DNA from: Haloarcula rubripromontorii
GTDB lineage: Archaea > Halobacteriota > Halobacteria > Halobacteriales > Haloarculaceae
DNA: 64,000 nt
Assembly: GCF_001280425.1 (NCBI RefSeq)
Contig: NZ_LIUF01000003.1
Coordinates: 310,001 to 374,000 of the forward strand
Direction of reading: 5' to 3'
Positions 1-64,000 of this stretch are shown here, one piece after another. The translations under genes and the position numbers were made by a program. The notes below the pieces were generated by a model. That model saw only the letters and a program-made list of their open reading frames with translations. It was not told the origin of the DNA and did not search any database. Position 1 is the first letter of the stretch, and each line of letters opens with the position of its first letter.

Positions 1-1
1 C

Positions 2-1189
2 GACGAGATTATCGAGGAGGCAGGGACCGACTACGAGCGCCCCGAGATGGACGAGGACGACCTCATCACCATCAACTACACGTCGGGGACCACCGGCGAC
101 CCGAAGGGCGTCTGCCGGACCCACCGTACCGAAACGCTCCACGCTTACATCGTCGCGCTCCACCAAGAGATCCGCGACGACGACGTGTACCTCTGGACGC
201 TCCCGATGTTCCACGTCAACGGCTGGGGCCACATCTTCTCGGTCACCGGCATGGGCGCGAAACACGTCTGTACCCGCGGCGTCGACGCCGAGGGCATCTT
301 CGACGCCGTCAGGACCGAAGACGTGTCCTACCTCTGTGGCGCGCCGACGGTGCTGAACATCCTGGCGGACCGCTACGACGACCACGACGGCAACATCGAG
401 ACGACCGGTGCCAACGACGTGCGTATCGCGACGGCCGGCAGCGCGCCGCCGGAAGCCGTCATCCGGACTGTCGAGGACGAGTTCGGCTGGTATCTGAAAC
501 ACGTCTACGGTGCGACCGAAACCGGCCCGCTTGTCACGACCTCCGACGCTCGCCGCTTCTTCGAGGACGGTAGCGACGCCCGGTTCAGCGTCAAGAAGCG
601 CCAGGGCATCGGCTACCTCGGAACGGACGTCCGTGTCGTCGACGAGGACGGGAACGACGTGCCACACGACGACGAGACGCTTGGGGAGGTCGTCGTCCGC
701 GGCAATCAGGTGATGGACCGCTACTGGAACAAGCCCGAACAGACCGAGGAGGCCTTCTCGGACCGCGTCGAGGGCTACTACCACATGGGTGACCTCGCGA
801 CGGTCGACGAAGACGGCATGATCGCCATCCGCGACCGCAAGAAGGACATCATCATCTCCGGCGGCGAGAACATCTCCAGCATCGAACTGGAGGACACGCT
901 CTACGAACACGACGCCGTCAGCGATGTCGCGGTCATCCCCGCGCCGAGCGACGAGTGGGGCGAGACCCCGAAGGCCTTCGTCGTCCCGAATTCGGGCGAT
1001 CCCGACAACCCCGGTGTGACAGCCGAGGACCTCCGGACGTTCACCCGCGAACAACTGGCGACCTACAAAGTCGTTCGTCGGGTGGAGTTCGTTGAGGAAC
1101 TGCCAACGACAGCGACCGGGAAAGTCCAGAAGTACGAACTCCGCGAACAGGAGTGGGAAGACGAGGACGAGATGGTCGGCCAGGGGTAG
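2..1189 (+). CDS. AMP-dependent acyl-CoA synthetase, C-terminal part (5' end outside window)
   Basis: The reading frame is open from base 2, so the gene begins upstream of the window. The product would activate a carboxylic acid (probably a fatty acid) with ATP to an acyl-adenylate and then to the CoA thioester. Visible motifs of the adenylate-forming superfamily are the phosphate loop YTSGTTGDPKGV near the beginning, YGATETGP, YHMGDLATVDEDG, the hinge and mobile-domain segment DRKKDIIISGGENISS, and the C-terminal TATGKVQK carrying the catalytic Lys. The substrate cannot be read from the sequence. The next gene is 157 bases away and is not obviously co-transcribed. Confidence 0.9.
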   Translation, partial: DEIIEEAGTDYERPEMDEDDLITINYTSGTTGDPKGVCRTHRTETLHAYIVALHQEIRDDDVYLWTLPMFHVNGWGHIFSVTGMGAKHVCTRGVDAEGIFDAVRTEDVSYLCGAPTVLNILADRYDDHDGNIETTGANDVRIATAGSAPPEAVIRTVEDEFGWYLKHVYGATETGPLVTTSDARRFFEDGSDARFSVKKRQGIGYLGTDVRVVDEDGNDVPHDDETLGEVVVRGNQVMDRYWNKPEQTEEAFSDRVEGYYHMGDLATVDEDGMIAIRDRKKDIIISGGENISSIELEDTLYEHDAVSDVAVIPAPSDEWGETPKAFVVPNSGDPDNPGVTAEDLRTFTREQLATYKVVRRVEFVEELPTTATGKVQKYELREQEWEDEDEMVGQG

Positions 1190-1346
1190 CGACCCGCGCC
1201 AGCCACACAGAGGTGTAGATTAGGGATACCTACGCGAGCCTATGATAACACACGTCGGTCGTAAATAACGTGGATGTGTTACCTTCCGATTCCAGAGACG
1301 GTCTTTTAACTCAGCGACCTGTAACGTGTGACAACTAGCCAAACCT

Positions 1347-3593
1347 ATGACGCATATTGCTGCCCCGATCCGTATTCTTCACGTCGATGATGAGCCGGGG
1401 TTTGCCGACATGACGGCGACGTTTCTCGAACGCGAGGACGACCGGATAGACGTCCAGACTGCGACGAACGCCACAGCGGGGCTGGAGATTCTGGCCGACA
1501 CCGACATAGACTGTGTCGTCTCTGACTACGATATGCCCGAGCGGAACGGCATCCAGTTCCTCGAAGCCGTTCGCGAGGGGTACGATTCTCTGCCGTTCAT
1601 TCTCTACACTGGCAAAGGCTCAGAGGAGATAGCCAGCGACGCGATTTCGGCCGGCGTCACCGATTACCTGCAGAAAGAGAGCGGCACGGACCAGTACGCG
1701 GTGCTCGCGAACAGAATCACGAACGCTGTGGAGTCCCAGCGAGTCAAGCGAGAGCGGAACCGCCAGCTCGATGCCATCGAAACCGCACAGGAGGGAATCA
1801 GCATCCTCGACGAGGACGGGCGGTTCATCTTCGTCAACGAAGCGTACGCGGACCTCTATGGCTACGATCCGGCTGAAATGCATGGACGGCACTGGGAACT
1901 ACTGTATCGAGAGGCGGATATTCCTCGCATCTACAGCGACATTATCCCGGCTGTCGAGGAGAACGGCTACTGGACGGGCACGACGATTGGACTCCGTGCC
2001 GATGGAAGTACGTTCACTGAAGACCACGTGCTCGCGCAAACCGACCGTGGTGAACTGGTCTGTACTGTCCGTGATATCTCCGACCAGCGAGACGGTGAAC
2101 AGGAACTCTCCCGGATCAAACGCGCTATGGACGAGGCACCTATCGGTATCGTGATCACCGGTCCCGAACAAGAAGATACGCCGATAATCTACACTAACCG
2201 TCGGTTTCTGGCACTGACCGGCTACACAGAGTCGGAGGTACTCGGCCGAAACTGCCGGTTCCTGCAGGGCGAGGCGACCGAGTCCGAGTCGGTCGATGCG
2301 ATGCGGACAGCCATCGACGAGGAGGAGCCCGTGTCGGTCGAACTCCGGAACTACCGGAAGGACGGGACCATGTTCTGGAATCAGGTGACTATCGCCCCTG
2401 TCCGCGACGACGACGGAACGGTCGTCAACTACGTCGGATTCCAGCAGGACATCACCGAGCGAAAGGAACACGAATACCGCCTGAAAGCTCTCAGTGAGTC
2501 GGCCAAAGACTTGCTCCGGGCTGACACGCGCGAGAACGTCGCCGAGATCGGCGTCGAAACGGCGCGCACTGTACTGGGACTCGAAGCGAACACGATTCAC
2601 CTCTTCGACGAGGACGAACGGACTCTCGAACCGGTCGCCGCCTCCGACGCGATATATGAGCTGATAGACGAGTTGCCGACCTTCACACCCGGGGAGAGCA
2701 TTGCGTGGCGCGTCTACCAGTCCGGCGATGCTCTGGCCGTCGACGACGTCCATACTGACCCGGACATCTACAACCCGGACACGCTGATCAAAAGCGAACT
2801 GTATCTTCCGCTTGGCGAGCATGGCATCCTGCTGGCCGGCTCGGAGACGGCCGCGGCGTTCGACCAGCGGGATGTCGTCCTCGGAGAGATTCTGGCCGGA
2901 CATGTCACCAGCGCGCTCAAACAGGTCAAAGGGACCGAACAGTTACGCGACCGTGAACGGGTCCTCGAACAACACAACGACCGGCTCGAAACGTTCACCA
3001 GCGTCGTCTCACACGATCTCCGGAATCCGCTGAACGTCGCCCAGGGACGGCTCCAGCTGGCACGCGAGCAGTGTGAGAGTGAGCATCTGGCCGCTGTCGA
3101 GCGAGCACACGAGCGGATGGACACGCTGCTGACTGATCTGCTCACGCTGGCACAGGACGGTGAGACCGTCACCGACCGCGAACCGGTCGCGCTCGCGTCG
3201 CTCGCCGAAAACTGCTGGAAGACTGTCGAAACGGCCGATGCGACACTCATCACCGATATCGACCGGACCGTCTTGGCAAACGAAAGCCGCCTGAAGCAGT
3301 TGTTCGAAAATCTCGTTCGGAATGCGGTCGAACACGCCGGGACGGACGTGACAGTAACAGTCGGGGCGGTGGACGACGGGTTCTACGTCGCCGACGACGG
3401 CCCCGGTATCTCCGAAGACGAGCGAGAGACAGTGTTCGAAGCCGGCTACTCGACGAGCCCGGAAGGAACTGGGTTCGGACTCAGTATCGCCCAGGAGGTC
3501 GCGTCGGCACACGGCTGGGAGATCAGCGTTCGAGACAGTGCCGATGGTGGCGCACGGTTCGAGATTACCGGCGTCTCGTTTTGCACCTCGTAG
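1347..3593 (+). CDS. Receiver-PAS-LOV-GAF sensor histidine kinase, candidate blue-light sensor
   Basis: This 748-residue soluble signalling kinase has a receiver domain at about 8-125 with phospho-acceptor Asp60, a PAS domain at about 138-250, and a second PAS at about 255-375. The second PAS is a LOV domain: it carries GRNCRFLQG at 300-308 with Cys303, then NYRKDGT and the Gln-containing GFQQDIT. A GAF domain follows at about 380-530. The HisKA box is SHDLRNP with His556, and the ATPase domain has the N-box FENLVRNAVEHA, DDGPGIS and a GTGFGLS lid. There is no membrane segment. In LOV proteins the NCRFLQ Cys forms a blue-light adduct with bound flavin, so light sensing is inferred from the family. 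A TATA-like CTTTTAAC lies near 1303. No partner regulator is adjacent. Confidence 0.92.
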   Translation: MTHIAAPIRILHVDDEPGFADMTATFLEREDDRIDVQTATNATAGLEILADTDIDCVVSDYDMPERNGIQFLEAVREGYDSLPFILYTGKGSEEIASDAISAGVTDYLQKESGTDQYAVLANRITNAVESQRVKRERNRQLDAIETAQEGISILDEDGRFIFVNEAYADLYGYDPAEMHGRHWELLYREADIPRIYSDIIPAVEENGYWTGTTIGLRADGSTFTEDHVLAQTDRGELVCTVRDISDQRDGEQELSRIKRAMDEAPIGIVITGPEQEDTPIIYTNRRFLALTGYTESEVLGRNCRFLQGEATESESVDAMRTAIDEEEPVSVELRNYRKDGTMFWNQVTIAPVRDDDGTVVNYVGFQQDITERKEHEYRLKALSESAKDLLRADTRENVAEIGVETARTVLGLEANTIHLFDEDERTLEPVAASDAIYELIDELPTFTPGESIAWRVYQSGDALAVDDVHTDPDIYNPDTLIKSELYLPLGEHGILLAGSETAAAFDQRDVVLGEILAGHVTSALKQVKGTEQLRDRERVLEQHNDRLETFTSVVSHDLRNPLNVAQGRLQLAREQCESEHLAAVERAHERMDTLLTDLLTLAQDGETVTDREPVALASLAENCWKTVETADATLITDIDRTVLANESRLKQLFENLVRNAVEHAGTDVTVTVGAVDDGFYVADDGPGISEDERETVFEAGYSTSPEGTGFGLSIAQEVASAHGWEISVRDSADGGARFEITGVSFCTS

Positions 3594-3701
3594 CGACTGG
3601 GGACGCGTCCGTCTGGGGTCTCGTTGGCACCCGTTCGAATGGCCTCGCCGCCCCGCCGCTGCTCGGTGTCGTTCGCTAAACCGTCAGCAAACTGCGTTCC
3701 G

Positions 3702-4136
3702 TTAGTCTTCGAGCGCGTCGGCGATGCGGTCGAGCGACCGTCGCATGTCGTGGACTTCGTCCCGGAGCTTTCGCATCTCGCGCGTGAGTTCCTCGTTGTC
3801 GCTGCCGCCCGATTCCTCGTGCTGCCCTGGCGGGCCGCCGCCCATGCCGCCGGGGCCGCCCGGACCGGGGCCACCGGGGCCGCCGCCCATCATGCCGCCC
3901 ATCATCTGTGCGAATGGGTTACCGCCGCCCATGCCGCCGGGGCCGCCGCCACCGCCCATCATCTCTTCCATTCGCTCTTCGCGGCTCATCTCTTCGCCGT
4001 CACCCTCGCCTTCTTCGCGCTCCTCGGCGCGCTGCTGTCGGATCTCCTCGACCCGCTCGCGGAAGGACTTCTCCTCGCCGCCTTCCTCGGTCGCGTCCGC
4101 AGATTCGTCAGCGTTGTCAGGTTCATCGTCTGCCAT
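3702..4136 (-). CDS. Gly/Met-rich acidic hypothetical protein
   Basis: This 144-residue protein has three parts: an acidic N-terminus (about 1-60) that includes a charged, probably helical segment, a low-complexity centre (about 60-105) built from GGM, GGPGG and MMGGMM repeats, and a C-terminal heptad-like helix (about 113-144) suggestive of oligomerisation. There is no signal peptide or membrane segment. The composition resembles the flexible Gly-Met tails of some chaperones, but no domain is recognised and no function is assigned. It stands alone, convergent with the histidine kinase gene. Opposite-strand frames through this Gly/Pro-rich stretch are shadows. Confidence 0.7.
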   Translation of the reverse strand: MADDEPDNADESADATEEGGEEKSFRERVEEIRQQRAEEREEGEGDGEEMSREERMEEMMGGGGGPGGMGGGNPFAQMMGGMMGGGPGGPGPGGPGGMGGGPPGQHEESGGSDNEELTREMRKLRDEVHDMRRSLDRIADALED

Positions 4137-4323
4137 ACGCCCGGTTTTGGTTGGGCCGCTGAAAAGGGTTGTCGTCCCGAGATAGTCCGTGTATACGGTC
4201 GGTCAGCGAGCAACGCCAATCCGGAGAATCGCGCCGTCGTCGGGTGACTGGCTCGCGAAGTTTCGGACTTGGATTACTGAAACGTCGACTGTGGGTGCCT
4301 GATACGGCTGGTGACAGTCCGTC

Positions 4324-4626
4324 TCAGGCGAGCCGTCGGACCAGCACCGAGAGGCCCAGCCCACAGGCGAGCACCACGGCGAGGTTGAACGCCGCGTTGA
4401 ACAGCGGCCGGTACCTGTCGGTGACGAACGTATCAATCGCTGACGACGCGGAGAAGTAGAACTGGAGTGTCGCGATGAGCGCCACGAGCGTGAGAATAAC
4501 GAACACTGCCCACTGTGCGTAGATCGCTATTGCCGGTCCGGTGTCGTCGTCCGGTTCGTCGACAGCGTCGCCGGTCTCTGCGCCGGTATCCTGTGCCACT
4601 GCGTCGGTGGTGGAGGTGTCACTCAT
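4324..4626 (-). CDS. Small membrane protein of a two-gene unit
   Basis: A protein of 100 residues with an acidic, Thr/Asp-rich N-terminus (about 1-32), two hydrophobic helices (about 33-55 and 73-95) and a short Arg-containing end. The start chosen is the ATG at 4626, which overlaps the stop of the upstream surface-protein gene by 8 bases. A longer start 45 bases earlier would lie entirely inside that gene. The tight overlap implies translational coupling and a shared membrane or envelope role. I recognise no characterised family. Confidence 0.75.
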   Translation of the reverse strand: MSDTSTTDAVAQDTGAETGDAVDEPDDDTGPAIAIYAQWAVFVILTLVALIATLQFYFSASSAIDTFVTDRYRPLFNAAFNLAVVLACGLGLSVLVRRLA

Positions 4627-5680
4627 TGGTCTGTCTCCGTGTGATGAGGAGGCCGCTTGCGAGGACGGCAATCAGGCCGAGTAGCGCCGTGAAGCCGGGA
4701 CCTTCCCCGGCCGCGGTCTGCTGTGGTCCGTCCATCTCTCGTTCTTCGGGCCGGTCCTGCTCGAAATCGCTAGACTGGAAGCCGACTTGCTGTCTGGTTT
4801 CGTTCTCCTGCAGACGCTCCGTCGGATGGAGGTTCGCCGGGGAACTCTCGGTCCCGACGATGACGCCGTCAGAGAGCAACATCCCGTCAAGCCAGTAGTT
4901 GTAGTCGTCAGGCACCGTCAGTTGCGTTCTGACAATCTCCGTTCGGCCGGGGCGAATCTGGCCGACCCGAACGGTCGACTCGTCGGCGATGACGTTCGAG
5001 TCGGCCTGCCGCGCCCGGAGGCGTAGCGAGAGGTCATCAGACGGACTGTTGCCGGCGTTCGTGACGTACACCGAGACGTTCAGGGTCGTCTGGTTGTTCG
5101 AGACGCTGTCAATCCGGTAGGTGATGGAGTCCAGCGGGACGCCGGCGTTCTCGAACCGCTGGAAGGTCACGGTACTGCGGGCGTACGCCGGTGTGAGGGC
5201 GTCGACGTTCTGGACCGACTGCTGACCGGTCTCGACGCGGTTACCGTCCTCGTAGACGATTGTGTCGATCCGATAGCCGCCCGCCCGCTCGACTGTGATG
5301 TTCGACCGCACCGATACTTCTCGTTCCCCTTCGATTGTGCCGACTGACTGCCGCGTCGTCGTCGCGACGAGGCCGGTGTCCGCGTCGATGGCCCGCGTCT
5401 CCACGGTGACGTTCTCGGCTGGGCCGCCACGGTGTGAGAGGCGGGCGTCGATGGAGAGCGTCACCGTCTGGCCGTCGACCGACGCCGGTTCGATGGTCGT
5501 CTCGCGGAGGTCGAGATAGCTCTCGCGAACGTTGTCTTCGGGTTCGGAGAGCGCGCCGGGGACCGCTGTTGCACCGATGAGCATGGTCAGGACGACCACG
5601 ACCACGCCACCGGTCAGGAGGGTTTCACGTCGCACACGAGGATGGCCAACAGCCGCCATTAAATGTCTTCTGTACTTCAA
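4619..5680 (-). CDS. Secreted surface protein with PGF-CTERM anchor (DUF7490-like)
   Basis: This 353-residue exported protein has a basic N-terminus and one hydrophobic segment (about 21-45), then a long extracytoplasmic region rich in Thr, Val and Asp that looks like two beta-sandwich repeats, and ends in a PGF-CTERM tripartite signal: PGF, a hydrophobic helix and RRQTNE. In haloarchaea archaeosortase A cuts such tails and the protein is lipid-anchored at the S-layer. There are many N-x-S/T sequons, which fits a glycosylated surface protein. The DUF number is from memory and should be confirmed. It is the first gene of a two-gene operon with the small membrane protein. Confidence 0.8.
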   Translation of the reverse strand: MKYRRHLMAAVGHPRVRRETLLTGGVVVVVLTMLIGATAVPGALSEPEDNVRESYLDLRETTIEPASVDGQTVTLSIDARLSHRGGPAENVTVETRAIDADTGLVATTTRQSVGTIEGEREVSVRSNITVERAGGYRIDTIVYEDGNRVETGQQSVQNVDALTPAYARSTVTFQRFENAGVPLDSITYRIDSVSNNQTTLNVSVYVTNAGNSPSDDLSLRLRARQADSNVIADESTVRVGQIRPGRTEIVRTQLTVPDDYNYWLDGMLLSDGVIVGTESSPANLHPTERLQENETRQQVGFQSSDFEQDRPEEREMDGPQQTAAGEGPGFTALLGLIAVLASGLLITRRQTNE

Positions 5681-5711
5681 ATGCAGATTACAGCGACGGC
5701 AGTCTCCGGCG

Positions 5712-6494
5712 TTACCCGAACGCGCCGAGGCTCGACTGCAGATCCCGGTCGGTTCGGCCGTCTATGAGTTCGTAGCCGACGAGCTGGCGGAGGTCCACGG
5801 CGTAGATGCTGCCGTTGTTCGCAAGCACGGCGACTCGTCCTTTCGTCCCTCGGACGGTCCCTGTCGCCAGGGTTTCGGCCATCGGTCGGTCCGACAGAGT
5901 CAGACCGTACTCGAAGTCGTAGGTCGCAAGCGGGTCGTAGCGCTCGCACAGCGATGCCCACCAGTCGGTGTCGACGGACTGGTCGAAGCCAGATATTTTC
6001 GTGGGGACCCTGACCCGGTCCCCCAGTTCGGCGGCAATGTCGGCCTCGACTTGCCGGGCGATGCGGCCGTCGGCGACGGTCCGGAGGTGGGCGGCCCTGT
6101 CGGCCCCCTGCTCGCGGAGCCGCGTCTCCAGCCGCCAGGAGCGAGTGACGCCGACCTTGATGATATCGGGCGCGAACGCCGCCAGATACACCGCGTGTTC
6201 CTCATCGCAAGTGTCGAGTGGTTTGTTGCAGTCCCCGGTACAGCGGGCACACGGCCAGATGTCGGTGTGTTCCGGGCAGTACGGCGCGGGGTCGTTGTCA
6301 CAGCGGAAGTGGCGGTCGCCGTCGACTGCACCGGCACAGTGGCGCTCGCCGAGCGTGTACGAGAGTTCGGTGTCCGGGTCCAGTCGCTCAGTGGTCACGC
6401 TCCCGTTCTCGGCCAACAGGAGCGCGGCGTGTTCGTCGACCCGCGCACGGTAGCCCACGACCTGCACGTCCGGCGCTTCGGTGCGGAGCCGCAA
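5712..6494 (-). CDS. DUF2797 family protein
   Basis: This 260-residue soluble protein has a Cys/His-rich N-terminal half (CAGAVDGDRHFRCDNDP, YCPEH, PCARCTGDC), probably zinc-binding, and a central segment VYLAAFAPDIIKVGVTRSW typical of DUF2797, which resembles GIY-YIG-like folds. The biochemical role is unknown. The start is a TTG at 6494; no ATG or GTG precedes it in frame within the short intergenic region. It is divergent from the PEBP-like gene 47 bases away, so the two promoters are back to back. Confidence 0.8.
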   Translation of the reverse strand: MRLRTEAPDVQVVGYRARVDEHAALLLAENGSVTTERLDPDTELSYTLGERHCAGAVDGDRHFRCDNDPAPYCPEHTDIWPCARCTGDCNKPLDTCDEEHAVYLAAFAPDIIKVGVTRSWRLETRLREQGADRAAHLRTVADGRIARQVEADIAAELGDRVRVPTKISGFDQSVDTDWWASLCERYDPLATYDFEYGLTLSDRPMAETLATGTVRGTKGRVAVLANNGSIYAVDLRQLVGYELIDGRTDRDLQSSLGAFG

Positions 6495-6541
6495 ATGGCT
6501 GCCGGGACGATTTTTTGTGCTTGGCTGTCATATTCCCGGAC

Positions 6542-6997
6542 ATGCCAGAGCTACACCTCCGAAGCCCGGCGTTCGATGACGGTGACCGTATTCCCGAGGA
6601 ACACGGCTATTCGGCGGCGAACACGAACCCCCCGCTGGAGGTCGAGAACGTCCCGCCGGACGCGTCGTCGCTCCTCCTCATCGTTGACGACCCCGACGCC
6701 GAGGAACCGGCCGGAAAGGTGTGGGACCACTGGCTCGTCTGGAACATCCCGCCAGATGTCGGCCGGATTCCGGAGGGATGGGTGCCTGACGAGGCGACAG
6801 AGGGACAGAACGACTTCGGCGAGGTGGGGTGGGGCGGTCCGAGTCCGCCCGACCGGGAACACACCTATCGGTTCCTCCTGTACGCGCTGGATACGACGCT
6901 CGACCTCTCCCCGGCAGCAGACAAAGATGACGTGTACGACGCGGCCAGCGGCCACGTCGTCGAAAAGGCACAATTGAACGGTACGTATCCGGCCTAA
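6542..6997 (+). CDS. YbhB/YbcL-type PEBP (Raf kinase inhibitor-like) protein
   Basis: A 151-residue cytoplasmic protein of the phosphatidylethanolamine-binding-protein family. It shows the expected ligand-pocket features: NTNPPLEVENVPPDASSLLLIVDDPDA near the N-terminus, then VWDHWLVWNIPP, and a later HTYRFLLYALD strand. Length matches the prokaryotic family. The ATG at 6542 is chosen because the longer upstream frame overlaps the divergent gene. The family binds anionic ligands; the physiological role in archaea is not established. Confidence 0.88.
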   Translation: MPELHLRSPAFDDGDRIPEEHGYSAANTNPPLEVENVPPDASSLLLIVDDPDAEEPAGKVWDHWLVWNIPPDVGRIPEGWVPDEATEGQNDFGEVGWGGPSPPDREHTYRFLLYALDTTLDLSPAADKDDVYDAASGHVVEKAQLNGTYPA

Positions 6998-7003
6998 GCC
7001 GCC

Positions 7004-7930
7004 TCAGAGTTCTTCGAGCAGTTCGCGGGTCGACTGCCGTACCGCGTCGTCGCTCGACTGTTCGGGTTCCCAGCCGAGCGCTGAGAGCTTGTCGATAGAG
7101 AGGCGCATCCGCGGCACGTCGCCGGTCCAGCCGCGGTCGCCGCCGGTGTACTCGTACTCGGGGTCGATATCCATCTCGTCGGCGACGATGCTGGCGATGC
7201 GGTCGACCGAGGTGGTCGTCCGCGTGCCGAGGTTGAACACGTTGTGGTCCCTGTCGGCGTGTTCGACGGCGAACAGCATCGCGTCGATGCACTCGGAGAT
7301 GTGCATGTAGGATTTCTCTTGGCGGCCGTCGCCGAGAATCGTCAGCGTCGACGGGTCCTCGGTGAGTTTCTCGATGAAGTCGGGAATGACCGCCCCGCGC
7401 AGGCGCGGGCCGACAATGTTCGCAAACCGGAACACCCACGACTGGATGTCGTGGCTGTGGGCGTACGTCGAGACGAGTGACTCCTCGGCGAGTTTCGTCG
7501 CGCCGTAGACGCTGATCGGCTCAAGCGGCGCGTAGTCTTCCGGTGTCGGCCGCGGCGCTTCGCCGTATACTGTGGACGACGACGTAAACACCAGATTCTC
7601 GACGCCAGCGTCCTGCATTCGTTCGAGGATGTTGTACGTGATGTCGCTGTTGTCCTCGAACTGCCGGCGGGGCGTGTCCGTATCCACCAGTTTCGACGCC
7701 GCGAGGTGGACGACGAGGTCGACATCGCTCGTGATGGCCTCGGCGACGACATCGGAATCAGTGAGGTCACCATCTAGATAGGTTGCGTCCTCATGAACCC
7801 ATTCGGATTGTCCGCTCGCTTCGTTGTCGACGACCAGTACGTCGTTGTCCGGAACGAGGCGCTCGACCAGATGTGACCCGATAAAGCCCGCCCCGCCGGT
7901 GACGACTATTCGCTTCTCTGATACGTCCAT
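7004..7930 (-). CDS. NAD-dependent sugar-nucleotide epimerase/dehydratase (extended SDR)
   Basis: This 308-residue extended SDR enzyme, GalE/RfbB-like, has the Rossmann motif TGGAGFIG at 11-18, the catalytic SSSTVYG with the YGATK pair Tyr142/Lys146, and a sugar-binding C-terminal domain. It probably epimerises or dehydrates a UDP- or dTDP-sugar for glycan synthesis. The start is taken at MDVSEK (7930); 23 more residues could be read upstream but do not look like the family's N-terminus. It converges with the PEBP-like gene, leaving only 6 bases between them. Confidence 0.88.
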   Translation of the reverse strand: MDVSEKRIVVTGGAGFIGSHLVERLVPDNDVLVVDNEASGQSEWVHEDATYLDGDLTDSDVVAEAITSDVDLVVHLAASKLVDTDTPRRQFEDNSDITYNILERMQDAGVENLVFTSSSTVYGEAPRPTPEDYAPLEPISVYGATKLAEESLVSTYAHSHDIQSWVFRFANIVGPRLRGAVIPDFIEKLTEDPSTLTILGDGRQEKSYMHISECIDAMLFAVEHADRDHNVFNLGTRTTTSVDRIASIVADEMDIDPEYEYTGGDRGWTGDVPRMRLSIDKLSALGWEPEQSSDDAVRQSTRELLEEL

Positions 7931-8047
7931 AGTTGCGATGTTTCGTATGCGAGGTAAAACGTTGCGGTCGCGGCCGATTCCAGTGGAGACGGTAGCCACG
8001 TAACGGATGACAACGTCGTTTTATAGCTTCCCCTGTGAGAGTCGGCT

Positions 8048-8701
8048 ATGACTCGATTCACTCGCCGCGGCTTCCTCTCGGCGACGACTGTCGCTCTCGG
8101 CGCGCTGGCCGGGTGTGTCGGTGGCGGTTCCGAGTCGGCCGGAACGGAGACGCCGACCCCCGCACCGGGCCAACCGCTCTCGACGCCGGTCGCGGGCGAC
8201 CCCGAGGCTGACGTTACGGTCGCGGTGTACGAGGATTACGCCTGTCCGCACTGCGCGACCTACTCGGAGTCTGTCTTCCCAGAGGTTCAGGACGACTACC
8301 TCGCTGATGGAACCATCCGCTACGAGTTCCACGACTTCCCGATACCGGTCGACGAAGAAGTATCGTGGCAGGCCGCAAGCGCCGCGCGTGCCGTACAGGA
8401 CACCGTCGGCGACGACGCCTTCTTCACCTACTCCAAGCGCCTGTTCGCAAACCAGACCCAACTGGGGCCAGACACCTACGCCGACCTGACGGAGGGACTG
8501 GACGTCGACGGCGAGGCTATTCGAGCGGCTGCGACGGGGGAACTGTACCGCCCAACGGTCTCCGGCGACCGCGAGGCCGGTATCGACCGGGGCGTTCAGG
8601 GAACACCAGCCGTGTTCGTCAACGGCGAGCAGGTCGAGTGGAGCGAAATCGCCTACGAGCCCGTACGGGCAGCTATCGAAGCGGCACGGAGCGACGAATG
8701 A
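8048..8701 (+). CDS. DsbA-like thioredoxin-fold lipoprotein
   Basis: This 217-residue exported protein carries a Tat signal (RRGF at 6-9) with lipobox LAGC at Cys23, a Pro/Thr linker, then a thioredoxin-fold domain with active site CPHC (Cys66/Cys69) and the cis-Pro segment GTPAVFVNG near the C-terminus. It probably catalyses disulfide formation or exchange outside the membrane. A TATA-like TTTTATAG lies about 25 bases before the ATG, which suits a leaderless transcript. The stop overlaps the start of the trm56-like gene by 4 bases. Confidence 0.9.
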   Translation: MTRFTRRGFLSATTVALGALAGCVGGGSESAGTETPTPAPGQPLSTPVAGDPEADVTVAVYEDYACPHCATYSESVFPEVQDDYLADGTIRYEFHDFPIPVDEEVSWQAASAARAVQDTVGDDAFFTYSKRLFANQTQLGPDTYADLTEGLDVDGEAIRAAATGELYRPTVSGDREAGIDRGVQGTPAVFVNGEQVEWSEIAYEPVRAAIEAARSDE

Positions 8702-9240
8702 AGGACTCGCCGCAGGTGACGGTGCTTCGGCTGGGCCACCGGCCCGGTCGGGACGAGCGGATGACGACCCACGTCGGGCTGACCGCACGCGCGCTCGGGG
8801 CCGACAAGGTCGTGCTGGCAAACGCCGCCCGCAATCAGGCCGACACCGTCATCGACATCACCGACCGGTTCGGCGGCCCCTTCGACGTGGCCTCGACGGA
8901 GGAGCCAAAGCGGCTCATCCGCGATTTCGAGGGTCGCGTCGTCCACCTGACGATGTACGGCGAGCCGGTTCAGGACATCGAGGCCGATGTTCGCGAGGCC
9001 CACGCCGAAGACCCGCTGCTGGTCGTCGTCGGCGCGGAGAAAGTCCCCTTCGAGGTGTACGAACACGCTGACTGGAACGTCGGCGTCACCAACCAGCCAC
9101 ACTCCGAGGTCGCCTCGCTGGCCGTCTTCCTCGACCGCCTGTTCGAGGGCCGGGAGCTGGACCGCGAGTGGGAGAACCCCGACAGGGTGGTCGTCCCGCA
9201 GGAAACCGGCAAGCGGGTCGTCGACCCCGACGAGGAGTGA
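8698..9240 (+). CDS. trm56: tRNA (cytidine(56)-2'-O)-methyltransferase aTrm56
   Basis: This 180-residue SPOUT-class methyltransferase would methylate the 2'-OH of C56 in the T-loop of archaeal tRNAs using S-adenosylmethionine. It opens with VTVLRLGHRPGRDERMTTHV, typical of aTrm56, and has the knotted C-terminal SAM site LVVVGAEKVP and NVGVTNQPHSEV. Length matches the family. Its ATG overlaps the preceding TGA (ATGA), so it is probably co-translated with the DsbA-like gene. Confidence 0.92.
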   Translation: MKDSPQVTVLRLGHRPGRDERMTTHVGLTARALGADKVVLANAARNQADTVIDITDRFGGPFDVASTEEPKRLIRDFEGRVVHLTMYGEPVQDIEADVREAHAEDPLLVVVGAEKVPFEVYEHADWNVGVTNQPHSEVASLAVFLDRLFEGRELDREWENPDRVVVPQETGKRVVDPDEE

Positions 9241-9295
9241 TACCCACGCAGTTGTGCCGCGGGCCTTTTACCGCTCGACGCTAACTCTCGCGCAG

Positions 9296-10648
9296 ATGTC
9301 GCGTCACAACGTGTTGCTCGTCGTCGCCGACAGTCTCCGCGCCCGGAACACCTCCGTCTTGGGCTATCGGCGGGAGACCACGCCTTTCCTCGACGCCTTC
9401 GCCGAGGAGGCGACGGTGTACACGCAGGCTCGCAGCCCGAGCAACTGGACCGTCCCCAGCCACGTCAGCCTGTTCACGGGCCACGAAACCCACGAACACG
9501 GCGTCGACCACACCGCGAGACTCGACGCCGGCCACACAATCTTCGAGGAACTGGCAGCAGCGGGCTATGACACGGGATTGTTCTCCGACAATCCGTTCCT
9601 GACCGACCACGAATCAGGACTCGATGACGTGTTCCAGACGGCTGTCGGCTCGCCCGAACAGTACGATTCGGCCTACGAGACCAACGGCTCGCTGGGCGAC
9701 TGGCCGAACGGCTTCTGGTACGCCGACCGGACGCTCGAGTGGATCTCTGAGCGGGAGAGCGACTGGGCAGCCTGTATCAATCTAATGGACACCCACCGCC
9801 CGTACGAACCGCTTCCCGAGTACGACGAGTGGAGCGACGAACGCTCCCGCGACATGCAGGAGTCGATGGGATTCAAGTGGCACTGGGAGTTCCTCTCCGG
9901 GAATCTCTCGCTTGGCTTTGCTGGCATTCTCGAACAGATATACGACGGCGCAGTCCGGCAGGCAGACGCCATCTTCGAGACCCTGATCCGCGGGCTGGAC
10001 GAGCAAGGTGCCCTCGACGATACGCTGGTCGTCTTCGCCGGCGACCACGGCGAGGGCTTCGGCGAGCCAACGGCGATTCCTTCGGAGCCGCCGGCGGTCA
10101 GCCATCGCATCGGAACACACGACACAATGTACCACGTCCCGCTCGTCGTCCGCGCCCCCGGCCAGCGCGAGGGACACCGCGTCACCGATCTGGCGACCCT
10201 CAGCCGATTCCCAGACGCCGTCCGCGCGATGGCGCTCGGCGACGGCAACGCCGACGGCCCGATGTTTGCGTCGCCGAACGGGACTGTCGTCGCGTCACAG
10301 GCCCCCATCGGCCCGGCGATGCGCGAGGAAGCCGAACGGGTCTGTGGGGACGCCGCTCCGTTCGCAAAACACGCCAGACTGGTCTATCACGACCGGCCCG
10401 GCGACGAAGTGCGAAAACGGGCGGCGTGGGGCGACAGTGCCCACGAATCCATCATCAAAGGCTGTGGCGGCACAGCCGAGGATAGCGATATCGATGCCGC
10501 CATCGTCCAAGATCACTTCGACAGCGACCGGTACACCGACGTGGATATTGCGACGCCGCTCGACGGCTACACCGAGTTCGAGGATGCGTCCGACACGCAG
10601 TTTGCCGGGGACCTCGACGAGCGACTGGAGGCGCTGGGATACAAATGA
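9296..10648 (+). CDS. Sulfatase-like (alkaline phosphatase superfamily) hydrolase
   Basis: A 450-residue predicted cytoplasmic enzyme. Metal-ligand segments of the superfamily are visible: VLLVVADSLR at the N-terminus, FAGDHGEGFGE, and GTHDTMYHVPLVV. At the nucleophile position the sequence is SPSNWTVPSHVSLFTG rather than the sulfatase C/S-x-P-x-R signature, so a formylglycine sulfatase is unlikely; Thr or Ser may be the nucleophile, as in phosphoglycerol-transferase-like members. The start at 9296 follows a TATA-like CTTTTACC; the frame is open further upstream only across the trm56 gene. The stop overlaps the folA start. Confidence 0.82.
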   Translation: MSRHNVLLVVADSLRARNTSVLGYRRETTPFLDAFAEEATVYTQARSPSNWTVPSHVSLFTGHETHEHGVDHTARLDAGHTIFEELAAAGYDTGLFSDNPFLTDHESGLDDVFQTAVGSPEQYDSAYETNGSLGDWPNGFWYADRTLEWISERESDWAACINLMDTHRPYEPLPEYDEWSDERSRDMQESMGFKWHWEFLSGNLSLGFAGILEQIYDGAVRQADAIFETLIRGLDEQGALDDTLVVFAGDHGEGFGEPTAIPSEPPAVSHRIGTHDTMYHVPLVVRAPGQREGHRVTDLATLSRFPDAVRAMALGDGNADGPMFASPNGTVVASQAPIGPAMREEAERVCGDAAPFAKHARLVYHDRPGDEVRKRAAWGDSAHESIIKGCGGTAEDSDIDAAIVQDHFDSDRYTDVDIATPLDGYTEFEDASDTQFAGDLDERLEALGYK

Positions 10649-11202
10649 CGACGATACCCGACACCGAACTGGTCCTCGTGGTCGCCGCCGACGAGAACAA
10701 CGTCATCGGCCTGGATGGTGGTGTCCCCTGGCACTACCCGGAGGACGTGCGTCAGTACAAGGCCCGCATCGCCGGCCACCCTATCATCCTCGGCCGGCGG
10801 ACGTTTGAGTCGATGAAGCCTATTCCGGACTGCTACACCGTCGTCCTGACCAGCGACGACAGCCGGAGTGCCAATTCGGAGACAGTCGAGTACGCCACGA
10901 CGCCTCAGATCGCTGTCGAAGCCGCCGCCCGCGCCGGTAACACCGAGGCGTTCGCCGGTGACAGCGCGGGCACAGGCGACTCGCCGCCTATCACTTACGT
11001 CATCGGCGGCGAGGCGGTGTACGACCTGTTTCTCCCGTTCGCTAGCCGGGTTTTCCTCAGCCGCATCCACGAACGCAACGAGGGCGACCGGTATTTCCCG
11101 GATATGGGTTCAGAGTGGACAGAACTGTCCCGAGAGTCGTACGACGGGTTCGATGTCATCGAGTACAAGCAGGCGTCGCCACGGCCGCTTGACGACCTAT
11201 GA
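10645..11202 (+). CDS. folA: Dihydrofolate reductase
   Basis: This 185-residue enzyme reduces dihydrofolate to tetrahydrofolate with NADPH. Family motifs include the N-terminal strand ELVLVVAADENNVIG, GVPWHYPED containing the substrate-binding acidic residue, the cofactor loop ILGRRTFESM, and VIGGEAVYDLFLPFA. A Gly/Ala/Asp-rich insert lies at about 94-112, compared with bacterial DHFR, and suits a halophilic enzyme. The ATG overlaps the sulfatase-like stop by 4 bases, so the two are co-transcribed although the link looks incidental. Confidence 0.93.
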   Translation: MTTIPDTELVLVVAADENNVIGLDGGVPWHYPEDVRQYKARIAGHPIILGRRTFESMKPIPDCYTVVLTSDDSRSANSETVEYATTPQIAVEAAARAGNTEAFAGDSAGTGDSPPITYVIGGEAVYDLFLPFASRVFLSRIHERNEGDRYFPDMGSEWTELSRESYDGFDVIEYKQASPRPLDDL

Positions 11203-11300
11203 CCGTTCACGGATAAATCAGGCGACCCGGAACTGTCCGTGGTTTGAAAACCATAGCTGTTAAAGTAATCCAACTGACTACTATTCGGCAGCAACTCGCG

Positions 11301-11552
11301 ATGCTAGACAAAATCAAAAAATCTGTATCAAACGTACTCTCGGGTGGGAAGCAGCAGTCAGACACCGGACCACAGGCCGGAACAGTGAGTGATAAACGCA
11401 TTCAGGCTAGCTCTGCCGGCGACGACGGTGCGGATGCGACCGGGGAACCCGAATCGAATCTCTACGAGTGTCCGTCCTGTGACTCCGTCTTCGTCGCTAT
11501 CGACAAAGAGACGTGTTCCTCCTGTCGGACGCCAGTCGAACGGATCGAATAG
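11301..11552 (+). CDS. Small zinc-ribbon protein
   Basis: This 83-residue protein has an N-terminal basic helix (MLDKIKKSVSNVL), a long disordered Gly/Asp/Ser linker, and a C-terminal zinc ribbon YECPSC followed by CSSC. Four Cys in two CxxC knuckles would bind one Zn. The ATG at 11301 is preferred over a start 57 bases earlier because the upstream extension does not resemble coding sequence and overlaps a hairpin at 11240-11253. The function is unknown. Confidence 0.65.
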   Translation: MLDKIKKSVSNVLSGGKQQSDTGPQAGTVSDKRIQASSAGDDGADATGEPESNLYECPSCDSVFVAIDKETCSSCRTPVERIE

Positions 11553-11726
11553 CGGAGTGTAGCTGTTGGTACGGTTTCAAGAGGTGGCGGAAACCATTGC
11601 TCACCGCCGCTGTTGCTGAACATCGGGCACGAGAGCGCTCCGAACCAGCAGCACGGTCCCGGGCGTCGGCGTTCGAGAGAGGACGACCCGATGGTTTTAA
11701 CCACGTGACTCCCGGATGTGCGGGTA

Positions 11727-12257
11727 ATGGCTTTTGAGGAACTCTTGGAGGACCCCGTCATACAGAAGTACCTCCACGAGCTGGTCGGACCGAAAGGGAT
11801 GCCGGTCGCCGCCGCGCCGCCGGACGGCGAAGTGACCGACGAGGAACTGGCCGAAGAGCTCGGGCTCGAACTGAACGACGTGCGCAGAGCGCTGTTTATT
11901 CTCTACGAGAACGACCTCGCGACCTATCGTCGACTCCGGGACGAGGATTCCGGATGGCTCACGTACCTCTGGACGTTCCAGTACGAGAAGATCCCCGAAC
12001 AACTGCAAGAGGAGATGCACCGCCTGCTTGACGGCCTCGAAGAGCGCCGCGAGTACGAGCGGGAAAACGAGTTTTACCTCTGTGAGCACTGTGGCATCCG
12101 CTTCGAATTCGGCGAGGCGATGGAGTTCGGCTTCGAGTGCCCCGAATGTGGCAATCAGGTCGAGACGATGGAGAACACTCGTCTCGTCACCGCGATGGAG
12201 AACCGCATCGAGGAGCTCAGAGACGAACTGAACGCCGACGTGGACGTGGAAGCCTGA
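11727..12257 (+). CDS. tfe: Transcription initiation factor E subunit alpha (TFE)
   Basis: This 176-residue general transcription factor stabilises the open complex with TBP, TFB and RNA polymerase. It has an N-terminal extended winged-helix domain (about 1-100) and a C-terminal zinc ribbon with Cys119, Cys122, Cys138 and Cys141. The length suits the single-subunit archaeal factor. The ATG at 11727 is used; an in-frame start 9 bases earlier is possible. The TGA shares one base with the ATG of the DUF2110 gene, implying coupling. Confidence 0.95.
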   Translation: MAFEELLEDPVIQKYLHELVGPKGMPVAAAPPDGEVTDEELAEELGLELNDVRRALFILYENDLATYRRLRDEDSGWLTYLWTFQYEKIPEQLQEEMHRLLDGLEERREYERENEFYLCEHCGIRFEFGEAMEFGFECPECGNQVETMENTRLVTAMENRIEELRDELNADVDVEA

Positions 12258-12928
12258 TGGTCGTTCTCGGTACAAAAGTGTACGTCGCCGGCGACGCCCG
12301 GGACCGTACGCTCGACGGACTGCGCTCGATGGTCGGCAACGAACTCGGCGACCTCGATGTGGAGTACGACATCGGCCTCCGGGACGACGAGTTCCCGTCG
12401 GTGACCGTCGACGGCCCCGACGAGACCGTGGCACGGAACCTCCTCCGCGAGGAGTTCGGCGAGCTGGTCGCCGACCACGAAGAGGGAGAGACGTATGTTG
12501 GCACGCTCGACAGCTGGGACGAGGACGGCTTCGTTCTCGATGTCGGATTCGGCCAGACGGTCCGGATTCCGGCCGAGCAGCTCGGTCTCGGGCAGGGGAC
12601 GCCGACACAGATACGTAAGCGCTTCGGGCTGGTCCAGCACCTCCCGCTCCGGTTCGTCGCCGGCGACCCGCCGCGGCTGGCCGACGAGGAGCGGGACCGG
12701 CTCTACGAGTGGACCCGCGGCAACGGCCGCATCAACGCAAACAGCGTCACCCGCTCGGAGGCGCGTGCGACTGTCAACCGCGCCGGCCACGCACAGGATA
12801 TCGTCACTGTCGAACGTATCGGCCTGTTGGAACAGAGCATCATCTGCAACCCGGACACTGACCCGCCGGGACTGCTCGCCGATATCGGGCAGTACATGCC
12901 GTCGGAGCTACTGGCAATCGTGCCCTGA
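12257..12928 (+). CDS. DUF2110 family protein, coupled to TFE
   Basis: This 223-residue soluble acidic protein resembles the archaeal DUF2110 family, whose role is unknown. Visible segments are VVLGTKVYVAGDARDRTLDG at the start, an all-beta-looking middle, and a segment with many Arg and Asn residues (RGNGRINANSVTRSEARA) that could contact nucleic acid. It overlaps the TFE stop by one base. The pairing suggests a job in transcription or RNA metabolism, which is an inference from context only. Confidence 0.78.
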   Translation: MVVLGTKVYVAGDARDRTLDGLRSMVGNELGDLDVEYDIGLRDDEFPSVTVDGPDETVARNLLREEFGELVADHEEGETYVGTLDSWDEDGFVLDVGFGQTVRIPAEQLGLGQGTPTQIRKRFGLVQHLPLRFVAGDPPRLADEERDRLYEWTRGNGRINANSVTRSEARATVNRAGHAQDIVTVERIGLLEQSIICNPDTDPPGLLADIGQYMPSELLAIVP

Positions 12929-12937
12929 TTTCGAGCT

Positions 12938-13720
12938 ATGAAACGCCGCCACCTCCTGTTGGTCGCCGTGCTCGCACTGGTCGCCCTCTCGGGCTGTACC
13001 GGCTTCTTCGGCTCCGAAGAGGTCGACCCGGAGCGGCTGAACGAGAACGCGAGCTACGACTGGAACACCGCTGCTGACGGGACCATCGTCATCGAGGAGT
13101 CGAAATACACAGCCGTCTACGCCGTCGAAAACGAGACGACGTTCGACGTGTACACCGTCGACGGCCTCGGGCGCGAGCGGAGCGTCCCTATCAGCGCGCT
13201 CCGGTTCAGATATCCCAACGGGACGGTCGTTAGCGCAAACGAATCTTCGCTGAGTGCCTCGGAGACTCGCCAGCGAACCACTATCTCCTTCCCGGGGAAC
13301 GTCTCCGGAAAAGTGGGGTACTCAGTTGGGCGGACCGGCAAGCGCTTCGCCTCTCCGACACTCGGCGGGGAGGGCTCGTACACGGTCGTGCTCCCGCCCA
13401 ACACGGGGGCCGGGATACCGTTCCTTTCGCGGATCAGCCCCGGCGGCTACGAGTCCGAGACCGTCGACGGCCAGCAGGTCATCCGCTGGGACGAGGTGAG
13501 CTCCGATCAGATTATCGTCCGGTATTACCTCGACCGTGACCTGTGGCTGTTCGGCGGCCTGTCGGCCATCGCCATCGTCATCGGCGTGGTGGGAACGCTG
13601 TACTACTACCGACAGCTACAGGCGGTGATTCGCCGACGCAAGGAGGCCGGTATCGACCTCGAAGAAGAGGACGGCGACGACGACCCGCGGGACCGCGGTC
13701 CGCCGCCAGGAATGCGCTGA
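12938..13720 (+). CDS. Membrane-anchored lipoprotein, DUF5803-like
   Basis: This 260-residue protein begins with a lipoprotein signal (MKRRHLLLVAVLALVALSGC, lipid Cys20) and has a beta-rich extracytoplasmic domain (about 25-200), one transmembrane helix (about 204-226) and an acidic cytoplasmic tail ending in PPPGMR. It therefore appears tethered at both ends. The DUF number is recalled rather than searched. It lies 9 bases after the DUF2110 gene and is probably in the same transcript. Confidence 0.75.
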   Translation: MKRRHLLLVAVLALVALSGCTGFFGSEEVDPERLNENASYDWNTAADGTIVIEESKYTAVYAVENETTFDVYTVDGLGRERSVPISALRFRYPNGTVVSANESSLSASETRQRTTISFPGNVSGKVGYSVGRTGKRFASPTLGGEGSYTVVLPPNTGAGIPFLSRISPGGYESETVDGQQVIRWDEVSSDQIIVRYYLDRDLWLFGGLSAIAIVIGVVGTLYYYRQLQAVIRRRKEAGIDLEEEDGDDDPRDRGPPPGMR

Positions 13721-13800
13721 GGCCGGCTCAAAGTGAGAGCGAGCGCGTTTCGCAGACGCTAACCGGGCCACTTTTTCGCATCGGGCGTGCACACACGGCT

Positions 13801-14643
13801 ATGAGCAACGGGTGGTTCGCCGGGCTGGACCCGGACGACGACGCGGTCGCTGTCGAACAGATAGCGGCCGGGCGAGCCGACACGCCGGAAGACTGGCCAC
13901 AACAGGCCGTCGCGGCGGGGTTCGCAAACGACGAAGCGGCCTACTACGACCGGCTGCACGAGGTGACGATGGCGGCCACCAGCGCGGCGGTCGCCGAACA
14001 GGAGGGCGCTGACGACCAGCAGCTGGTCCACGCGGTGCGGGCGATGGCCGACTGCGAACGCACGGCGAATGAACTCTCCGAACGGGTCGCTGAATGGGGC
14101 GGGAGCCGATACGGCGATAGCGGAAGCGGCGTCGAGTACGCCCGCTCGCTGGCCGACCGGAACGGGGAGGACGAGGGCGACCGCGCGCTCCGGTCGCTGG
14201 CCGAGCAGACGGCCGCGCTGGCCGACGAGGCGGATGCGCTCCGGGCCTACATCGAGCGGACCGCGCCCGCTGTCGCGCCCAACCTCTCGATGCTGGCCGG
14301 GCCGGTGCTGGCGTCCCGGCTCATTTCACTGGCCGGCGGCCTCGAAGCGCTGGCGAAGAAACCGAGCGGGACGGTACAGGTCCTCGGAGCCGAGGACGCG
14401 CTCTTTGCCCACCTCAAGGGGTCGGCCCCGTCGCCGAAACACGGCGTCATCTTCACCCACGAGTACGTGCGCGGGACCCGCCGCGAGGACCGCGGGTCGG
14501 CCGCGCGAGCACTCGCCGGGAAGCTCTCGATTGCCGCCCGAATCGACCACTATAGCGGCGACCGCCGGCCGGACCTGCAGGCGGAACTCGATGAACGAAT
14601 CGAACGGATTCAGGCACGAGCCGAGGAGGGAGACGACGAATGA
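13801..14643 (+). CDS. nop5: Nop5/Nop56-Nop58-like box C/D RNP scaffold
   Basis: This 280-residue scaffold protein bridges L7Ae and fibrillarin in box C/D sRNPs that guide 2'-O-methylation of rRNA and tRNA. The Nop domain is visible in APNLSMLAGPVLASRLISLAGG, followed by GTVQVLGAEDALFAHLKGSAPSPKHGVIFTHEYV. The N-terminal domain is short compared with thermophile Nop5 and the Lys-rich tail of eukaryotes is absent. The stop overlaps the flpA start (ATGA), which matches their obligate partnership. Confidence 0.93.
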   Translation: MSNGWFAGLDPDDDAVAVEQIAAGRADTPEDWPQQAVAAGFANDEAAYYDRLHEVTMAATSAAVAEQEGADDQQLVHAVRAMADCERTANELSERVAEWGGSRYGDSGSGVEYARSLADRNGEDEGDRALRSLAEQTAALADEADALRAYIERTAPAVAPNLSMLAGPVLASRLISLAGGLEALAKKPSGTVQVLGAEDALFAHLKGSAPSPKHGVIFTHEYVRGTRREDRGSAARALAGKLSIAARIDHYSGDRRPDLQAELDERIERIQARAEEGDDE

Positions 14644-15272
14644 CGCTCCCACGCGGCGTCGAGCGTCACGCCTTCGGCGGCGAGACGAGCCTCGCCACGC
14701 AGGGCCAGCCGGTGTACGGCGAGCGGACCGACGGCGACTGGCGGCGGTGGGACCCCCACCGCTCGAAGCTCGGCGCAATGCTCGAACAGGGAATGGACAC
14801 CGGCCTCGACGGTGGTGAGACCGTGCTGTATCTCGGTGCGGCGGCCGGGACAACCGTGAGTCACGTCGCTGATTTCGGCGGGCCAACCTACGCCGTCGAG
14901 TTCGCGCCCCGGCCGGTTCGAGAACTGCTGGACGCTGCAGAGAGCCGGCAGAACCTCTTTCCGCTGCTCAAGGACGCCCGCAAGCCCGGGAGCTACGCCC
15001 ACGTCGTCGAACCGGTCGATGTCGTCGTGCAGGACGTGGCGACAAGAGGGCAAGCCCGGGTGGCGGCGCTCAACAAGCGGTTCCTCGGAGACGACGGTCG
15101 GCTCCTCGCGGCGATCAAGGCCCGGAGCGAGGACGTGACCGCCGACCCCGACGCCGTGTTCGACAACGTACGCGAGGAACTCAGCGCCGAGTACGAATTG
15201 CTTGAGACGGCGCGTCTGGACCCGTATCACGAGGACCACCTCGGTATCGTTGCCCGGCCCCGCGAGGACTGA
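14640..15272 (+). CDS. flpA: Fibrillarin-like rRNA/tRNA 2'-O-methyltransferase
   Basis: This 210-residue SAM-dependent methyltransferase is the catalytic subunit of box C/D sRNPs. Motifs are the SAM-binding VLYLGAAAGTTVSHVAD, YAVEFAPRPVREL, and the catalytic-site segment VVQDVATRGQ. The length is slightly shorter than thermophile homologues. It is translationally coupled to nop5, and together they would form the methylation complex with L7Ae, which is not encoded here. Confidence 0.95.
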   Translation: MTLPRGVERHAFGGETSLATQGQPVYGERTDGDWRRWDPHRSKLGAMLEQGMDTGLDGGETVLYLGAAAGTTVSHVADFGGPTYAVEFAPRPVRELLDAAESRQNLFPLLKDARKPGSYAHVVEPVDVVVQDVATRGQARVAALNKRFLGDDGRLLAAIKARSEDVTADPDAVFDNVREELSAEYELLETARLDPYHEDHLGIVARPRED

Positions 15273-15378
15273 TTCGGTCCGTTCTGTTCACGCGACTCAC
15301 TTCAGGAGCGGACCAATTATGCGGGCTGTGCGGGCAGGGACGGAAGGCTTTACCGGGTCGATTCCGATGTGCTGAGTA

Positions 15379-16458
15379 ATGGACGCGACGGGTTCTGCCG
15401 AGCATTTTACCCGGATGGGGACGCTCGGCATCGAGGAAGAGTTCTACGTCGTCGACGAGTTCGGTCGCCCGACGTCTGGCACAGACGAGCTCGTCTACGA
15501 GACGGAGCCGCCAGCGGTTCTCGACGGCCGGCTCGACCACGAACTGTTCAAGTGCGTTATCGAGACGCAAACGCCGCGGATCGACGACCCGGCGGACGCC
15601 GGTGACCACCTCCGGTCGGTCCGGAACGCGCTGGTCGACCACGCTGACGCGAACGGGTTCGGGATCGCCGCCGCGGGCCTGCACCCGCTGGCGAAGTGGC
15701 GCGAACTCGAACACGCCGAGAAGCCTCGGTACAAGTCACAGCTGGACCGCATTCAGTATCCACAGCACCGCAACACGACCGCTGGCCTGCACGTCCACGT
15801 CGGTGTCGACGACGCTGATAAGGCCGTCTGGGTGGCGAACGAACTCCGATGGCATCTCCCGCTGATGCTCGCGCTGTCGGCCAACTCCCCGTACTGGAAC
15901 GGCTTCGACACCGGGCTGCAGTCTGCCCGCGGGAAGATATTCGAGGCGCTTCCCAATACCGGAATGCCGACGGCGTTCGACGATTACGCCGCCTTCGAGG
16001 CATACGAGCGGCGGATGCTCGAAACGGGGAGTATCGATGACCGCGGCGAACTCTGGTTCGACGTGCGGCCCCACTCCGGCCACGGCACCGTTGAAGTGCG
16101 TGCGCCGGACGGGCAAGCAGACCCGGACCGGGTGCTTGCCTTCGTCGAGTACGTCCACGAACTTGTGATCGACCTCGCTGAGCGCTACGAGGACGGAGAA
16201 TCGGGCCGACGACTCCGCCGAGAGTTCCTCGACGAGAACAAGTGGCGCGCGATCCGCCACGGCCAGTCCGCGGACCTGCTGTCGCGTGATCTCTCGACCA
16301 CACGCTCGGTCGAGGAGCTAGTCGAAATCGAGAGTGACCGACTGGATATCGATGGGCTGTGGGAGCTGTACGACCGCGAAAGCGGTGCAAAGCGACAGCG
16401 CCGGCTTCGCTCGGAGGAGGGCGTCATGGCGCTTGCGGACTCACTGCGACTGGCCTGA
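15379..16458 (+). CDS. gshA: Glutamate-cysteine ligase (GCS2 family)
   Basis: This 359-residue enzyme would join L-Glu and L-Cys with ATP to form gamma-glutamylcysteine, the main low-molecular-weight thiol of many haloarchaea, which lack glutathione. GCS2 features include [15 protein letters not shown] with metal-binding Glu residues, [14 protein letters not shown], and [22 protein letters not shown] single gene follows an upstream promoter region of about 100 bases. An alternative name is carboxylate-amine ligase YbdK; the haloarchaeal context supports GshA. Confidence 0.9.
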
Positions 16459-16548
16459 CCTGGGAGCGGAACCGGCTGATTGACACGGCAGAGAGCCATA
16501 GCCAAGGTTTTTATCCAGCTGTAGCTTTTGTCCTCACAGAGACAACGT

Positions 16549-17100
16549 ATGTCTGCAGACGACAACGACCACGACGACCTGGAGGACACAGACGATGTCC
16601 GTGACCGAATCGAGCAGGAGGCAGATCGCGCGGTCGAGCAGTTCGACGAAGGGATTGTCGACCTGCTAGCGTGGGTCCTCGACACGGAGACGCGGGCGCG
16701 GATCTACGTTCACCTGCGACAGCAGCCCGAAAGCACCAGCGAGGAGATAGCCGAGGGGACCGGCCTGTATCCGAGCACTGTCCGCGAGGCCCTGGCCGCG
16801 CTCACCGAGGAAGAGGTTGTAACGCGTCAAAAGCGTGAGAGCGACGGTGCGGGCAACAACCCCTACGAGTACAGTGCCATCTCGCCGAGCGACCTCGTCA
16901 ACACCATCGTCGGTGACATCCAGTCGGAACTGAACACGGTGTTCAACCTCGACGATCACATCGGCGGCGAAACGACACTAGAACCTGACGACGAGCCGGT
17001 TACGATCTCTGTCGAGGATGCGAACGACGACGACACAAGCGAGGAGAGTGGCAGCGAAGAGGACGGGTCCGAGAACGAAAACGACGACGCCGACGTGTAG
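16549..17100 (+). CDS. Winged helix-turn-helix transcriptional regulator
   Basis: This 183-residue protein has an acidic N-terminus, an ArsR/TrmB-like winged-helix domain at about 35-110 (TRARIYVHLRQQPESTSEEIAEGTGLYPST, then VREALAALTEEEVV), a middle helix QSELNTVFNLDDHIGG, and a disordered acidic tail of about 45 residues. No effector domain is visible. The ATG at 16549 is chosen over one 21 bases upstream. A TATA-like TTTTTATC lies near 16507. It precedes coaD by 70 bases in the same direction. Confidence 0.85.
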   Translation: MSADDNDHDDLEDTDDVRDRIEQEADRAVEQFDEGIVDLLAWVLDTETRARIYVHLRQQPESTSEEIAEGTGLYPSTVREALAALTEEEVVTRQKRESDGAGNNPYEYSAISPSDLVNTIVGDIQSELNTVFNLDDHIGGETTLEPDDEPVTISVEDANDDDTSEESGSEEDGSENENDDADV

Positions 17101-17170
17101 TCAACCCCGTCTCCAGCAGGCTGTTTCGCAAGTCGATATTACTAAACCTGCCCGTGCCGTTGCCCGGGAT

Positions 17171-17659
17171 ATGAATGTCGCGCTGGGGGGAACGTTCGAC
17201 CCGATTCACGACGGCCACCGCGCGCTGTTCGAACGCGCATTCGAACTCGGGGACGTGACAGTTGGCCTCACCAGCGACGACCTCGCGCCGAAGACGCGCC
17301 ACGACCAGCGCCACGTTCGCCCGTTCAGCGAACGGCAATCCGCACTCGCCGACGAACTCGCGACGCTCGCCGCTGAGAAAGGGCGCGAGTGGGAGGTCCG
17401 GGAACTCACCGAGCCAACCGGCATCGCCACAGAGCCGCAGTTCGACACGCTCGTTGTCTCGCCCGAGACGGAGACTGGCGGCCGCCGCATCAACGAAATC
17501 CGCGAGGAACGAGGTCACGACCCGCTCGAAATCGAAGTCGTCCCGCACGTCCGCGCCGAGGACGGCGACATCATTTCTTCGACCCGGATCGTCAAGGGCG
17601 AAATCGACGAACACGGGAACCTCACGCCGAACCGCACTGGTCGTCAAAACCTTCCGTAG
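17171..17659 (+). CDS. coaD: Phosphopantetheine adenylyltransferase, archaeal type
   Basis: This 162-residue nucleotidyltransferase makes dephospho-CoA from 4'-phosphopantetheine and ATP, the penultimate step of CoA synthesis. Motifs are GGTFDPIHDGH near the N-terminus (HxGH-like) and the C-terminal DIISSTRIVKGEID that contacts ATP. It is of the archaeal/eukaryotic type and lacks the bacterial CoaD pattern. Another CoA-pathway gene, panB, lies at 22919. It converges end to end with the TFB-like gene with no spacer. Confidence 0.92.
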   Translation: MNVALGGTFDPIHDGHRALFERAFELGDVTVGLTSDDLAPKTRHDQRHVRPFSERQSALADELATLAAEKGREWEVRELTEPTGIATEPQFDTLVVSPETETGGRRINEIREERGHDPLEIEVVPHVRAEDGDIISSTRIVKGEIDEHGNLTPNRTGRQNLP

Positions 17660-17968
17660 CTACCAGCCCGGCGCTTCGAGTCCGGCTGTCTCCAGCAGGT
17701 CCTTCCAGCGTTGCTGAATCGTCAACCGGGAGACGCCCGTCGCCTCTGCGACGGCTGACTGGGAGCGCTCCTCACCGGCAACCAAGGCACCGACGTACAC
17801 GCTGGCCGCCATCGTCGCCTGTTTCGACCGGTCCTCCTCCGGGACTGTCGAGAGAAACAGATCGACCGCGTGGGACCGCGCCGCCGTCCCGAGGTCGAGC
17901 CTGTCCGACGCCGCCTCGATATCGGAGAGCCACTCTTTGTGCTCGATTCGGTTGCTGGCGCGGTACAT
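17660..17968 (-). CDS. One-domain TFB-like (TFIIB cyclin-fold) protein
   Basis: Only 102 residues long, this matches a single cyclin-fold repeat of transcription factor B: a helical domain with VYVGALVAGEERSQSAVAEATGVSRLTIQQRWKDLL, which resembles the DNA-binding helix-turn-helix of the second TFB repeat. The N-terminal zinc ribbon, B-finger and the other repeat are absent. It may modulate initiation as a decoy or accessory factor, or bind BRE DNA. The start ATG at 17968 is the only good one. It shares its stop boundary with coaD. Confidence 0.82.
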   Translation of the reverse strand: MYRASNRIEHKEWLSDIEAASDRLDLGTAARSHAVDLFLSTVPEEDRSKQATMAASVYVGALVAGEERSQSAVAEATGVSRLTIQQRWKDLLETAGLEAPGW

Positions 17969-18054
17969 ACGAGTTCGTTGTCCCCCATCCTACCTAAACC
18001 TTCGTCGCCCGCAAGCGAAGGGTTCTTGATGCCAACGCGGATATCGACTGGTGC

Positions 18055-18139
18055 GCGCGGGTTGCCGAGCCAGGCCAAAGGCGTAGCGCTTAGGACGCTA
18101 TCCCGTAGGGGTCCGCCGGTTCGAATCCGGTCCCGCGCA
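18055..18139 (+). tRNA. tRNA-Leu (anticodon UAG)
   Basis: This 85-base class II tRNA has acceptor stem GCGCGGG paired with CCCGCGC, discriminator A, and a D-arm in GCCGAGCCAGGCCAAAGGC. The anticodon stem TAGCG/CGCTA encloses loop CTTAGGA, giving anticodon UAG. A long variable arm (TCCCGTAGGGGTCC) and T-arm CCGGTTCGAATCCGG complete the cloverleaf. CCA is not encoded. Its 3' end is the unit that is repeated downstream. Confidence 0.95.
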
Positions 18140-18226
18140 TGAGCGAACGAAGTGAGCGAAGAGCAGGACCGGAACGAACCCTGCAAGGAACGCGCAGCGA
18201 ACTGCTGTGAGCGAGCATTTCTTGCT

Positions 18227-18250
18227 CCGGTTCGAATCCGGTCCCGCGCA
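18227..18250 (+). repeat. Second copy of the tRNA-Leu(UAG) 3' end
   Basis: The 24 bases from CCGGTTCG to CCCGCGCA are identical to the last 24 bases of the tRNA-Leu gene (18116-18139). Only the 3' half of the T-arm plus the acceptor strand is present, so it cannot fold as a tRNA. It looks like an attachment-site scar. Confidence 0.85.
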
Positions 18251-18336
18251 TTTTGCGGCGAACAACTCGTGAGCCGCAAATGGGTGCTGAGGATTCTAAG
18301 CACGGAACGAGCGAACGGAGTGAGCGACGTTCAGGC

Positions 18337-18355
18337 GGTTCGAATCCGGTCCCGC
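18337..18355 (+). repeat. Third, shorter copy of the tRNA-Leu(UAG) 3' end
   Basis: The core GGTTCGAATCCGGTCCCGC is identical to the tRNA 3' end; the following bases diverge (ACA instead of GCA). It marks the left boundary of the AT-rich cassette. Confidence 0.8.
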
Positions 18356-18620
18356 ACACTATGTGTCTCTACCTCGTCCCGTGGTTTTCTGACTCATCCG
18401 ACGATATTTGATTGCGGAGTACGGTGCCAGAAGTTTCAAAATCTCTATTCGTGTTGCGACCAGTCGCATAATATAGTCTCATTCTGAAAACGAGATGTTT
18501 CAAGTTACTTTCACGAGTGCGGGTGTGGAATTGCATTGTTAGACCGAGGTTCGCGTATCCTCTGGCCTAATTTGTCGGCTGAGAAAAAATTTAATATGCT
18601 GGCATTTGAGCGTCTCCACA

Positions 18621-18890
18621 ATGGCAATTGTTAGCAAGGTAATCAGCTTAGACCCAAAGCGGAGCCAAGACATTAAACCAACTTCTGGAGGGATAGAAAT
18701 AACATCAATTGTAACTGAAAATGATATTGGTGTGAAATTTATTAATCATCAAGGCGACGAAACGGAGGTTGGACTTAAGGGGGGGTCGGAACTTGATACT
18801 AGCATTTTAATTGATTCGGAAACTTATATTGCAGTTGAGTCAACACACAACTCTGATGAGCGGTCCGCGTTCCTCAGTATGGAGAAATAA
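18621..18890 (+). CDS. Hypothetical protein 1 of the AT-rich cassette
   Basis: This 89-residue protein is predicted to be mostly beta-strand, with no membrane segment and no recognised domain. It is less acidic and more Ile/Ser/Lys-rich than its chromosomal neighbours, and its codons use many A/T third positions, so it was probably acquired by transfer. ATG 18621 is preferred over an in-frame TTG 15 bases upstream because a TATA-like box lies 25-31 bases before it. The next gene follows after 2 bases. Confidence 0.7.
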   Translation: MAIVSKVISLDPKRSQDIKPTSGGIEITSIVTENDIGVKFINHQGDETEVGLKGGSELDTSILIDSETYIAVESTHNSDERSAFLSMEK

Positions 18891-18892
18891 AA

Positions 18893-19231
18893 ATGCCTGT
18901 CACCGCAATCGACTGGATTGACTCCGTAGATGAAGTAGAGACTACTACTATAGGCGGCGAGACGGAGGTGATACTATACACTGAGGAGGAGGACCCCCTC
19001 ACAATTCGCCACAGGGTATCTCTTTCCGATTTCAAGAAGATATTTAAATCCGTCTTTGATACTGCAGAATCAGTCGAAAGCATTTCAGCAGACGATTTCC
19101 GACATGCCGCTGATCAGAACCCCGATGCTGACGTGGAAATACGACGGACAGATATTGGTTACGACGATGTGATAGATTACTGGGAAGAACACGATGTTTT
19201 TGAGAACGAAAGTGGGGGGTCACTTTACTAA
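18893..19231 (+). CDS. Hypothetical protein 2 of the AT-rich cassette
   Basis: This 112-residue acidic soluble protein has no recognised family. An N-terminal beta-rich part (WIDSVDEVETTTIGGETEVI) is followed by a helical segment (VSLSDFKKIFKSVFDTAESVES) and an acidic C-terminus. Spacing of 2 bases from the preceding gene indicates one transcript. It uses AT-rich codons, unlike the flanking chromosome. Confidence 0.7.
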   Translation: MPVTAIDWIDSVDEVETTTIGGETEVILYTEEEDPLTIRHRVSLSDFKKIFKSVFDTAESVESISADDFRHAADQNPDADVEIRRTDIGYDDVIDYWEEHDVFENESGGSLY

Positions 19232-19250
19232 CTGGGCACGGATTGAGACA

Positions 19251-19607
19251 ATGCAGTCGCAAACTGATGTGCTGATGCAACTTCTGAGCGTTATCGCGCT
19301 TGCCTTACCAGCCTTGATGATTCTTTCTGACTCATTAGGCCTGACCGATTCAGATGATATCAGTAGTGACGTTGAGTTAGTGCTGAGCCGTCACTCTTTG
19401 TTCAGCTTTTTTTTATTGGTAATTGTACTTTTTGGAGTTTCCCTTTATTTACTTTTTTCAAATATCGCTTTTGATATATGCCAATCTTCCACCTGTAATA
19501 GCATAGTATATTCAATTATACTGGTATCCTTTATTGCTTCTTTTGTGCCGCTTCTCTATGGCGTGGGAAAATTTCTGTCCTCTAAGGAGTATTTTATCTG
19601 GCAGTGA
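19251..19607 (+). CDS. Membrane protein, third gene of the AT-rich cassette
   Basis: This 118-residue protein has three predicted transmembrane helices, at about 10-32, 48-72 and 83-108 (including LFSFFLLVIVLFGVSLYLLF). The ATG at 19251 lies 19 bases after the preceding stop; an earlier start at 19194 would overlap that gene and add a hydrophilic leader. No domain is recognised. Together with the two upstream soluble proteins it may form a membrane-associated module, by context only. Confidence 0.65.
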   Translation: MQSQTDVLMQLLSVIALALPALMILSDSLGLTDSDDISSDVELVLSRHSLFSFFLLVIVLFGVSLYLLFSNIAFDICQSSTCNSIVYSIILVSFIASFVPLLYGVGKFLSSKEYFIWQ

Positions 19608-19659
19608 GTCCGCAATACTTACTGCCACTCTGATGGTACAGTTTCAGATAGGAGATGTT

Positions 19660-19708
19660 GCTTAACGCTATCCCGTAGGGACCGCCGGTTCGAATCCGGT
19701 CCCGCGCA
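19660..19708 (+). repeat. Fourth and longest copy of the tRNA-Leu(UAG) 3' half, right boundary of the cassette
   Basis: These 49 bases match tRNA-Leu positions 18088-18139, from the anticodon loop through the variable arm and T-arm to the acceptor end. Differences are a missing GG in the anticodon loop and one deletion plus a substitution in the variable arm. It cannot form a complete tRNA. The copy is in direct orientation, as expected for an attachment site left by a tRNA-targeting integrase. Confidence 0.85.
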
Positions 19709-19816
19709 GTCTTGCTACAAACGCGGACGACAGGTTCTGGTCTGATTCTCACACCGCAGGAATTGCAACTGCCGCTTATGAGGAGTGTCCACTTCGTTCC
19801 AAATGAGGGACTGACG

Positions 19817-20005
19817 ATGTCGGTGTATGACCCACTCCGTGACTCGTCTGTTCGCCCCGCAGAATCGACTCGCGTCGACTATGCGGTCGACGATGCGGAC
19901 AATCCGACGGAGCTTACCGTCTTCAGCGATCAGGACGACGAGCTCCCGACGCACTGGATTTCGGTCGACATCGAGCACGCTGTCGCGCTCGACGAGATGC
20001 GGTGA
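19817..20005 (+). CDS. Small acidic haloarchaeal protein with WISVD motif (DUF7511-like)
   Basis: This 62-residue protein ends in ELTVFSDQDDELPTHWISVDIEHAV. It resembles a family of very small haloarchaeal proteins of unknown function; the DUF number is recalled, not searched. ATG 19817 is chosen because the 35 residues readable upstream begin within the tRNA-derived repeat boundary. GC content is back to the chromosomal level, so it lies outside the cassette. Confidence 0.6.
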   Translation: MSVYDPLRDSSVRPAESTRVDYAVDDADNPTELTVFSDQDDELPTHWISVDIEHAVALDEMR

Positions 20006-20141
20006 GCGAGGCGTGAACTCGCTCAGGACGCGTCTATTGGTTTCTTGAGAACGGACTGGACAGCCAACGCTCTGGAAGCGTTGTGTCCGAAGTAAGTTTG
20101 CGTGGGTGCAGTCCCAAGGGAATGCACCTGCACTCTGAGAG

Positions 20142-20226
<85 letters not shown>

Positions 20227-20357
20227 GCGCTCTTGCTTAGTGCATTCAATCGTTCCCGGTGGGATAATAAAAGCGCTTTCGTTTGGACCCGCCCCGGGAG
20301 GGTGTGACACTCGGTCGAACCGGACGTTTGAAATATCACGAAACCGCTACGGGGGGC

Positions 20358-20861
20358 ATGGCCAAATACTCGACCGGCAGTGGTGGCGACAGCGCCGGCG
20401 GGAGCTGTGAGCTCTGCGGTAGCGACGGCGGCGACCTCCAGACCGCAAACGTCGCTGGTGCGACCCTCCAGGTGTGTGACAGCTGTGCGCGTGACCACGG
20501 GGAAAACGAGCGAACGACGGGCAGTGACAGCTCGCGCGACGAGCAGAACCGGAAACGCAAAGCCGCACAGAACGCGGCGAAGCTACAGGACGCACAGCAA
20601 GCCGACACCTCTCACTGGGAGGACGGCGCTGATTACGACGACGACCAGCTTCCGTACCTAGTCAGCAAGTACGGCGAGCGCGTGACGGAGGCGCGCCAAG
20701 ACGAGGGACTACAGACGAGTGAGCTGGCCGAGGAACTCGATCTGGACGAAGCGGATATCCTCGCTGTCGAACAGGGGCGCGCGACGCAGGCGAACGTCGG
20801 CGGGTCGACGATCAAGGCGCTCGAACAGTATCTCGACATCGACCTCGTCGAGTCCAGCTGA
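20358..20861 (+). CDS. mbf1: Multiprotein bridging factor 1 homologue (aMBF1)
   Basis: This 167-residue protein has an N-terminal zinc ribbon (Cys17, Cys20, Cys40, Cys43), a basic/Gln-rich linker with NRKRKAAQNAAKLQ, and a C-terminal Cro/XRE-type helix-turn-helix (VTEARQDEGLQTSELAEELD, then IKALEQYLDIDL). The archaeal-eukaryotic MBF1 family binds ribosomes or the transcription machinery. The ATG at 20358 gives the family's usual N-terminus. Confidence 0.9.
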   Translation: MAKYSTGSGGDSAGGSCELCGSDGGDLQTANVAGATLQVCDSCARDHGENERTTGSDSSRDEQNRKRKAAQNAAKLQDAQQADTSHWEDGADYDDDQLPYLVSKYGERVTEARQDEGLQTSELAEELDLDEADILAVEQGRATQANVGGSTIKALEQYLDIDLVESS

Positions 20862-20899
20862 CCCCCTGATATTTTGCCGGCTCCGGCGTAACGGTCGGT

Positions 20900-22027
20900 A
20901 TGGATCTCTCCGCTGAGCAGCGAGCCATCCGCGACACCGTTCGAGAGTTCGCCGTCGAGGACATCCGGCCGAAAGCTGCTGATGCCGACCGTGAGCAGTC
21001 CTTTCCCGAAGAGTGCTGGGACGGGCTCGCAGATATCGACATCACTGGGTTGACGACACCAGCCGAATACGGCGGCTTCGACGCCGACAAGCCGACGTAC
21101 GCGCTGGTCAACGAGGAACTCGCGTACGGGTCGCTCGCTGTCGCGACGGCGCTGTCGGTCCACTGCCTCGCGACCTCGTGTATCGCACAGTTCGGCTCCA
21201 AAGCAGTGCAAGACGACTGGCTCCCGGAGATGGTCGACGGCCGCCCGGTCGGCGCGTTCGCGCTCTCGGAGCCACAGGCCGGGTCGAACCCGCGGGAGAT
21301 GTCGACCACCGCCCGACGGGACGGTGACGAGTACGTCATCAACGGCGAGAAGCAGTGGATCACCAACGGCAAGCGGTCGGGCGTCGTCATCGTCTTCGCG
21401 AAGACCGACCCGGACGATCCGGATTCGATAACGCAGTTTTTGGTACCGAAAGACACCGACGGGCTCACTGTCGGCGAGAAAGAGGACAAGCTCGGGCTTC
21501 GCGCGAGCGACACGACGCCGCTCCAGTTCGACAATGTCCGTGTTCCCGAGCGGTACCAGTTGACCGAGGAAGGCAAAGGGCTGGCCGCAGCGCTGTCGAT
21601 TCTGACGACCGGTCGGGTCGCTATCGCCGCTCAGGCGGTCGGCCTCGCACAATCCGCGCTCGACGAGGCCCTCGACTACGCACAGGAGCGCGAGCAGTTC
21701 GACCAGCCGATCAGTGATTTCCAGGCGATTCAGCACAAACTTGCGGACATGGCGACGAATGTGCAGGCAGCGCGGTTACTGACGTGGAATGCCGCACAGC
21801 AACTGGAACGCGGCGAGCAGCCGAGAGCGGCAGCGAGCATGGCGAAGTACTTTGCGAGCGAGACGGCTGTCGACGTGGCGAACGAGGCGATCCAGATCCA
21901 CGGCGGCTACGGGTACACGACTGACTATCCCGTCGAGCGCTTCTACCGCGACGCGAAGGTGACGACCATCTATGAGGGGACGAGTGAAATCCAGCAGAAC
22001 ATTATCGCGCAGGACTTGCTGGAGTAG
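20900..22027 (+). CDS. Acyl-CoA dehydrogenase
   Basis: This 375-residue FAD enzyme introduces a 2,3 double bond into acyl-CoA in beta-oxidation or branched-chain catabolism. Family signatures are [13 protein letters not shown] (FAD and substrate contacts), QWITNG, the C-terminal FAD segment [23 protein letters not shown], and IYEGTSEIQ with the catalytic Glu near residue 359. The length is typical of short-chain members. Chain-length specificity cannot be judged. Confidence 0.92.
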
Positions 22028-22072
22028 GTCGGAGGGGAAGCGGTTTTGCAGGCGTCGGCCCTAGCAGTGGGT

Positions 22073-22615
22073 GTGACACACGACGCCGTCATCTACGACC
22101 TTGACGGGACGCTCGTCAGGCTTGCTGTCGACTGGGGGACGGTGACCAGCGACGTTGCGACGGTCCTGCGCGACCGAAACGTCGACCCTGGGAACCGCGA
22201 CCTCTGGGAGCTGCTGACGCTGTCCTCGGAGACTGGCCACCGTGACGCCGTCGAGGCGACGATCACCGATCACGAGCGGACCGGTGCGCACGAGTCGGAG
22301 CGACTGACGCTCGCGGACGGCCTCCCACACAGCGTCCCAGTCGGCGTGTGCTCGCTCAACGCCGAGGAGGCGTGTCGAGCGGCGCTGGATGTGCATGACC
22401 TCGACAGTCACGTTGGCCCGGTCGTCGGCCGTGACACCGTCGCGTCATCGAAACCGGACCCGGAGGGACTACTGGCGATTGCCGAAGAAATCGGGGTCGA
22501 TCCCGGTGCAGCCATATTTGTCGGCGATTCAGAGAGCGACGCGACGGCCGCCCGGCGGGCCGGAATGGCCTTTGAGTGGGCGAGCGAGTTCGATCAGGCC
22601 CGGTACCGCGCGTAG
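22073..22615 (+). CDS. HAD-family hydrolase (phosphatase)
   Basis: This 180-residue protein has the HAD motifs YDLDGTLVRL (nucleophile Asp in DxDGT), GVCSLN as motif II, SSKPDPEG with the Lys, and IFVGDSESDATAARRAGM. It resembles phosphoglycolate-type phosphatases; the cap is small. GTG 22073 is used as start; another GTG two codons earlier and a TTG at 22046 are alternatives. Its 3' end overlaps the convergent DUF5822-like gene by 22 bases. Confidence 0.82.
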   Translation: MTHDAVIYDLDGTLVRLAVDWGTVTSDVATVLRDRNVDPGNRDLWELLTLSSETGHRDAVEATITDHERTGAHESERLTLADGLPHSVPVGVCSLNAEEACRAALDVHDLDSHVGPVVGRDTVASSKPDPEGLLAIAEEIGVDPGAAIFVGDSESDATAARRAGMAFEWASEFDQARYRA

Positions 22616-22821
22616 AGATAGACGCAGATGGCTGTCAGGAACCAGATGAGCGCGCCGACGCGGACCGCGAACAGCGCCCGCGCGGTCCATGTCTGAAGCG
22701 TGACCGCGGTCGACGCGAGGACGACGAGCGGCGAGCCGACGAGAATCGTCGTCACGAACGTGACCTGCATTACCCACCCGAAATCTACGCCGTCCGGGTC
22801 CGTCTGCTCGACTGTTGGCAC
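22594..22821 (-). CDS. Small two-helix membrane protein, DUF5822-like
   Basis: This 75-residue protein has an acidic start (PTVEQTDPDGVDFGW) and two transmembrane helices (about 17-39 and 50-70), ending in YLYARYRA. It resembles a small haloarchaeal membrane family (the DUF number is recalled). A GTG at 22821 gives the expected N-terminus; the frame stays open upstream across panB but that is shadow. It overlaps the HAD gene tail to tail. Confidence 0.65.
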   Translation of the reverse strand: MPTVEQTDPDGVDFGWVMQVTFVTTILVGSPLVVLASTAVTLQTWTARALFAVRVGALIWFLTAICVYLYARYRA

Positions 22822-22918
22822 GTCCGATGGTACAGCTAGGTGCGGCAAGCGCCTTGCGATTTCCTGACCGAGTCGCGCAACCCGAACAGGTAAGGCGCAG
22901 GCGCGCCCCCGCTCGGAT

Positions 22919-23728
22919 ATGCCAACTGTCCGGGATCTGCAGGCGATGGCTGGTGAGGAGCCGATCACGATGCTGACAGCGTACGACGCCGTGACCGCGA
23001 GCATCGTAGATGACACCGGTGTGGACATCATTCTCGTCGGCGACAGTATGGGGAACGCCGTTCTCGGCCATGACGACACACTCCCGGTCACGCTCGATGA
23101 GATGGCATCGCGGGTCGGCGCGGTCGCACGCGGCGCGGACGACGCGCTGGTCGTCGCCGACATGCCGTTTCTCTCCTTCGGCGCGGACGAGAGCGAGAGC
23201 ATCCAGAACTGCGGACGAATGCTGAAAGAGGAGGGCGCGAACGCGGTCAAACTCGAATCCGGACCGCACACGGTCGAACTGACCGAGCGGCTGACGGAGC
23301 TGGGCATCCCGACGATGGCCCACCTCGGGCTTACGCCACAGAGCGTGAACCAGACCGGCTATACGAGACAGGCGACGGACCGCGAGGAGGCCGAAGAAAT
23401 CATCGACCTCGCACGGGAACACGAGGCGGCCGGTGCGTTCGCGCTGGTGCTCGAACACATCCCGGCGAACCTCGCCGCTCAAATCACCGAGACCGTCGAC
23501 ATCCCGACTATCGGTATCGGAGCCGGCGGCGACTGCGACGGCCAAGTGCTCGTGTTCACCGACGTGGTCGGTCTCTCGGAGCGGAGTCCACCCTTCGCCG
23601 AGCAGTTCGGTGACGTTCGCGGTGAGGTGGCCGACGCTGTCGACGAGTATATCAACGCCGTCGAGTCCGGCGAGTTCCCGGCTGAGTCACACAGCCACAC
23701 CGAAGACGAACTTGAGGACCTGTACTGA
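22919..23728 (+). CDS. panB: 3-methyl-2-oxobutanoate hydroxymethyltransferase
   Basis: This 269-residue enzyme transfers a hydroxymethyl group from methylenetetrahydrofolate to ketoisovalerate, forming ketopantoate, the first committed step toward pantothenate and CoA. Typical segments are MLTAYDAVTASIVDDTGVDI, LVGDSMGNAVLGHDDTLPVT (metal-binding Asp), NAVKLESG, MAHLGLTPQSVNQTGYT, and IGIGAGGDCDGQVLVFTDV. The length matches the family. It shares the CoA pathway with coaD at 17171. Confidence 0.95.
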   Translation: MPTVRDLQAMAGEEPITMLTAYDAVTASIVDDTGVDIILVGDSMGNAVLGHDDTLPVTLDEMASRVGAVARGADDALVVADMPFLSFGADESESIQNCGRMLKEEGANAVKLESGPHTVELTERLTELGIPTMAHLGLTPQSVNQTGYTRQATDREEAEEIIDLAREHEAAGAFALVLEHIPANLAAQITETVDIPTIGIGAGGDCDGQVLVFTDVVGLSERSPPFAEQFGDVRGEVADAVDEYINAVESGEFPAESHSHTEDELEDLY

Positions 23729-23750
23729 GCGGCCACACCGGTTGGCCGAC

Positions 23751-24476
23751 CTATCCGGCCGCTGCAGTTCGATTTTCGACCCAGGCGTCGTACGCGGACT
23801 GGTTCTTGACGACGACGGTGGCGTCCATCTTACTGTGGCCGGCCCCGCACATCTCGGCGCAGTACAGCCGGTACTCGCCGGGTTCGGTCGCGCGGGTTCG
23901 GGCTGTCATCGTCCGGCCGGGGAAGATGTCCTGTTTGACGCCCAGTTGCGGGATGTAGATCGCGTGAATCACGTCCGTCGTTTGCAGCCTGAACGTGACG
24001 TTCTCGTCGGCCGGGATGACGAGCCGTTCCTCAGTCGTGACGTTCGTATCGGCATATGAGAACTCCCACCCCCACTGGTAGGCAAGGACATCTATCTCCG
24101 TATCGTCCGCGAAGGCGTCGCCGTCGGTGGATGCCTCGGCTGCTGCGGGCGTGATGTAGGGATTGGCCATCACCACAAACGCCGAGACGCCGACGAAGAC
24201 GAGTATTGCCCCTGTCGCGGCCGTCCAGGTCACCTCTAGCGCCGGGTCGTCGACCGTCGGCTTCGGGTCGTCGTTGTTCCGGAACCGGTAGATCACGTAC
24301 ACGAGTGTGAGTTCCACGAACAACGTCAGCGGCAGGGCGACGTACAGGAGCTGTTCGTTGAGGTCGTCGATAGCTGCCCTGTTGACCGACTGCGCTGCGG
24401 CCGGAGCAGCAAATAGCGAGAGCCCGACCACGACAAGGCTCGCCTGAATCACGCGTCGTCGAAGACGCATTGTCAC
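23751..24476 (-). CDS. coxB: Cytochrome c oxidase subunit II
   Basis: This 241-residue subunit carries the CuA centre that accepts electrons from a halocyanin-type donor. It has a signal peptide (about 1-29), two transmembrane helices (about 42-63 and 86-105), and a cupredoxin domain with copper ligands His171, Cys206, Glu208, Cys210, His214 and Met217. The aromatic patch YQWGWEF is present. It is divergent from coxA across a 171-base promoter region. Confidence 0.95.
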   Translation of the reverse strand: MTMRLRRRVIQASLVVVGLSLFAAPAAAQSVNRAAIDDLNEQLLYVALPLTLFVELTLVYVIYRFRNNDDPKPTVDDPALEVTWTAATGAILVFVGVSAFVVMANPYITPAAAEASTDGDAFADDTEIDVLAYQWGWEFSYADTNVTTEERLVIPADENVTFRLQTTDVIHAIYIPQLGVKQDIFPGRTMTARTRATEPGEYRLYCAEMCGAGHSKMDATVVVKNQSAYDAWVENRTAAAG

Positions 24477-24647
24477 ACCGTACCAACCCCCATGTCAAAT
24501 AACTTGCCCAAGACCGGAACATCGAAGCGGTGACCGCCACCGGACCCGAGCCTCCTGCGTAGTTTTATGAGCGTGGCCGTGTCAGAAATTGGTAACGTAT
24601 AGCATGGCGACACGAGCAATCGTTCTGGGACGGCACGTTACACACAG

Positions 24648-26930
24648 ATGCTAAACAGGGCCATCGTCGAAGGGACCGCGCTGACTGTGCTGGCGCTGTC
24701 AGTGCTTTGTCTGTGGCTCCGGGAGCGGCAGAAAGCACGACCGGAGAGCGACGGCGGCTACACGACCCGAGAGGAGATCGGATTCGAAATCGGTCGACTC
24801 CAGTCTGAACTGTCCCGCTGGCTGACGACGACGGACCACCGGGACATCGGTCTGCTCTACATCGCTTTCGGCACTGCCGCCGGTCTGTGGGGCGGTGTCG
24901 ACGCGATGATGCTCCGGACGGAACTGCTGACGCCGCCGGCGGACATCTGGACGCCGGAAACGTACAACGCGCTGTTTACAACGCACGGGCTGACGATGCT
25001 GATATTCTTCGTCCTGCCCGTGTTCTTCGGCATCGGGAACTACGTCCTGCCGCTGCTCATCGGGGCCGACGATATGGCGTTCCCGCGAGTCAACGCCATT
25101 GGGTTCTGGCTCCTGCCGCCGGCGCTGATTCTGGTCCGGATGGGACTCATGCTACAGGTGCTCGGTCAGGTACTGAATCTGGTCCTCCCGGCCGACGCCA
25201 TCCGGTTTTTCCTCACGATGCGAGAGGTGAGCGTCGGCTGGACGCTGTACGCCCCGCTGTCGGTCCAGCAACCGAACCCACAGATTGACCTGCTACTGCT
25301 CGGGTTGCACCTGAGCGGCATCGCCACCACAGTCGGGGCCATCAATTTCATCACCACAATCGCCTACGAGCGCGGCGAGGGTGTCAGCTGGGCGAACCTC
25401 GACATCTTCTCGTGGAATATGCTCGTCACGAGCGGGATTGCGCTGTTCGCCTTCCCGCTGCTCGGGAGCGCGCTCGTGATGCTCCTGCTCGACCGGAACC
25501 TCGGAACGGCCTTCTTCGCCACGGAGGGCGGCGGTGCCATCCTCTGGCAACACCTGTTCTGGTTCTGGGGCCATCCGGAAGTGTACATCCTCTTCCTTCC
25601 GGCAACGGGGCTGATGAGCCTCATTCTGCCGAAGTTCGTCGGCCGCAAACTGTTCGGCTACCAGTACATCGTCTACTCGACACTGGGACTGGGCGTCCTC
25701 TCCTTTGGGGTCTGGGCACACCACATGTTCACGACGAGCGCAGACCCGCGGGTCAAACTCTCCTTCATGGCTGTCTCCATCGCCATCGCCGTCCCGAGCG
25801 CGATCAAGGTGTTCAACTGGATCACGACGATGTGGGAGGGAGACATCCGGCTGACTGCGCCGTTCATCCTCTGTGCCGGCGGCATCGGGACGTTCATCAT
25901 CGGCGGCGTCACCGGCGTGTTCCTCGCCGTCATCCCAGTTGACATCCTCTATCACGGGACGTACTACGTCGTCGGGCACTTCCATCTCATCGTCGTCGGC
26001 ATTATTCCGTTCCTGATGATCGCCGCGAGCTACTACTGGTATCCGCTTATCACTGGGCGGTGGTATGACACGCGGATGGCGAGGTTTCAGGCGCTGCTGA
26101 TCGTCTTTGGCTCGTTCGTGACGTTCATGACGCTGCTGGTCATCGGCGGGCTGGGGCTCCCGCGCCGGCAGGCGATCTATCCGCCCGAGTACCAGTTCGC
26201 CCAGCAGATCGCGACCGTGGGCGGGTACGTCATCGGCCTGAGCGCCCTGCTGTGGCTGTACAACATGCTCGTCTCCTACTGGCGGGGGACGCCCGTGACG
26301 ACGACGGACCCGTGGGGCCTGAAAGCGACGAACCAGTTCACCCGTGAGTGGCAGTGGTTCGAACAGCGTATGATGGACAAATACGACATGGAGCCGACTG
26401 AGCCGGAGACGACGCGGCGCTCCTACGCCCCTGAAGCCGAACCGGCCGGGCTGGCCGGCGGCGTCGGCACGGTCGCCCAGACGGTCTCTCGGAACGCCTG
26501 GATGGCCGCAGCCGGCGGCTTCGTCGGCACGGTCCTGATGAGCGGCGGGCTCATCACGGCGATACTCATCGGCGTCCTCGACCCGGTTTCCTTCGGTGAA
26601 ATCGCCGAACTGGTCGGCCTGCCCGCGAGTCCGGCCATCGGGGCTGGCCTGTTTCTCGTCGGCGGAACCGTCACATGGCCGCTCCTGTTCCTTGCCTTCT
26701 CTGACTACCTCCCCGGTCGCTTGCTGTTCGAAACCGGGCTGGTGTTCGCCACACTCATCTCCAGCGGGTTCGCAATCGCCTTCTACACCGGCCAGAGCGG
26801 GCTCGCGTTCGTCGGCTATCTCACGTTCGTGCTTGTTTCCCACTGGGCGTACGGCATCGGGCTGACCGTGACCTTCCAGTACCTCAAATCGGACGAGGTG
26901 CTACAGAGCCGGAGCGATGGGGGCGGCTGA
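24648..26930 (+). CDS. coxA: Cytochrome c oxidase subunit I, long form
   Basis: This 760-residue heme-copper oxidase catalytic subunit reduces O2 to water and pumps protons. Signatures are DHRDIGLLY at the start of the core, WGHPEVYI with CuB ligand His309, Glu311 and the His-Tyr partner Tyr313, AHHMFTT with two more CuB His, IKVFNW with the K-channel Lys, and GHFHLIV with heme ligands. The retained Glu indicates an A-type oxidase. An extra C-terminal region (about 610-755) adds about four hydrophobic helices beyond the usual 12, so the protein is longer than standard. ATG 24648 starts a hydrophobic leader helix. Confidence 0.95.
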   Translation: MLNRAIVEGTALTVLALSVLCLWLRERQKARPESDGGYTTREEIGFEIGRLQSELSRWLTTTDHRDIGLLYIAFGTAAGLWGGVDAMMLRTELLTPPADIWTPETYNALFTTHGLTMLIFFVLPVFFGIGNYVLPLLIGADDMAFPRVNAIGFWLLPPALILVRMGLMLQVLGQVLNLVLPADAIRFFLTMREVSVGWTLYAPLSVQQPNPQIDLLLLGLHLSGIATTVGAINFITTIAYERGEGVSWANLDIFSWNMLVTSGIALFAFPLLGSALVMLLLDRNLGTAFFATEGGGAILWQHLFWFWGHPEVYILFLPATGLMSLILPKFVGRKLFGYQYIVYSTLGLGVLSFGVWAHHMFTTSADPRVKLSFMAVSIAIAVPSAIKVFNWITTMWEGDIRLTAPFILCAGGIGTFIIGGVTGVFLAVIPVDILYHGTYYVVGHFHLIVVGIIPFLMIAASYYWYPLITGRWYDTRMARFQALLIVFGSFVTFMTLLVIGGLGLPRRQAIYPPEYQFAQQIATVGGYVIGLSALLWLYNMLVSYWRGTPVTTTDPWGLKATNQFTREWQWFEQRMMDKYDMEPTEPETTRRSYAPEAEPAGLAGGVGTVAQTVSRNAWMAAAGGFVGTVLMSGGLITAILIGVLDPVSFGEIAELVGLPASPAIGAGLFLVGGTVTWPLLFLAFSDYLPGRLLFETGLVFATLISSGFAIAFYTGQSGLAFVGYLTFVLVSHWAYGIGLTVTFQYLKSDEVLQSRSDGGG

Positions 26931-26933
26931 CAG

Positions 26934-27458
26934 ATGAGCGACGGCGCTGACTCGTTCGTGTTCCAGTATCTCGCGCCCTTCGTCGGCGTCCTGCTCATCG
27001 CGGTCGGCATCGCCGGAGCGGTGCCCGGCGGGTACGCACTCATCGAGCCAGATTTGGAGAACTGCGGAAACCCGACGATCGGCGTGGAAGGGCCGGAGGA
27101 GACCGCAGAGCGGTTCGGCGAGGATGAGCCGGGACCGCGGCTCCCACAGGTAGCCTTCGAAGACCTCTCTTCGGCCGAACAGACGGCGTTTCTGACGGCT
27201 GTAGACGACCCGGTCGGTGAGGAGCAGGTCGTCGGTAGCGTACCCAACGCCGACGCCTTCCGTCGCGGAGCCATCGTTACCTACGAGGGCGAACGGTACT
27301 ACGTGACTCTCGTCGCCGAGAACACCTGTTTCGCGGCCGCGCCGCTCCAGTTCCCGCTTGGCGTGTTCGCCATTGCGCTGGGGTTCCTCGGCGTTCTAGC
27401 TCCGCCGCTGTACCGGCGGCTGGTACGGCTTGAACAGCGGGCCGGCCGGTCGGAGTAG
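26934..27458 (+). CDS. Two-helix membrane protein next to oxidase genes
   Basis: This 174-residue protein has helix 1 (about 8-35) and helix 2 (about 134-157) on either side of an external acidic loop that contains two Cys (ENCGNPT and NTCFAAA), possibly a disulfide. No characterised family is recognised. It starts 3 bases after the coxA stop and is surely co-transcribed, so it may be an oxidase accessory subunit or assembly protein; that is context only. Confidence 0.75.
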   Translation: MSDGADSFVFQYLAPFVGVLLIAVGIAGAVPGGYALIEPDLENCGNPTIGVEGPEETAERFGEDEPGPRLPQVAFEDLSSAEQTAFLTAVDDPVGEEQVVGSVPNADAFRRGAIVTYEGERYYVTLVAENTCFAAAPLQFPLGVFAIALGFLGVLAPPLYRRLVRLEQRAGRSE

Positions 27459-27475
27459 CGGCCTCCGGCTTGGGC

Positions 27476-28291
27476 TCAGAGCGCAGCGCCGACGTACAGC
27501 ACGACGACGAGGAACACCCACACGAGGTCGACGAAGTGCCAGTAGAGCGACGTGGTCCTGATAGCCGTGTCCCGCTCGGGCGTGTAATGGCCCCGGAGCG
27601 CGCGACCGAACGCGATACCGAGCAGCAGGACGCCGAGCGCGACGTGCAGGCCGTGGAGGCCGGTCAGGCCGTAGAACGCGCTCCCGAACGCCCCCGAGCC
27701 GATGCCGAATCCCTCCACGGAAACGAACTCGTAGTACTCGTACACCTGTCCGGCGAGGAAGACGACGCCGAGCGCGAGCGTCACTCCGAGCAGGCCGAGG
27801 AACCGTTCCCGGTTTCCGTCTTCGAGCGCCTCGTGCCCGTAGTGGAGCGTCACACTGCTAGTGAGGAGGAGCGCCGTGTTGATGACCACCAGCGAGCCAA
27901 GCAGCGGCGGGAGGTGAGCCGGCGGCCACGACCCGGCCCGGATGACGGCGTAGTAGACGAAACCGGCGGCGAACGTCGCTACGTCGGAGACGAGAAACAG
28001 AATCATCGTCGTGGTGTACAGTTCTGCCGCCTTCCCCTCTCCCCGTTGCAGGTACTCCGCGATGAACGCCTCGTTGGCCCACCCGGCGAGTCCGGTCAGC
28101 AGACCAATCGCACCAGCACCGCCAAGGACAGTCGGGACCACAGACGGAACCAGATCAAGTCCGACAAACACCAATCCAACGCCCAGATACAGCGACGCGG
28201 CACCGAGTGCAGCGACGAGCGGCCACCGGCTCCGGTGTTCGTGGCCGTCCTCGGCGGGGTGTTCGGTTCCCGTCTCCGTCGAACCAGCCAT
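27476..28291 (-). CDS. coxC: Heme-copper oxidase subunit III
   Basis: This 271-residue membrane subunit has seven predicted helices and the family signatures ASLYLGVGLVFVGLDL, SSVTLHYGHEAL (a Glu-containing helix), YYEFVSVEGFGIGSGAFGSAFYGLTGLHGLHVALGV and WHFVDLVWVFLVVVLY. It stabilises the catalytic subunit and feeds the D-channel. The ATG at 28291 is preferred to one 15 bases upstream. It is on the opposite strand to coxA and converges with the two-helix protein gene. Confidence 0.93.
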   Translation of the reverse strand: MAGSTETGTEHPAEDGHEHRSRWPLVAALGAASLYLGVGLVFVGLDLVPSVVPTVLGGAGAIGLLTGLAGWANEAFIAEYLQRGEGKAAELYTTTMILFLVSDVATFAAGFVYYAVIRAGSWPPAHLPPLLGSLVVINTALLLTSSVTLHYGHEALEDGNRERFLGLLGVTLALGVVFLAGQVYEYYEFVSVEGFGIGSGAFGSAFYGLTGLHGLHVALGVLLLGIAFGRALRGHYTPERDTAIRTTSLYWHFVDLVWVFLVVVLYVGAAL

Positions 28292-28396
28292 GTGATCCTG
28301 TAGCACTGGGGCTGGTAAAACGGTACCCCCGCGACTGACACATCCATCGCCGGACTCACCCGAATCTTTATCAGACCGTCAACCGACACCGAGAGT

Positions 28397-29512
28397 GTGG
28401 TTTACGAGACGGGCAACCAAACGGTAGACGACGCCGTCGCCCGCGTGCTGGACGGCGAGCGCCTCGACCGACGGGACGGGCTGGCTCTCATCGCACAGCC
28501 GGTCGACGACCTGGCGGCCGGGGCCGACTACGTGCGCACGCAACTGGGCGACGACACGGTCGACGCGTGTTCAATCGTAAACGCCAAAGCCGGCAACTGC
28601 GCGGAGGACTGTGGCTTCTGTGCCCAGTCGGTCCACTTCGACACCGGCATCGACAACTACGGCTTTCTCGGTCCGGAGAAGATACTCGAAGCCGCAAAGC
28701 GTGCCGAGCGTGACGGCGCACAGCGGTTCGGTATCGTCGTCGCCGAGAAAGGCGTCTCGAAGGAGAACCGCCCTGAAGAGTGGGCGGAGGTCCTCGAAGC
28801 CATCCGCCTCGTCCGGGACGAGACGGACGTGGAAGTCGACGCCAGCCTCGGCATCCTCACGGAGGAGGAGGCCGCGATTCTGGCCGACGAGGGGCTGAAC
28901 CACTACAATCACAACATCGAGACCTCGCCGCGGTACTTCCCGGAGGTCGTCCAGACCCACACCTTCGAGAAGCGGGTCGAGACGCTTCGAGTCGCCAAGG
29001 ACGCTGGCATGGACCTCTGTGCCGGCGTGATTCTCGGTATGGGCGAGTCCCCGACGGACCGGGTCGACGCGGCGATGGCCCTGCAGGATATCGGCATCTC
29101 CTCGCTCCCGGTGAACATCCTGAACCCGGTCGCTGGGACCCCCATGGCTGAACAGGGGCTGCCCGACATCACGACCGAGGAGGTCGTCAAGACCATCGCG
29201 GTGTATCGCCTGCTCCATCCCGAGTCCCGCGTGCGCCTGACCGGCGGGCGCGAGGTCAATCTCGATACAGACGGACAGGTGGCCGCACTGGAGGCCGGCG
29301 CGGACGGCATCCTCACCGGAGATTATCTCACCACCGAGGGACAGACGGCAGCCGACGACCTCGAAATCATGGAGGAGGCGGGGCTCGAACCGAACACCGA
29401 AGCCAACGAGTTCGACCCCGAGGCGGTCAAAGAACGCGCGACCGACGAGACAGACACCGAGACGGCAGCAGGGACAGCACAGACCAAATCAGAGCTCAAA
29501 TCCGACGACTGA
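28397..29512 (+). CDS. bioB: Biotin synthase
   Basis: This 371-residue radical SAM enzyme inserts sulfur into dethiobiotin. The 4Fe-4S site is CAEDCGFC (Cys68, Cys72, Cys75), followed by QSVHFDTGI and the auxiliary cluster region. Other hallmarks are YNHNIETSPRYFPEV, GMGESPTDRVD and LPVNILNPVAGTPM. The acidic tail (about 335-371) is a halophilic extension. It has a GTG start at 28397. It is the first gene of the biotin operon and ends 2 bases before bioU. Confidence 0.96.
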   Translation: MVYETGNQTVDDAVARVLDGERLDRRDGLALIAQPVDDLAAGADYVRTQLGDDTVDACSIVNAKAGNCAEDCGFCAQSVHFDTGIDNYGFLGPEKILEAAKRAERDGAQRFGIVVAEKGVSKENRPEEWAEVLEAIRLVRDETDVEVDASLGILTEEEAAILADEGLNHYNHNIETSPRYFPEVVQTHTFEKRVETLRVAKDAGMDLCAGVILGMGESPTDRVDAAMALQDIGISSLPVNILNPVAGTPMAEQGLPDITTEEVVKTIAVYRLLHPESRVRLTGGREVNLDTDGQVAALEAGADGILTGDYLTTEGQTAADDLEIMEEAGLEPNTEANEFDPEAVKERATDETDTETAAGTAQTKSELKSDD

Positions 29513-29514
29513 CA

Positions 29515-30597
29515 ATGGACGACATACGCTTTGCAGTGCTTGGAACCGGTGGTATCGGACGGCGGACGCTCGAAGTCTCACAGCACAAGGACGGCCTCAC
29601 CGCCGTCGCGGCCTGTGACCGCAACGGCGTGGCTATCGACCACGACGGGCTGGACGTGGACGAACTGCTGGCGGCGACGGAAGGCAACATCGCGAGCGGG
29701 CCAGAAGACGGCGTACCCGACGACGACGTTGCGACCGATGGCGGCGCGGCCGCCGCCAAAGCCGACGGCGTCAAACAGCACGGCGAGGAGGCCGGCATCA
29801 TCGCAAGCGAACAGGGGAAACCAACAGAAACGCCCATCGACGACATCATCGACGAGAGCGACGCGATCGACGCCGTTCTGCTGGCGCTGCCGAACCTCGA
29901 ACACGATTTCATCCCGCGCGTTGCCGAGCGCTTCGCGGAAGCCGACTACGAGGGCGTCATGATAGACGTGCTCAAACGCTCCCGCGTCATCGGCATGCTC
30001 GATGCCCGCGAGGAGACGCTGAAAGAATCCGGCATCACGTTCGTCTGCGGTGCCGGCGCGACACCGGGCTTCCTGACCGGCGCGGCCGCGCTGGCCGCTC
30101 AGTCGTTCGTCGAGGTCGAGGAAGTCGAGATCTGGTGGGGCGTCGGCCTCAAGTCCGGCTACGAGGACAACCGCGGCACCGTCCGCGAGGACATCGCCCA
30201 CCTCGACGGCTACGACATCGAGACGGCCCGCGAGATGAGCGAAGCGGAAATCGAGGCACTCATCGACGAACACGACGGCGTCCTGGAGTTCCACGACATG
30301 GAGCACGCCGACGACGTGCTACTGGAGCGTGCGGGCATCTGTGACGCCGAAGACGTCCACGTCGGCGGCGTCCTCGACGTGCGCTCTGACGAGAAACCGA
30401 CCACGACGACGGTCAGCGTGACGGGTACAACCTTCGACGGGGAGACGGGAACGAACACCTTCGAATTGGACGACGTGACGAGCATGGAGGCCAACGTCAA
30501 CGGGCCTGCGCTGGGCTACCTGAAAGCCGGTGTCCGGAACAACCGCGCCGGCCACTACGGCGTGTTCGGCCCCGCAGACCTGATGCCCGGCTTCTGA
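29515..30597 (+). CDS. bioU: BioU-type (S)-8-amino-7-oxononanoate-to-DAPA converting enzyme (saccharopine dehydrogenase-like)
   Basis: This 360-residue Rossmann-fold protein (VLGTGGIGRR at 8-17) is annotated in relatives as saccharopine dehydrogenase-like. Its place in the operon between bioB and bioF-bioD, with no bioA-type aminotransferase, matches BioU. Cyanobacterial BioU is known as a single-turnover enzyme that donates the amino group of its own active-site Lys to KAPA, using NAD(P)H and CO2, to form diaminopelargonate. Lys154 in DVLKRSRVIG is a plausible donor, by inference. A segment at about 55-106 rich in Ala, Asp and Glu looks like a halophilic insertion. Confidence 0.8.
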   Translation: MDDIRFAVLGTGGIGRRTLEVSQHKDGLTAVAACDRNGVAIDHDGLDVDELLAATEGNIASGPEDGVPDDDVATDGGAAAAKADGVKQHGEEAGIIASEQGKPTETPIDDIIDESDAIDAVLLALPNLEHDFIPRVAERFAEADYEGVMIDVLKRSRVIGMLDAREETLKESGITFVCGAGATPGFLTGAAALAAQSFVEVEEVEIWWGVGLKSGYEDNRGTVREDIAHLDGYDIETAREMSEAEIEALIDEHDGVLEFHDMEHADDVLLERAGICDAEDVHVGGVLDVRSDEKPTTTTVSVTGTTFDGETGTNTFELDDVTSMEANVNGPALGYLKAGVRNNRAGHYGVFGPADLMPGF

Positions 30598-30618
30598 GAC
30601 CGCCTGATTCTGCTTTTC

Positions 30619-31821
30619 ATGACTCACGGCTTCGACTTGCACGACCGACTCGAACAGCGCGACGCACAGAACCTCCGCCGGCATCTGGAAGTCGCCGAAT
30701 CCGTCTCGGCACGGACCAGATTCGCCGACGACCCGAAAGGAGAACCACCGGAGTTCGGCGACGAGGAGATCGTCTTCGCCGCGAACAACTACCTCGGACT
30801 GGCTGATGACAGCCGGGTCCAGCGAGCGGCCGAACTGGGCGCGCGGACTGTCGGGACCGGCGCGGGGGCCTCGCGATTGATCACCGGCGACACGCAGGTC
30901 CACCGTGGGCTGGAGCGCGACCTCGCGGCCTCGAAAGGGACCGAGCGAGCCCTGGTGTTCTCGTCGGGCTATGCGGCCAACATCGGGACTATTGACGCGC
31001 TGGCCCCGGATGTCGTCTTTTCGGACGAACTGAACCACGCCTCGATTATCGACGGGTGTCGCGTCGGGGCCAGCGAGACAGTGGTGTACGACCACTGCGA
31101 CCCGGACGACCTCCGGGCGAAGATGGCCACGCGAGCGGCCGATGTCGACGGGGACGAACAGTGGCTCGTGGTCACCGATTCTGTGTTCTCGATGGACGGA
31201 GATATCGCGCCCCTGTCGGCTATCTGTGACGCCGCCGACGAGTACGGCGCGTGGCTGATGGTCGATGAGGCACACGCGACGGGGTTGTTCGGCGACAGCG
31301 GCGGCGGCGTCGTCCAGAAGGAGGGGCTGAGTGACCGCGTCGACGTGCAACTGGGCACGCTCTCGAAGGCGCTCGCAAGCCAAGGCGGCTACATCGCCGG
31401 CGACGAGGTGCTTATCGAGTACCTGCTGAACGCCGCGCGGTCGTTCGTGTTCTCGACCGGCCTCTCCCCGCCGAACGCCGCGGCGGCCCGCGAGGCGCTA
31501 CGAATCGCTCGGGAGACCGACCGCAAGACGGAACTCTGGGACACTGTGGCGACGCTCAGGGACGGTCTGGCGACCATGGGCTACGAGGTGCTTGGCGAGA
31601 CGCATATTCTCCCAGTCGTCGTCGGTGACCGTAGCGATGCGCTGGAACTGGCCGACCGCCTGCGCGACCACGGTATCGTCGCCCCTGCGATTCGGCCGCC
31701 GACGGTACCAGAGGGGACCGCTCGTATCCGGGTCGCGCCGATGGCGACACACACCGCTGACGACATCGCGCAGTGTCTCGACGCGTTCCGAACTGCCGGC
31801 ACAGAGGTGGGCGTGCTGTGA
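30619..31821 (+). CDS. bioF: 8-amino-7-oxononanoate synthase
   Basis: This 400-residue PLP enzyme condenses pimeloyl thioester with L-alanine to KAPA. Family features are ANNYLGLADD, TGAGASRLITGDTQVHRGLE, DELNHASIIDG (His140), VVTDSVFSMDGDIAPL, MVDEAHATG (Asp216, His219), and LGTLSKALASQGGY with the Schiff-base Lys250. The length fits. It lies 21 bases after bioU and overlaps bioD. Confidence 0.95.
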   Translation: MTHGFDLHDRLEQRDAQNLRRHLEVAESVSARTRFADDPKGEPPEFGDEEIVFAANNYLGLADDSRVQRAAELGARTVGTGAGASRLITGDTQVHRGLERDLAASKGTERALVFSSGYAANIGTIDALAPDVVFSDELNHASIIDGCRVGASETVVYDHCDPDDLRAKMATRAADVDGDEQWLVVTDSVFSMDGDIAPLSAICDAADEYGAWLMVDEAHATGLFGDSGGGVVQKEGLSDRVDVQLGTLSKALASQGGYIAGDEVLIEYLLNAARSFVFSTGLSPPNAAAAREALRIARETDRKTELWDTVATLRDGLATMGYEVLGETHILPVVVGDRSDALELADRLRDHGIVAPAIRPPTVPEGTARIRVAPMATHTADDIAQCLDAFRTAGTEVGVL

Positions 31822-32546
31822 GCGAAACGAGCGACGATGTGAGGCCCGGAACCGGCCACATCGCTGCGGACGGTGTCTTCGTCGTCGGCACCGACACCGG
31901 CGTCGGCAAGACGGTCGTAACCGCCGGGCTGACTGGCTGGCTGCGGGATTCGGGAACCGACGCGGTCGCGGTCAAGCCCTGTCAGACCGGCTATCCGCCG
32001 GACGACGACGCGGCGTTCGTTGAGTCCGTCTGTGGGACCGCCGACGCTGCAGTCTGTCTGGAGCGGTTGTCACCACCACTGGCACCGGAAGTGGCCGCGA
32101 GAGAAGCAGCCGAGGCTGTCACGCTTTCCTACGAGTCGATTCGCGACGGGGTCGCCGATGTCGTGGCAGAAAGCGAGACAGCTGTCGTCGAAGGTATCGG
32201 CGGCCTGCGTGTCCCGCTGGCAGACGGTCGAGAGGTCATCGACCTCGTTGGAGATGTCGGGCTTCCTGCGCTGGTCGTCGCCCGTTCGGGCCTCGGCACG
32301 CTCAATCACACGGCGCTGACGGTCCGGGCGCTCCGCCGGAGAGGCGTGCCAGTCGTTGGTGTCGTTCTCAACGAGTACGAGGGCGCGACGACCGCAGAGC
32401 GCACGAACCCGGAGGTAATCGAGCAGATGACTGGATGTTCCGTCTGGTCCGTCCCGCCGCTTGACATCGAACCGGCAGGCTGCGTGATTGACGGCTTCAA
32501 AGCGCATCTCCCGCAGTCGGTGTTACAGCCGGCTCTCAAGCAGTAG
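31818..32546 (+). CDS. bioD: Dethiobiotin synthase
   Basis: This 242-residue ATP-dependent carboxylase closes the ureido ring of dethiobiotin from diaminopelargonate and CO2. It has the P-loop VVGTDTGVGKT, VKPCQTGYP with the catalytic Lys, the switch segment VVEGIGGLRVPL and the base-binding VVGVVLNEYEG. The start is a GTG at 31818 that overlaps the bioF TGA (GTGA), with a 17-residue acidic extension before the P-loop strand. Confidence 0.94.
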   Translation: MSETSDDVRPGTGHIAADGVFVVGTDTGVGKTVVTAGLTGWLRDSGTDAVAVKPCQTGYPPDDDAAFVESVCGTADAAVCLERLSPPLAPEVAAREAAEAVTLSYESIRDGVADVVAESETAVVEGIGGLRVPLADGREVIDLVGDVGLPALVVARSGLGTLNHTALTVRALRRRGVPVVGVVLNEYEGATTAERTNPEVIEQMTGCSVWSVPPLDIEPAGCVIDGFKAHLPQSVLQPALKQ

Positions 32547-32740
32547 CTGGTGGTGCGTTGCCCAAGGGGATAGAACGGGGGCAAACCCCCGTCGTGTGAC
32601 ACTACGGAGCCGGTGAGGCTCCATCTGATGCTTGACTACCGACCACTAAAATAGTAAGGCACGTTTCATCTGGAGATTTCCCCGTAGCGCGGGGCCGTGT
32701 TCCGTTAGGAACGGACTAACCCCCAGCCGAAACGACGGTC
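32547..32740. other. Hairpin-rich intergenic region, possible IS200/IS605-type relic or small RNA
   Basis: Four hairpins lie in about 140 bases: ACGGGGG-CAAA-CCCCCGT (32575-32592), GGAGCC-GGTGA-GGCTCC (32606-32622), CCCCG-TAGCG-CGGGG (32680-32694) and GTTCC-GTTA-GGAAC (32699-32712). No coding sequence is seen. The first could end the bio operon transcript. The set resembles the folded ends of haloarchaeal IS1341-type (TnpB) elements, but no transposase is present. Confidence 0.4.
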
Positions 32741-33817
32741 CTACAGATCGATTGACAGCAGCGTTTCGATATCGACACCGTCGTCGAGTAGCGTCCGCAT
32801 ACGGTCGACTGTTGCCTCATTCCGTGTCTGCCCGGTTCGGAGTACCTCCTCGACTCTGTCTATCGTCGTCCGTGTATCCGACTGGACTGACAGCACTGGG
32901 ACGTTTTTCTCGGTCGCCTGTCCGATAACCGCACTGGGGGGCTGGAACCCACCTGTGAGAAGGAGTGCTTTGATACCCGACGCTTCGAGCGCTGCGGTCT
33001 GGACCTCCGAGCGGTCACCGCCGGTGACGACGACGGCGTCGCGCGTCCGGCGGAAGCGTTCGAGTGCGCTGCTCCCGCTCATTGCGCCGACACTGAACCG
33101 TTCGACGTGGATGTCCGTGTTGGCATCGCCAGTGAGGATGTCCGCGCCGAGACTGCGTGCGAGGTCGGCGACGGTGACACCGGCGAGCGCGCGGTCTCGC
33201 GGCAGAATTCCGTGGACCGGAATCCCTTCGCTCTCGAGGAATGGAACCACGTCGTCGGCGAGTTCGTCGACTGTTGCGTCGGTGACGCCGTTGAACAGGA
33301 CGCCGTCGAGTCGGTCGCCGATCGCCCGGGCCGCAGACAGAATTTCGTCCGTGTCACTGGCCGTATCGTAGCCGGTGACTAACAGTACGCGGGCGTCGAG
33401 TAGCTCCGCGATATCGATGTCGGTGAGATCGACGATACTGCCGGTCGCCAGGTCGCTGCTCCCCTCGACGAGGAGCATGTCAGTTCCCTCCGAACACGTC
33501 TCGATGCTTTCCTGCAATCGCTCGCGGAGGTCGTCGGGGTCCTCACGCCCGCGGATGGCTTCTTGGATGAACGTCGGTGAGTAGACGATAGGCTCCATCT
33601 CGTGGAGGTCGGTCTCCAGATCGAGCAGTTCGCGGGCGAGCATCGGGTCCTCGTCCCGCGTCTTGCCGACCGCGCTCCGCAGGCGCGTCCCCTTGGGCTT
33701 CATGTAGCCGACGTCGTAGCCCGCGTCGTGGGCGCGCGTCGCTAGCGCGAGCGTGATAGCCGTCTTGCCGATACCTTCCTCAAGTGATGTAACGAGTAGC
33801 GTGTTCGTGTCGGTCAT
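32741..33817 (-). CDS. Phosphotransacetylase-family P-loop protein with DRTGG domain
   Basis: This 358-residue protein has an N-terminal BioD/CobB-like P-loop domain (LLVTSLEEGIGKTAITLALA, then VGYMKPKG and LLVEGSS) and a DRTGG domain in the C-terminal half. The same pair forms the N-terminus of some long bacterial phosphotransacetylases, but the catalytic PTA domain is missing, so the acyl transfer itself is not expected. It overlaps the acyl-CoA synthetase gene by 4 bases (ATGA) and probably regulates or assists it. Confidence 0.85.
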   Translation of the reverse strand: MTDTNTLLVTSLEEGIGKTAITLALATRAHDAGYDVGYMKPKGTRLRSAVGKTRDEDPMLARELLDLETDLHEMEPIVYSPTFIQEAIRGREDPDDLRERLQESIETCSEGTDMLLVEGSSDLATGSIVDLTDIDIAELLDARVLLVTGYDTASDTDEILSAARAIGDRLDGVLFNGVTDATVDELADDVVPFLESEGIPVHGILPRDRALAGVTVADLARSLGADILTGDANTDIHVERFSVGAMSGSSALERFRRTRDAVVVTGGDRSEVQTAALEASGIKALLLTGGFQPPSAVIGQATEKNVPVLSVQSDTRTTIDRVEEVLRTGQTRNEATVDRMRTLLDDGVDIETLLSIDL

Positions 33818-35919
33818 AGTTTCTCCTGGTCGAGGGTGAGTCGCAGGTCGACCGCCTGCACCCCGTCGGGCGTCGCGACGAGGGGGTTGATGTCCAGTTC
33901 CACAATCGCGGGGAAGTCAGTGACGAGTTGCGAGAGCCGCTGGATGGTCTCGACAAGCGTGGCTTCGTCGACGGGGTCGCGGCCCCGGGCACCGCGCAGC
34001 AGCGGCGCAGAGTCGATATCGTCGAGCATCCCCTTCGCCTCGTTCTCGCTGACGGGGGCGACACTGACAGTGTTGTCTTCGAGCACCTCGACGAAGATAC
34101 CGCCGAGACCGAACAACAGCAGCGGTCCGAACTGCGGGTCGCGGTTCATTCCGAGAATCGTCTCGACGCCGTTGTCGAGGTCGACCATCTCCTGTACCTG
34201 GACGCCGAGAATCGTCGCGTCCTCCTGATAGTTCCGTGCCCTGACGACGAGGTCCTCGTAGGTGTCACGGACCTCCTCGACAGGGACGCCGACCTCGACA
34301 CCGCCGATGTCGGACTTGTGCAAGATGTCCGGACTGACGATTTTCATCACCACGTCGTCGCCGATCTCCTCCGCGATAGCCTCCGCTTCGACGGGTGAGG
34401 AGACGACATCGCCCTGCGGTGTCGGAATCCCGTACGCGTCAAGCAGTTCCATCGCTTCCACGCCGAGCCGGTTCGACCCGCGCCGGGCACCGGATTCGAG
34501 TATCTCGCGGGCCCGCTCGCGGTCCACGTCGAAGGTCGTCGGCTCCTCGTACTCGGTTGCCCTGATCTCACGATAGCGTCTGAGCGCGTCGAGGCTCCCG
34601 ACGGCCCGCGCCGGGTCGAAGTAGTTCGGCACGCCCGCTTCACTCAGGACGTTCGCCCCAGCGTCGACGGACTGCCCGCCCATCAGTGTCGCCGCAACGG
34701 GCTTTTCGAACCGCTCTTGCTGTTCGACGATACGCTCTGCGAGGTCTTCGAAAGAGAGGACCGCCGTCGGGCAGGCGACGACGACGGCCATCGAGACACT
34801 GTCGTCCGCCAGTACCGTTTCCAGTGCTGTCTCGAAGCGCTCCGCGGGAGCATCGCCGATGATATCGACCGGATTGTAGATGTTGGCCTCGTCTGGCATC
34901 TCCTCGCGGAGCCGGGAGAACGTCTCGTCACCGAACTGCGCGAGCTGCAGGTCCGAGTCGCCGACCGCGTCGGTCGTCATCACGCCGGGACCGCCAGCGT
35001 TTGTCACGATAGCGATTTCGTCTCCGTCCGGGAGCGGCTGGCCCGCGAGAATCTGGGCGTAGTCGAACAGTTCCTGCACGGACTCGACGCGGAGCGTCCC
35101 GGCCTTGTCGAGACCTGCCTCGTAGGCCCGCTCCGAACCGGCCATCGCACCGGTGTGAGAGGCGGCCGCGCTTGCACCCGCGTCCGTCCGGCCGGACTTG
35201 ACGAGGACAATCGGCGTGTCCTGTGTCACCTCTCGGGCCGTCTGGACGAACGATGACCCGTCATTGATATCCTCAAGATAGCCCAGAATGACGTCAGTAT
35301 CGGGGTCGTCGCCCCACTCGGCGACGAAGTCGCTCTCGTCGAGTACTGCCTTGTTCCCGAGCGACACGATGTCTTTGAAGCCGACATCGCGTTCGGCGGC
35401 CCAGTCTAGCACGGCGGTGATAAACGCGCCCGACTGGCTCATAAAGGAGATGTCACCGTCGCTGGCCATCACATTGCCGAAAGTGGCGTTGAGCCCGACG
35501 GGTGTCGACATCACGCCGAGGCTGTTCGGGCCGACCAGATTCAGGTCGTATTCGCGAGCCGCCTCGCGGAGCCGTCGCTCGCGTTCGGCCCCGTCACTGC
35601 CGGTCTCACCGAAGCCAGCAGTGATAACCACGACGTTTTCGATACCCGCTTCCCCGGCGTTCTCGATGACATCGACCGCCACCGTCGGCGGCACGACGAC
35701 GACGGCAACATCGACCGACCCAGGGTCTTCCAGGCCGGCGAGGTTGTCGTAACACGGCAATCCATGTACTGTCTCTTTGTTCGGGTTCACGGCCACGACC
35801 TCCCCTGCAAAGGAATCAAGCAGGTTCGTGGTGACCGCGTGACCGACGGACCCCTCCGAATCGGTCGCCCCGACCACTGCGACACGTTCCGGCGCAAACA
35901 ACGTCGATAATCGTCCCAT
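33814..35919 (-). CDS. acd: ADP-forming acetate/acyl-CoA synthetase, fused alpha-beta
   Basis: This 701-residue enzyme converts acetyl-CoA (or another acyl-CoA), ADP and Pi to the acid, CoA and ATP, the archaeal route to acetate. It is the fused form: a CoA-binding domain (about 1-130), a succinyl-CoA-synthetase-like flavodoxin region with SHTGAMAGSERAYEAG containing the phospho-His, and an ATP-grasp domain from about 470 (VVMKIVSPDILHKSDIGGV, then LLLFGLGGIFVEVLED). It is first in a two-gene operon with the DRTGG protein. Confidence 0.93.
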   Translation of the reverse strand: MGRLSTLFAPERVAVVGATDSEGSVGHAVTTNLLDSFAGEVVAVNPNKETVHGLPCYDNLAGLEDPGSVDVAVVVVPPTVAVDVIENAGEAGIENVVVITAGFGETGSDGAERERRLREAAREYDLNLVGPNSLGVMSTPVGLNATFGNVMASDGDISFMSQSGAFITAVLDWAAERDVGFKDIVSLGNKAVLDESDFVAEWGDDPDTDVILGYLEDINDGSSFVQTAREVTQDTPIVLVKSGRTDAGASAAASHTGAMAGSERAYEAGLDKAGTLRVESVQELFDYAQILAGQPLPDGDEIAIVTNAGGPGVMTTDAVGDSDLQLAQFGDETFSRLREEMPDEANIYNPVDIIGDAPAERFETALETVLADDSVSMAVVVACPTAVLSFEDLAERIVEQQERFEKPVAATLMGGQSVDAGANVLSEAGVPNYFDPARAVGSLDALRRYREIRATEYEEPTTFDVDRERAREILESGARRGSNRLGVEAMELLDAYGIPTPQGDVVSSPVEAEAIAEEIGDDVVMKIVSPDILHKSDIGGVEVGVPVEEVRDTYEDLVVRARNYQEDATILGVQVQEMVDLDNGVETILGMNRDPQFGPLLLFGLGGIFVEVLEDNTVSVAPVSENEAKGMLDDIDSAPLLRGARGRDPVDEATLVETIQRLSQLVTDFPAIVELDINPLVATPDGVQAVDLRLTLDQEKL

Positions 35920-36052
35920 GCCTCTACTCGGTGGTTACGGTGGGGACCGAATATAGATGTGGGGAACTCCCAGCGAGCGGGAATCTAGACGATTCATTAC
36001 CGTGATTTCGGTGTAGCGGTGCTTTTGTTCGTCACCCCCGTAGCGGCGTTCG

Positions 36053-36442
36053 ATGACTGACCCAGCACTCCTGGCACCGTTTGACGACAAGGTGATCCGT
36101 GGAGTTGCGGAGGCGAACAGGGTCGACGAGGAGCAGTTACGATCCGCGCTCGCCGATCACCAGCGGACGATGCGTGAGAATCCGGGCGTCGAGGACCTCG
36201 TCTACGAGTGGCGAAAGCGGTTCGACGACGCAGTGCTACACCGCACACCCGAGACGTTCTTCATGGCTGTGCGAGAGAGCGTCTGGGAAGAGTACGGTAC
36301 GTATCTCGGACTTGACGACTACCTACTCGCCGCAGTCGTCGCAGTCCATCAGGAGCAGGTCCTCCGTGAAACAGCAGTCGAGAGCAGCGCTATCGGTGAC
36401 AACGCCGTCGCGCTGGTTGTTTCCCGGCCGTCGGCGCAGTAG
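36053..36442 (+). CDS. Conserved-looking hypothetical protein
   Basis: This 129-residue soluble protein is predicted to be all-helical. The first two thirds contain regular amphipathic helices (DKVIRGVAEANRVDEEQLRSAL, FDDAVLHRTPETFFMAV), and the last part has a hydrophobic helix (LLAAVVAVHQEQVL). I do not recognise a family. It is divergent from acd across a 133-base region and monocistronic. Confidence 0.7.
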   Translation: MTDPALLAPFDDKVIRGVAEANRVDEEQLRSALADHQRTMRENPGVEDLVYEWRKRFDDAVLHRTPETFFMAVRESVWEEYGTYLGLDDYLLAAVVAVHQEQVLRETAVESSAIGDNAVALVVSRPSAQ

Positions 36443-36549
36443 GCGTCTTCCCTCTTATATCAGGTGCCGAGTCCGTGCAAAAGCGACAGTTGTGATTACT
36501 GGATAATATTTCAGTTCAAGTAACCAGCCATTCCATCTGAGAATATAAT

Positions 36550-36566
36550 TTTTGGGTTCCCGAAAA
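36550..36566. promoter_or_regulatory. Candidate metal-dependent operator of dpsA
   Basis: The near-palindrome TTTTGGGTTCCCGAAAA fits the outer pattern TTTnGGnnnnCCnAAA of the iron boxes elsewhere in this window but differs in the inner A/T positions. It lies about 50 bases before the dpsA start and upstream of a TATA-like CTTTAAG near 36587. It is a weaker match than the other boxes. Confidence 0.45.
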
Positions 36567-36614
36567 CATATTTTCACAAAACAATCTTTAAGTGGCTTCC
36601 ACTTATACGATAAA

Positions 36615-37154
36615 ATGACCATGCCAACACAAGAGCACGTCCGACGCGAGTTCGGGGAAGTCGAAGAGAACGAACTCCGCCTCGACAAGGAGAAGTCCGA
36701 GCAGGTAATCAACGCGCTGAATCAGGACCTGGCGGACACGTACACGCTGTATCATCAGGTCAAGAAGCACCACTGGAACGTCGAGGGCGCGGAGTTCCGC
36801 GACCTCCACCTGTTCCTCGGCGACGCCGCCGGACACGCCGAAGAAGCGGCCGACGAACTCGCAGAGCGAGCGCAGGCTCTCGGTGGCACCCCCATCGCTG
36901 GCGGCAAGGCACAGGAAGAGCACGCATCGGTAGAACCGGAGGGACAGGACGTCTACGACATCCGGACGTCGCTCGAAAACGACCTCGAGATGTACGGCGA
37001 CGTCATCGAGTCGCTCCGTGACCACATCGACCTCGCGGAGAACCTCGGCGACCACGCCACGGCCCAGATACTCCGGGAAATCATCGTCCAGACCGAGGAA
37101 GACGCCCACCACATCGAGCACTACCTCGAAGACGACACGCTCGTCATGGACTAA
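36615..37154 (+). CDS. dpsA: DNA-protecting ferritin-like protein DpsA
   Basis: This 179-residue Dps-family protein would form a 12-subunit shell that oxidises and stores iron. The ferroxidase-site signature LYHQVKKHHWNVEGAEFRDLHLFL and GHAEEAADELAERAQALGG are intact, and the C-terminus EDAHHIEHYLEDDTLV matches halobacterial DpsA. Either ATG 36615 or ATG 36621 could be used. The AT-rich promoter carries a palindrome resembling the iron boxes. A T-rich tract at about 37169-37190 may end the transcript. Confidence 0.93.
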   Translation: MTMPTQEHVRREFGEVEENELRLDKEKSEQVINALNQDLADTYTLYHQVKKHHWNVEGAEFRDLHLFLGDAAGHAEEAADELAERAQALGGTPIAGGKAQEEHASVEPEGQDVYDIRTSLENDLEMYGDVIESLRDHIDLAENLGDHATAQILREIIVQTEEDAHHIEHYLEDDTLVMD

Positions 37155-37293
37155 CTCGGCACAAGCCTTTCTCTCTCAGTTTCTTTTACTGGATAGTCCC
37201 ACCACCCACGATTATCCAGCGTGAGGTGAGCCGCTCCGGCAGGAAGCAGTCCGAAACGCGAAAGAATGAGAAACGCGAGCGGGGACGAACGGA

Positions 37294-37443
37294 CTATCGT
37301 CGAAGGTCAACGGTTACGTCGGTCGAAATCCAGCCGTCTCGGTTCCCGTCTTCGGTGAACACGGTTCTGTCAGCACCACTGTCCAGTGCTGCAACGTCCG
37401 GGCGATCCTCGGAGGTCTCGACATCGTCCGTCTGTGATGGCAT
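37294..37443 (-). CDS. 49-residue acidic protein under a candidate iron box
   Basis: This is a short frame from ATG 37443 to TAG 37294. The product is acidic (about a quarter Asp/Glu), starts MPSQTDDVETSEDRPDV, and ends with VFTEDGNRDGWISTDVTVDLRR, in which a W-I-S-x-D motif resembles the protein at 19817. Haloarchaeal codon bias is clear throughout. An iron-box palindrome sits 9-22 bases before the start, with a TATA-like CTTTTAG just upstream of it. Family and function are unknown. Confidence 0.62.
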   Translation of the reverse strand: MPSQTDDVETSEDRPDVAALDSGADRTVFTEDGNRDGWISTDVTVDLRR

Positions 37444-37451
37444 TATCAGAG

Positions 37452-37465
37452 TTAGGCACCCCTAA
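37452..37465. promoter_or_regulatory. Iron box upstream of the 49-residue protein gene
   Basis: TTAGGCACCCCTAA is a perfect TTAGG-N4-CCTAA palindrome. On the minus strand TTTAGGGGTGCCTAAC differs from the box at 45623 at only two of 16 positions. It lies between a TATA-like element and the ATG, as repressor sites do for leaderless genes. Confidence 0.7.
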
Positions 37466-37591
37466 AGCTAAAAGGATTTTGGTTGGCCTAATCACCTGTG
37501 GACACCAGTCGCCTGCAACGCGACGGAGGCACCCGGACGCTGGCCGCTGCCACGGCGCGGCCTTTAGTACCCGAGGCGACAAGAGAGAGAT

Positions 37592-38176
37592 ATGAGTTCG
37601 GACGACGACCTTACCGCTCTGATTACGGACCTCGTTACGACGCTACAGGAGCTTGAGACGGAGGTCGAGCCCACGACGGACAGCGGCCTGCCGCGCCCGC
37701 CGACGCCGGGTGAACTCCTGCGGTTCACCAGCGACGTGACCATCCCCGCAGTCATCCTGGTCCTGAAGACCAACATCGAGGCGCTGAAAATCCTCCGGCG
37801 CGCCCTCCGGATGGCCGAGGGACGGCCGACATCGACCGGGTCCGCCTCTGGCGAAGTACGACAGCGTGCGAGTGAGTTGAGTCGGGCAACGCTCTCCCGT
37901 CTCGACGATGCGTTGACCGACCTCCAGCGCGCTGTCGAAGGGACACCGGAAGACGAGGAGGCCCGCGAACTCGTTCACGAAGCCCAACAGTTACGCGGTC
38001 AGATACAGGAGCGACTGGCCGAGGAGACGGGGGAGAATGAAGCGACTCACTCCGAGCGGGTTACTGACGTGCCCGTGGACGTAGATGCCGAGTTACGGTC
38101 GATAAAGGACGAAATCGATGGTCCGGACAGGGACGACGACGGTACTGAAAACGGCGATGGAAGCGATGAGGAATAA
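37592..38176 (+). CDS. Conserved haloarchaeal hypothetical protein (DUF7547-like)
   Basis: This 194-residue soluble protein has an acidic N-terminus with LRFTSDVTIPAVILVLKTNIEALKILRRALRMAEG, an amphipathic or weakly hydrophobic helix region, then a coiled-coil-like middle (about 88-150) and a disordered acidic tail. It resembles a haloarchaeal family of unknown role; the DUF number is from memory. A single gene with its own promoter. Confidence 0.7.
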   Translation: MSSDDDLTALITDLVTTLQELETEVEPTTDSGLPRPPTPGELLRFTSDVTIPAVILVLKTNIEALKILRRALRMAEGRPTSTGSASGEVRQRASELSRATLSRLDDALTDLQRAVEGTPEDEEARELVHEAQQLRGQIQERLAEETGENEATHSERVTDVPVDVDAELRSIKDEIDGPDRDDDGTENGDGSDEE

Positions 38177-38254
38177 CAGATTCAGTGTGGTGTGAAAACC
38201 ATCCCTCATCAAACATAATGATTTATTGTGGTACAAGTGTATGTGTGAATACCC

Positions 38255-38734
38255 ATGTCCAGCTCTACCGCTCCGGGTGGTCGCCGGGCGACCCTGTTCG
38301 TCCGGTCTGACCTCCCAGCGCCGTCACAGAAACGCTGTACCGCTATCGAACGTGAGCTACAGGAGCTGGTGTGTCGTGGCGTACTCAACGAGGCCGAGAC
38401 AGTCGAGTGGGCGAAACGCGTGCCGCTGCAGGGCTCCGGTGACGGACCCGAGCGGACACTCTACAACGAGTTCGCGGAGTGGGCCCGCGAGTCAGGGGTC
38501 TGTCTCGCACCGTTTTTCGACACCCGGCTCTGTTACAGTTCAACGACGGGTGAGAAACGCCGGGAACTCGTCATGCCGGCCGTCTGCCTCGCAGTCTACG
38601 AGGGCGACGAGCTGGTGCAGGTTGCCCCCTTCGCCGACGCGGGTCGAGCGGAGTCCGTCGAAGAATGTATTGCAGAACTGGCCGAGACAGGGACCCTCCC
38701 GGACACATACTCGGCAACGGTCTCGACCGTATAA
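38255..38734 (+). CDS. Haloarchaeal HTH-like hypothetical protein
   Basis: This 159-residue protein looks like a family found widely in haloarchaea, with a beta-alpha-beta start (ATLFVRSDLPAPSQKRCTAIERELQEL), a middle FAEWARESGVCLAPFF, and a strand-rich end (ELVMPAVCLAVYEGDELVQVAPF). Relatives are sometimes labelled HTH-domain proteins, but no clear helix-turn-helix is visible. A TATA-like GATTTATTG lies near 38219, about 30 bases before the ATG. Confidence 0.7.
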   Translation: MSSSTAPGGRRATLFVRSDLPAPSQKRCTAIERELQELVCRGVLNEAETVEWAKRVPLQGSGDGPERTLYNEFAEWARESGVCLAPFFDTRLCYSSTTGEKRRELVMPAVCLAVYEGDELVQVAPFADAGRAESVEECIAELAETGTLPDTYSATVSTV

Positions 38735-38759
38735 CGCTCTCTGACCTGTTTGCTTCTAT

Positions 38760-38882
38760 GTTACCGTCTCCTCGAACGAGGGCGCGCTCCTCTCCGACCT
38801 CGTCATAAAGACAATCGAAGAAGCGGGAACGATTTCGCCGACGACGGAGGAACGCATTACCCGGCAGGGCGAAGGGAGCTAA
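38760..38882 (+). pseudogene. Truncated coding remnant
   Basis: The 40 codons before TAA 38880-38882 read GALLSDLVIKTIEEAGTISP and onward in good haloarchaeal codon style, but the frame has no start codon and a TGA lies a few codons upstream. It looks like the C-terminal end of a decayed gene. It ends exactly where the convergent DUF35 gene ends. Chance coding-like sequence cannot be excluded. Confidence 0.3.
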
Positions 38883-39263
38883 TCAGACGGGGTCCCAGCG
38901 GTAGCCGTCCCAGTCCTGGCTCTCGGGCACTTTGATGCCCACGTCGGGGTCGCGGAGTTCCTCGACGTAGACGGGTTCGACCGTGTCCCCGGTTTCGACC
39001 TCGTCCGTGGTCACCTGGCCGAGCGCGCGGACGAACTCGTCGCTCGCGCCGTCGATGTCCGTGATGTCGAACTCGACGATAGCGAGCGTGTTCGGCTCGC
39101 GGACGCCCGGCGGCGTCGCCGTCGAGTGGGTCCAGGTGACGACCTCGCCGGTCCGGTCCGAGAGGTCGAAGGTCTCCTCCTGCGGTTCGCCACACTCCGG
39201 ACAGAGCGGATGCGTGGGGTACGAGACGTGACCGTTCGAGCACATCCCTGCTTCCAGCGTCAT
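38883..39263 (-). CDS. DUF35 zinc-ribbon OB-fold protein, thiolase partner
   Basis: This 126-residue protein has an N-terminal rubredoxin-like zinc ribbon (CSNGH, CPECG) and an OB-fold (VVTWTHSTATPPGVREPNTLAIVEF). Members of this family bind thiolases and, in archaea, help channel acetyl-CoA and HMG-CoA synthesis. It overlaps the thiolase gene by 4 bases (ATGA), so the two products probably form a complex. Confidence 0.9.
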   Translation of the reverse strand: MTLEAGMCSNGHVSYPTHPLCPECGEPQEETFDLSDRTGEVVTWTHSTATPPGVREPNTLAIVEFDITDIDGASDEFVRALGQVTTDEVETGDTVEPVYVEELRDPDVGIKVPESQDWDGYRWDPV

Positions 39264-40411
39264 TCTGCGGCCTCCATGATGGTGGTGATGACACAGTTGC
39301 CGAACCCGCCGACGTTACACGCCAGCGCGGTGTCGGCCTCGACCTGCCGCGGCCCGGCCTCGCCGACGAGCTGTTCGTAGATTTCGACCCCCTGCGCGAC
39401 GCCGCTTGCCCCCAGCGGGTGGCCCTTCGATTTGAGACCACCGGAGGTGTTGATCGGCAACTCTCCGTCCTTTGCGGTGGCTCCGTCCATCGCCATCTCC
39501 CAGGCCGTTCCCTGCTCGGCGACGCCGATACCCTCCAGTTGCAGGAACTCCAGAATCGTGAACATATCGTGCAGTTCGGCCACGTCGAGGTCCTCGGGAC
39601 CGAGGCCGGCCATCTCGTAGGCCTGCTCGCTCGACTCGACGACCCCGCCCATGACTGTCGGGTCGTCCCGCTCGTGGACGACGTGGGTATCGGTCGCCCC
39701 GCCGATGCCGGAGACGACGGCGTACTCGTCGGCTATCTCCGCGGCGCGCTCCTCCGTCGTGAACATGAGCGCGGCGCTGCCGTCCGTGATGGGACAGAAG
39801 TCGTACAGCCGCAGCGGGTCAGCGATAATCGGCGACTCAAGCGCTTTCTCCATCGTAATCTCCTTCTGGAACTGCGCGTTCGGGTTGTCCACGCCGTTCT
39901 TGTGGTTCTTGACTGCGACCCGAGCGAGCGACTCCCGCGGGGCGTCGAACCGCTCCAAGTAGTGCCGGGCGGTCATGCCGGCGAACGACGGGAGCGTCAC
40001 GCCGTGTTTGTACTCGTCGGGGTGGGTAATCGAGGCGATGATGTCGGTCGCCTGACCCGTCGTCTTGTGTGTCATCTTCTCCGCGCCGACCAGCAGCGTC
40101 ATCTCGCTGGCCCCGCTGGCGACTGACTGCCAGGCCTCGTAGATACCGGCCCCGCCAGAGGAAGAGGTCTGGTCGACCCGTTCGCTGTAGGCCGGAAGCA
40201 CCCCCAGGTCGTGCGCCAGCAGGTTCATGATGCCCGTCTGGCCCTCGAACTCGCCGCTGGACATGTTCGAGACGTACAGGTGCTCTACATCGTCGGGTGT
40301 GACGCCGGCGTCCGTGAGACACTCCTCACCCGCCTGTGAGAGTAGCTCACGGATCCAGGCGTCGCGTTGCCCGAACTTCGTCATTGACGCGCCGATTACT
40401 GCGACTCCCAT
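39260..40411 (-). CDS. Thiolase (acetyl-CoA acetyltransferase-like)
   Basis: This 383-residue thiolase-fold enzyme begins MGVAVIGASMTKFGQ. The nucleophilic Cys of classical thiolases is not obvious at SNMSSGEFEGQTGIMNLLAHDLG, as in SCPx/archaeal-type members, whereas NTSGGLKSKGHPLGASGVAQ supplies the catalytic His, and a late Cys lies in ALACNVGGFGN. It probably makes or cleaves acetoacetyl-CoA or a longer ketoacyl-CoA. The long frame upstream of 40411 is shadow. It is co-translated with the DUF35 gene. Confidence 0.88.
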   Translation of the reverse strand: MGVAVIGASMTKFGQRDAWIRELLSQAGEECLTDAGVTPDDVEHLYVSNMSSGEFEGQTGIMNLLAHDLGVLPAYSERVDQTSSSGGAGIYEAWQSVASGASEMTLLVGAEKMTHKTTGQATDIIASITHPDEYKHGVTLPSFAGMTARHYLERFDAPRESLARVAVKNHKNGVDNPNAQFQKEITMEKALESPIIADPLRLYDFCPITDGSAALMFTTEERAAEIADEYAVVSGIGGATDTHVVHERDDPTVMGGVVESSEQAYEMAGLGPEDLDVAELHDMFTILEFLQLEGIGVAEQGTAWEMAMDGATAKDGELPINTSGGLKSKGHPLGASGVAQGVEIYEQLVGEAGPRQVEADTALACNVGGFGNCVITTIMEAAE

Positions 40412-40475
40412 ACCTGTGCCGTCACAGGGGTCTGGTGTATGTATTACGGTCTGACCTATAGAACGAGTGGAATGT

Positions 40476-41303
40476 TCAGGCAGTCGTCGTAACGACCGAC
40501 AGTCCCTCGGCGGGTTGGTCGCCGGCCAGTGAGACGAGTAGCCGCCAGCCGTCCGCAGTTCGCTCCGCTTCGGCCATCTGTGGCGTGATGCTCGTCCGGC
40601 GCAGTAGCTCGACTGCAATCGGCAACACCGGACAGCGAAGGTCCGACAGCGTCGGGCGATAGTTCTGTAATGTGATATATCTGGCACACCGGCCGGGACC
40701 GACAGCGGCGGGTTCGATTGCTGCCTCGTCGACAAGCCCCGCTGCTTCGAGGTCGGCGATGGCGTCCCGAACCGGCTCAGGGCCACTTGGCTTTCTCGGC
40801 AGCTGTCCGGCGGCTTCGCGGAGGGTATCCGCCTGCATCTCTGGGTCAAGGTGTTCGGCCAGTGCCGTGGCCATGCTTTCGAGCATCGCCAGACAGAGTC
40901 GCTCGCGGTTCTCGGTCTCCTCAGCCGCTTCGAGATAGCTGTCGATGACTGCCTGCTCAACGGACCGATGACGGCCCGACAGCACTTCGAACAGCGACCC
41001 GGCGACCGTGTGACAGTACTCCGGGAGCGACGACGGACCAGTCCTGACGGCGTCGGTCCCCCACGGCGCTTCACAGACGATGAGGCCGTGCACGGTGACA
41101 CGTGGGTCGTAGCGCCGGAGAGCGCTTCGGTAGGCAGTCGCTACGCTGGCCGCTTCGGCGGCCGTCTCACGGTCCGGAAACTGCATGCCTGACACCGGGA
41201 ACGGCGGTGTGCCCGTTCGGGCGCTGACGACGCGATACGGCCCGACAGCCACACTGAGCTCCGAGAGCCTGTCACGGATGTCTGCGAGCGTTCGTCCGAC
41301 CAT
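40476..41303 (-). CDS. Uncharacterised protein downstream of a siderophore-binding protein gene
   Basis: This 275-residue soluble protein has no recognised domain. It has a beta-rich N-terminal part (GPYRVVSARTGTPPFPVSGMQFP), a helical middle with many Glu and Ala, and a segment PSGPEPVRDAIADLEAAGLVDEA that could be a small winged helix. It begins 6 bases after the solute-binding protein gene and so should be iron-regulated with it. Confidence 0.72.
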   Translation of the reverse strand: MVGRTLADIRDRLSELSVAVGPYRVVSARTGTPPFPVSGMQFPDRETAAEAASVATAYRSALRRYDPRVTVHGLIVCEAPWGTDAVRTGPSSLPEYCHTVAGSLFEVLSGRHRSVEQAVIDSYLEAAEETENRERLCLAMLESMATALAEHLDPEMQADTLREAAGQLPRKPSGPEPVRDAIADLEAAGLVDEAAIEPAAVGPGRCARYITLQNYRPTLSDLRCPVLPIAVELLRRTSITPQMAEAERTADGWRLLVSLAGDQPAEGLSVVTTTA

Positions 41304-41309
41304 GAGTCC

Positions 41310-42470
41310 TTACAGGTCTCCGGCGATGATGTCGGCGACGCGCTGGCGGTCGAATAGCTCCCGGTCCACGTCGTACACCTGCGATGCGGCCCGTTCGGTG
41401 ACGACGAGATTCGTTATCGGTCCCTGGTACAGCGGCCCACCGCGGAACACGTTCCCGTTCTGTACTGCCGTGAGTTCGCTTCCGGTCTCATCCGATTCGA
41501 GGAACCCGACGACTGTGTCCTCGAACTCCGAGCGTGTCTTTGCTTCGTGTCCGCGCAGGAGCATGTACTCTGGGTCGATGTCAAGCAGCGTCTCGAAGTC
41601 GACCTTGCTCCGGTCGGCGTGGAAGTCCCTGACATCAGTTTTCGCGAACGCGTCGCGAACGCGCAGGTCCCGCCACTGTTTGAAACTGGTCCCGTCCTCG
41701 ATGAGATACGGCGAGAAGCTCGTCGGCTCGTTGCCCCCGGCCCACATGATGGCCACTTCCGGTCGATCGGAGTTCGAGTCCGGAACGATGTCAGCCAGAC
41801 TCGCCCGGAACTCCTCGTGGAGGGACTGGAACGCCTCGAACCGGTCGGTCCGCTGGAACGCCCGGGAGAGTTTCTCGAAGGCTTCGTACAGCGTGTAGTA
41901 GGTGTAATCGTGCCACGTGTAGCCCGTCGAAAAGATGCTGTTCCCGAAGAAGGGGGCGATCTGGGATTCGATTTCATCGATGTCCGACTGCTCCCAGGAC
42001 CCGCGGCTCTGCAGGAAGTTCGGGTCCATGACGTGGATATCGGCGTCTATTTCGTAGAACTGCTCTTTGCCGACACCGCTGTCACCCCACAGCTTCCGGA
42101 TCGAACTCCCATCGACGCTGACACCCGGTATCTCGTCGTAGTACTGGGTGTGGTACCGTGAGGGGAGCCAGACTCCCTCGGGTGCATCGAGGCCGAGCGC
42201 GATTCCCATATCGGCCCAGCTTCCGTTGTTTGCGACCCAGACCTCCGGCACTGACTCGAAGGAAACCTCGCCGACTGGCTCCATCGAGACGGAGTAGCCC
42301 GTATCCGTCGGTTCTGCGCCCGCAGTCGACCCTCCGCCCGACGTACCGGACTCCGTTCGATTGTCAGTCGTACCCTCACTATCGCTCCCGGCCTCCGACT
42401 GCCCTGAACACCCGGCGACGGCACCTGCCAGCCCGGCACCGGCCGCAACGATGTACTCTCGTCGGTCCAT
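41310..42470 (-). CDS. Fe(III)-siderophore/cobalamin-type ABC solute-binding lipoprotein
   Basis: This 386-residue exported protein has a twin-Arg start (MDRREYIVAAGAGL), lipobox AVAGC with Cys21, a Ser/Gly/Thr-rich linker, and a helical-backbone periplasmic-binding domain of the BtuF/FepB type. An iron box directly before the start, and a second one upstream of the TATA element, indicate iron-repressed expression. No permease or ATPase follows, so it must share a transporter encoded elsewhere. Confidence 0.85.
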   Translation of the reverse strand: MDRREYIVAAGAGLAGAVAGCSGQSEAGSDSEGTTDNRTESGTSGGGSTAGAEPTDTGYSVSMEPVGEVSFESVPEVWVANNGSWADMGIALGLDAPEGVWLPSRYHTQYYDEIPGVSVDGSSIRKLWGDSGVGKEQFYEIDADIHVMDPNFLQSRGSWEQSDIDEIESQIAPFFGNSIFSTGYTWHDYTYYTLYEAFEKLSRAFQRTDRFEAFQSLHEEFRASLADIVPDSNSDRPEVAIMWAGGNEPTSFSPYLIEDGTSFKQWRDLRVRDAFAKTDVRDFHADRSKVDFETLLDIDPEYMLLRGHEAKTRSEFEDTVVGFLESDETGSELTAVQNGNVFRGGPLYQGPITNLVVTERAASQVYDVDRELFDRQRVADIIAGDL

Positions 42471-42476
42471 ATATTT

Positions 42477-42490
42477 TTAGGCTTGCCTAA
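42477..42490. promoter_or_regulatory. Iron box 1 of the siderophore-binding protein gene
   Basis: TTAGGCTTGCCTAA is a near-perfect palindrome lying 7-20 bases upstream of the ATG at 42470 (minus strand) and just downstream of a TATA-like TTTAAA at 42495-42500. A DtxR-family repressor such as SirR/Idr would block transcription start here when iron is plentiful. Confidence 0.8.
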
Positions 42491-42510
42491 TTGGTTTAAA
42501 TCTTCCTATA

Positions 42511-42526
42511 TTTAGGCAAGCCAAAA
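42511..42526. promoter_or_regulatory. Iron box 2 of the siderophore-binding protein gene
   Basis: TTTAGGCAAGCCAAAA keeps one perfect and one degenerate half site. It lies 34 bases from box 1, on the other side of the TATA element, where the BRE would be. Together the two boxes bracket the core promoter. Confidence 0.65.
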
Positions 42527-42589
42527 ACGCCCTGAATCGCCAAACGGCACCACAGCCTCCGGCAGTGAGAATCCACACAAAGTATATGG

Positions 42590-42608
42590 GTGTGTGCTAA
42601 CCACACAC
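42590..42608. promoter_or_regulatory. Inverted repeat GTGTGTG-N5-CACACAC before a zinc-ribbon gene
   Basis: This perfect 7-base inverted repeat with a 5-base centre (CTAAC) sits 6 bases before the ATG at 42614 and about 10 bases after a TATA-like GTATAT. It overlaps the expected transcription start, so it may be an operator or a 5' hairpin. The factor is unknown. Confidence 0.45.
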
Positions 42609-42613
42609 GAAAT

Positions 42614-42799
42614 ATGCAGGAGGCTTGGCTCCAACTACAATGTCCGGCGTGTTCGGTTGCCTGGGAAGCGCAAGTAACTGATCTCTCTGCCCCGGAGACG
42701 CAGTTCGCCTGTGACGACTGTGGCACGGAGCGGTCGCTGTCGGAGTTTATGCGGACTGCTCGCGACCTTGAAGTGCTGCAGGAGTTTACCGAATCCTAG
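42614..42799 (+). CDS. Small zinc-ribbon protein (DUF7836-like)
   Basis: This 61-residue protein has a zinc ribbon of two pairs, CPAC and CDDC, about 26 residues apart, followed by a short helix ([18 protein letters not shown]). It begins [13 protein letters not shown], reminiscent of haloarchaeal small zinc-ribbon proteins; the DUF number is recalled. ATG 42614 is used; an earlier ATG at 42590 would place the inverted repeat inside the gene. It overlaps the pccX 3' end by 4 bases tail to tail. Confidence 0.72.
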
Positions 42800-43107
42800 T
42801 ATCGCGCCCGCGCCGCCGCCTTCCACTCTTCGCCGCGTTTGACCTTGCTCGGAAGGCGGCGTTTGCCCACACTCGCCAGCCGTCCGGCGAGCGTCCACTC
42901 GTCGGCGTATTCAACTGTCTGGCGCTGTGCTGTTGCCACAGCAGCCCGTTGGCGGGCAGTCACGTGGGCGCTAATCGCAGCGGCGATAGCCGTCGCCTCG
43001 GTCTCTGATGCGTCCGCCGGTATCGACAGCGACAGGTCGGCAGAGTTCGCGCTGTCAGTGAGTGGGGCCGTCTCCGTGTCCGACTGTGGTGTCTCCCGAG
43101 TTGCCAT
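42796..43107 (-). CDS. pccX: Small third subunit of propionyl-CoA carboxylase
   Basis: This 103-residue acidic protein has a helical segment [21 protein letters not shown] and a basic C-terminus [33 protein letters not shown]. It matches the PccX/acc-operon protein that haloarchaeal propionyl-CoA carboxylase needs besides PccA and PccB (shown for Haloferax mediterranei). It begins one base after the pccB stop. The biotin-carrying PccA is not in this window. Confidence 0.82.
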
Positions 43108-43108
43108 G

Positions 43109-44692
43109 TTACAGCGGGATGTTGCCGTGGTCTTTCGGCGGCGTATCCTCGCGCTTGCGCTGCAGGAGGTCGAGGTCCTGAATGAGGCGCTTGCGCGTCT
43201 CTTTCGGTTCGATGACGTCGTCGAGATAGCCCCGCTTCGCCGGCCCGTACGGATTGGCGAACTCGTCGCGGAACTCGTCCATCAGTTCCTGACGCCTGGC
43301 GTCCGGATCGTCGGCCTCCGCGATCTCGTTTCGGTAGAGGATATTGACGGCACCCCGCGGGCCGAGTACTGCCATCTCCGACCCGGGCCAGGCATAGTTC
43401 ACGTCGCTGCCAAGGAACTTCGAAGACATGACGATGTACGCACCACCGTAGGCCTTCCGCACGACGACCGACAGCAACGGGACCGTCGCCTCGGCGTAGG
43501 CGTAGATGAGTTTCGCGCCTCGCCGGATGATACCGTTGTGCTCCTGATCTGTGCCGGGCATGAACCCGGGCACGTCGACGAGCGTGAGGATGGGGATGTT
43601 GAACGAGTCACAGAAGCGGACGAACCGGGCCGCCTTCTCCGCCGCGTCGATGTCGAGCGTCCCCGCGCTCACGCGTGGCTGGTTGGCGACGACGCCGACC
43701 GACCGGCCGTCCATCCGCGAGAATCCCACCACGACGTTACGCGCCCAGTTGCCATGGACCTCGAAGAAGGAGTCCTCGTCGACGATGCTGTCGATGACCT
43801 TCGTCATGTCGTAGGGTTTGCGCGGAGCCGACGGGACGGTATCCGTCACGCCGGGAATCTCCCTCTCGGGATCATCCCACGGCTTGACCCGCGGCGGGTC
43901 CTCCATGTTGTTCGCCGGGAGATACGACAGGAGGCGGCGGATGTTTTCGAGGGCTTCCTCCTCGGAGGGGTACGAAAAGTGGGCCACGCCGGATTTCGTC
44001 GAGTGCGAGCCCGCACCGCCGAGTTCCTCCTTGGACACCTGCTCGCCGGTTACCGTCTCGATGACGTCCGGCCCGGTGATGAACATGTGGCTGGTGTCCT
44101 GCACCATGAACGTGAAGTCGGTCAGCGCCGGGCTGTAGGTGGCCCCGCCCGCACACGGCCCCATAATCGCGGATATCTGTGGGATGAGCCCGCTCGCCTT
44201 GGTGTTGCGCTCGAAAATCTTGGCGAATCCCACCAGCGAGTCGACGCCCTCCTGGATGCGCGCGCCGCCGGAGTCGTTGAGTCCGATGACGGGCACACCG
44301 TTCTCGATGGCCCGGTCCATCACCTTACAGATTTTGTCGGCGACGACTTCGCCGACCGACCCGCCGAGTACGGTGAAGTCGTGGGCGAACAGGAACACTT
44401 TCCGACCGTCAATCTCACCGTAGCCGGTGACAACGGCGTCGCCGGCGAAACGCTTCTCTTCCATCCCGAAGTTCGTCGATCGGTGTTCCACGAACGGGTC
44501 GACCTCGTTGAACGTCCCATCGTCGACGAGAAAGTCGATGCGCTCGCGGGCGGTCATCTTGCCCTTCTCGTGTTGTGCTTCGATACGGGCCTCGCCGCCT
44601 CCGAGTTCAGCTTCGGCTCGTTTCTGTCGCAACTCTTCGACTGCGTCGTCAGGTGCCCCAGTCTCGTCTTCTGGTTCTTCCTGTTGACTCAT
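43109..44692 (-). CDS. pccB: Propionyl-CoA (acyl-CoA) carboxylase carboxyltransferase subunit
   Basis: This 527-residue subunit transfers CO2 from carboxybiotin to propionyl-CoA (possibly also acetyl-CoA), giving methylmalonyl-CoA. Signatures include [70 protein letters not shown] and [15 protein letters not shown] 44692 gives the usual N-terminus. Its biotin partner is made via the bio operon at 28397-32546. It lies one base after phaB and one base before pccX. Confidence 0.94.
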
Positions 44693-44693
44693 C

Positions 44694-45437
44694 CTACCAC
44701 TCCATCCCGCCGTTGACACCAAGTACCTGTCCTGTCATGTAGCTCGATTCCTCGCTGGCAACGAACCTCACGATGCCGGCGATGTCTTCGACGCGTGCGA
44801 ACCGGTCGAGCGGAATCTCCCGCAGAATCTTCTCCTGAACGCGTTCGGGCACCTCCTCCAGCATATCGGTCTTGACGAAGCCCGGCGCGACGCAGTTCGC
44901 GGTTGACCCCGTGTGTGCTAATTCAAGTGCGAGCGTCCGTGTAAATCCGAACAACCCCGATTTCGTCGTCGCGTAGTTAGCCTGCCCGATGTTCCCCTGC
45001 TGACCGACAACGCTTGAGATATTTATCAGTCGGCCGTGTTCGGCGTCGCGGATGTCGTCGTAGAAGGCTTTCGTCCCGTTGAACACGCCGCCAAGGTTGA
45101 CATCGATCACCGTCTCCCAGTCGTCGCGGCTCATGTTTTCGAACTTTTTGTCGATAGTGATCCCAGCGTTGTTGACGAGCACGTCTGCGGAACCGAACTC
45201 GTCGGCCACCTTCTCACGCATCGCCCGGACCTCATCGAGTTTCGCCACGTCGGCCTGGGCCGCGATAGCGGTGCCGCCGCTGTCGCGGATGTCCTCGACG
45301 ACGGCACGGGCTTCCGCGTCCGAGGACCGGTAATTAACGACGACGTTAGCCCCGTGAGCACCGAGGTCTTTGGCGATTCCGCGGCCGATACCGCGTGAGG
45401 ACCCAGTGACGACACAGGTTTGATTATCCAGGTTCAT
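44694..45437 (-). CDS. phaB: Acetoacetyl-CoA reductase (PhaB/FabG-type SDR)
   Basis: This 247-residue short-chain dehydrogenase has the NADPH site VVTGSSRGIGRGIA, NNAGIT, catalytic Ser in NISSVVGQQG and the YATTK pair, and ends EESSYMTGQVLGVNGGMEW. The family covers FabG and PhaB. Haloarchaea lack a fatty-acid synthase, and the link to pccB-pccX favours a role in PHA synthesis: reducing 3-ketoacyl-CoA to (R)-3-hydroxyacyl-CoA. It is the first gene of the operon; the promoter lies in 45438-45600. Confidence 0.88.
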   Translation of the reverse strand: MNLDNQTCVVTGSSRGIGRGIAKDLGAHGANVVVNYRSSDAEARAVVEDIRDSGGTAIAAQADVAKLDEVRAMREKVADEFGSADVLVNNAGITIDKKFENMSRDDWETVIDVNLGGVFNGTKAFYDDIRDAEHGRLINISSVVGQQGNIGQANYATTKSGLFGFTRTLALELAHTGSTANCVAPGFVKTDMLEEVPERVQEKILREIPLDRFARVEDIAGIVRFVASEESSYMTGQVLGVNGGMEW

Positions 45438-45622
45438 TTGTGGTTGATGGGAGCCCTGTTGCTTCGTACGCTCATCACCTAATCTGGCAAAGCACAGCCA
45501 AATAATAGTTCGCCTTATACAACATTAAACGACAGATTTAGAATTTAATGACCTCGGTGTTACACGAAAAGTGATGGGCAGAAAACAGACTCACGAAGGT
45601 AGCAAAGAAGAACGCCAAATAT

Positions 45623-45638
45623 TTTAGGGTTGCCTAAA
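45623..45638. promoter_or_regulatory. Iron box upstream of the glucan synthase-like gene
   Basis: TTTAGGGTTGCCTAAA is a perfect TTAGG-N4-CCTAA match, ending 16 bases before ATG 45655 and overlapping the AT-rich TATA region AAATATTTTA. It is the exact reverse complement of the box at 46833. Confidence 0.8.
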
Positions 45639-45654
45639 GAGATACGGGCAGCAC

Positions 45655-46818
45655 ATGACAGCCGACATCTGCGTAATGGTGCCGACGATTCGAAACCACG
45701 AATGCATGCGGTCGTACTTCCAGAACGCCCGGGACCATGGGTTCGATCTGGACCGACTGTTCGTCGTCCTCATCACCGAGGACTTCTGTGACACCGACGC
45801 GATGGAACAGATGCTCGACGAAGAGGGCGTCGACGGAGCCGTCTACGACGGAACCGCCCGCGAGGCGTGGTTCGAGACCCACGGCGCGGGCGAATACTCG
45901 CATCTAATCCCCGAAGCAAGCCACGCACAGACCTCGTTTGGCCTCCTGTACATGTGGGCCAACGACTACGAGTACGGCGTGTTCATCGACGACGACACGC
46001 TCCCACACGAGGACGCCGACTTCTTCGGGACGCACATGGAGAACCTCGCCTACGAAGGCGAGATCGAGACGGTCAGCTCCGACGAGCAGTGGGTCAACGT
46101 CCTCTACCAGAACGAAGACGAACACGGCCTCTACCCGCGTGGCTACCCCTACGCCGCGATGGACGAAGCGGTCGAGACCGAGACCACCGAGGTTGACGAT
46201 GTGGTCGCCTCGCAGGGCCTCTGGACGAACGTGCCCGACCTCGACGCTGTTCGTATCCTGATGGACGGCGACCTGCAGGGACAGGCGCAGACCCGCACGA
46301 CTGCTGCGGACTTCGGTGAGGACTTCGTCGCCGCCGAGGGGCAGTACCTCACCGTCTGCTCGATGAACCTCGCCTTCCGCCGCGAGGTCATCCCGGCGTT
46401 CTACCAGCTCCCGATGGACGACAACGAGTGGGACGTCGGCCGCTTCGACGACATCTGGTCCGGCGTCTTCCTCAAGCGCGCCTGCGACGTGCTGGGCAAG
46501 CAGATCTACAACGGCGACCCGCTGTGTGAGCACAACAAAGCGCCTCGCTCGACGTTTTCGGACCTCACAAACGAGGTCCACGGACTCGAACTCAACGAGC
46601 ACGTCTGGGAAATCGTCGACGAGGCCGGTGCGGACGCAGACTCCTATGCCGAAGTGTTCGACGCGATCGGCACGGCGATGGCCGACGGCGATTTCAGCGA
46701 CTGGGAAAACGGTGCCTTCCTTAACTACTGCGGCGAATTCATGCTCGACTGGCTGGAATGCCTCGACGAACTGGACGACGCCGCGACGGAACAGGTCCCC
46801 GCAACCGCCGACGACTAG
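45655..46818 (+). CDS. Reversibly glycosylated polypeptide/alpha-1,4-glucan-protein synthase-like glycosyltransferase
   Basis: This 387-residue soluble protein resembles the RGP/UDP-sugar mutase family (GT75). It has a nucleotide-sugar fold with VMVPTIRNHECM at the start and the metal-binding VFIDDDTLPH, then SMNLAFRREVIPAF and DDIWSGVFLKRACD typical of the family. Family members handle UDP-glucose or UDP-arabinose; the substrate here is unknown. It is iron-regulated by its box and precedes the Fe ABC operon by 37 bases. Confidence 0.8.
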   Translation: MTADICVMVPTIRNHECMRSYFQNARDHGFDLDRLFVVLITEDFCDTDAMEQMLDEEGVDGAVYDGTAREAWFETHGAGEYSHLIPEASHAQTSFGLLYMWANDYEYGVFIDDDTLPHEDADFFGTHMENLAYEGEIETVSSDEQWVNVLYQNEDEHGLYPRGYPYAAMDEAVETETTEVDDVVASQGLWTNVPDLDAVRILMDGDLQGQAQTRTTAADFGEDFVAAEGQYLTVCSMNLAFRREVIPAFYQLPMDDNEWDVGRFDDIWSGVFLKRACDVLGKQIYNGDPLCEHNKAPRSTFSDLTNEVHGLELNEHVWEIVDEAGADADSYAEVFDAIGTAMADGDFSDWENGAFLNYCGEFMLDWLECLDELDDAATEQVPATADD

Positions 46819-46832
46819 AAAGGCATAAGTTG

Positions 46833-46848
46833 TTTAGGCAACCCTAAA
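46833..46848. promoter_or_regulatory. Iron box of the Fe(III) ABC operon
   Basis: TTTAGGCAACCCTAAA is a perfect match to TTAGG-N4-CCTAA and lies 8-23 bases before ATG 46856, just after a TATA-like CATAAG. Position and symmetry suit a repressor operator at the start site of a leaderless transcript. Confidence 0.8.
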
Positions 46849-46855
46849 TCAAATA

Positions 46856-48058
46856 ATGAGTGATTCTAACGATATGACGGGACGTAACTCGACGCAGTCA
46901 CGACGACGCTTCCTCGCCCTCAGTGGCACCACCGCGACAGCAGCGATTGCCGGCTGTTCCGGTATTCTCGGTGGAGGCGACGGCGGCGATGGCGGAAGCG
47001 ACGGTGGAACCGGTTCCGGGACCGGACAGCTTTCCCTCTCGGACTTCCGTGGCTCCGGCCCGCTGGTGGCACAGCGAGACGCCCCTGGCGGGACATCAAT
47101 CGAGGAGCTGCCGGACCTCAGCGGCGAACTGACGCTGTACCTCGGTGGTGGCGAGGGTGGCCTCTACCTCGACCTCATCGAACTGTTCGAACAGCTGTAT
47201 CCTGATTTCTCCGCGAACCACCGGCTCGAAGCATCCAGTGACCTCGCGAACACCATCATCGAGGAGAACGAGGCGGGCGCGAGCCCCGCCGACGTGTTCA
47301 TGTCAATCGACGCCGGCTCACTCGGTGCCGTGGCAAACGCCGGGGCGACCGCGAGTCTCCCCGAAGAGGCGCTGTCGACGGTCCCCGACGCCTATCAGGA
47401 CAGCGAGGGCCGCTGGGTGGGCATCGCCGGCCGCGCCCGAGCGATTCCGTACAACACGAACCAGATCTCCGAATCCGACATCCCGTCGACGGTTCAGGAG
47501 TTCCCCGAGGCGGCCGCCCTCGAAAACAGCATGGGCTGGGCGCCGAGCTACGGCGCGTTCCAGTCGTTCGTCACCGCGATGCGACTCATCCGCGGCGACG
47601 ACGAGACGCGGGCGTGGCTCCAGGCGATGCAGGACCACGGCATCAGCACCTATGCTGACGAGTTCCGCGTCTCCAACGCCTGCGCCGACGGTGAACTGAC
47701 CGCCGGCTTCGCCAACCACTACTACACGCTCCGGGTCCAGTCCGCCCGCGAGAGCGCGCCCATCGGCCTCGCGTTCACCGAGGGCGATGCCGGGGCACTC
47801 GTCAACGTCTCGGGCCTCGAAATCATCAACGGCACCGACAACGCGGACCTGGCAGCGAACTTCGTCCGGCACGTCCTCTCGGCGGAGGCACAGGAGTTCT
47901 TCGCCACCCGAACGTTCGCGTACCCGATGATTCCGGGCGTTGCACCGGTCGGCGACCTGCCGCGTATCGACGACCTGAACCCGCCGGACATCAACCTGAC
48001 CGAGCTGGCTGACGTGGCCGGAACCGTTGACTTACTTCGGGACGCTGGCGTCCTCTAA
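46856..48058 (+). CDS. Fe(III) ABC transporter solute-binding lipoprotein (FbpA-like)
   Basis: This 400-residue exported protein has Tat motif RRRFLALSG and lipobox IAGC with Cys34, a long Gly/Asp linker, and a ferric-binding-type domain (GELTLYLGGGEGGLYLDLIELFEQLYPDF; VGIAGRARAIPYNT). The iron ligands cannot be placed with confidence. It is the first gene of a three-gene importer, immediately after an iron box; the permease begins 1 base after the stop. Confidence 0.9.
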   Translation: MSDSNDMTGRNSTQSRRRFLALSGTTATAAIAGCSGILGGGDGGDGGSDGGTGSGTGQLSLSDFRGSGPLVAQRDAPGGTSIEELPDLSGELTLYLGGGEGGLYLDLIELFEQLYPDFSANHRLEASSDLANTIIEENEAGASPADVFMSIDAGSLGAVANAGATASLPEEALSTVPDAYQDSEGRWVGIAGRARAIPYNTNQISESDIPSTVQEFPEAAALENSMGWAPSYGAFQSFVTAMRLIRGDDETRAWLQAMQDHGISTYADEFRVSNACADGELTAGFANHYYTLRVQSARESAPIGLAFTEGDAGALVNVSGLEIINGTDNADLAANFVRHVLSAEAQEFFATRTFAYPMIPGVAPVGDLPRIDDLNPPDINLTELADVAGTVDLLRDAGVL

Positions 48059-48059
48059 C

Positions 48060-49682
48060 ATGGGCACAAAAGACCGCTACGAGCGGCTTCGGGAGCAAGC
48101 GACGACGTCGGAGAGAGACTCGTCTCCGCACACGCTGCTCGCAGTGGTCTCGCTCGCAATCTCGCTGCTGTTACTGGCACCGCTGATTTGGGTGTTTCTC
48201 CGAGCAGGTGAAATCGAGTTCGCGCGTGCGGTAGAACTACTCACGAGCGACACGACCGTCTCGGTGACGCTGAACACGCTGGCGCTGGTGACCGGAGTCA
48301 CCGTCGCGTCGATTCTCATCGGCGTCCCGCTGGCGATTCTCACCGCCCAGACGGACCTGCCGTTCAAGCGGTTCTGGACGATCACGTCCGCGCTGCCGCT
48401 GGTCGTCCCGAGTTACATCGGGGCCTTCGCGTTCGTTTCAGCGTTTGGCCCTCGCGGCGTCCTCGCGGACCTGCTCTCGCCGCTCGGCATCGAGCAGATC
48501 CCGACGATATACGGCCTGCACGGCGCGATACTTGTGCTGACACTGTTTACGTACCCGTACGTGTTCCTGACCACGCGCGCGTCGCTGCTGTCGTTCGACG
48601 GGACCGTCGTCGAGGCCGCCCGGACGCTGAATCACACGCGCTGGGAGGCGTTCCGCCGCGTCACGTTGCCACAGATCGCGCCGGGCATCGCGGCCGGTGC
48701 GCTGCTGGTGGCGCTGTACACGCTTTCGGACTTCGGCACACCGGCGATTATGCAGTACGACGTGTTCACGCGGATGATCTACAACGAGTTCGGTGCCCGC
48801 CGGCTCGACTACGCCTCCGTCCTCTCGATGCTGTTGCTCGTGATGGCGCTTGGTATCCTCGCCGTCGAGTCCCGCCTCAACGCCGGGCGAGACGGGGCCT
48901 ACGTCAGCAGCGGCTCGCGCCGGCCCGGTCTCATCAGGCTCGGCTACTGGAAGGGGCCGGCGCTGCTGTTTTGCGGCGCTATCGCGTCGCTGTGTCTGGT
49001 GCTTCCGGTCGGCATCCTGCTCCAGTGGCTCCTCCGGTCAGGTACGGGCTACAGCGGCGGCGGGTTCACCTTCGATGCGGCCTACGCCTGGAACTCGGTC
49101 GGCCTCGCCGCAGCCGCGGCCGCCATCTGTGTCGTGGCAGCGCTCCCGATAGCGTATCTCTCCGCGCGCGGTAGTTCGGGCTTCTCGTCGCTCCCCGAGC
49201 GGGCCACGTACGTCGGCTACGCCGTTCCCGGTGTCGTCCTCGGTCTGGCGCTCGTGTATCTCGGGCTCCGGTACGTCCCCTTCCTGTACCAGAGCGTCAT
49301 CCTGCTGGTGTTTGCCTACGTGATTCGGTTCCTCCCGCAGGCCGTCGGGACGACCGAATCCTCGATTCTGCAGGTCGATCCGAGCTATATCGAGGCGGCG
49401 CGGTCCCTGGGCTACCACCCACTCTCGGCGTTTCGGAAAGTCGTCTTACCGCTCGTTGCCCCAGGTATCGCCGCCGGGGCCGCGCTAGTGTTCCTGACGA
49501 CCATGAAGGAATTGCCGGCAACGCTGATGTTACGCCCGACGGGCTTCGAAACCTTCGTCACGTACATCTGGCTCGTCCAGGGTGCCGGCTACTACGGACA
49601 GGCAGCGGTCCCGGCTCTCGTGCTCGTCGGCCTTTCCGGACTCTCGATGCTGGTCATTCTTCGACGGGAGGACACAAGCTAA
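48060..49682 (+). CDS. Fe(III) ABC transporter permease, two-domain (FbpB-like)
   Basis: This 540-residue inner-membrane protein has about 12 helices in two homologous halves, each with a cytoplasmic EAA loop (VEAARTLNHTRWEAFRRVTLPQIAPGIAAG and IEAARSLGYHPLSAFRKVVLPLVAPGIAAG). The fused form is usual for ferric transporters. ATG 48060 is used because the 11 upstream codons lie in the preceding gene. It overlaps the ATPase start by one base. Confidence 0.93.
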   Translation: MGTKDRYERLREQATTSERDSSPHTLLAVVSLAISLLLLAPLIWVFLRAGEIEFARAVELLTSDTTVSVTLNTLALVTGVTVASILIGVPLAILTAQTDLPFKRFWTITSALPLVVPSYIGAFAFVSAFGPRGVLADLLSPLGIEQIPTIYGLHGAILVLTLFTYPYVFLTTRASLLSFDGTVVEAARTLNHTRWEAFRRVTLPQIAPGIAAGALLVALYTLSDFGTPAIMQYDVFTRMIYNEFGARRLDYASVLSMLLLVMALGILAVESRLNAGRDGAYVSSGSRRPGLIRLGYWKGPALLFCGAIASLCLVLPVGILLQWLLRSGTGYSGGGFTFDAAYAWNSVGLAAAAAAICVVAALPIAYLSARGSSGFSSLPERATYVGYAVPGVVLGLALVYLGLRYVPFLYQSVILLVFAYVIRFLPQAVGTTESSILQVDPSYIEAARSLGYHPLSAFRKVVLPLVAPGIAAGAALVFLTTMKELPATLMLRPTGFETFVTYIWLVQGAGYYGQAAVPALVLVGLSGLSMLVILRREDTS

Positions 49683-50812
49683 TGTCTCGACAAACACGCA
49701 CACAGCAAACATCGGACTTCGACGACGTGGACGCAGCGGTAGCAAACCCGAACCGGACCGTCCTGGAACTGGACGATGTGTCCAAAGATTACGGACACGA
49801 GGTCGCCGTCGAGAACCTCTCGCTCGATGTGAAAGACGGCGAACTGCTGACACTACTTGGGCCATCCGGTTGCGGGAAGACGACGACACTCCGGATGATC
49901 GCCGGGCTGGAACGCCCCTCTGACGGCCGGATATCGATTGCTGACGAAGTCATCGCCGATGGCTCCTCGTTCCGGAAGCCAGAGGAGCGCAACATCGGAA
50001 TCGTCTTTCAGGACTACGCGCTGTTCCCGCATCTCACCGTCGCCGAGAACATCGCCTTCGGACTGACCGAGATGGACGAGCAGGCTGTCACCGAGCGGGT
50101 CGACGAACTGCTGGAACTTGTCGACCTCTCGTCCCATCACGACAAGATGCCGAGCCAGCTTTCCGGCGGCCAGCAACAGCGCGTCGCGCTCGCGCGCTCG
50201 CTGGCTCCGGAACCGGATGTTCTGCTGCTCGACGAACCGTTCTCGAACCTCGACGTGCGCCTGCGCGTCGAGATGCGCGAGGAGGTTCGCAAAATCCTGA
50301 AACGAGCCGGCGTTACCGCCATCTCAGTGACCCACGACCAGGAGGAGGCCCTCTCGATAAGCGACCGCGTCGCCATCATGAACGACGGGACCATCGCTCA
50401 GGTCGGTGACCCCGCTGAAGTGTTTGAAAACCCCGAGAGCCGCTTCGTTGCGAGCTTTCTGGGACAGGCGAGTTTCCTCTCGGCCCGGGTGACCAGCGAT
50501 GTCATCGAGACCGGACTGGGCTCGTTCGACATCGAGTTGCTGAACGGGCCGGTCGAGGCCTACAACGGCGCGATGGTGGACGTGCTGGTCCGCCCCGACG
50601 ACCTGCAGGCGATGCCGACAAACGAGTCCCAGGCCGACGGCTACGTCGTCCACCGCCAGTACAACGGGCCGTCGTTCGTCTACCGGGTCGAACTCCACAG
50701 TGGCGATGTCGTCCACTGTATGCACAACCACGTCGAGACCTTCGAACCGGGCCAGCCGGTCGAAGTTGATCTGGTCGCCGACCACGATCTGGCCTGGTAT
50801 CCGACGGAATGA
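49682..50812 (+). CDS. Fe(III) ABC transporter ATP-binding protein (FbpC-like)
   Basis: This 376-residue ATPase has Walker A GPSGCGKTT, signature LSGGQQQRVALARSLA, Walker B VLLLDEPF, and a switch His in ISVTHDQEE, with a TOBE-like C-terminal domain (about 255-376). It has a 30-residue acidic N-terminal extension. It energises the upstream permease. Its 3' end overlaps the membrane glycosyltransferase-like gene by 4 bases, which places that gene in the same operon. Confidence 0.94.
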   Translation: MSRQTRTQQTSDFDDVDAAVANPNRTVLELDDVSKDYGHEVAVENLSLDVKDGELLTLLGPSGCGKTTTLRMIAGLERPSDGRISIADEVIADGSSFRKPEERNIGIVFQDYALFPHLTVAENIAFGLTEMDEQAVTERVDELLELVDLSSHHDKMPSQLSGGQQQRVALARSLAPEPDVLLLDEPFSNLDVRLRVEMREEVRKILKRAGVTAISVTHDQEEALSISDRVAIMNDGTIAQVGDPAEVFENPESRFVASFLGQASFLSARVTSDVIETGLGSFDIELLNGPVEAYNGAMVDVLVRPDDLQAMPTNESQADGYVVHRQYNGPSFVYRVELHSGDVVHCMHNHVETFEPGQPVEVDLVADHDLAWYPTE

Positions 50813-52815
50813 CGCGACTGCGCCGGCCGGGGGTACAGGCGGGGCTGATAGCGTTGCTCGGCGGGCTCGCCGTCTTTACGCTCGCCCACGTCGTCTTTCC
50901 TCATCATACGACCAACCATGACGAAGGCGTCTACCTTCAGCAGGCCGCCATGCTGCTTGAGGGGCAACTGTTCATGTACCCGCCGGTCGAGGAGTCGTTC
51001 CGACCGTGGTTCTTTGTGGCCGACGGTGAGCGGTTGTATCCGAAATACGCCCCAGTCCCGGCGGCGATGTTTGCCGTCGGGAAACTGCTCGGCGGCTACC
51101 GCGTCGCACTCGGCCTGATTGGGACTGGCGTCCTAGCGCTGACCTACCACACCGTCCGCGAGGCGTTCGACGCCCGGACGGGGGTGGTTGCGACACTTCT
51201 CATGGTCGGATCGCCGCTGTTTCTCATCGAGGCCTCGGTGTTTCTCTCGTACGTGCCGGCGACGCTCTGGAATCTCGGGTTCGCCGCGGCGTATCTCCAC
51301 GCCGACCGGACCGGAAGCCGAAAAACGGCGGCGGCTGCCGGGCTCTCCATCGGCGTCGGCTTCTTCGCACGGCCGTACACGGCGGTGCTGTTTGCGACGC
51401 CGTTCATCCTCCACGCGCTGTGGTCGCTCCGGACGCTCGACCCGGCGCGGTTCACGCGCCTGTCAGTGACTGCTGTCGGCGGGCTTACCGGTGTCGCTGC
51501 GACGCTTGCATACAACCACGTCGTCACCGGCTCAGCCCTACTGTTCCCGTACGAGGTGTTCGCCCCGCAGGACGGGCCGGGCTTTGGCCACCGGGAAATT
51601 CTGGGCTACTCGCGAGAGTTCACGCCGGCGATGTCACTGGACGCCAATGCCGAACTCCTCTGGAAGCTCCTCACCCAGTGGCTCGTCGCCGGGCCGCTGG
51701 GAACGGCGGCGGCAGCCGTCGGCCTCGGGGCCGTCGTGCGTCGTGGGATAGACGGCCGGCAGGCGGCGCTGGCAGGCGTCCTCCTGACGGTCCCGCTCGG
51801 CAACGGCTACTTCTGGGGCACCGTGAACATGCTCGGCGACCTCTCGGACCCGACGGACGGCCTAGTCGCTTTCCTTGGGCCGTTTTACCACGTCGATATG
51901 CTCGTCCCGCTGACGGCGTTCGGTGCCGTCGGTGTCGTTACCGTTGCCCGATGGACACGGCTGCTGGTCACCGACCGGGTCAGCGCGGATCGGGTCCGTC
52001 CAGTCCTGATCACTGTGGCGCTCTGTGGCGCAGCGCTTGGCGGCGGTGCGGCCATCACAACGGCGGCCGAGCCGGTCTCGGACAACTACGAAGTGACCCA
52101 GCAGCTAGAGCAGGCTTACACGCCCTTCGAGGAGCGAGACCTCGACAACAGTCTCGTCTTACTCCCGACACCGTACGGCGACTGGCTGAATCACCCCTTC
52201 CAGTCGGTTCGTAACGATCCCGGCTTCGATGGCGACACGGTCTACGCGATGCAACACCGCCAGTTCGAGGTCATCGACGCCTACCCCGACCGGACCTACT
52301 ACCGCTACGCGTTCCGCGGCGAGTGGGTCCCGTTCCTGGGACTGCCCGTCGAGCCGCGGCTCCAGCCGGTGTCGGTCGCCGAGGGCGAGACGGTCCAGAC
52401 GGACGTGTCGGCGTCGGTCCCGGAACAGGCCGCGCTGGTCTCGATTCGGCTCACCAGCGACGGTGAGAACGACTACGCGACCGTCACCGGGACCGACCGG
52501 CTGGACCTGCGGCTCTCGACGGCCCGGAACCGGACGCGGCTTACCGGCGATGGGATCGAGGATCAGGTCAGCGTGCCGACGCCGGACGACGGGACGGTGA
52601 CGCTGATTATGTTCGTCGACTACGGTACTGGTGCGGGCTTCGAGTACCGGGCAGAACTCCCCGTCGACCGGACGGACGAGGGCGTGCGGACGCTGACGCC
52701 GCGGCTTGAAGTCTGTAAGGATCAGCGCCGCTGCGGCGGCGAGGCGGCGTACGTCCCGGGCACGCACCGCGACGGAATCAGCATGAACGCGACCACGACA
52801 GCGGAAACCACGTGA
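50809..52815 (+). CDS. Polytopic GT39-like membrane protein (DUF7846-like)
   Basis: This 668-residue protein has about ten transmembrane helices in the first 430 residues and a beta-rich extracytoplasmic C-terminal domain. The first external loop carries NHDEGVYLQQAAMLL, the Asp-Glu pair used by lipid-linked-sugar transferases of the PMT/ArnT superfamily. It probably transfers a sugar from a polyprenyl carrier at the cell surface. It overlaps the Fe ABC ATPase stop (ATGA), so iron starvation should induce it. The DUF number is recalled. Confidence 0.8.
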   Translation: MTRLRRPGVQAGLIALLGGLAVFTLAHVVFPHHTTNHDEGVYLQQAAMLLEGQLFMYPPVEESFRPWFFVADGERLYPKYAPVPAAMFAVGKLLGGYRVALGLIGTGVLALTYHTVREAFDARTGVVATLLMVGSPLFLIEASVFLSYVPATLWNLGFAAAYLHADRTGSRKTAAAAGLSIGVGFFARPYTAVLFATPFILHALWSLRTLDPARFTRLSVTAVGGLTGVAATLAYNHVVTGSALLFPYEVFAPQDGPGFGHREILGYSREFTPAMSLDANAELLWKLLTQWLVAGPLGTAAAAVGLGAVVRRGIDGRQAALAGVLLTVPLGNGYFWGTVNMLGDLSDPTDGLVAFLGPFYHVDMLVPLTAFGAVGVVTVARWTRLLVTDRVSADRVRPVLITVALCGAALGGGAAITTAAEPVSDNYEVTQQLEQAYTPFEERDLDNSLVLLPTPYGDWLNHPFQSVRNDPGFDGDTVYAMQHRQFEVIDAYPDRTYYRYAFRGEWVPFLGLPVEPRLQPVSVAEGETVQTDVSASVPEQAALVSIRLTSDGENDYATVTGTDRLDLRLSTARNRTRLTGDGIEDQVSVPTPDDGTVTLIMFVDYGTGAGFEYRAELPVDRTDEGVRTLTPRLEVCKDQRRCGGEAAYVPGTHRDGISMNATTTAETT

Positions 52816-52824
52816 TACGTACTG

Positions 52825-53403
52825 ATGACTGACTACGAACTCACCAGACGCGACGCGCTGAAAGCCCTCGGTGCGGCGGGCGTCACCGTCGGCGGCGCGG
52901 CGGCGCTCACCTGGGACCGGTCCGAGGACGAACCCGCCGAGAGGAGCGAGGACGAGACCAACGACACCGAATCGGAGTTCGGCGACCACGAGCGCGAGAC
53001 GTATCGTGCTGTCGCCGCTATTGTCTATCCGAGCGAGGTAGCGGGCGTCCGGGAATTCGTCGACAGCTACGTCACCGGCCGGGTCGAGGCAGACCCTGAG
53101 CGAGCGACAGAAATGACGACCGCTGTTGCGGACCTCGACGCGTACACCCGAGAATGGGAGGACACAGTCTTCACTGCGTTGGACACAGACACACAGGAAG
53201 AAACGCTGCGGGGAATGGGCGTCAAGGCTGCCGACCCGGACCCACATGGCGACCCGAGGCACCGCGTCCGCTACTACCTCGTCAACGACCTCCTGTTCGC
53301 GCTGTACAGTTCGCCGACCGGCGGCGAGCTTGTCGGGATCGAGAATCCGCAGGGCTACCCCGGCGGAACGAGTAGCTACCAGCAGCCACCGAACAACCGA
53401 TAG
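52825..53403 (+). CDS. Gluconate 2-dehydrogenase subunit 3-like protein, Tat-exported
   Basis: This 192-residue protein has a Tat signal (LTRRDALKALGAAGVT), an acidic linker, and a helical domain with YRAVAAIVYPSEVAGVREFVDSYV and GDPRHRVRYYLVNDLLFALYSS typical of subunit 3 of membrane-bound sugar dehydrogenases. The flavin-binding large subunit normally next door is not present. It lies 9 bases after the GT39-like gene in the iron operon, so it may serve another partner. Confidence 0.85.
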   Translation: MTDYELTRRDALKALGAAGVTVGGAAALTWDRSEDEPAERSEDETNDTESEFGDHERETYRAVAAIVYPSEVAGVREFVDSYVTGRVEADPERATEMTTAVADLDAYTREWEDTVFTALDTDTQEETLRGMGVKAADPDPHGDPRHRVRYYLVNDLLFALYSSPTGGELVGIENPQGYPGGTSSYQQPPNNR

Positions 53404-53430
53404 GTCGGACCCGTCCCCGATTTCGTCGTG

Positions 53431-54144
53431 TTATCGGAACCGTTCTTCGAGCGCGACCCGGACGATAGACTTTGCGATGGCAGCCCCGCCGGAGAACGGG
53501 TCGAGTTTCGTCTCACCTTTCCGCTCGTCGTACTCGATAGGCCGTTCACGCACGTCGTAGCCGCGCATCAGCGGCCGCATGAGCAGTTCCGCCGAAAGCC
53601 CAGTGTTCTCGGTCCAGACGACCTTCTGGAGGACCTCGCGGCGGTAGGCGCGCATTCCGGTGGTCGTGTCGTGGACGCGCTTGCCCATGAGCACACTCGC
53701 GAGTAGGGCGAACAGCTCGTTCCCGAGTTTGTTCATCGCCGGCATCTGTTCGGCCCCGTAGTACAGCCGGTCGCCGCTGACGACATCGGCCCCGTCGTTT
53801 ATTTCTGCAAGGAAATCGGGGAGACGTTCCATCGGGTACGTGTCGTCACAGTCCGTCGTGACGACGACCGGCCGGTCCGGCGTCAGCACGGCTTCGCGGA
53901 CCGCCACGCCGTACCCTTGCGGTTCCTGTTCGATGACTGTCGCACCGTGTTCTCGTGCGATTTCCGGCGTCCGGTCGCTGGAGCCGTCGACGCAGACGAC
54001 CTCGGCACGGCCGTCGGTCACTGTCGCGATATCGTCGAGAACAGTGCCGATTGCTTCTTCCTCGTTGTACGTCCCCATGACGACCGCGAGGTCGTCAAAC
54101 GTGTAGCCGGCTGAATCTTCAGCCCGCGAGCCCTGAATAGCCAT
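53431..54144 (-). CDS. GT2 family glycosyltransferase (dolichol-phosphate sugar synthase-like)
   Basis: This 237-residue GT-A enzyme has VVMGTYNEEEAIGTVLDDI, VVCVDGSSDRTPEIA, and the metal-binding VVTTDCDDTYP; GYDVRERPIEYDERKGETKL lies near the end. There is no clear transmembrane segment, so it is of the soluble or peripheral type making polyprenyl-phosphate-linked sugars. It converges with the iron operon, but has its own iron box at 54178. Confidence 0.88.
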   Translation of the reverse strand: MAIQGSRAEDSAGYTFDDLAVVMGTYNEEEAIGTVLDDIATVTDGRAEVVCVDGSSDRTPEIAREHGATVIEQEPQGYGVAVREAVLTPDRPVVVTTDCDDTYPMERLPDFLAEINDGADVVSGDRLYYGAEQMPAMNKLGNELFALLASVLMGKRVHDTTTGMRAYRREVLQKVVWTENTGLSAELLMRPLMRGYDVRERPIEYDERKGETKLDPFSGGAAIAKSIVRVALEERFR

Positions 54145-54177
54145 TGCTCATCCGTCAGAACCCACGGTTCTTGAATG

Positions 54178-54193
54178 TTTAGGTTTGCCAAAA
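54178..54193. promoter_or_regulatory. Iron-box variant of the GT2 gene
   Basis: TTTAGGTTTGCCAAAA has one perfect half site and a degenerate one, like box 2 at 42511. It is 34-49 bases before the GT2 start (minus strand) and directly adjoins the stop codon of the FilR1-type regulator gene. Confidence 0.6.
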
Positions 54194-54970
54194 TCAGTGA
54201 CCGTCGAGATACATTTCTACCGGGGTTGCATCTTCCCAGAGGTGCGTAAACAGGTCCCGTGCCCACGAAATAGCGCCGTCCGTCTCGGAGATTATCTTCG
54301 CCGACGGCCAGGCACCGTCGAGTTCTGGAAGCGTGATGATCATCCAGTTGTCGGCGACGGCGAGTGCATACGGGACGGGCGTGACACGAACGGTCGTTTC
54401 CTCGAACCGATTTATATCGAGCGAGACGGACTCCGTCTCGAGCATCTCGTCGATTACAGCACAACTGACCACTAGCCGCGATTCGTCGTTGTCCGGCATC
54501 GCCGACTCGTACTCGGGGTGGTAGACGGGCGAGACGACATCGCAGTGAGGGACGCTTTCGACGCGGGACACGACTTCCCGGACCGGTCGGTTGATGTCGG
54601 TTTGCGTGCCACGGATGACCGTGTAGTCATCAACTTCAGGCAGTCGACACCGGAACGGCTGTGGTAGCACTGACGTGTCGTGAGACTCCCAGTACTGAGA
54701 GTCGACGGCGAAGAGTTCCTCAAGCCGTTGCTGGCGGTGAATCGTATCCGCGACGAGGCGGCCGGTACCGGTAAGTCGCCACCTGTCATCCATCGAGGTA
54801 ACCAGGCCACGGCCTTCGAGGTTCGAGAGCGCGTCGTAAATCGCTGATTCGCTCGCAGTAACTGCTGACAGCAGTTCGTTCGTGGCTTTGGCTCCGGGAC
54901 ACAGCGCGCCGATGATGTCCGTCCGGACAGACGACGTTCGGACGTACTGAATTAGCGATTCTACGCCCAT
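54194..54970 (-). CDS. FilR1-type helix-turn-helix transcriptional regulator
   Basis: This 258-residue protein has an N-terminal winged helix (about 10-75: TDIIGALCPGAKATNELLSAVTASESAIYDALSNLEGRGLV) and a FilR1/DUF1724 ligand-sensing domain (PQPFRCRLPEVDDYTVIRGT to ISWARDLFTHLWED). It probably binds a small effector. It lies in the same direction upstream of the GT2 gene with the iron-box variant in between, so it may regulate the neighbouring glycosylation genes; that is inference. Confidence 0.82.
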   Translation of the reverse strand: MGVESLIQYVRTSSVRTDIIGALCPGAKATNELLSAVTASESAIYDALSNLEGRGLVTSMDDRWRLTGTGRLVADTIHRQQRLEELFAVDSQYWESHDTSVLPQPFRCRLPEVDDYTVIRGTQTDINRPVREVVSRVESVPHCDVVSPVYHPEYESAMPDNDESRLVVSCAVIDEMLETESVSLDINRFEETTVRVTPVPYALAVADNWMIITLPELDGAWPSAKIISETDGAISWARDLFTHLWEDATPVEMYLDGH

Positions 54971-55401
54971 ACTGTCCCCATATTCAGTAGGTCACAGTTT
55001 TCCCACATATCAGTTTCCATTTGTAACGGAATCCTCTTCGAATAGGCCACTATTCTCTCGAGCGTGGGATATTATTCCAGCCAATGTGTCCATCTTTTTT
55101 ATCGCTCACGACGCAGAGACTGTTGCTGTCCACGTAAGACCACGTCCCCGCTGAACGCAATGGAGCACGTTGGTCTTGTGGAGTTGCCACGTTCGGGCCG
55201 GGCGATGTCGTGCCTCTGACATATGTCGCCAGCCCGAAGGGTCATGCAATCACCGTGGGTTGCCCGCCCACGGTGCTCATTGTCTCCGCTGTCGGCTCGT
55301 CCAGCCAGGTAGTTGTTACAGACTGCTGTCTCTCGGCTCCGCATCAACCGTCCGCAGTCTGGCAGTCATCGCGAGAACCAGCCTCGGCCGATAGTATTGG
55401 A
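54971..55401. other. Gap with one strong hairpin and possible decayed element
   Basis: No convincing gene is seen in these 431 bases. The first 130 bases are AT-rich and should hold the promoter of the FilR1-type regulator. A perfect 9-base hairpin CACCGTGGG/CCCACGGTG lies at 55251-55275, and a looser one at 55201-55230 (GGCGA...TCGCC). The remaining short frames read Arg/Cys-rich protein unlike haloarchaeal genes. Confidence 0.4.
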
Positions 55402-56454
55402 TCAGTTCTCGGGCGGTTCGTCTGTCCCGATTCGAATCTCGTAGGCCTCGATATCTTCGAACGCAGCGACCTGCCCACCGACCTCGACCGGCCCATCGGC
55501 CGTTTCAACGACCAGCGTCGCGACCTCGCGGTTCGAACTGAACGACGCCTGGTCGACTTTGCCTTCAACGACCCGGTGGTCGCCTGTCTCGACGTCCCGG
55601 CCCTCGATAGTCGCGTAGAACTCCCCGTCCAGCGTCACCAGATCGGAGATACAGCGCCTGATCGTCCCGTAGCGGCGCGGGAACGGCAGCCCGTCTCCAT
55701 CACTGGCGATTGTTTCAGCAGTCGTCCACAGCACCGTGTTGAGGAACCCGGAGACCAGGAACCCGAGTTCCGAGCGATTGAAGATGACGCCGTATCGGTC
55801 CGTGTCACCGCGGACGCTCTCACGGGTCGCGTACATCGAGTAGTTCCCATCGGCGACGGCGACGACCGGTGTCGTGATACCGCGGCGGGCCTTCACCGTG
55901 GTCGCGATGGACTCGTAATCAAACCGCGCCGGGTCGGGAGCGTCCACACCCGGTGAAATGAGAATTTCAATAGCGATGCCGGACTGCTTCCGGGCCGCGA
56001 GTCTGTCTTCGAACCGCTCCAACAAGGCCGGGGTCAGGGACAGAGTCAGTTCGTACTCGGCCGTCTCGATGATATCTTCGAGGTATCGGAGTATCGTCGG
56101 CCGAGATTTGACGAGTGAGACAGCTTCGGGCTCCCGTGCGGGTGCCGTATAGCGCGAGGACAGGTCATCAACAAGGTCATCGAGCGAGTCCTGTATCCCC
56201 TCGAAGGCTTCCCGCGGGTCGATAGCCAGGACTTTCATCGGCCGGGACTCCTTGAGTTCGACCAGTCCGACGTCGCTGAGGCTCCGGACCGTATCGTACA
56301 CCCGCGGCTGTGGAATGTCCGTGTTCTCCGATATCTCCGACGCTGTCAGCTCACCGTGTTGTAACACGGCCAGGTAGGCTGAAATCTCGTACTCGCCGAG
56401 ATTGAACCGCGCAATTACCTGTTCGAGCGATGCTTCCAAGTCGTCACTAGACAT
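55402..56454 (-). CDS. trmB: TrmB-family sugar-responsive transcriptional regulator
   Basis: This 350-residue regulator has an N-terminal winged helix (about 15-80: EISAYLAVLQHGELTASEISENTDIPQPRVYDTVRSL), a helix that links dimers (about 85-110), and the TrmB effector domain with a phospholipase-D-like sugar-binding region and a C-terminal beta domain. In archaea such proteins control sugar transport and glycolysis or gluconeogenesis. It is adjacent to and in line with the sugar operon, so it is the likely local regulator. Confidence 0.9.
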   Translation of the reverse strand: MSSDDLEASLEQVIARFNLGEYEISAYLAVLQHGELTASEISENTDIPQPRVYDTVRSLSDVGLVELKESRPMKVLAIDPREAFEGIQDSLDDLVDDLSSRYTAPAREPEAVSLVKSRPTILRYLEDIIETAEYELTLSLTPALLERFEDRLAARKQSGIAIEILISPGVDAPDPARFDYESIATTVKARRGITTPVVAVADGNYSMYATRESVRGDTDRYGVIFNRSELGFLVSGFLNTVLWTTAETIASDGDGLPFPRRYGTIRRCISDLVTLDGEFYATIEGRDVETGDHRVVEGKVDQASFSSNREVATLVVETADGPVEVGGQVAAFEDIEAYEIRIGTDEPPEN

Positions 56455-56630
56455 AGTGGGGCGTTTGCGAGTCGAGTACTAAGAACTTCGGCACTCTCTT
56501 CAGCAGACAGTTTCAGGACCAGGCGCGTGGCTATTCGCTATTGTTCGCTATCCCATCATAGCGACCCGCTACCCTGTAGACTTCGACTGTTCGAGTCGCC
56601 GCGGCGAAAAATGTGCGCTGTCGGTGTGGT

Positions 56631-58007
56631 TTAGTAGGCGTTGGAGATCTGGGAGACGACGTCCGCGGGCGCAGCACCGGAGTTCAGTGATGAGATAGCG
56701 GATTCGAGCGAGGACTTGACTGCCGGCGGGGCAGCCAGGCCGTGTGCCACCGACGGCGGCTGGGCATCGCTGTCCTGGAAGTCTGCTATCTGATCTTTGG
56801 AGAAGTCGTTGAACGGGTCGGTATTCACGTCAGTTCGCGGCGGAATTGAACCCTTCTTCGGGTTGAAGATCTCCTGTGCCTCCGCCGTGCCGACGAAGCG
56901 GCACCACAGCGTGGTCGCTTCCGGCGACGGGTTGTTGACCGGATACGGGAACGAGTCCATGTTGAGCGCGTAGTAGCCGTCGGTACCCGGGAACGTCACG
57001 TGGTCCCACTCCTCGCCGTACGCGAGGTCGTTCGTGATGTACGTTCCGGCCGCCCAGTCTCCCTGGTGGAGGAACGCCGCTTCGCCGTTGATGACCTGGT
57101 TGTTGGCCTCGGTCCAGGAGATCGAACCGGCGTCGCTCGGGATGTAATCGAGATAGGACTGTGTGGTCTCGACTGCCGACTCTAGAGCGTCGCTGTTGGC
57201 GTCGATCTCACCGTCGACGAAGATAGCGCTGTAGGTCTCGGCGTCCGTTTCGCCGAGGAGAACAGTCGCAAACATCTGGAAGCTGGACCACGGCGCGCCG
57301 GTCTGGTGTGCCATTCCGGTGTAGCCAGCATCGCTGACCGTCGCCAGCGCGTCGACGAGATCAGACGGCGTTTCGAGGGCTGTCGGGTCGACCCCGGCGT
57401 CCTCGACGACCTCGACGTTGTAGAAGAGGTTGTTGATCCGGTGGATGTTGAGCGGGACCGTCACATAGTTCCCTGCAGGCTGGGCCGCGTCCTTGACACC
57501 CTGGAGGTATGCGTCCTCCATGCTGTTCTCTGACCAGACGGAGTCGCCGATGTCCTTCAGCAGGTTTGCATCGGTGAAGGGGAGTAGATTGTTCCCGGGC
57601 CAGGACTGCCACGTACTTGGATGGTTGCCGTTCTGTACCCGTGTCCGGATATTCGCCTGCAGGTTGTCACCCGCACCGCCGGCGATGAGGTTCTCGTCGA
57701 ACGGAACGTCCGGGTGTTGCTCCTTGAAGGCGTCCATAACGGACTGAATCGCTTCCAGTCCGTCGCCTTCGCCCCACCAGTGGGCGACCTCGAGTGTCCC
57801 ATACTGTGGCCCGCTGTCGGTGCTGTCGTCACCGCTGCTGCCGTCGCTACTGGTACTGTCACCGCCGTCACCGCTGCTGCCGTCGCCACTGCTGCCATCA
57901 CCACCGTCACTCCCACCGCAGCCAGCCAGTGAGGCCGCACCTGCTGCGCCAGCAATCCGAAGAGCGTTACGCCGCGTCAACCGTTTATTTGAGTTGTCGT
58001 CAGTCAT
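56631..58007 (-). CDS. Sugar ABC transporter solute-binding lipoprotein
   Basis: This 458-residue exported protein has a Tat motif TRRNALRI, lipobox LAGC with Cys30, a long Gly/Ser/Asp spacer (about 31-67), and a family 1 extracellular sugar-binding fold (EVAHWWGEGDGLEAIQSVMDAF). It captures a sugar for the permeases at 61900-63883. Its gene lies apart from them, after glucose dehydrogenase, with its own 275-base upstream region, which could give higher expression. Confidence 0.92.
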   Translation of the reverse strand: MTDDNSNKRLTRRNALRIAGAAGAASLAGCGGSDGGDGSSGDGSSGDGGDSTSSDGSSGDDSTDSGPQYGTLEVAHWWGEGDGLEAIQSVMDAFKEQHPDVPFDENLIAGGAGDNLQANIRTRVQNGNHPSTWQSWPGNNLLPFTDANLLKDIGDSVWSENSMEDAYLQGVKDAAQPAGNYVTVPLNIHRINNLFYNVEVVEDAGVDPTALETPSDLVDALATVSDAGYTGMAHQTGAPWSSFQMFATVLLGETDAETYSAIFVDGEIDANSDALESAVETTQSYLDYIPSDAGSISWTEANNQVINGEAAFLHQGDWAAGTYITNDLAYGEEWDHVTFPGTDGYYALNMDSFPYPVNNPSPEATTLWCRFVGTAEAQEIFNPKKGSIPPRTDVNTDPFNDFSKDQIADFQDSDAQPPSVAHGLAAPPAVKSSLESAISSLNSGAAPADVVSQISNAY

Positions 58008-58163
58008 GGTTGCACCAATACCTCATAATTCCTTATTGAAGATTCGCACTTAATACTTCTGTATAGGGAAAGTCACCATTTGACATTCGTATCGATCCCG
58101 GTAAATCATCTATGTTCCACGATTTCTCGGGTTTGAGCGGGTGAACAAATTAATCGTATGTGA

Positions 58164-58184
58164 GTAAATACCTCACTTATTTAC
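58164..58184. promoter_or_regulatory. Inverted repeat GTAAATA-N7-TATTTAC upstream of the sugar-binding protein gene
   Basis: This perfect 7-base inverted repeat with 7-base centre is overlapped by a second one, GTGAG-N7-CTCAC (58160-58176). It lies about 160 bases before the solute-binding protein ATG. Spacing and symmetry suit a dimeric winged-helix regulator such as the TrmB homologue; the sequence differs from the halobacterial TrmB motif I recall. Confidence 0.45.
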
Positions 58185-58282
58185 ATCTATTATCTTATAT
58201 ATTCCCGAAATCACCCCTGCCAGAGGGAGTATATCAAGCTCATATTGCGAGAAAAAGCTCGGGCGCGGTTCGACTCGGGGAG

Positions 58283-59347
58283 CTACAGCGAATCGAACTC
58301 GACGACTGCTTTTATCTGGTCGTCCCCGTCCGTGAAGGCCGCCTCGACATGCTCTGGGTCGGTAACCGTCGTTACCAGATCGTCGAGCAGCCACTCCGGA
58401 AGGTCCTGTAAGGTCTCGACGGCGTCCTCGAAGTGCGAGATGTGTGAGTTGACAGTCCCGATGAGACACTTGTTGTGCAGGACAATCTCGTTGTGGAGCG
58501 AGCCGCCATCGACTTCAAACTCCCACGGCTCCGGGATGCCGAGCAACACGCCGACACCGTTCTGGTCGAGCGCCTTGACTGTCTGGAACGCATGCGGGGC
58601 AAACCCGGTTGCCTCGTAGATGTAATCCATCGCCTCGTAAGCCTCCGGGAGTTCATCCGCCGGCGTCTCACGGGAATCGACGTACGTGCTCCCGATCTCG
58701 TCGATGATGTCGACCGTCGGGTCGGGCCGGTCGCGCCGACCGACACAGTACGTCCGGTCGTACTCCTGTTCAAGCATCCACAGCGTCAGCAGTCCGAGCG
58801 AGCCGTTGCCCAGCACGCAGGCCGATTCCGGCCGCCAGTCGAATGGCTCCCGCGTGGCGTACGCGTGCTCGTTGGCCTTCTCGGTGATCGAGAGCGGTTC
58901 GACGAGGAAGCCGTACTCTGCAACCGACTCAGGGACGGGAACGAGGAAGTCCGCCGGCGACGTGAAGTACTCGGCCATGAAGCCGTGGTCGCCGACAATG
59001 CCGCGTTCCGTGTACTCGCCGTCTGGAGCCATGTCGGGCTCGCCCCGACGGAAATACTCGTTCGTTTCGCCGTCCGGTTTCCGCCGGACGGTCGGCGCGA
59101 CGACCTGCCCCGCCTCGAGCCCCGTGCCATTGGGCTCTTCGACGACGCCGACCGCCTCGTGTCCGAGAACCATGTGGTCTGCCCCGTCGGGGAATCCACC
59201 GTGGGACCCGTTCAGGACTTCGTGGTCTGTGCCGTCAACACCAACGCGGAGTGTCCGGACGAGTGCCTCGCCCGGGTCAGGCGACGGTCGCTCCCGCTCT
59301 AGGAGCTGTGGGCCGTCGTCGTCCCGCGTAACACCAATCACTTTCAT
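58283..59347 (-). CDS. gdh: Glucose 1-dehydrogenase, haloarchaeal zinc MDR type
   Basis: This 354-residue NAD(P)-dependent enzyme oxidises glucose to gluconolactone, starting the semi-phosphorylative Entner-Doudoroff path. Asp38 (GVDGTD) replaces the usual zinc Cys, as in Haloferax mediterranei glucose dehydrogenase; His-Glu follows in VLGHEAVGVVEE; the Rossmann segment is VLGNGSLGLLTL. The length equals the family's. Specificity for glucose versus galactose or xylose is not certain. It lies in line with the sugar importer genes. Confidence 0.9.
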   Translation of the reverse strand: MKVIGVTRDDDGPQLLERERPSPDPGEALVRTLRVGVDGTDHEVLNGSHGGFPDGADHMVLGHEAVGVVEEPNGTGLEAGQVVAPTVRRKPDGETNEYFRRGEPDMAPDGEYTERGIVGDHGFMAEYFTSPADFLVPVPESVAEYGFLVEPLSITEKANEHAYATREPFDWRPESACVLGNGSLGLLTLWMLEQEYDRTYCVGRRDRPDPTVDIIDEIGSTYVDSRETPADELPEAYEAMDYIYEATGFAPHAFQTVKALDQNGVGVLLGIPEPWEFEVDGGSLHNEIVLHNKCLIGTVNSHISHFEDAVETLQDLPEWLLDDLVTTVTDPEHVEAAFTDGDDQIKAVVEFDSL

Positions 59348-59387
59348 GCCAGGCAGAGAGTGAGAACACTGGGGATTAAGTCTTTCT

Positions 59388-60464
59388 TCAGGTCTCTGTC
59401 TCGCTGACGCTGACAGCCGTGCCAGTTTCGCTGGAGCGGTAGATTCCGTCCATCACACGCTGGACTCGCAGCGCCTGCTCGACGGTGTTTACCGACGGTG
59501 GCGTCCCGTTCCGAACCGCAGAGATGAACCGTGCCTGCTCCGTTCGCTGTGGGTCCGACCGCTGTGTCTCGACATCGGTCGTTCGATGGTGCATCCGACC
59601 GGTGTCGGCCGTCTCAAACAATGTCAGCGACTGGTCCGCGAGGTCGAGTTTCGCGCCCGCATCGGTTCCGCGGACGTAGTACGCCTGACTGTCCGGCCGG
59701 TTCGCTGCCCACGCCACCTCTAAGGATATCGTCGTGCCGTCATCACAGCGGATGAAAGCACTCGCGGAATCGTCGACGCTGAACTCGGCTGCACCGTGGT
59801 CCTCGCCCCACATCTCGACGTACGCGTACTCCTCGTCGACGCCGAACTGGGCACGGGTGTCACCTGACACCTCCACGACGGCCGGATGACCGGCAACGTG
59901 CAGCGACAGGTCGATAGCGTGAGCCCCGATATCGATGAGCGAGCCGCCGCCGGCCACGTCGTTGCGAGTGAACCATGACCCCCGTCCTGGGACGCCGCGA
60001 CGCCTGATGTAGTTCGCCTCGATATGAGACACATCGCCAATATCGCCCGCGTCGCGGTAGCCCACGAGCGTCTGCACCGGGTCGGCAAACCGGTTGTGGA
60101 AGCCGACCATACAGAACCCGTCGGCCGCTTCGGCGGCCGCGGCGATCCGCTCAGCGCTTTCGAGCGTGTGTGCAAGTGGTTTCTCGACGAGCACGTCCAA
60201 GCCCGCCTCAAGCGCCGCTACGACGTACTGCTCGTGGTATCTGTTCGGTGTCGTCACCAGCGCGGCATCGACGGACCCGAACATTGCCGACGCCTCCTCG
60301 TACGCCGTCGCGTTGTACGTCTCGGCGAACCGGTGGCGCGCATCGGCATCGATGTCGACGCCCGCCGTTATCGAGACCGGTTGGTCGAGCTGACGGAGGT
60401 TCGTACAGTGGATGTCCGCGATGTTCCCCAGTCCGATGATGCCTATCCGAACGGTCTCAGTCAT
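59388..60464 (-). CDS. Gfo/Idh/MocA-family sugar oxidoreductase
   Basis: This 358-residue NAD(P)-dependent enzyme has the Rossmann start RIGIIGLGNIADIH and the EKPLA signature (VLVEKPLAHTLESAE), with catalytic-domain GGGSLIDIGAHAIDL. Known relatives oxidise or rearrange sugars such as xylose, glucose or inositol. It lies between gdh (40 bases) and the small membrane protein, so it should act on the sugar imported by this cluster or on a derivative. Confidence 0.88.
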   Translation of the reverse strand: MTETVRIGIIGLGNIADIHCTNLRQLDQPVSITAGVDIDADARHRFAETYNATAYEEASAMFGSVDAALVTTPNRYHEQYVVAALEAGLDVLVEKPLAHTLESAERIAAAAEAADGFCMVGFHNRFADPVQTLVGYRDAGDIGDVSHIEANYIRRRGVPGRGSWFTRNDVAGGGSLIDIGAHAIDLSLHVAGHPAVVEVSGDTRAQFGVDEEYAYVEMWGEDHGAAEFSVDDSASAFIRCDDGTTISLEVAWAANRPDSQAYYVRGTDAGAKLDLADQSLTLFETADTGRMHHRTTDVETQRSDPQRTEQARFISAVRNGTPPSVNTVEQALRVQRVMDGIYRSSETGTAVSVSETET

Positions 60465-60493
60465 GATTCTCGAAGGGTGTGGCCGGGAGCGCG

Positions 60494-60697
60494 TTAATAC
60501 AACTGCTGTTCACGCTCTTCGCGTTCTTCTTCCTGTTCTTGCTTTGCCTTCTCTCGCCGTCGACCGCGCCGATACTGGATGATGCCGGGGACGATCTTGT
60601 TCTTCAGGTCGAGGACGAACGACACGATACCGTATGCCCAGAAGAAAAACAGCACGAGCATCCCGCTCCAGTACAGCATCGCGAGGTGGCTACTCAT
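60494..60697 (-). CDS. Small one-helix membrane protein in the sugar operon
   Basis: This 67-residue protein has one transmembrane helix (about 8-30, LYWSGMLVLFFFWAYGIVSFVLDL) and a highly charged cytoplasmic tail (RRGRRREKAKQEQEEEREER). It begins one base after the ABC ATPase stop and precedes the oxidoreductase gene, so it is part of the operon. It could be an accessory subunit of the transporter; no family is recognised. Confidence 0.72.
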   Translation of the reverse strand: MSSHLAMLYWSGMLVLFFFWAYGIVSFVLDLKNKIVPGIIQYRRGRRREKAKQEQEEEREEREQQLY

Positions 60698-60698
60698 T

Positions 60699-61895
60699 TC
60701 AGTCGTCTGATTCTACTTCGCTACTGGATGCAGTACCTTCGGCCTCGTACGGAATGAGGTCGTGGACAATCGCCTCGCCGGTGGCCGAGTCGAACAGGTG
60801 GACGTTCCGTCGGTCGATAACGACCCCAATCTCGTCGTCTTCTTCGAGATCAGAGTCGGGGTCGATGCTCATCAGTAACTGGTCGTTCGTCGCCAGTTCC
60901 TGCGACATCGACGTCTCGCCGTCGCCCAACAGCAGGTAGGCGAATATCTCGTCGCCCATGGGTTCGAGAATATCGGTCCTCGCGGTAATCATTCCCGATG
61001 GGTCAGGGACCTCCGCCTTGAGGTCACCCGGATAGATGTCCTCTGGACGGATGCCGAGTGTCACGTCGTCACCGACCCCAACACCTTCGATGGACGACGG
61101 ATTGAACGCAAGCGAGAAGTTCGGCGTCTCCAGGGCGTTCTCGGTGACTTTCCCCTCGATGAAGTTCATCGACGGCGAGCCGATGAACCCGGCGACAAAG
61201 AGGTTGTCCGGCTCGTTGTAACAGGTCAGCGGCGGGTCGATCTGCTGGAGCTGCCCCGAATCGAGGACGGCGATGCGGTCGGACAGCGTCATCGCCTCCT
61301 CCTGGTCGTGGGTCACGTAGATGATGGTCGTGTCCAGTTCCTTGTGCAGGCGCTGGAGTTCCGTCCGCATGTGGACCTTGAGCTTCGCGTCAAGGTTCGC
61401 CAGCGGCTCGTCCATCAGGAACACGTCGGGCTCTCGCACGATAGCGCGGGCGATAGCGACGCGCTGACGCTGTCCACCGGACATCTCTTCGGGCATCCGG
61501 TTGAGCATCCCCTCTAGCTGGACGATATCCGCAGCCCGCTCGACCCGACGGTCAATCTCGTCCTGTGGGTAATCCCGTAGCCGCAGCCCGAAGGAGATGT
61601 TGTCGTACACGTCCATGTGCGGGAACAGCGCGATGTTCTGGAACACCATCGCGATGCCGCGGTCCTTCGGCGGCAGGTTCGTCACCTCGCGGTCGCCGAT
61701 GTATATCTCACCCTCGGTTGGGATGGTGAGCCCGGCGATGGTCTCCATCGTCGTCGACTTCCCACAGCCGGATGGGCCGACGAAACAGATGAACTCGCCG
61801 TGGGCGATATCGAGGTTCATGTCGTCGACCGCGGTGACCACATCACCCTGGTCGTCGTAGCGTTTCGTCACGTGTTCGAGTTGTACTCGTGCCAT
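60699..61895 (-). CDS. Sugar ABC transporter ATP-binding protein (MsmK/UgpC type)
   Basis: This 398-residue ATPase has Walker A GPSGCGKST, Q-loop MVFQNIALFPHM, signature MSGGQRQRVAIARAIV, Walker B VFLMDEPL, and switch His in YVTHDQEEA. A TOBE/MalK-like regulatory domain follows (about 245-370, with LGIRPEDIYPGDL), and an acidic tail. It drives the two permeases encoded just upstream. Confidence 0.95.
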   Translation of the reverse strand: MARVQLEHVTKRYDDQGDVVTAVDDMNLDIAHGEFICFVGPSGCGKSTTMETIAGLTIPTEGEIYIGDREVTNLPPKDRGIAMVFQNIALFPHMDVYDNISFGLRLRDYPQDEIDRRVERAADIVQLEGMLNRMPEEMSGGQRQRVAIARAIVREPDVFLMDEPLANLDAKLKVHMRTELQRLHKELDTTIIYVTHDQEEAMTLSDRIAVLDSGQLQQIDPPLTCYNEPDNLFVAGFIGSPSMNFIEGKVTENALETPNFSLAFNPSSIEGVGVGDDVTLGIRPEDIYPGDLKAEVPDPSGMITARTDILEPMGDEIFAYLLLGDGETSMSQELATNDQLLMSIDPDSDLEEDDEIGVVIDRRNVHLFDSATGEAIVHDLIPYEAEGTASSSEVESDD

Positions 61896-61899
61896 TGTG

Positions 61900-62901
61900 T
61901 TACTCCTTGAGTGCGCCTGAGGTCAGTCCGCTGACGATGCGTTCCTGTGCGACGATCACGAGGATGACGACGGGGAGGACCCCGACGATGCTCGCGGCCG
62001 CCATGAGGTTGAACTGCGTCGTGTACTGGGTCTGGTAGCTGAGAATCCCGCCGACGATAGGCGACCATTTGGCCGCCTCCGGCGAGGTCGCCATGATCGA
62101 GCTGAAGAAGTACTCGTTGTAGACGGCGATGAACGTCAGCACGGCCGCAGTCGCCACGCCCGGCGCGGACAGCGGCATGATGACGCGGAACAACGCGCCC
62201 AGTCGCGTCGTTCCTTCGACCCGTGCTGCGTCCTCCAGCCCGTCCGGAATCTGGCCGTAGAACGTTGTCAGGATGAAGATTGACAGCGGCATAAACAGCG
62301 CGCTGAACGGGAGTACCATCGACCCCGGCGTGTTCAGCAGCCGGGGTGGGGTAAACAGCGGAATGGACGTGAACGGTACCGTAATCGGCGCGTTGCCGGC
62401 GAACGCCTGGAACAGCGGGATGACGAACGCGGCCGGCGGGAAGTAGCTGATCGCCAGGATACCGAGCATCAGCAGTGCGCGGCCGGGGAACCGGAGACGG
62501 CCGAACACGTAGCCGGCGAGGCTGGCGACGAACAGCACGATGACCGTCGTCGTGACCGCCAGCGCGAAGCTGTTCAGCATGTACAGGTGGAACGGCACCT
62601 GCTCGAAGACTGTGACGAACGCGCCCGGATTGAACCCCTTGGGGACCGGCAGCGGGAACGTTCCGCTGACGCCGAAGAGGTTCACCGTCGGAAGGAAGCT
62701 GCCCGAGAGCAGGTTTCCTTCGGGCGTCACCGCCAGCACGACGAGCCAGTAGAAGGGGAACAGCGTCGTCACCAGGAAAAACACCATGGCCGCGTAGAAC
62801 AACGCCCGGTACACTTTGTCCGGGTTCTGGATGGCGCTCTGTGTCCAGCGCTGCAGCGGTCCGTCGCTCGACTGCTCTTGGGTGTCCGTTGGCGTAGCCA
62901 T
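61900..62901 (-). CDS. Sugar ABC transporter permease 2 (MalG type)
   Basis: This 333-residue permease has six helices, a long cytoplasmic N-terminus (about 1-35), and the EAA loop EDAARVEGTTRLGALFRVIMPLSAPG. The position after permease 1 and before the ATPase is standard for family 1 carbohydrate importers. It begins 1 base after the permease 1 stop and ends 4 bases before the ATPase start. Confidence 0.94.
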   Translation of the reverse strand: MATPTDTQEQSSDGPLQRWTQSAIQNPDKVYRALFYAAMVFFLVTTLFPFYWLVVLAVTPEGNLLSGSFLPTVNLFGVSGTFPLPVPKGFNPGAFVTVFEQVPFHLYMLNSFALAVTTTVIVLFVASLAGYVFGRLRFPGRALLMLGILAISYFPPAAFVIPLFQAFAGNAPITVPFTSIPLFTPPRLLNTPGSMVLPFSALFMPLSIFILTTFYGQIPDGLEDAARVEGTTRLGALFRVIMPLSAPGVATAAVLTFIAVYNEYFFSSIMATSPEAAKWSPIVGGILSYQTQYTTQFNLMAAASIVGVLPVVILVIVAQERIVSGLTSGALKE

Positions 62902-62902
62902 G

Positions 62903-63883
62903 TTAGATCGCGTCCTCCCCTTGCCAGACGATGAGTCCCATCACGACCGTCCCGATGATGGCGGCCGTCACGAACGCGATGGCCGCAGATGTCCCCTCGC
63001 GGGTGGTAAACGTCGCGACGACCATACACGATAGCGATGGCACAACGGTACAGCTCGACACCGTATCGATGATGCCGTACACCCGCATCGCCTGCACCGA
63101 GCGGAACAGGACCGCGACCCCGATAGTCGGCAGGATGAGCGGGAACGTGATGAGCTTGAACTGCTGCCACTTCGTCGCCCCGGCGACCTTCGCCACGTCG
63201 TACAGGCCCCGGTCGATGCTCTGCAGCCCAGCCAGAATGAGCAGGGCCATGAACGCCGACGTCTTCCAGATGTCGGCGACGATGATGATGAACGTCGCAC
63301 TCGGCGTGTCGTTGAGCGTGTTGGTCGGCGCGAGCAGGCCGAGATCCGCAAGCGGTGGCGTCAGGAACCCGACGTTTGAGTTGAACATCAGGAAGAAGAT
63401 CATCCCCTGAATGACGATTGGAACGGCCCACGGGATGATGATGGCCGCGCGAATCCACCGCCGACCGTAGAAGTCCTGGTCGAGGATGAGTGCCTGCCCG
63501 AGACCGATGAGCGTCTCGAAGAGCACGCTCACGACGGCGAATATTATCGTGACGACCAGTGCGCTGTTCAACAACGCACTCATGCCAAATCCTTCGGGAA
63601 GGAACGTCGTTCCGCCCGGCAGGAACCGGTTTTTCTCGCCGGTGAACAGCTCGATGTAGTTCCCAGCGCCGACGAAGGTAGTGCTCGAAAAGTCCGCCGA
63701 GAGCGCGAACAGCGACAGCTCGAAGGTCCGCAACAGCGGGTACAGCGCGACGATACCCAACAGCACGAACACGGGAATCAACAGCAGATACGCGTACTGC
63801 GTGTCGCTGAGGTTCTCCATCCACCGCATCACGCTGACGAGTGCCCCCGAGCGTCTGGATTCACGGCCGGTTTCTGTACTCAT
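62903..63883 (-). CDS. Sugar ABC transporter permease 1 (MalF type)
   Basis: This 326-residue permease has six predicted helices and the EAA-like loop YDVAKVAGATKWQQFKLITFPLILPTIG. The start at 63883 gives a short cytoplasmic N-terminus rich in Arg and Ser. It is the first transporter gene of the operon on the minus strand; the promoter probably lies in the AT-rich 63890-63950 stretch. Confidence 0.93.
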   Translation of the reverse strand: MSTETGRESRRSGALVSVMRWMENLSDTQYAYLLLIPVFVLLGIVALYPLLRTFELSLFALSADFSSTTFVGAGNYIELFTGEKNRFLPGGTTFLPEGFGMSALLNSALVVTIIFAVVSVLFETLIGLGQALILDQDFYGRRWIRAAIIIPWAVPIVIQGMIFFLMFNSNVGFLTPPLADLGLLAPTNTLNDTPSATFIIIVADIWKTSAFMALLILAGLQSIDRGLYDVAKVAGATKWQQFKLITFPLILPTIGVAVLFRSVQAMRVYGIIDTVSSCTVVPSLSCMVVATFTTREGTSAAIAFVTAAIIGTVVMGLIVWQGEDAI

Positions 63884-63961
63884 TTGGTTACCTCCGTCCG
63901 TCGTTTGAATGTGTCATGGTAAATAATCACAGGGATGGTTTTGTAACGCTGGCCTGTGGCT

Positions 63962-64000
63962 TCAGGCTTGCTCGGTCTCTTCCAGCGCGGACTCAAGCGT
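63962..64000 (-). CDS. C-terminal end of a gene running off the window
   Basis: Twelve in-frame codons (ending LESALEETEQA) precede a stop at 63962-63964 on the minus strand. The codon pattern and acidic composition look coding. It is the 3' end of a gene upstream of the sugar operon; nothing can be said about its product. Confidence 0.35.
   Translation of the reverse strand, partial: TLESALEETEQA

Follow-up and report, generated by a model that had tools for sequence, protein, structure and literature searches.

The repeated tRNA ends that follow tRNA-Leu(UAG) in a 64,000-nt stretch of the Haloarcula rubripromontorii genome (hereafter the window; contig NZ_LIUF01000003.1, positions 310,001 to 374,000) belong to a family of short hairpin units found behind tRNA genes in nearly all haloarchaea. 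Each unit repeats the 3' end of its own tRNA and carries an inverted copy matched to that tRNA. We found no description of this family, although our literature search was restricted to open-access papers, and it may provisionally be regarded as a new kind of tRNA-anchored, mosaic DNA (or RNA) element. A covariance model built from units of this genome finds the family in 383 of 391 haloarchaeal genomes and in none of 162 other genomes of the phylum.

Repeated tRNA-Leu ends in the window

The gene for tRNA-Leu(UAG) was located with ARAGORN at 18055-18139 (+), and is matched by Rfam RF00005. Its terminal 22-mer, GGTTCGAATCCGGTCCCGCGCA, recurs in direct orientation at 18229-18250 (0 mismatches), 18337-18358 (1 mismatch) and 19687-19708 (0 mismatches), whereas 100 shuffles of the window gave no match, so that chance can be rejected. 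At the last of these sites the match runs back to the anticodon loop (GCTTA..., with two bases missing and some changes) and covers 49 nt, 19660-19708. A fifth match (20142-20163, minus strand) is not a copy but the 3' end of a separate gene, tRNA-Leu(GAG), at 20141-20226 (-). The first-pass annotation had described four direct occurrences of this tRNA end, and that observation is confirmed, with one copy three bases longer than it gave. It had further proposed that the extra copies are attachment sites left by at least two rounds of integration and partial loss, and this interpretation is only partly supported, since two different phenomena are mixed at this locus.

The attachment-site reading fits the 49-nt copy. 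This copy has the length expected from anticodon loop to 3' end, and it closes an AT-rich stretch of 1.3 kb (18359-19659; GC 37-48% against about 64%) that is absent from syntenic relatives and was found in no other of 146 family genomes. The stretch holds three orphan ORFs on the plus strand, at 18606-18890 (94 aa), 18893-19231 (112 aa) and 19194-19607 (137 aa, hydrophobic by inspection). None has a family match and no relatives were found; the 112-aa ORF in particular has none among the species genomes scanned. Downstream, an ORF with a DUF7511 match (19712-20005) overlaps the region between the 49-nt copy and tRNA-Leu(GAG). No integrase was recognised between 18140 and 19708. A search of the genome for an integrase that might act in trans, which the first-pass annotation had suggested as a check, returned 15 Phage_integrase matches elsewhere. 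At the same tRNA, two sister species carry inserts of 13.7 kb and 5.8 kb with a 94%-identical integrase of 364 aa next to the tRNA, and a third relative has a 2.4 kb insert with a stop-broken copy of that integrase. The 13.7 kb insert also ends in a long half-tRNA copy. The integrase elements at tRNA-Leu(UAG) carry a Schlafen/AlbA_2 protein and a type I restriction R N-terminal-domain protein (stretch L043 of genome G008, 11998-13155, and stretch L047 of genome G027, 4985-6100), suggesting defence-like cargo. The AT-rich stretch is therefore probably the remnant of an integrated element, and 19660-19708 its probable distal attachment site (attR).

The two short copies are something else. They close two adjacent units, unit A (18140-18250, 111 bp) and unit B (18251-18358, 108 bp), which share the same plan: an outer hairpin, an inverted imperfect copy of the tRNA-Leu T-arm (18166-18180 in unit A, GGACCGGAACGAACC; 18289-18301 in unit B, GAGGATTCTAAGC, weaker), an inner hairpin, and a direct copy of the tRNA 3' end (22/22 in unit A, 21/22 in unit B). 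Unit A is hit by the covariance model at 18169-18250 with 64 bits, which is by construction since it is one of the sequences in the model; unit B, which is not, scores 38.8 bits, and the window's own tRNA only 17 bits. Unit A folds better than all 200 of its shuffles (z -3.8), whereas unit B is not significant alone (z -1.5). The hypothesis that all copies are scars of ordinary elements later lost does find some support in the integrase elements that use this tRNA in relatives. However, these larger inserts hold an integrase or cargo and the interval between the short unit copies holds neither, so that this comparison alone leaves the status of the short copies undecided. Moreover, the half-tRNA copies tied to the insert here and to the sister's integrase element start at the anticodon loop, whereas unit copies start at the T-arm, and every unit type examined holds an inverted, tRNA-matched copy for which an attachment scar gives no reason. 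We consider the scar hypothesis very unlikely for the short copies, and indeed refuted for them if the class-wide anatomy described below holds. It had been stated in advance that identical copies and content in all relatives would argue against mobility; this is not what is seen, since relatives differ in unit number and type.

A unit family behind haloarchaeal tRNA genes

In 14 syntenic relatives the tRNA-Leu 3' end recurs at intervals of about 105-125 bp, with a small set of bodies in different orders and combinations. The same plan appears behind other tRNAs of the same genome, each time with that tRNA's own 3' end: Lys, Gly, Arg, Val, Asp, Gln, Tyr, Met and Leu(CAA). In three genomes of Haloarcula (in the GTDB sense, including Halomicroarcula), examined tRNA by tRNA on retrieved stretches, 16, 19 and 18 of about 44 tRNA genes, or about 40%, have a cognate 3'-end copy within 220 nt. 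Markov-resampled flanks gave none, and the ends of other tRNAs hit in about 2% of trials. Units are commonly about 80-160 bp long, carry no cargo, and close with a direct copy of the host tRNA from the T-loop (about position 53) to its end, i.e. the last 21 nt or so.

The inverted copy tracks the host tRNA. In an alignment of 15 units from 12 tRNAs, 86% of cells are paired and 36 are double-changed, against 10.9 +/- 3.0 in shuffles (0/500), and sliding the partner by one column destroys the signal. Over 139 units from many species and 26 tRNA types, the inverted copy matches its tRNA at a median of 11/13 positions, against 7 in shuffled bodies, and ranks the cognate tRNA near the top (mean rank 0.10); complementarity fades in the acceptor strand. 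By contrast, inner hairpins are shared among different tRNAs at 85-100% identity. At T-arm sites that differ between such units, both inverted copies are cognate 173 times, not retailored 38 times, and otherwise 79 times (142 non-independent pairs). In the three-genome set, 34 pairs at different tRNAs share the inner hairpin only, and none shares both outer and inner hairpins. The parts therefore have separate histories, with junctions at the T-arm sequences.

Within the genome from which it was built, the covariance model finds, at E below 1e-4, only sites directly 3' of tRNA genes. One of these exposed a tRNA-Gln(CUG) followed by two units (contig C1, 764374-764543, minus strand) which the RF00005 search had missed. 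The 383 genomes hit represent 84 of 86 genera of the class. Several of the eight haloarchaeal genomes without a hit have unusually few first-look candidates, so composition or sensitivity may be the cause. In the phylum sample, the model hits 34 of 35 haloarchaea and none of 162 others. The model includes part of a tRNA end, but full tRNAs score far below these hits, and the 30 best loci are all tRNA 3' flanks repeating the cognate end. The general hairpin-loop motif GCGAACGNNGTGAG is not confined to tRNAs: 7 of its 15 copies in the genome are at tRNA arrays and eight are away from tRNA genes (contigs C1, C3, C4, C5 and C9), so that the hairpin sequence is a wider genomic repeat.

Gain, loss and origin of the units

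Orthologous tRNAs show clean presence or absence of whole units, among them tRNA-Leu(GAG), Leu(UAG) and Arg. The H. hispanica-like relative G007 has one unit behind tRNA-Leu(GAG), while the window has none, the following 50 nt being 100% identical; the 3' flank of the gene at 20141-20226 is thus the empty site of that unit. G007 and another relative, G001, differ by exactly one unit at tRNA-Leu(UAG). The polarity of gain is only partly supported: at eleven tRNAs the difference lies next to the tRNA, but at a few, mainly Leu(UAG), some species share the first unit and differ distally. Copies farther from the tRNA are more degraded (last worse than first in 18 arrays, equal in 12, better in 3), which is compatible with insertion at the tRNA, or with better repair of near copies.

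We regard the family, its anatomy, its modular combinations at different tRNAs, the gain or loss of whole units, and the separate nature of the 49-nt copy as demonstrated by these data; what follows on mechanism is inference. We think that the likeliest scenario, to which we give a probability of roughly 0.45, is that units are inserted at and lost from the tRNA by site-specific recombination in the T-arm, a quasi-palindromic site of the sort tyrosine integrases use, by a recombinase supplied in trans. Archaeal integrases target the T-stem-loop as well as the anticodon loop and 3' end (PMC8371274). In this view, each insertion would leave the tRNA intact and turn the old 3' end into the copy that closes the unit, which would explain the intact tRNAs, exact closing copies, single-unit differences and swaps at T-arm junctions. 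However, no recombinase has been tied to the units and no circular form has been seen, recombination at the T-arm not having been assayed here. A 22-bp direct repeat also allows loss by ordinary recombination, and none of the ten viral contigs matching a short motif gave a model hit. The nearest relatives of the Leu-element integrase in this genome lie by tRNA-Arg, tRNA-Cys and tRNA-Thr. Nor does a simple integrase model by itself make the inverted copy cognate after a move to another tRNA; this copy may be a second recombination arm copied from the tRNA, or a strand kept complementary by selection because it folds the extra tRNA end into a hairpin. For the window, we prefer a scenario in which an anticodon-loop-type element inserted first and units B and A were then added next to the tRNA, because the 49-nt half copy needs a full tRNA as target and abuts the flank directly, but insertion of the element at unit B's copy is not excluded.

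Two further arrangements involve an interrupted T-arm. In a Haloarcula halophila plasmid (NZ_CP119561.1; 1430-1575 of the stretch L306), in an array of at least 17 tRNA genes near a TROVE-domain gene, a tRNA-Cys-like gene has its T-arm interrupted by a unit body (outer hairpin, short inverted copy, inner hairpin) without a duplicated tRNA end. The inverted copy there fits only the universal T-arm core, and this is possibly a fresh insertion. In seven loci 3' of tRNA-Leu(GAG), mostly from Natrialbaceae and Halorientalis, a half tRNA-Leu copy about 200-400 nt downstream is itself interrupted in the T-arm by a hairpin of about 50-110 nt, a second, different T-arm insertion class.

An alternative, which we consider less likely, is that units are structured trailers co-transcribed with the tRNA, the inverted copy being kept complementary by selection so that the extra tRNA end is folded away or processed, and the hairpins acting as small RNAs or binding sites. 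The strong covariation, the folding of unit A, the hairpin loops (GCGAACGNNGTGAGC type) always found on the tRNA strand, and the conservation of the inner hairpin with fixed mismatches across families favour this hypothesis. Transitions that leave a wobble pair on the tRNA strand also outnumber those that do not (93/852 against 51/851), but this excess is largely one position (31 of 93 at G53) and vanished in another alignment (73 against 86), so that the test depends on the alignment and does not settle whether selection acts on the RNA. Scrambling the inverted copy hardly changed the predicted mispairing of the tRNA (0.68 against 0.71), and a role in protecting tRNA folding is thus not supported by thermodynamics, though the calculation ignores folding during transcription. 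No transcript data were examined, unit number is very variable, and many tRNAs have none. The RNA hypothesis explains the pairing but not the shuffling. We also considered splicing of units as tRNA introns, but set it aside by reasoning only, since the central helix expected of an archaeal splice motif would need self-complementary T-loops, true only for TTCGAA tRNAs.

It is also possible, but in our opinion unlikely, that units multiply only by tandem duplication and homologous exchange, without a dedicated recombinase. Three near-identical 129-bp units behind tRNA-Lys(UUU) and two identical 99-bp units in Halorientalis are clear tandem copies, and haloarchaea recombine readily. However, neighbouring units are usually of different types, and inner modules are shared between different tRNAs without their outer hairpins.

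If our reading is right, one of the best-studied archaeal classes has an undescribed repeat family at the 3' ends of a large share of its tRNA genes, tailored to each tRNA. This would explain the "partial tRNAs" that annotators keep meeting in haloarchaea, mark out unit-bearing tRNA ends as sites of rapid change, and give a tractable system for asking how a non-coding element stays matched to its tRNA. It also bears on how integrating elements find tRNA sites when several copies of the 3' end are present. A bolder version, compatible with the data but which we consider doubtful, is that nearly all haloarchaea carry a trans-mobilised system of tiny non-coding cassettes anchored at tRNA genes, in which hairpin modules are inserted at the T-arm, each insertion regenerating the tRNA and its own closing repeat, with the inverted arm copied from or evolving to match the host tRNA. 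This would be a tRNA-based array system comparable in layout to integron or CRISPR arrays.

Comparison with known systems

A search against 4227 Rfam families returned no match other than tRNA above the gathering score, either in the window or in five rich arrays. The nearest mention in the literature is that of partial tRNAs, several directly adjacent to the full copy, in Haloferax gibbonsii LR2-5 (PMC7921747). These are very likely the same thing, but they are noted in passing, and the passages on them give no unit anatomy, inverted copy or wider distribution. Tyrosine-integrase attachment duplications at archaeal tRNA genes (PMC8371274, PMC7921747) likewise repeat a 3' part of the tRNA directly downstream, with T-stem-loop and anticodon loop as crossover regions, and the 49-nt copy fits this description. 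The units differ in having no cargo or integrase, in recurring behind about 40% of tRNAs, in sharing modules across tRNAs, and in holding a cognate inverted T-arm copy. In Methanopyrus kandleri, an unrelated palindromic motif of about 20 nt lies 10 bp downstream of many tRNA genes (PMC5217627), without a copy of the tRNA end and in one species only.

The nearest analogue known to us is the E. coli tyrT repeats (rtT RNA), tandem repeats of about 178 bp after a tRNA gene, each including the last 19 bp of that tRNA. They occupy one locus in enteric bacteria, with no cognate inverted T-arm copy and no spread over many tRNAs, whereas the units occur at 26 tRNA types. A literature search returned no paper naming rtT RNA, and no rtT match was found over the units, the presence of that family in the library being assumed.

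CRISPR arrays and casposons offer another comparison, as repeat-anchored arrays with variable bodies, casposons inserting at tRNA 3' ends. One could imagine a target-duplicating insertion as in CRISPR adaptation, the tRNA 3' end being the repeat and the body the insert, each insertion duplicating the repeat next to the tRNA. The array layout (identical repeats of about 21 nt, variable bodies, anchorage by the tRNA) and the greater decay away from the tRNA are in favour of this idea. However, the repeat is the tRNA end itself, the bodies are a related family of hairpin modules shared between loci rather than captured foreign pieces or unrelated spacers, and the inverted copy is unexplained; no Cas1-like enzyme was sought, and we consider this hypothesis very unlikely. 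Finally, integron attC cassettes and REP-type hairpins are also imperfect palindromic, strand-specific hairpins in modular arrays, but the units have no cargo genes and no integron integrase shown, and are tied strictly to the matching tRNA.
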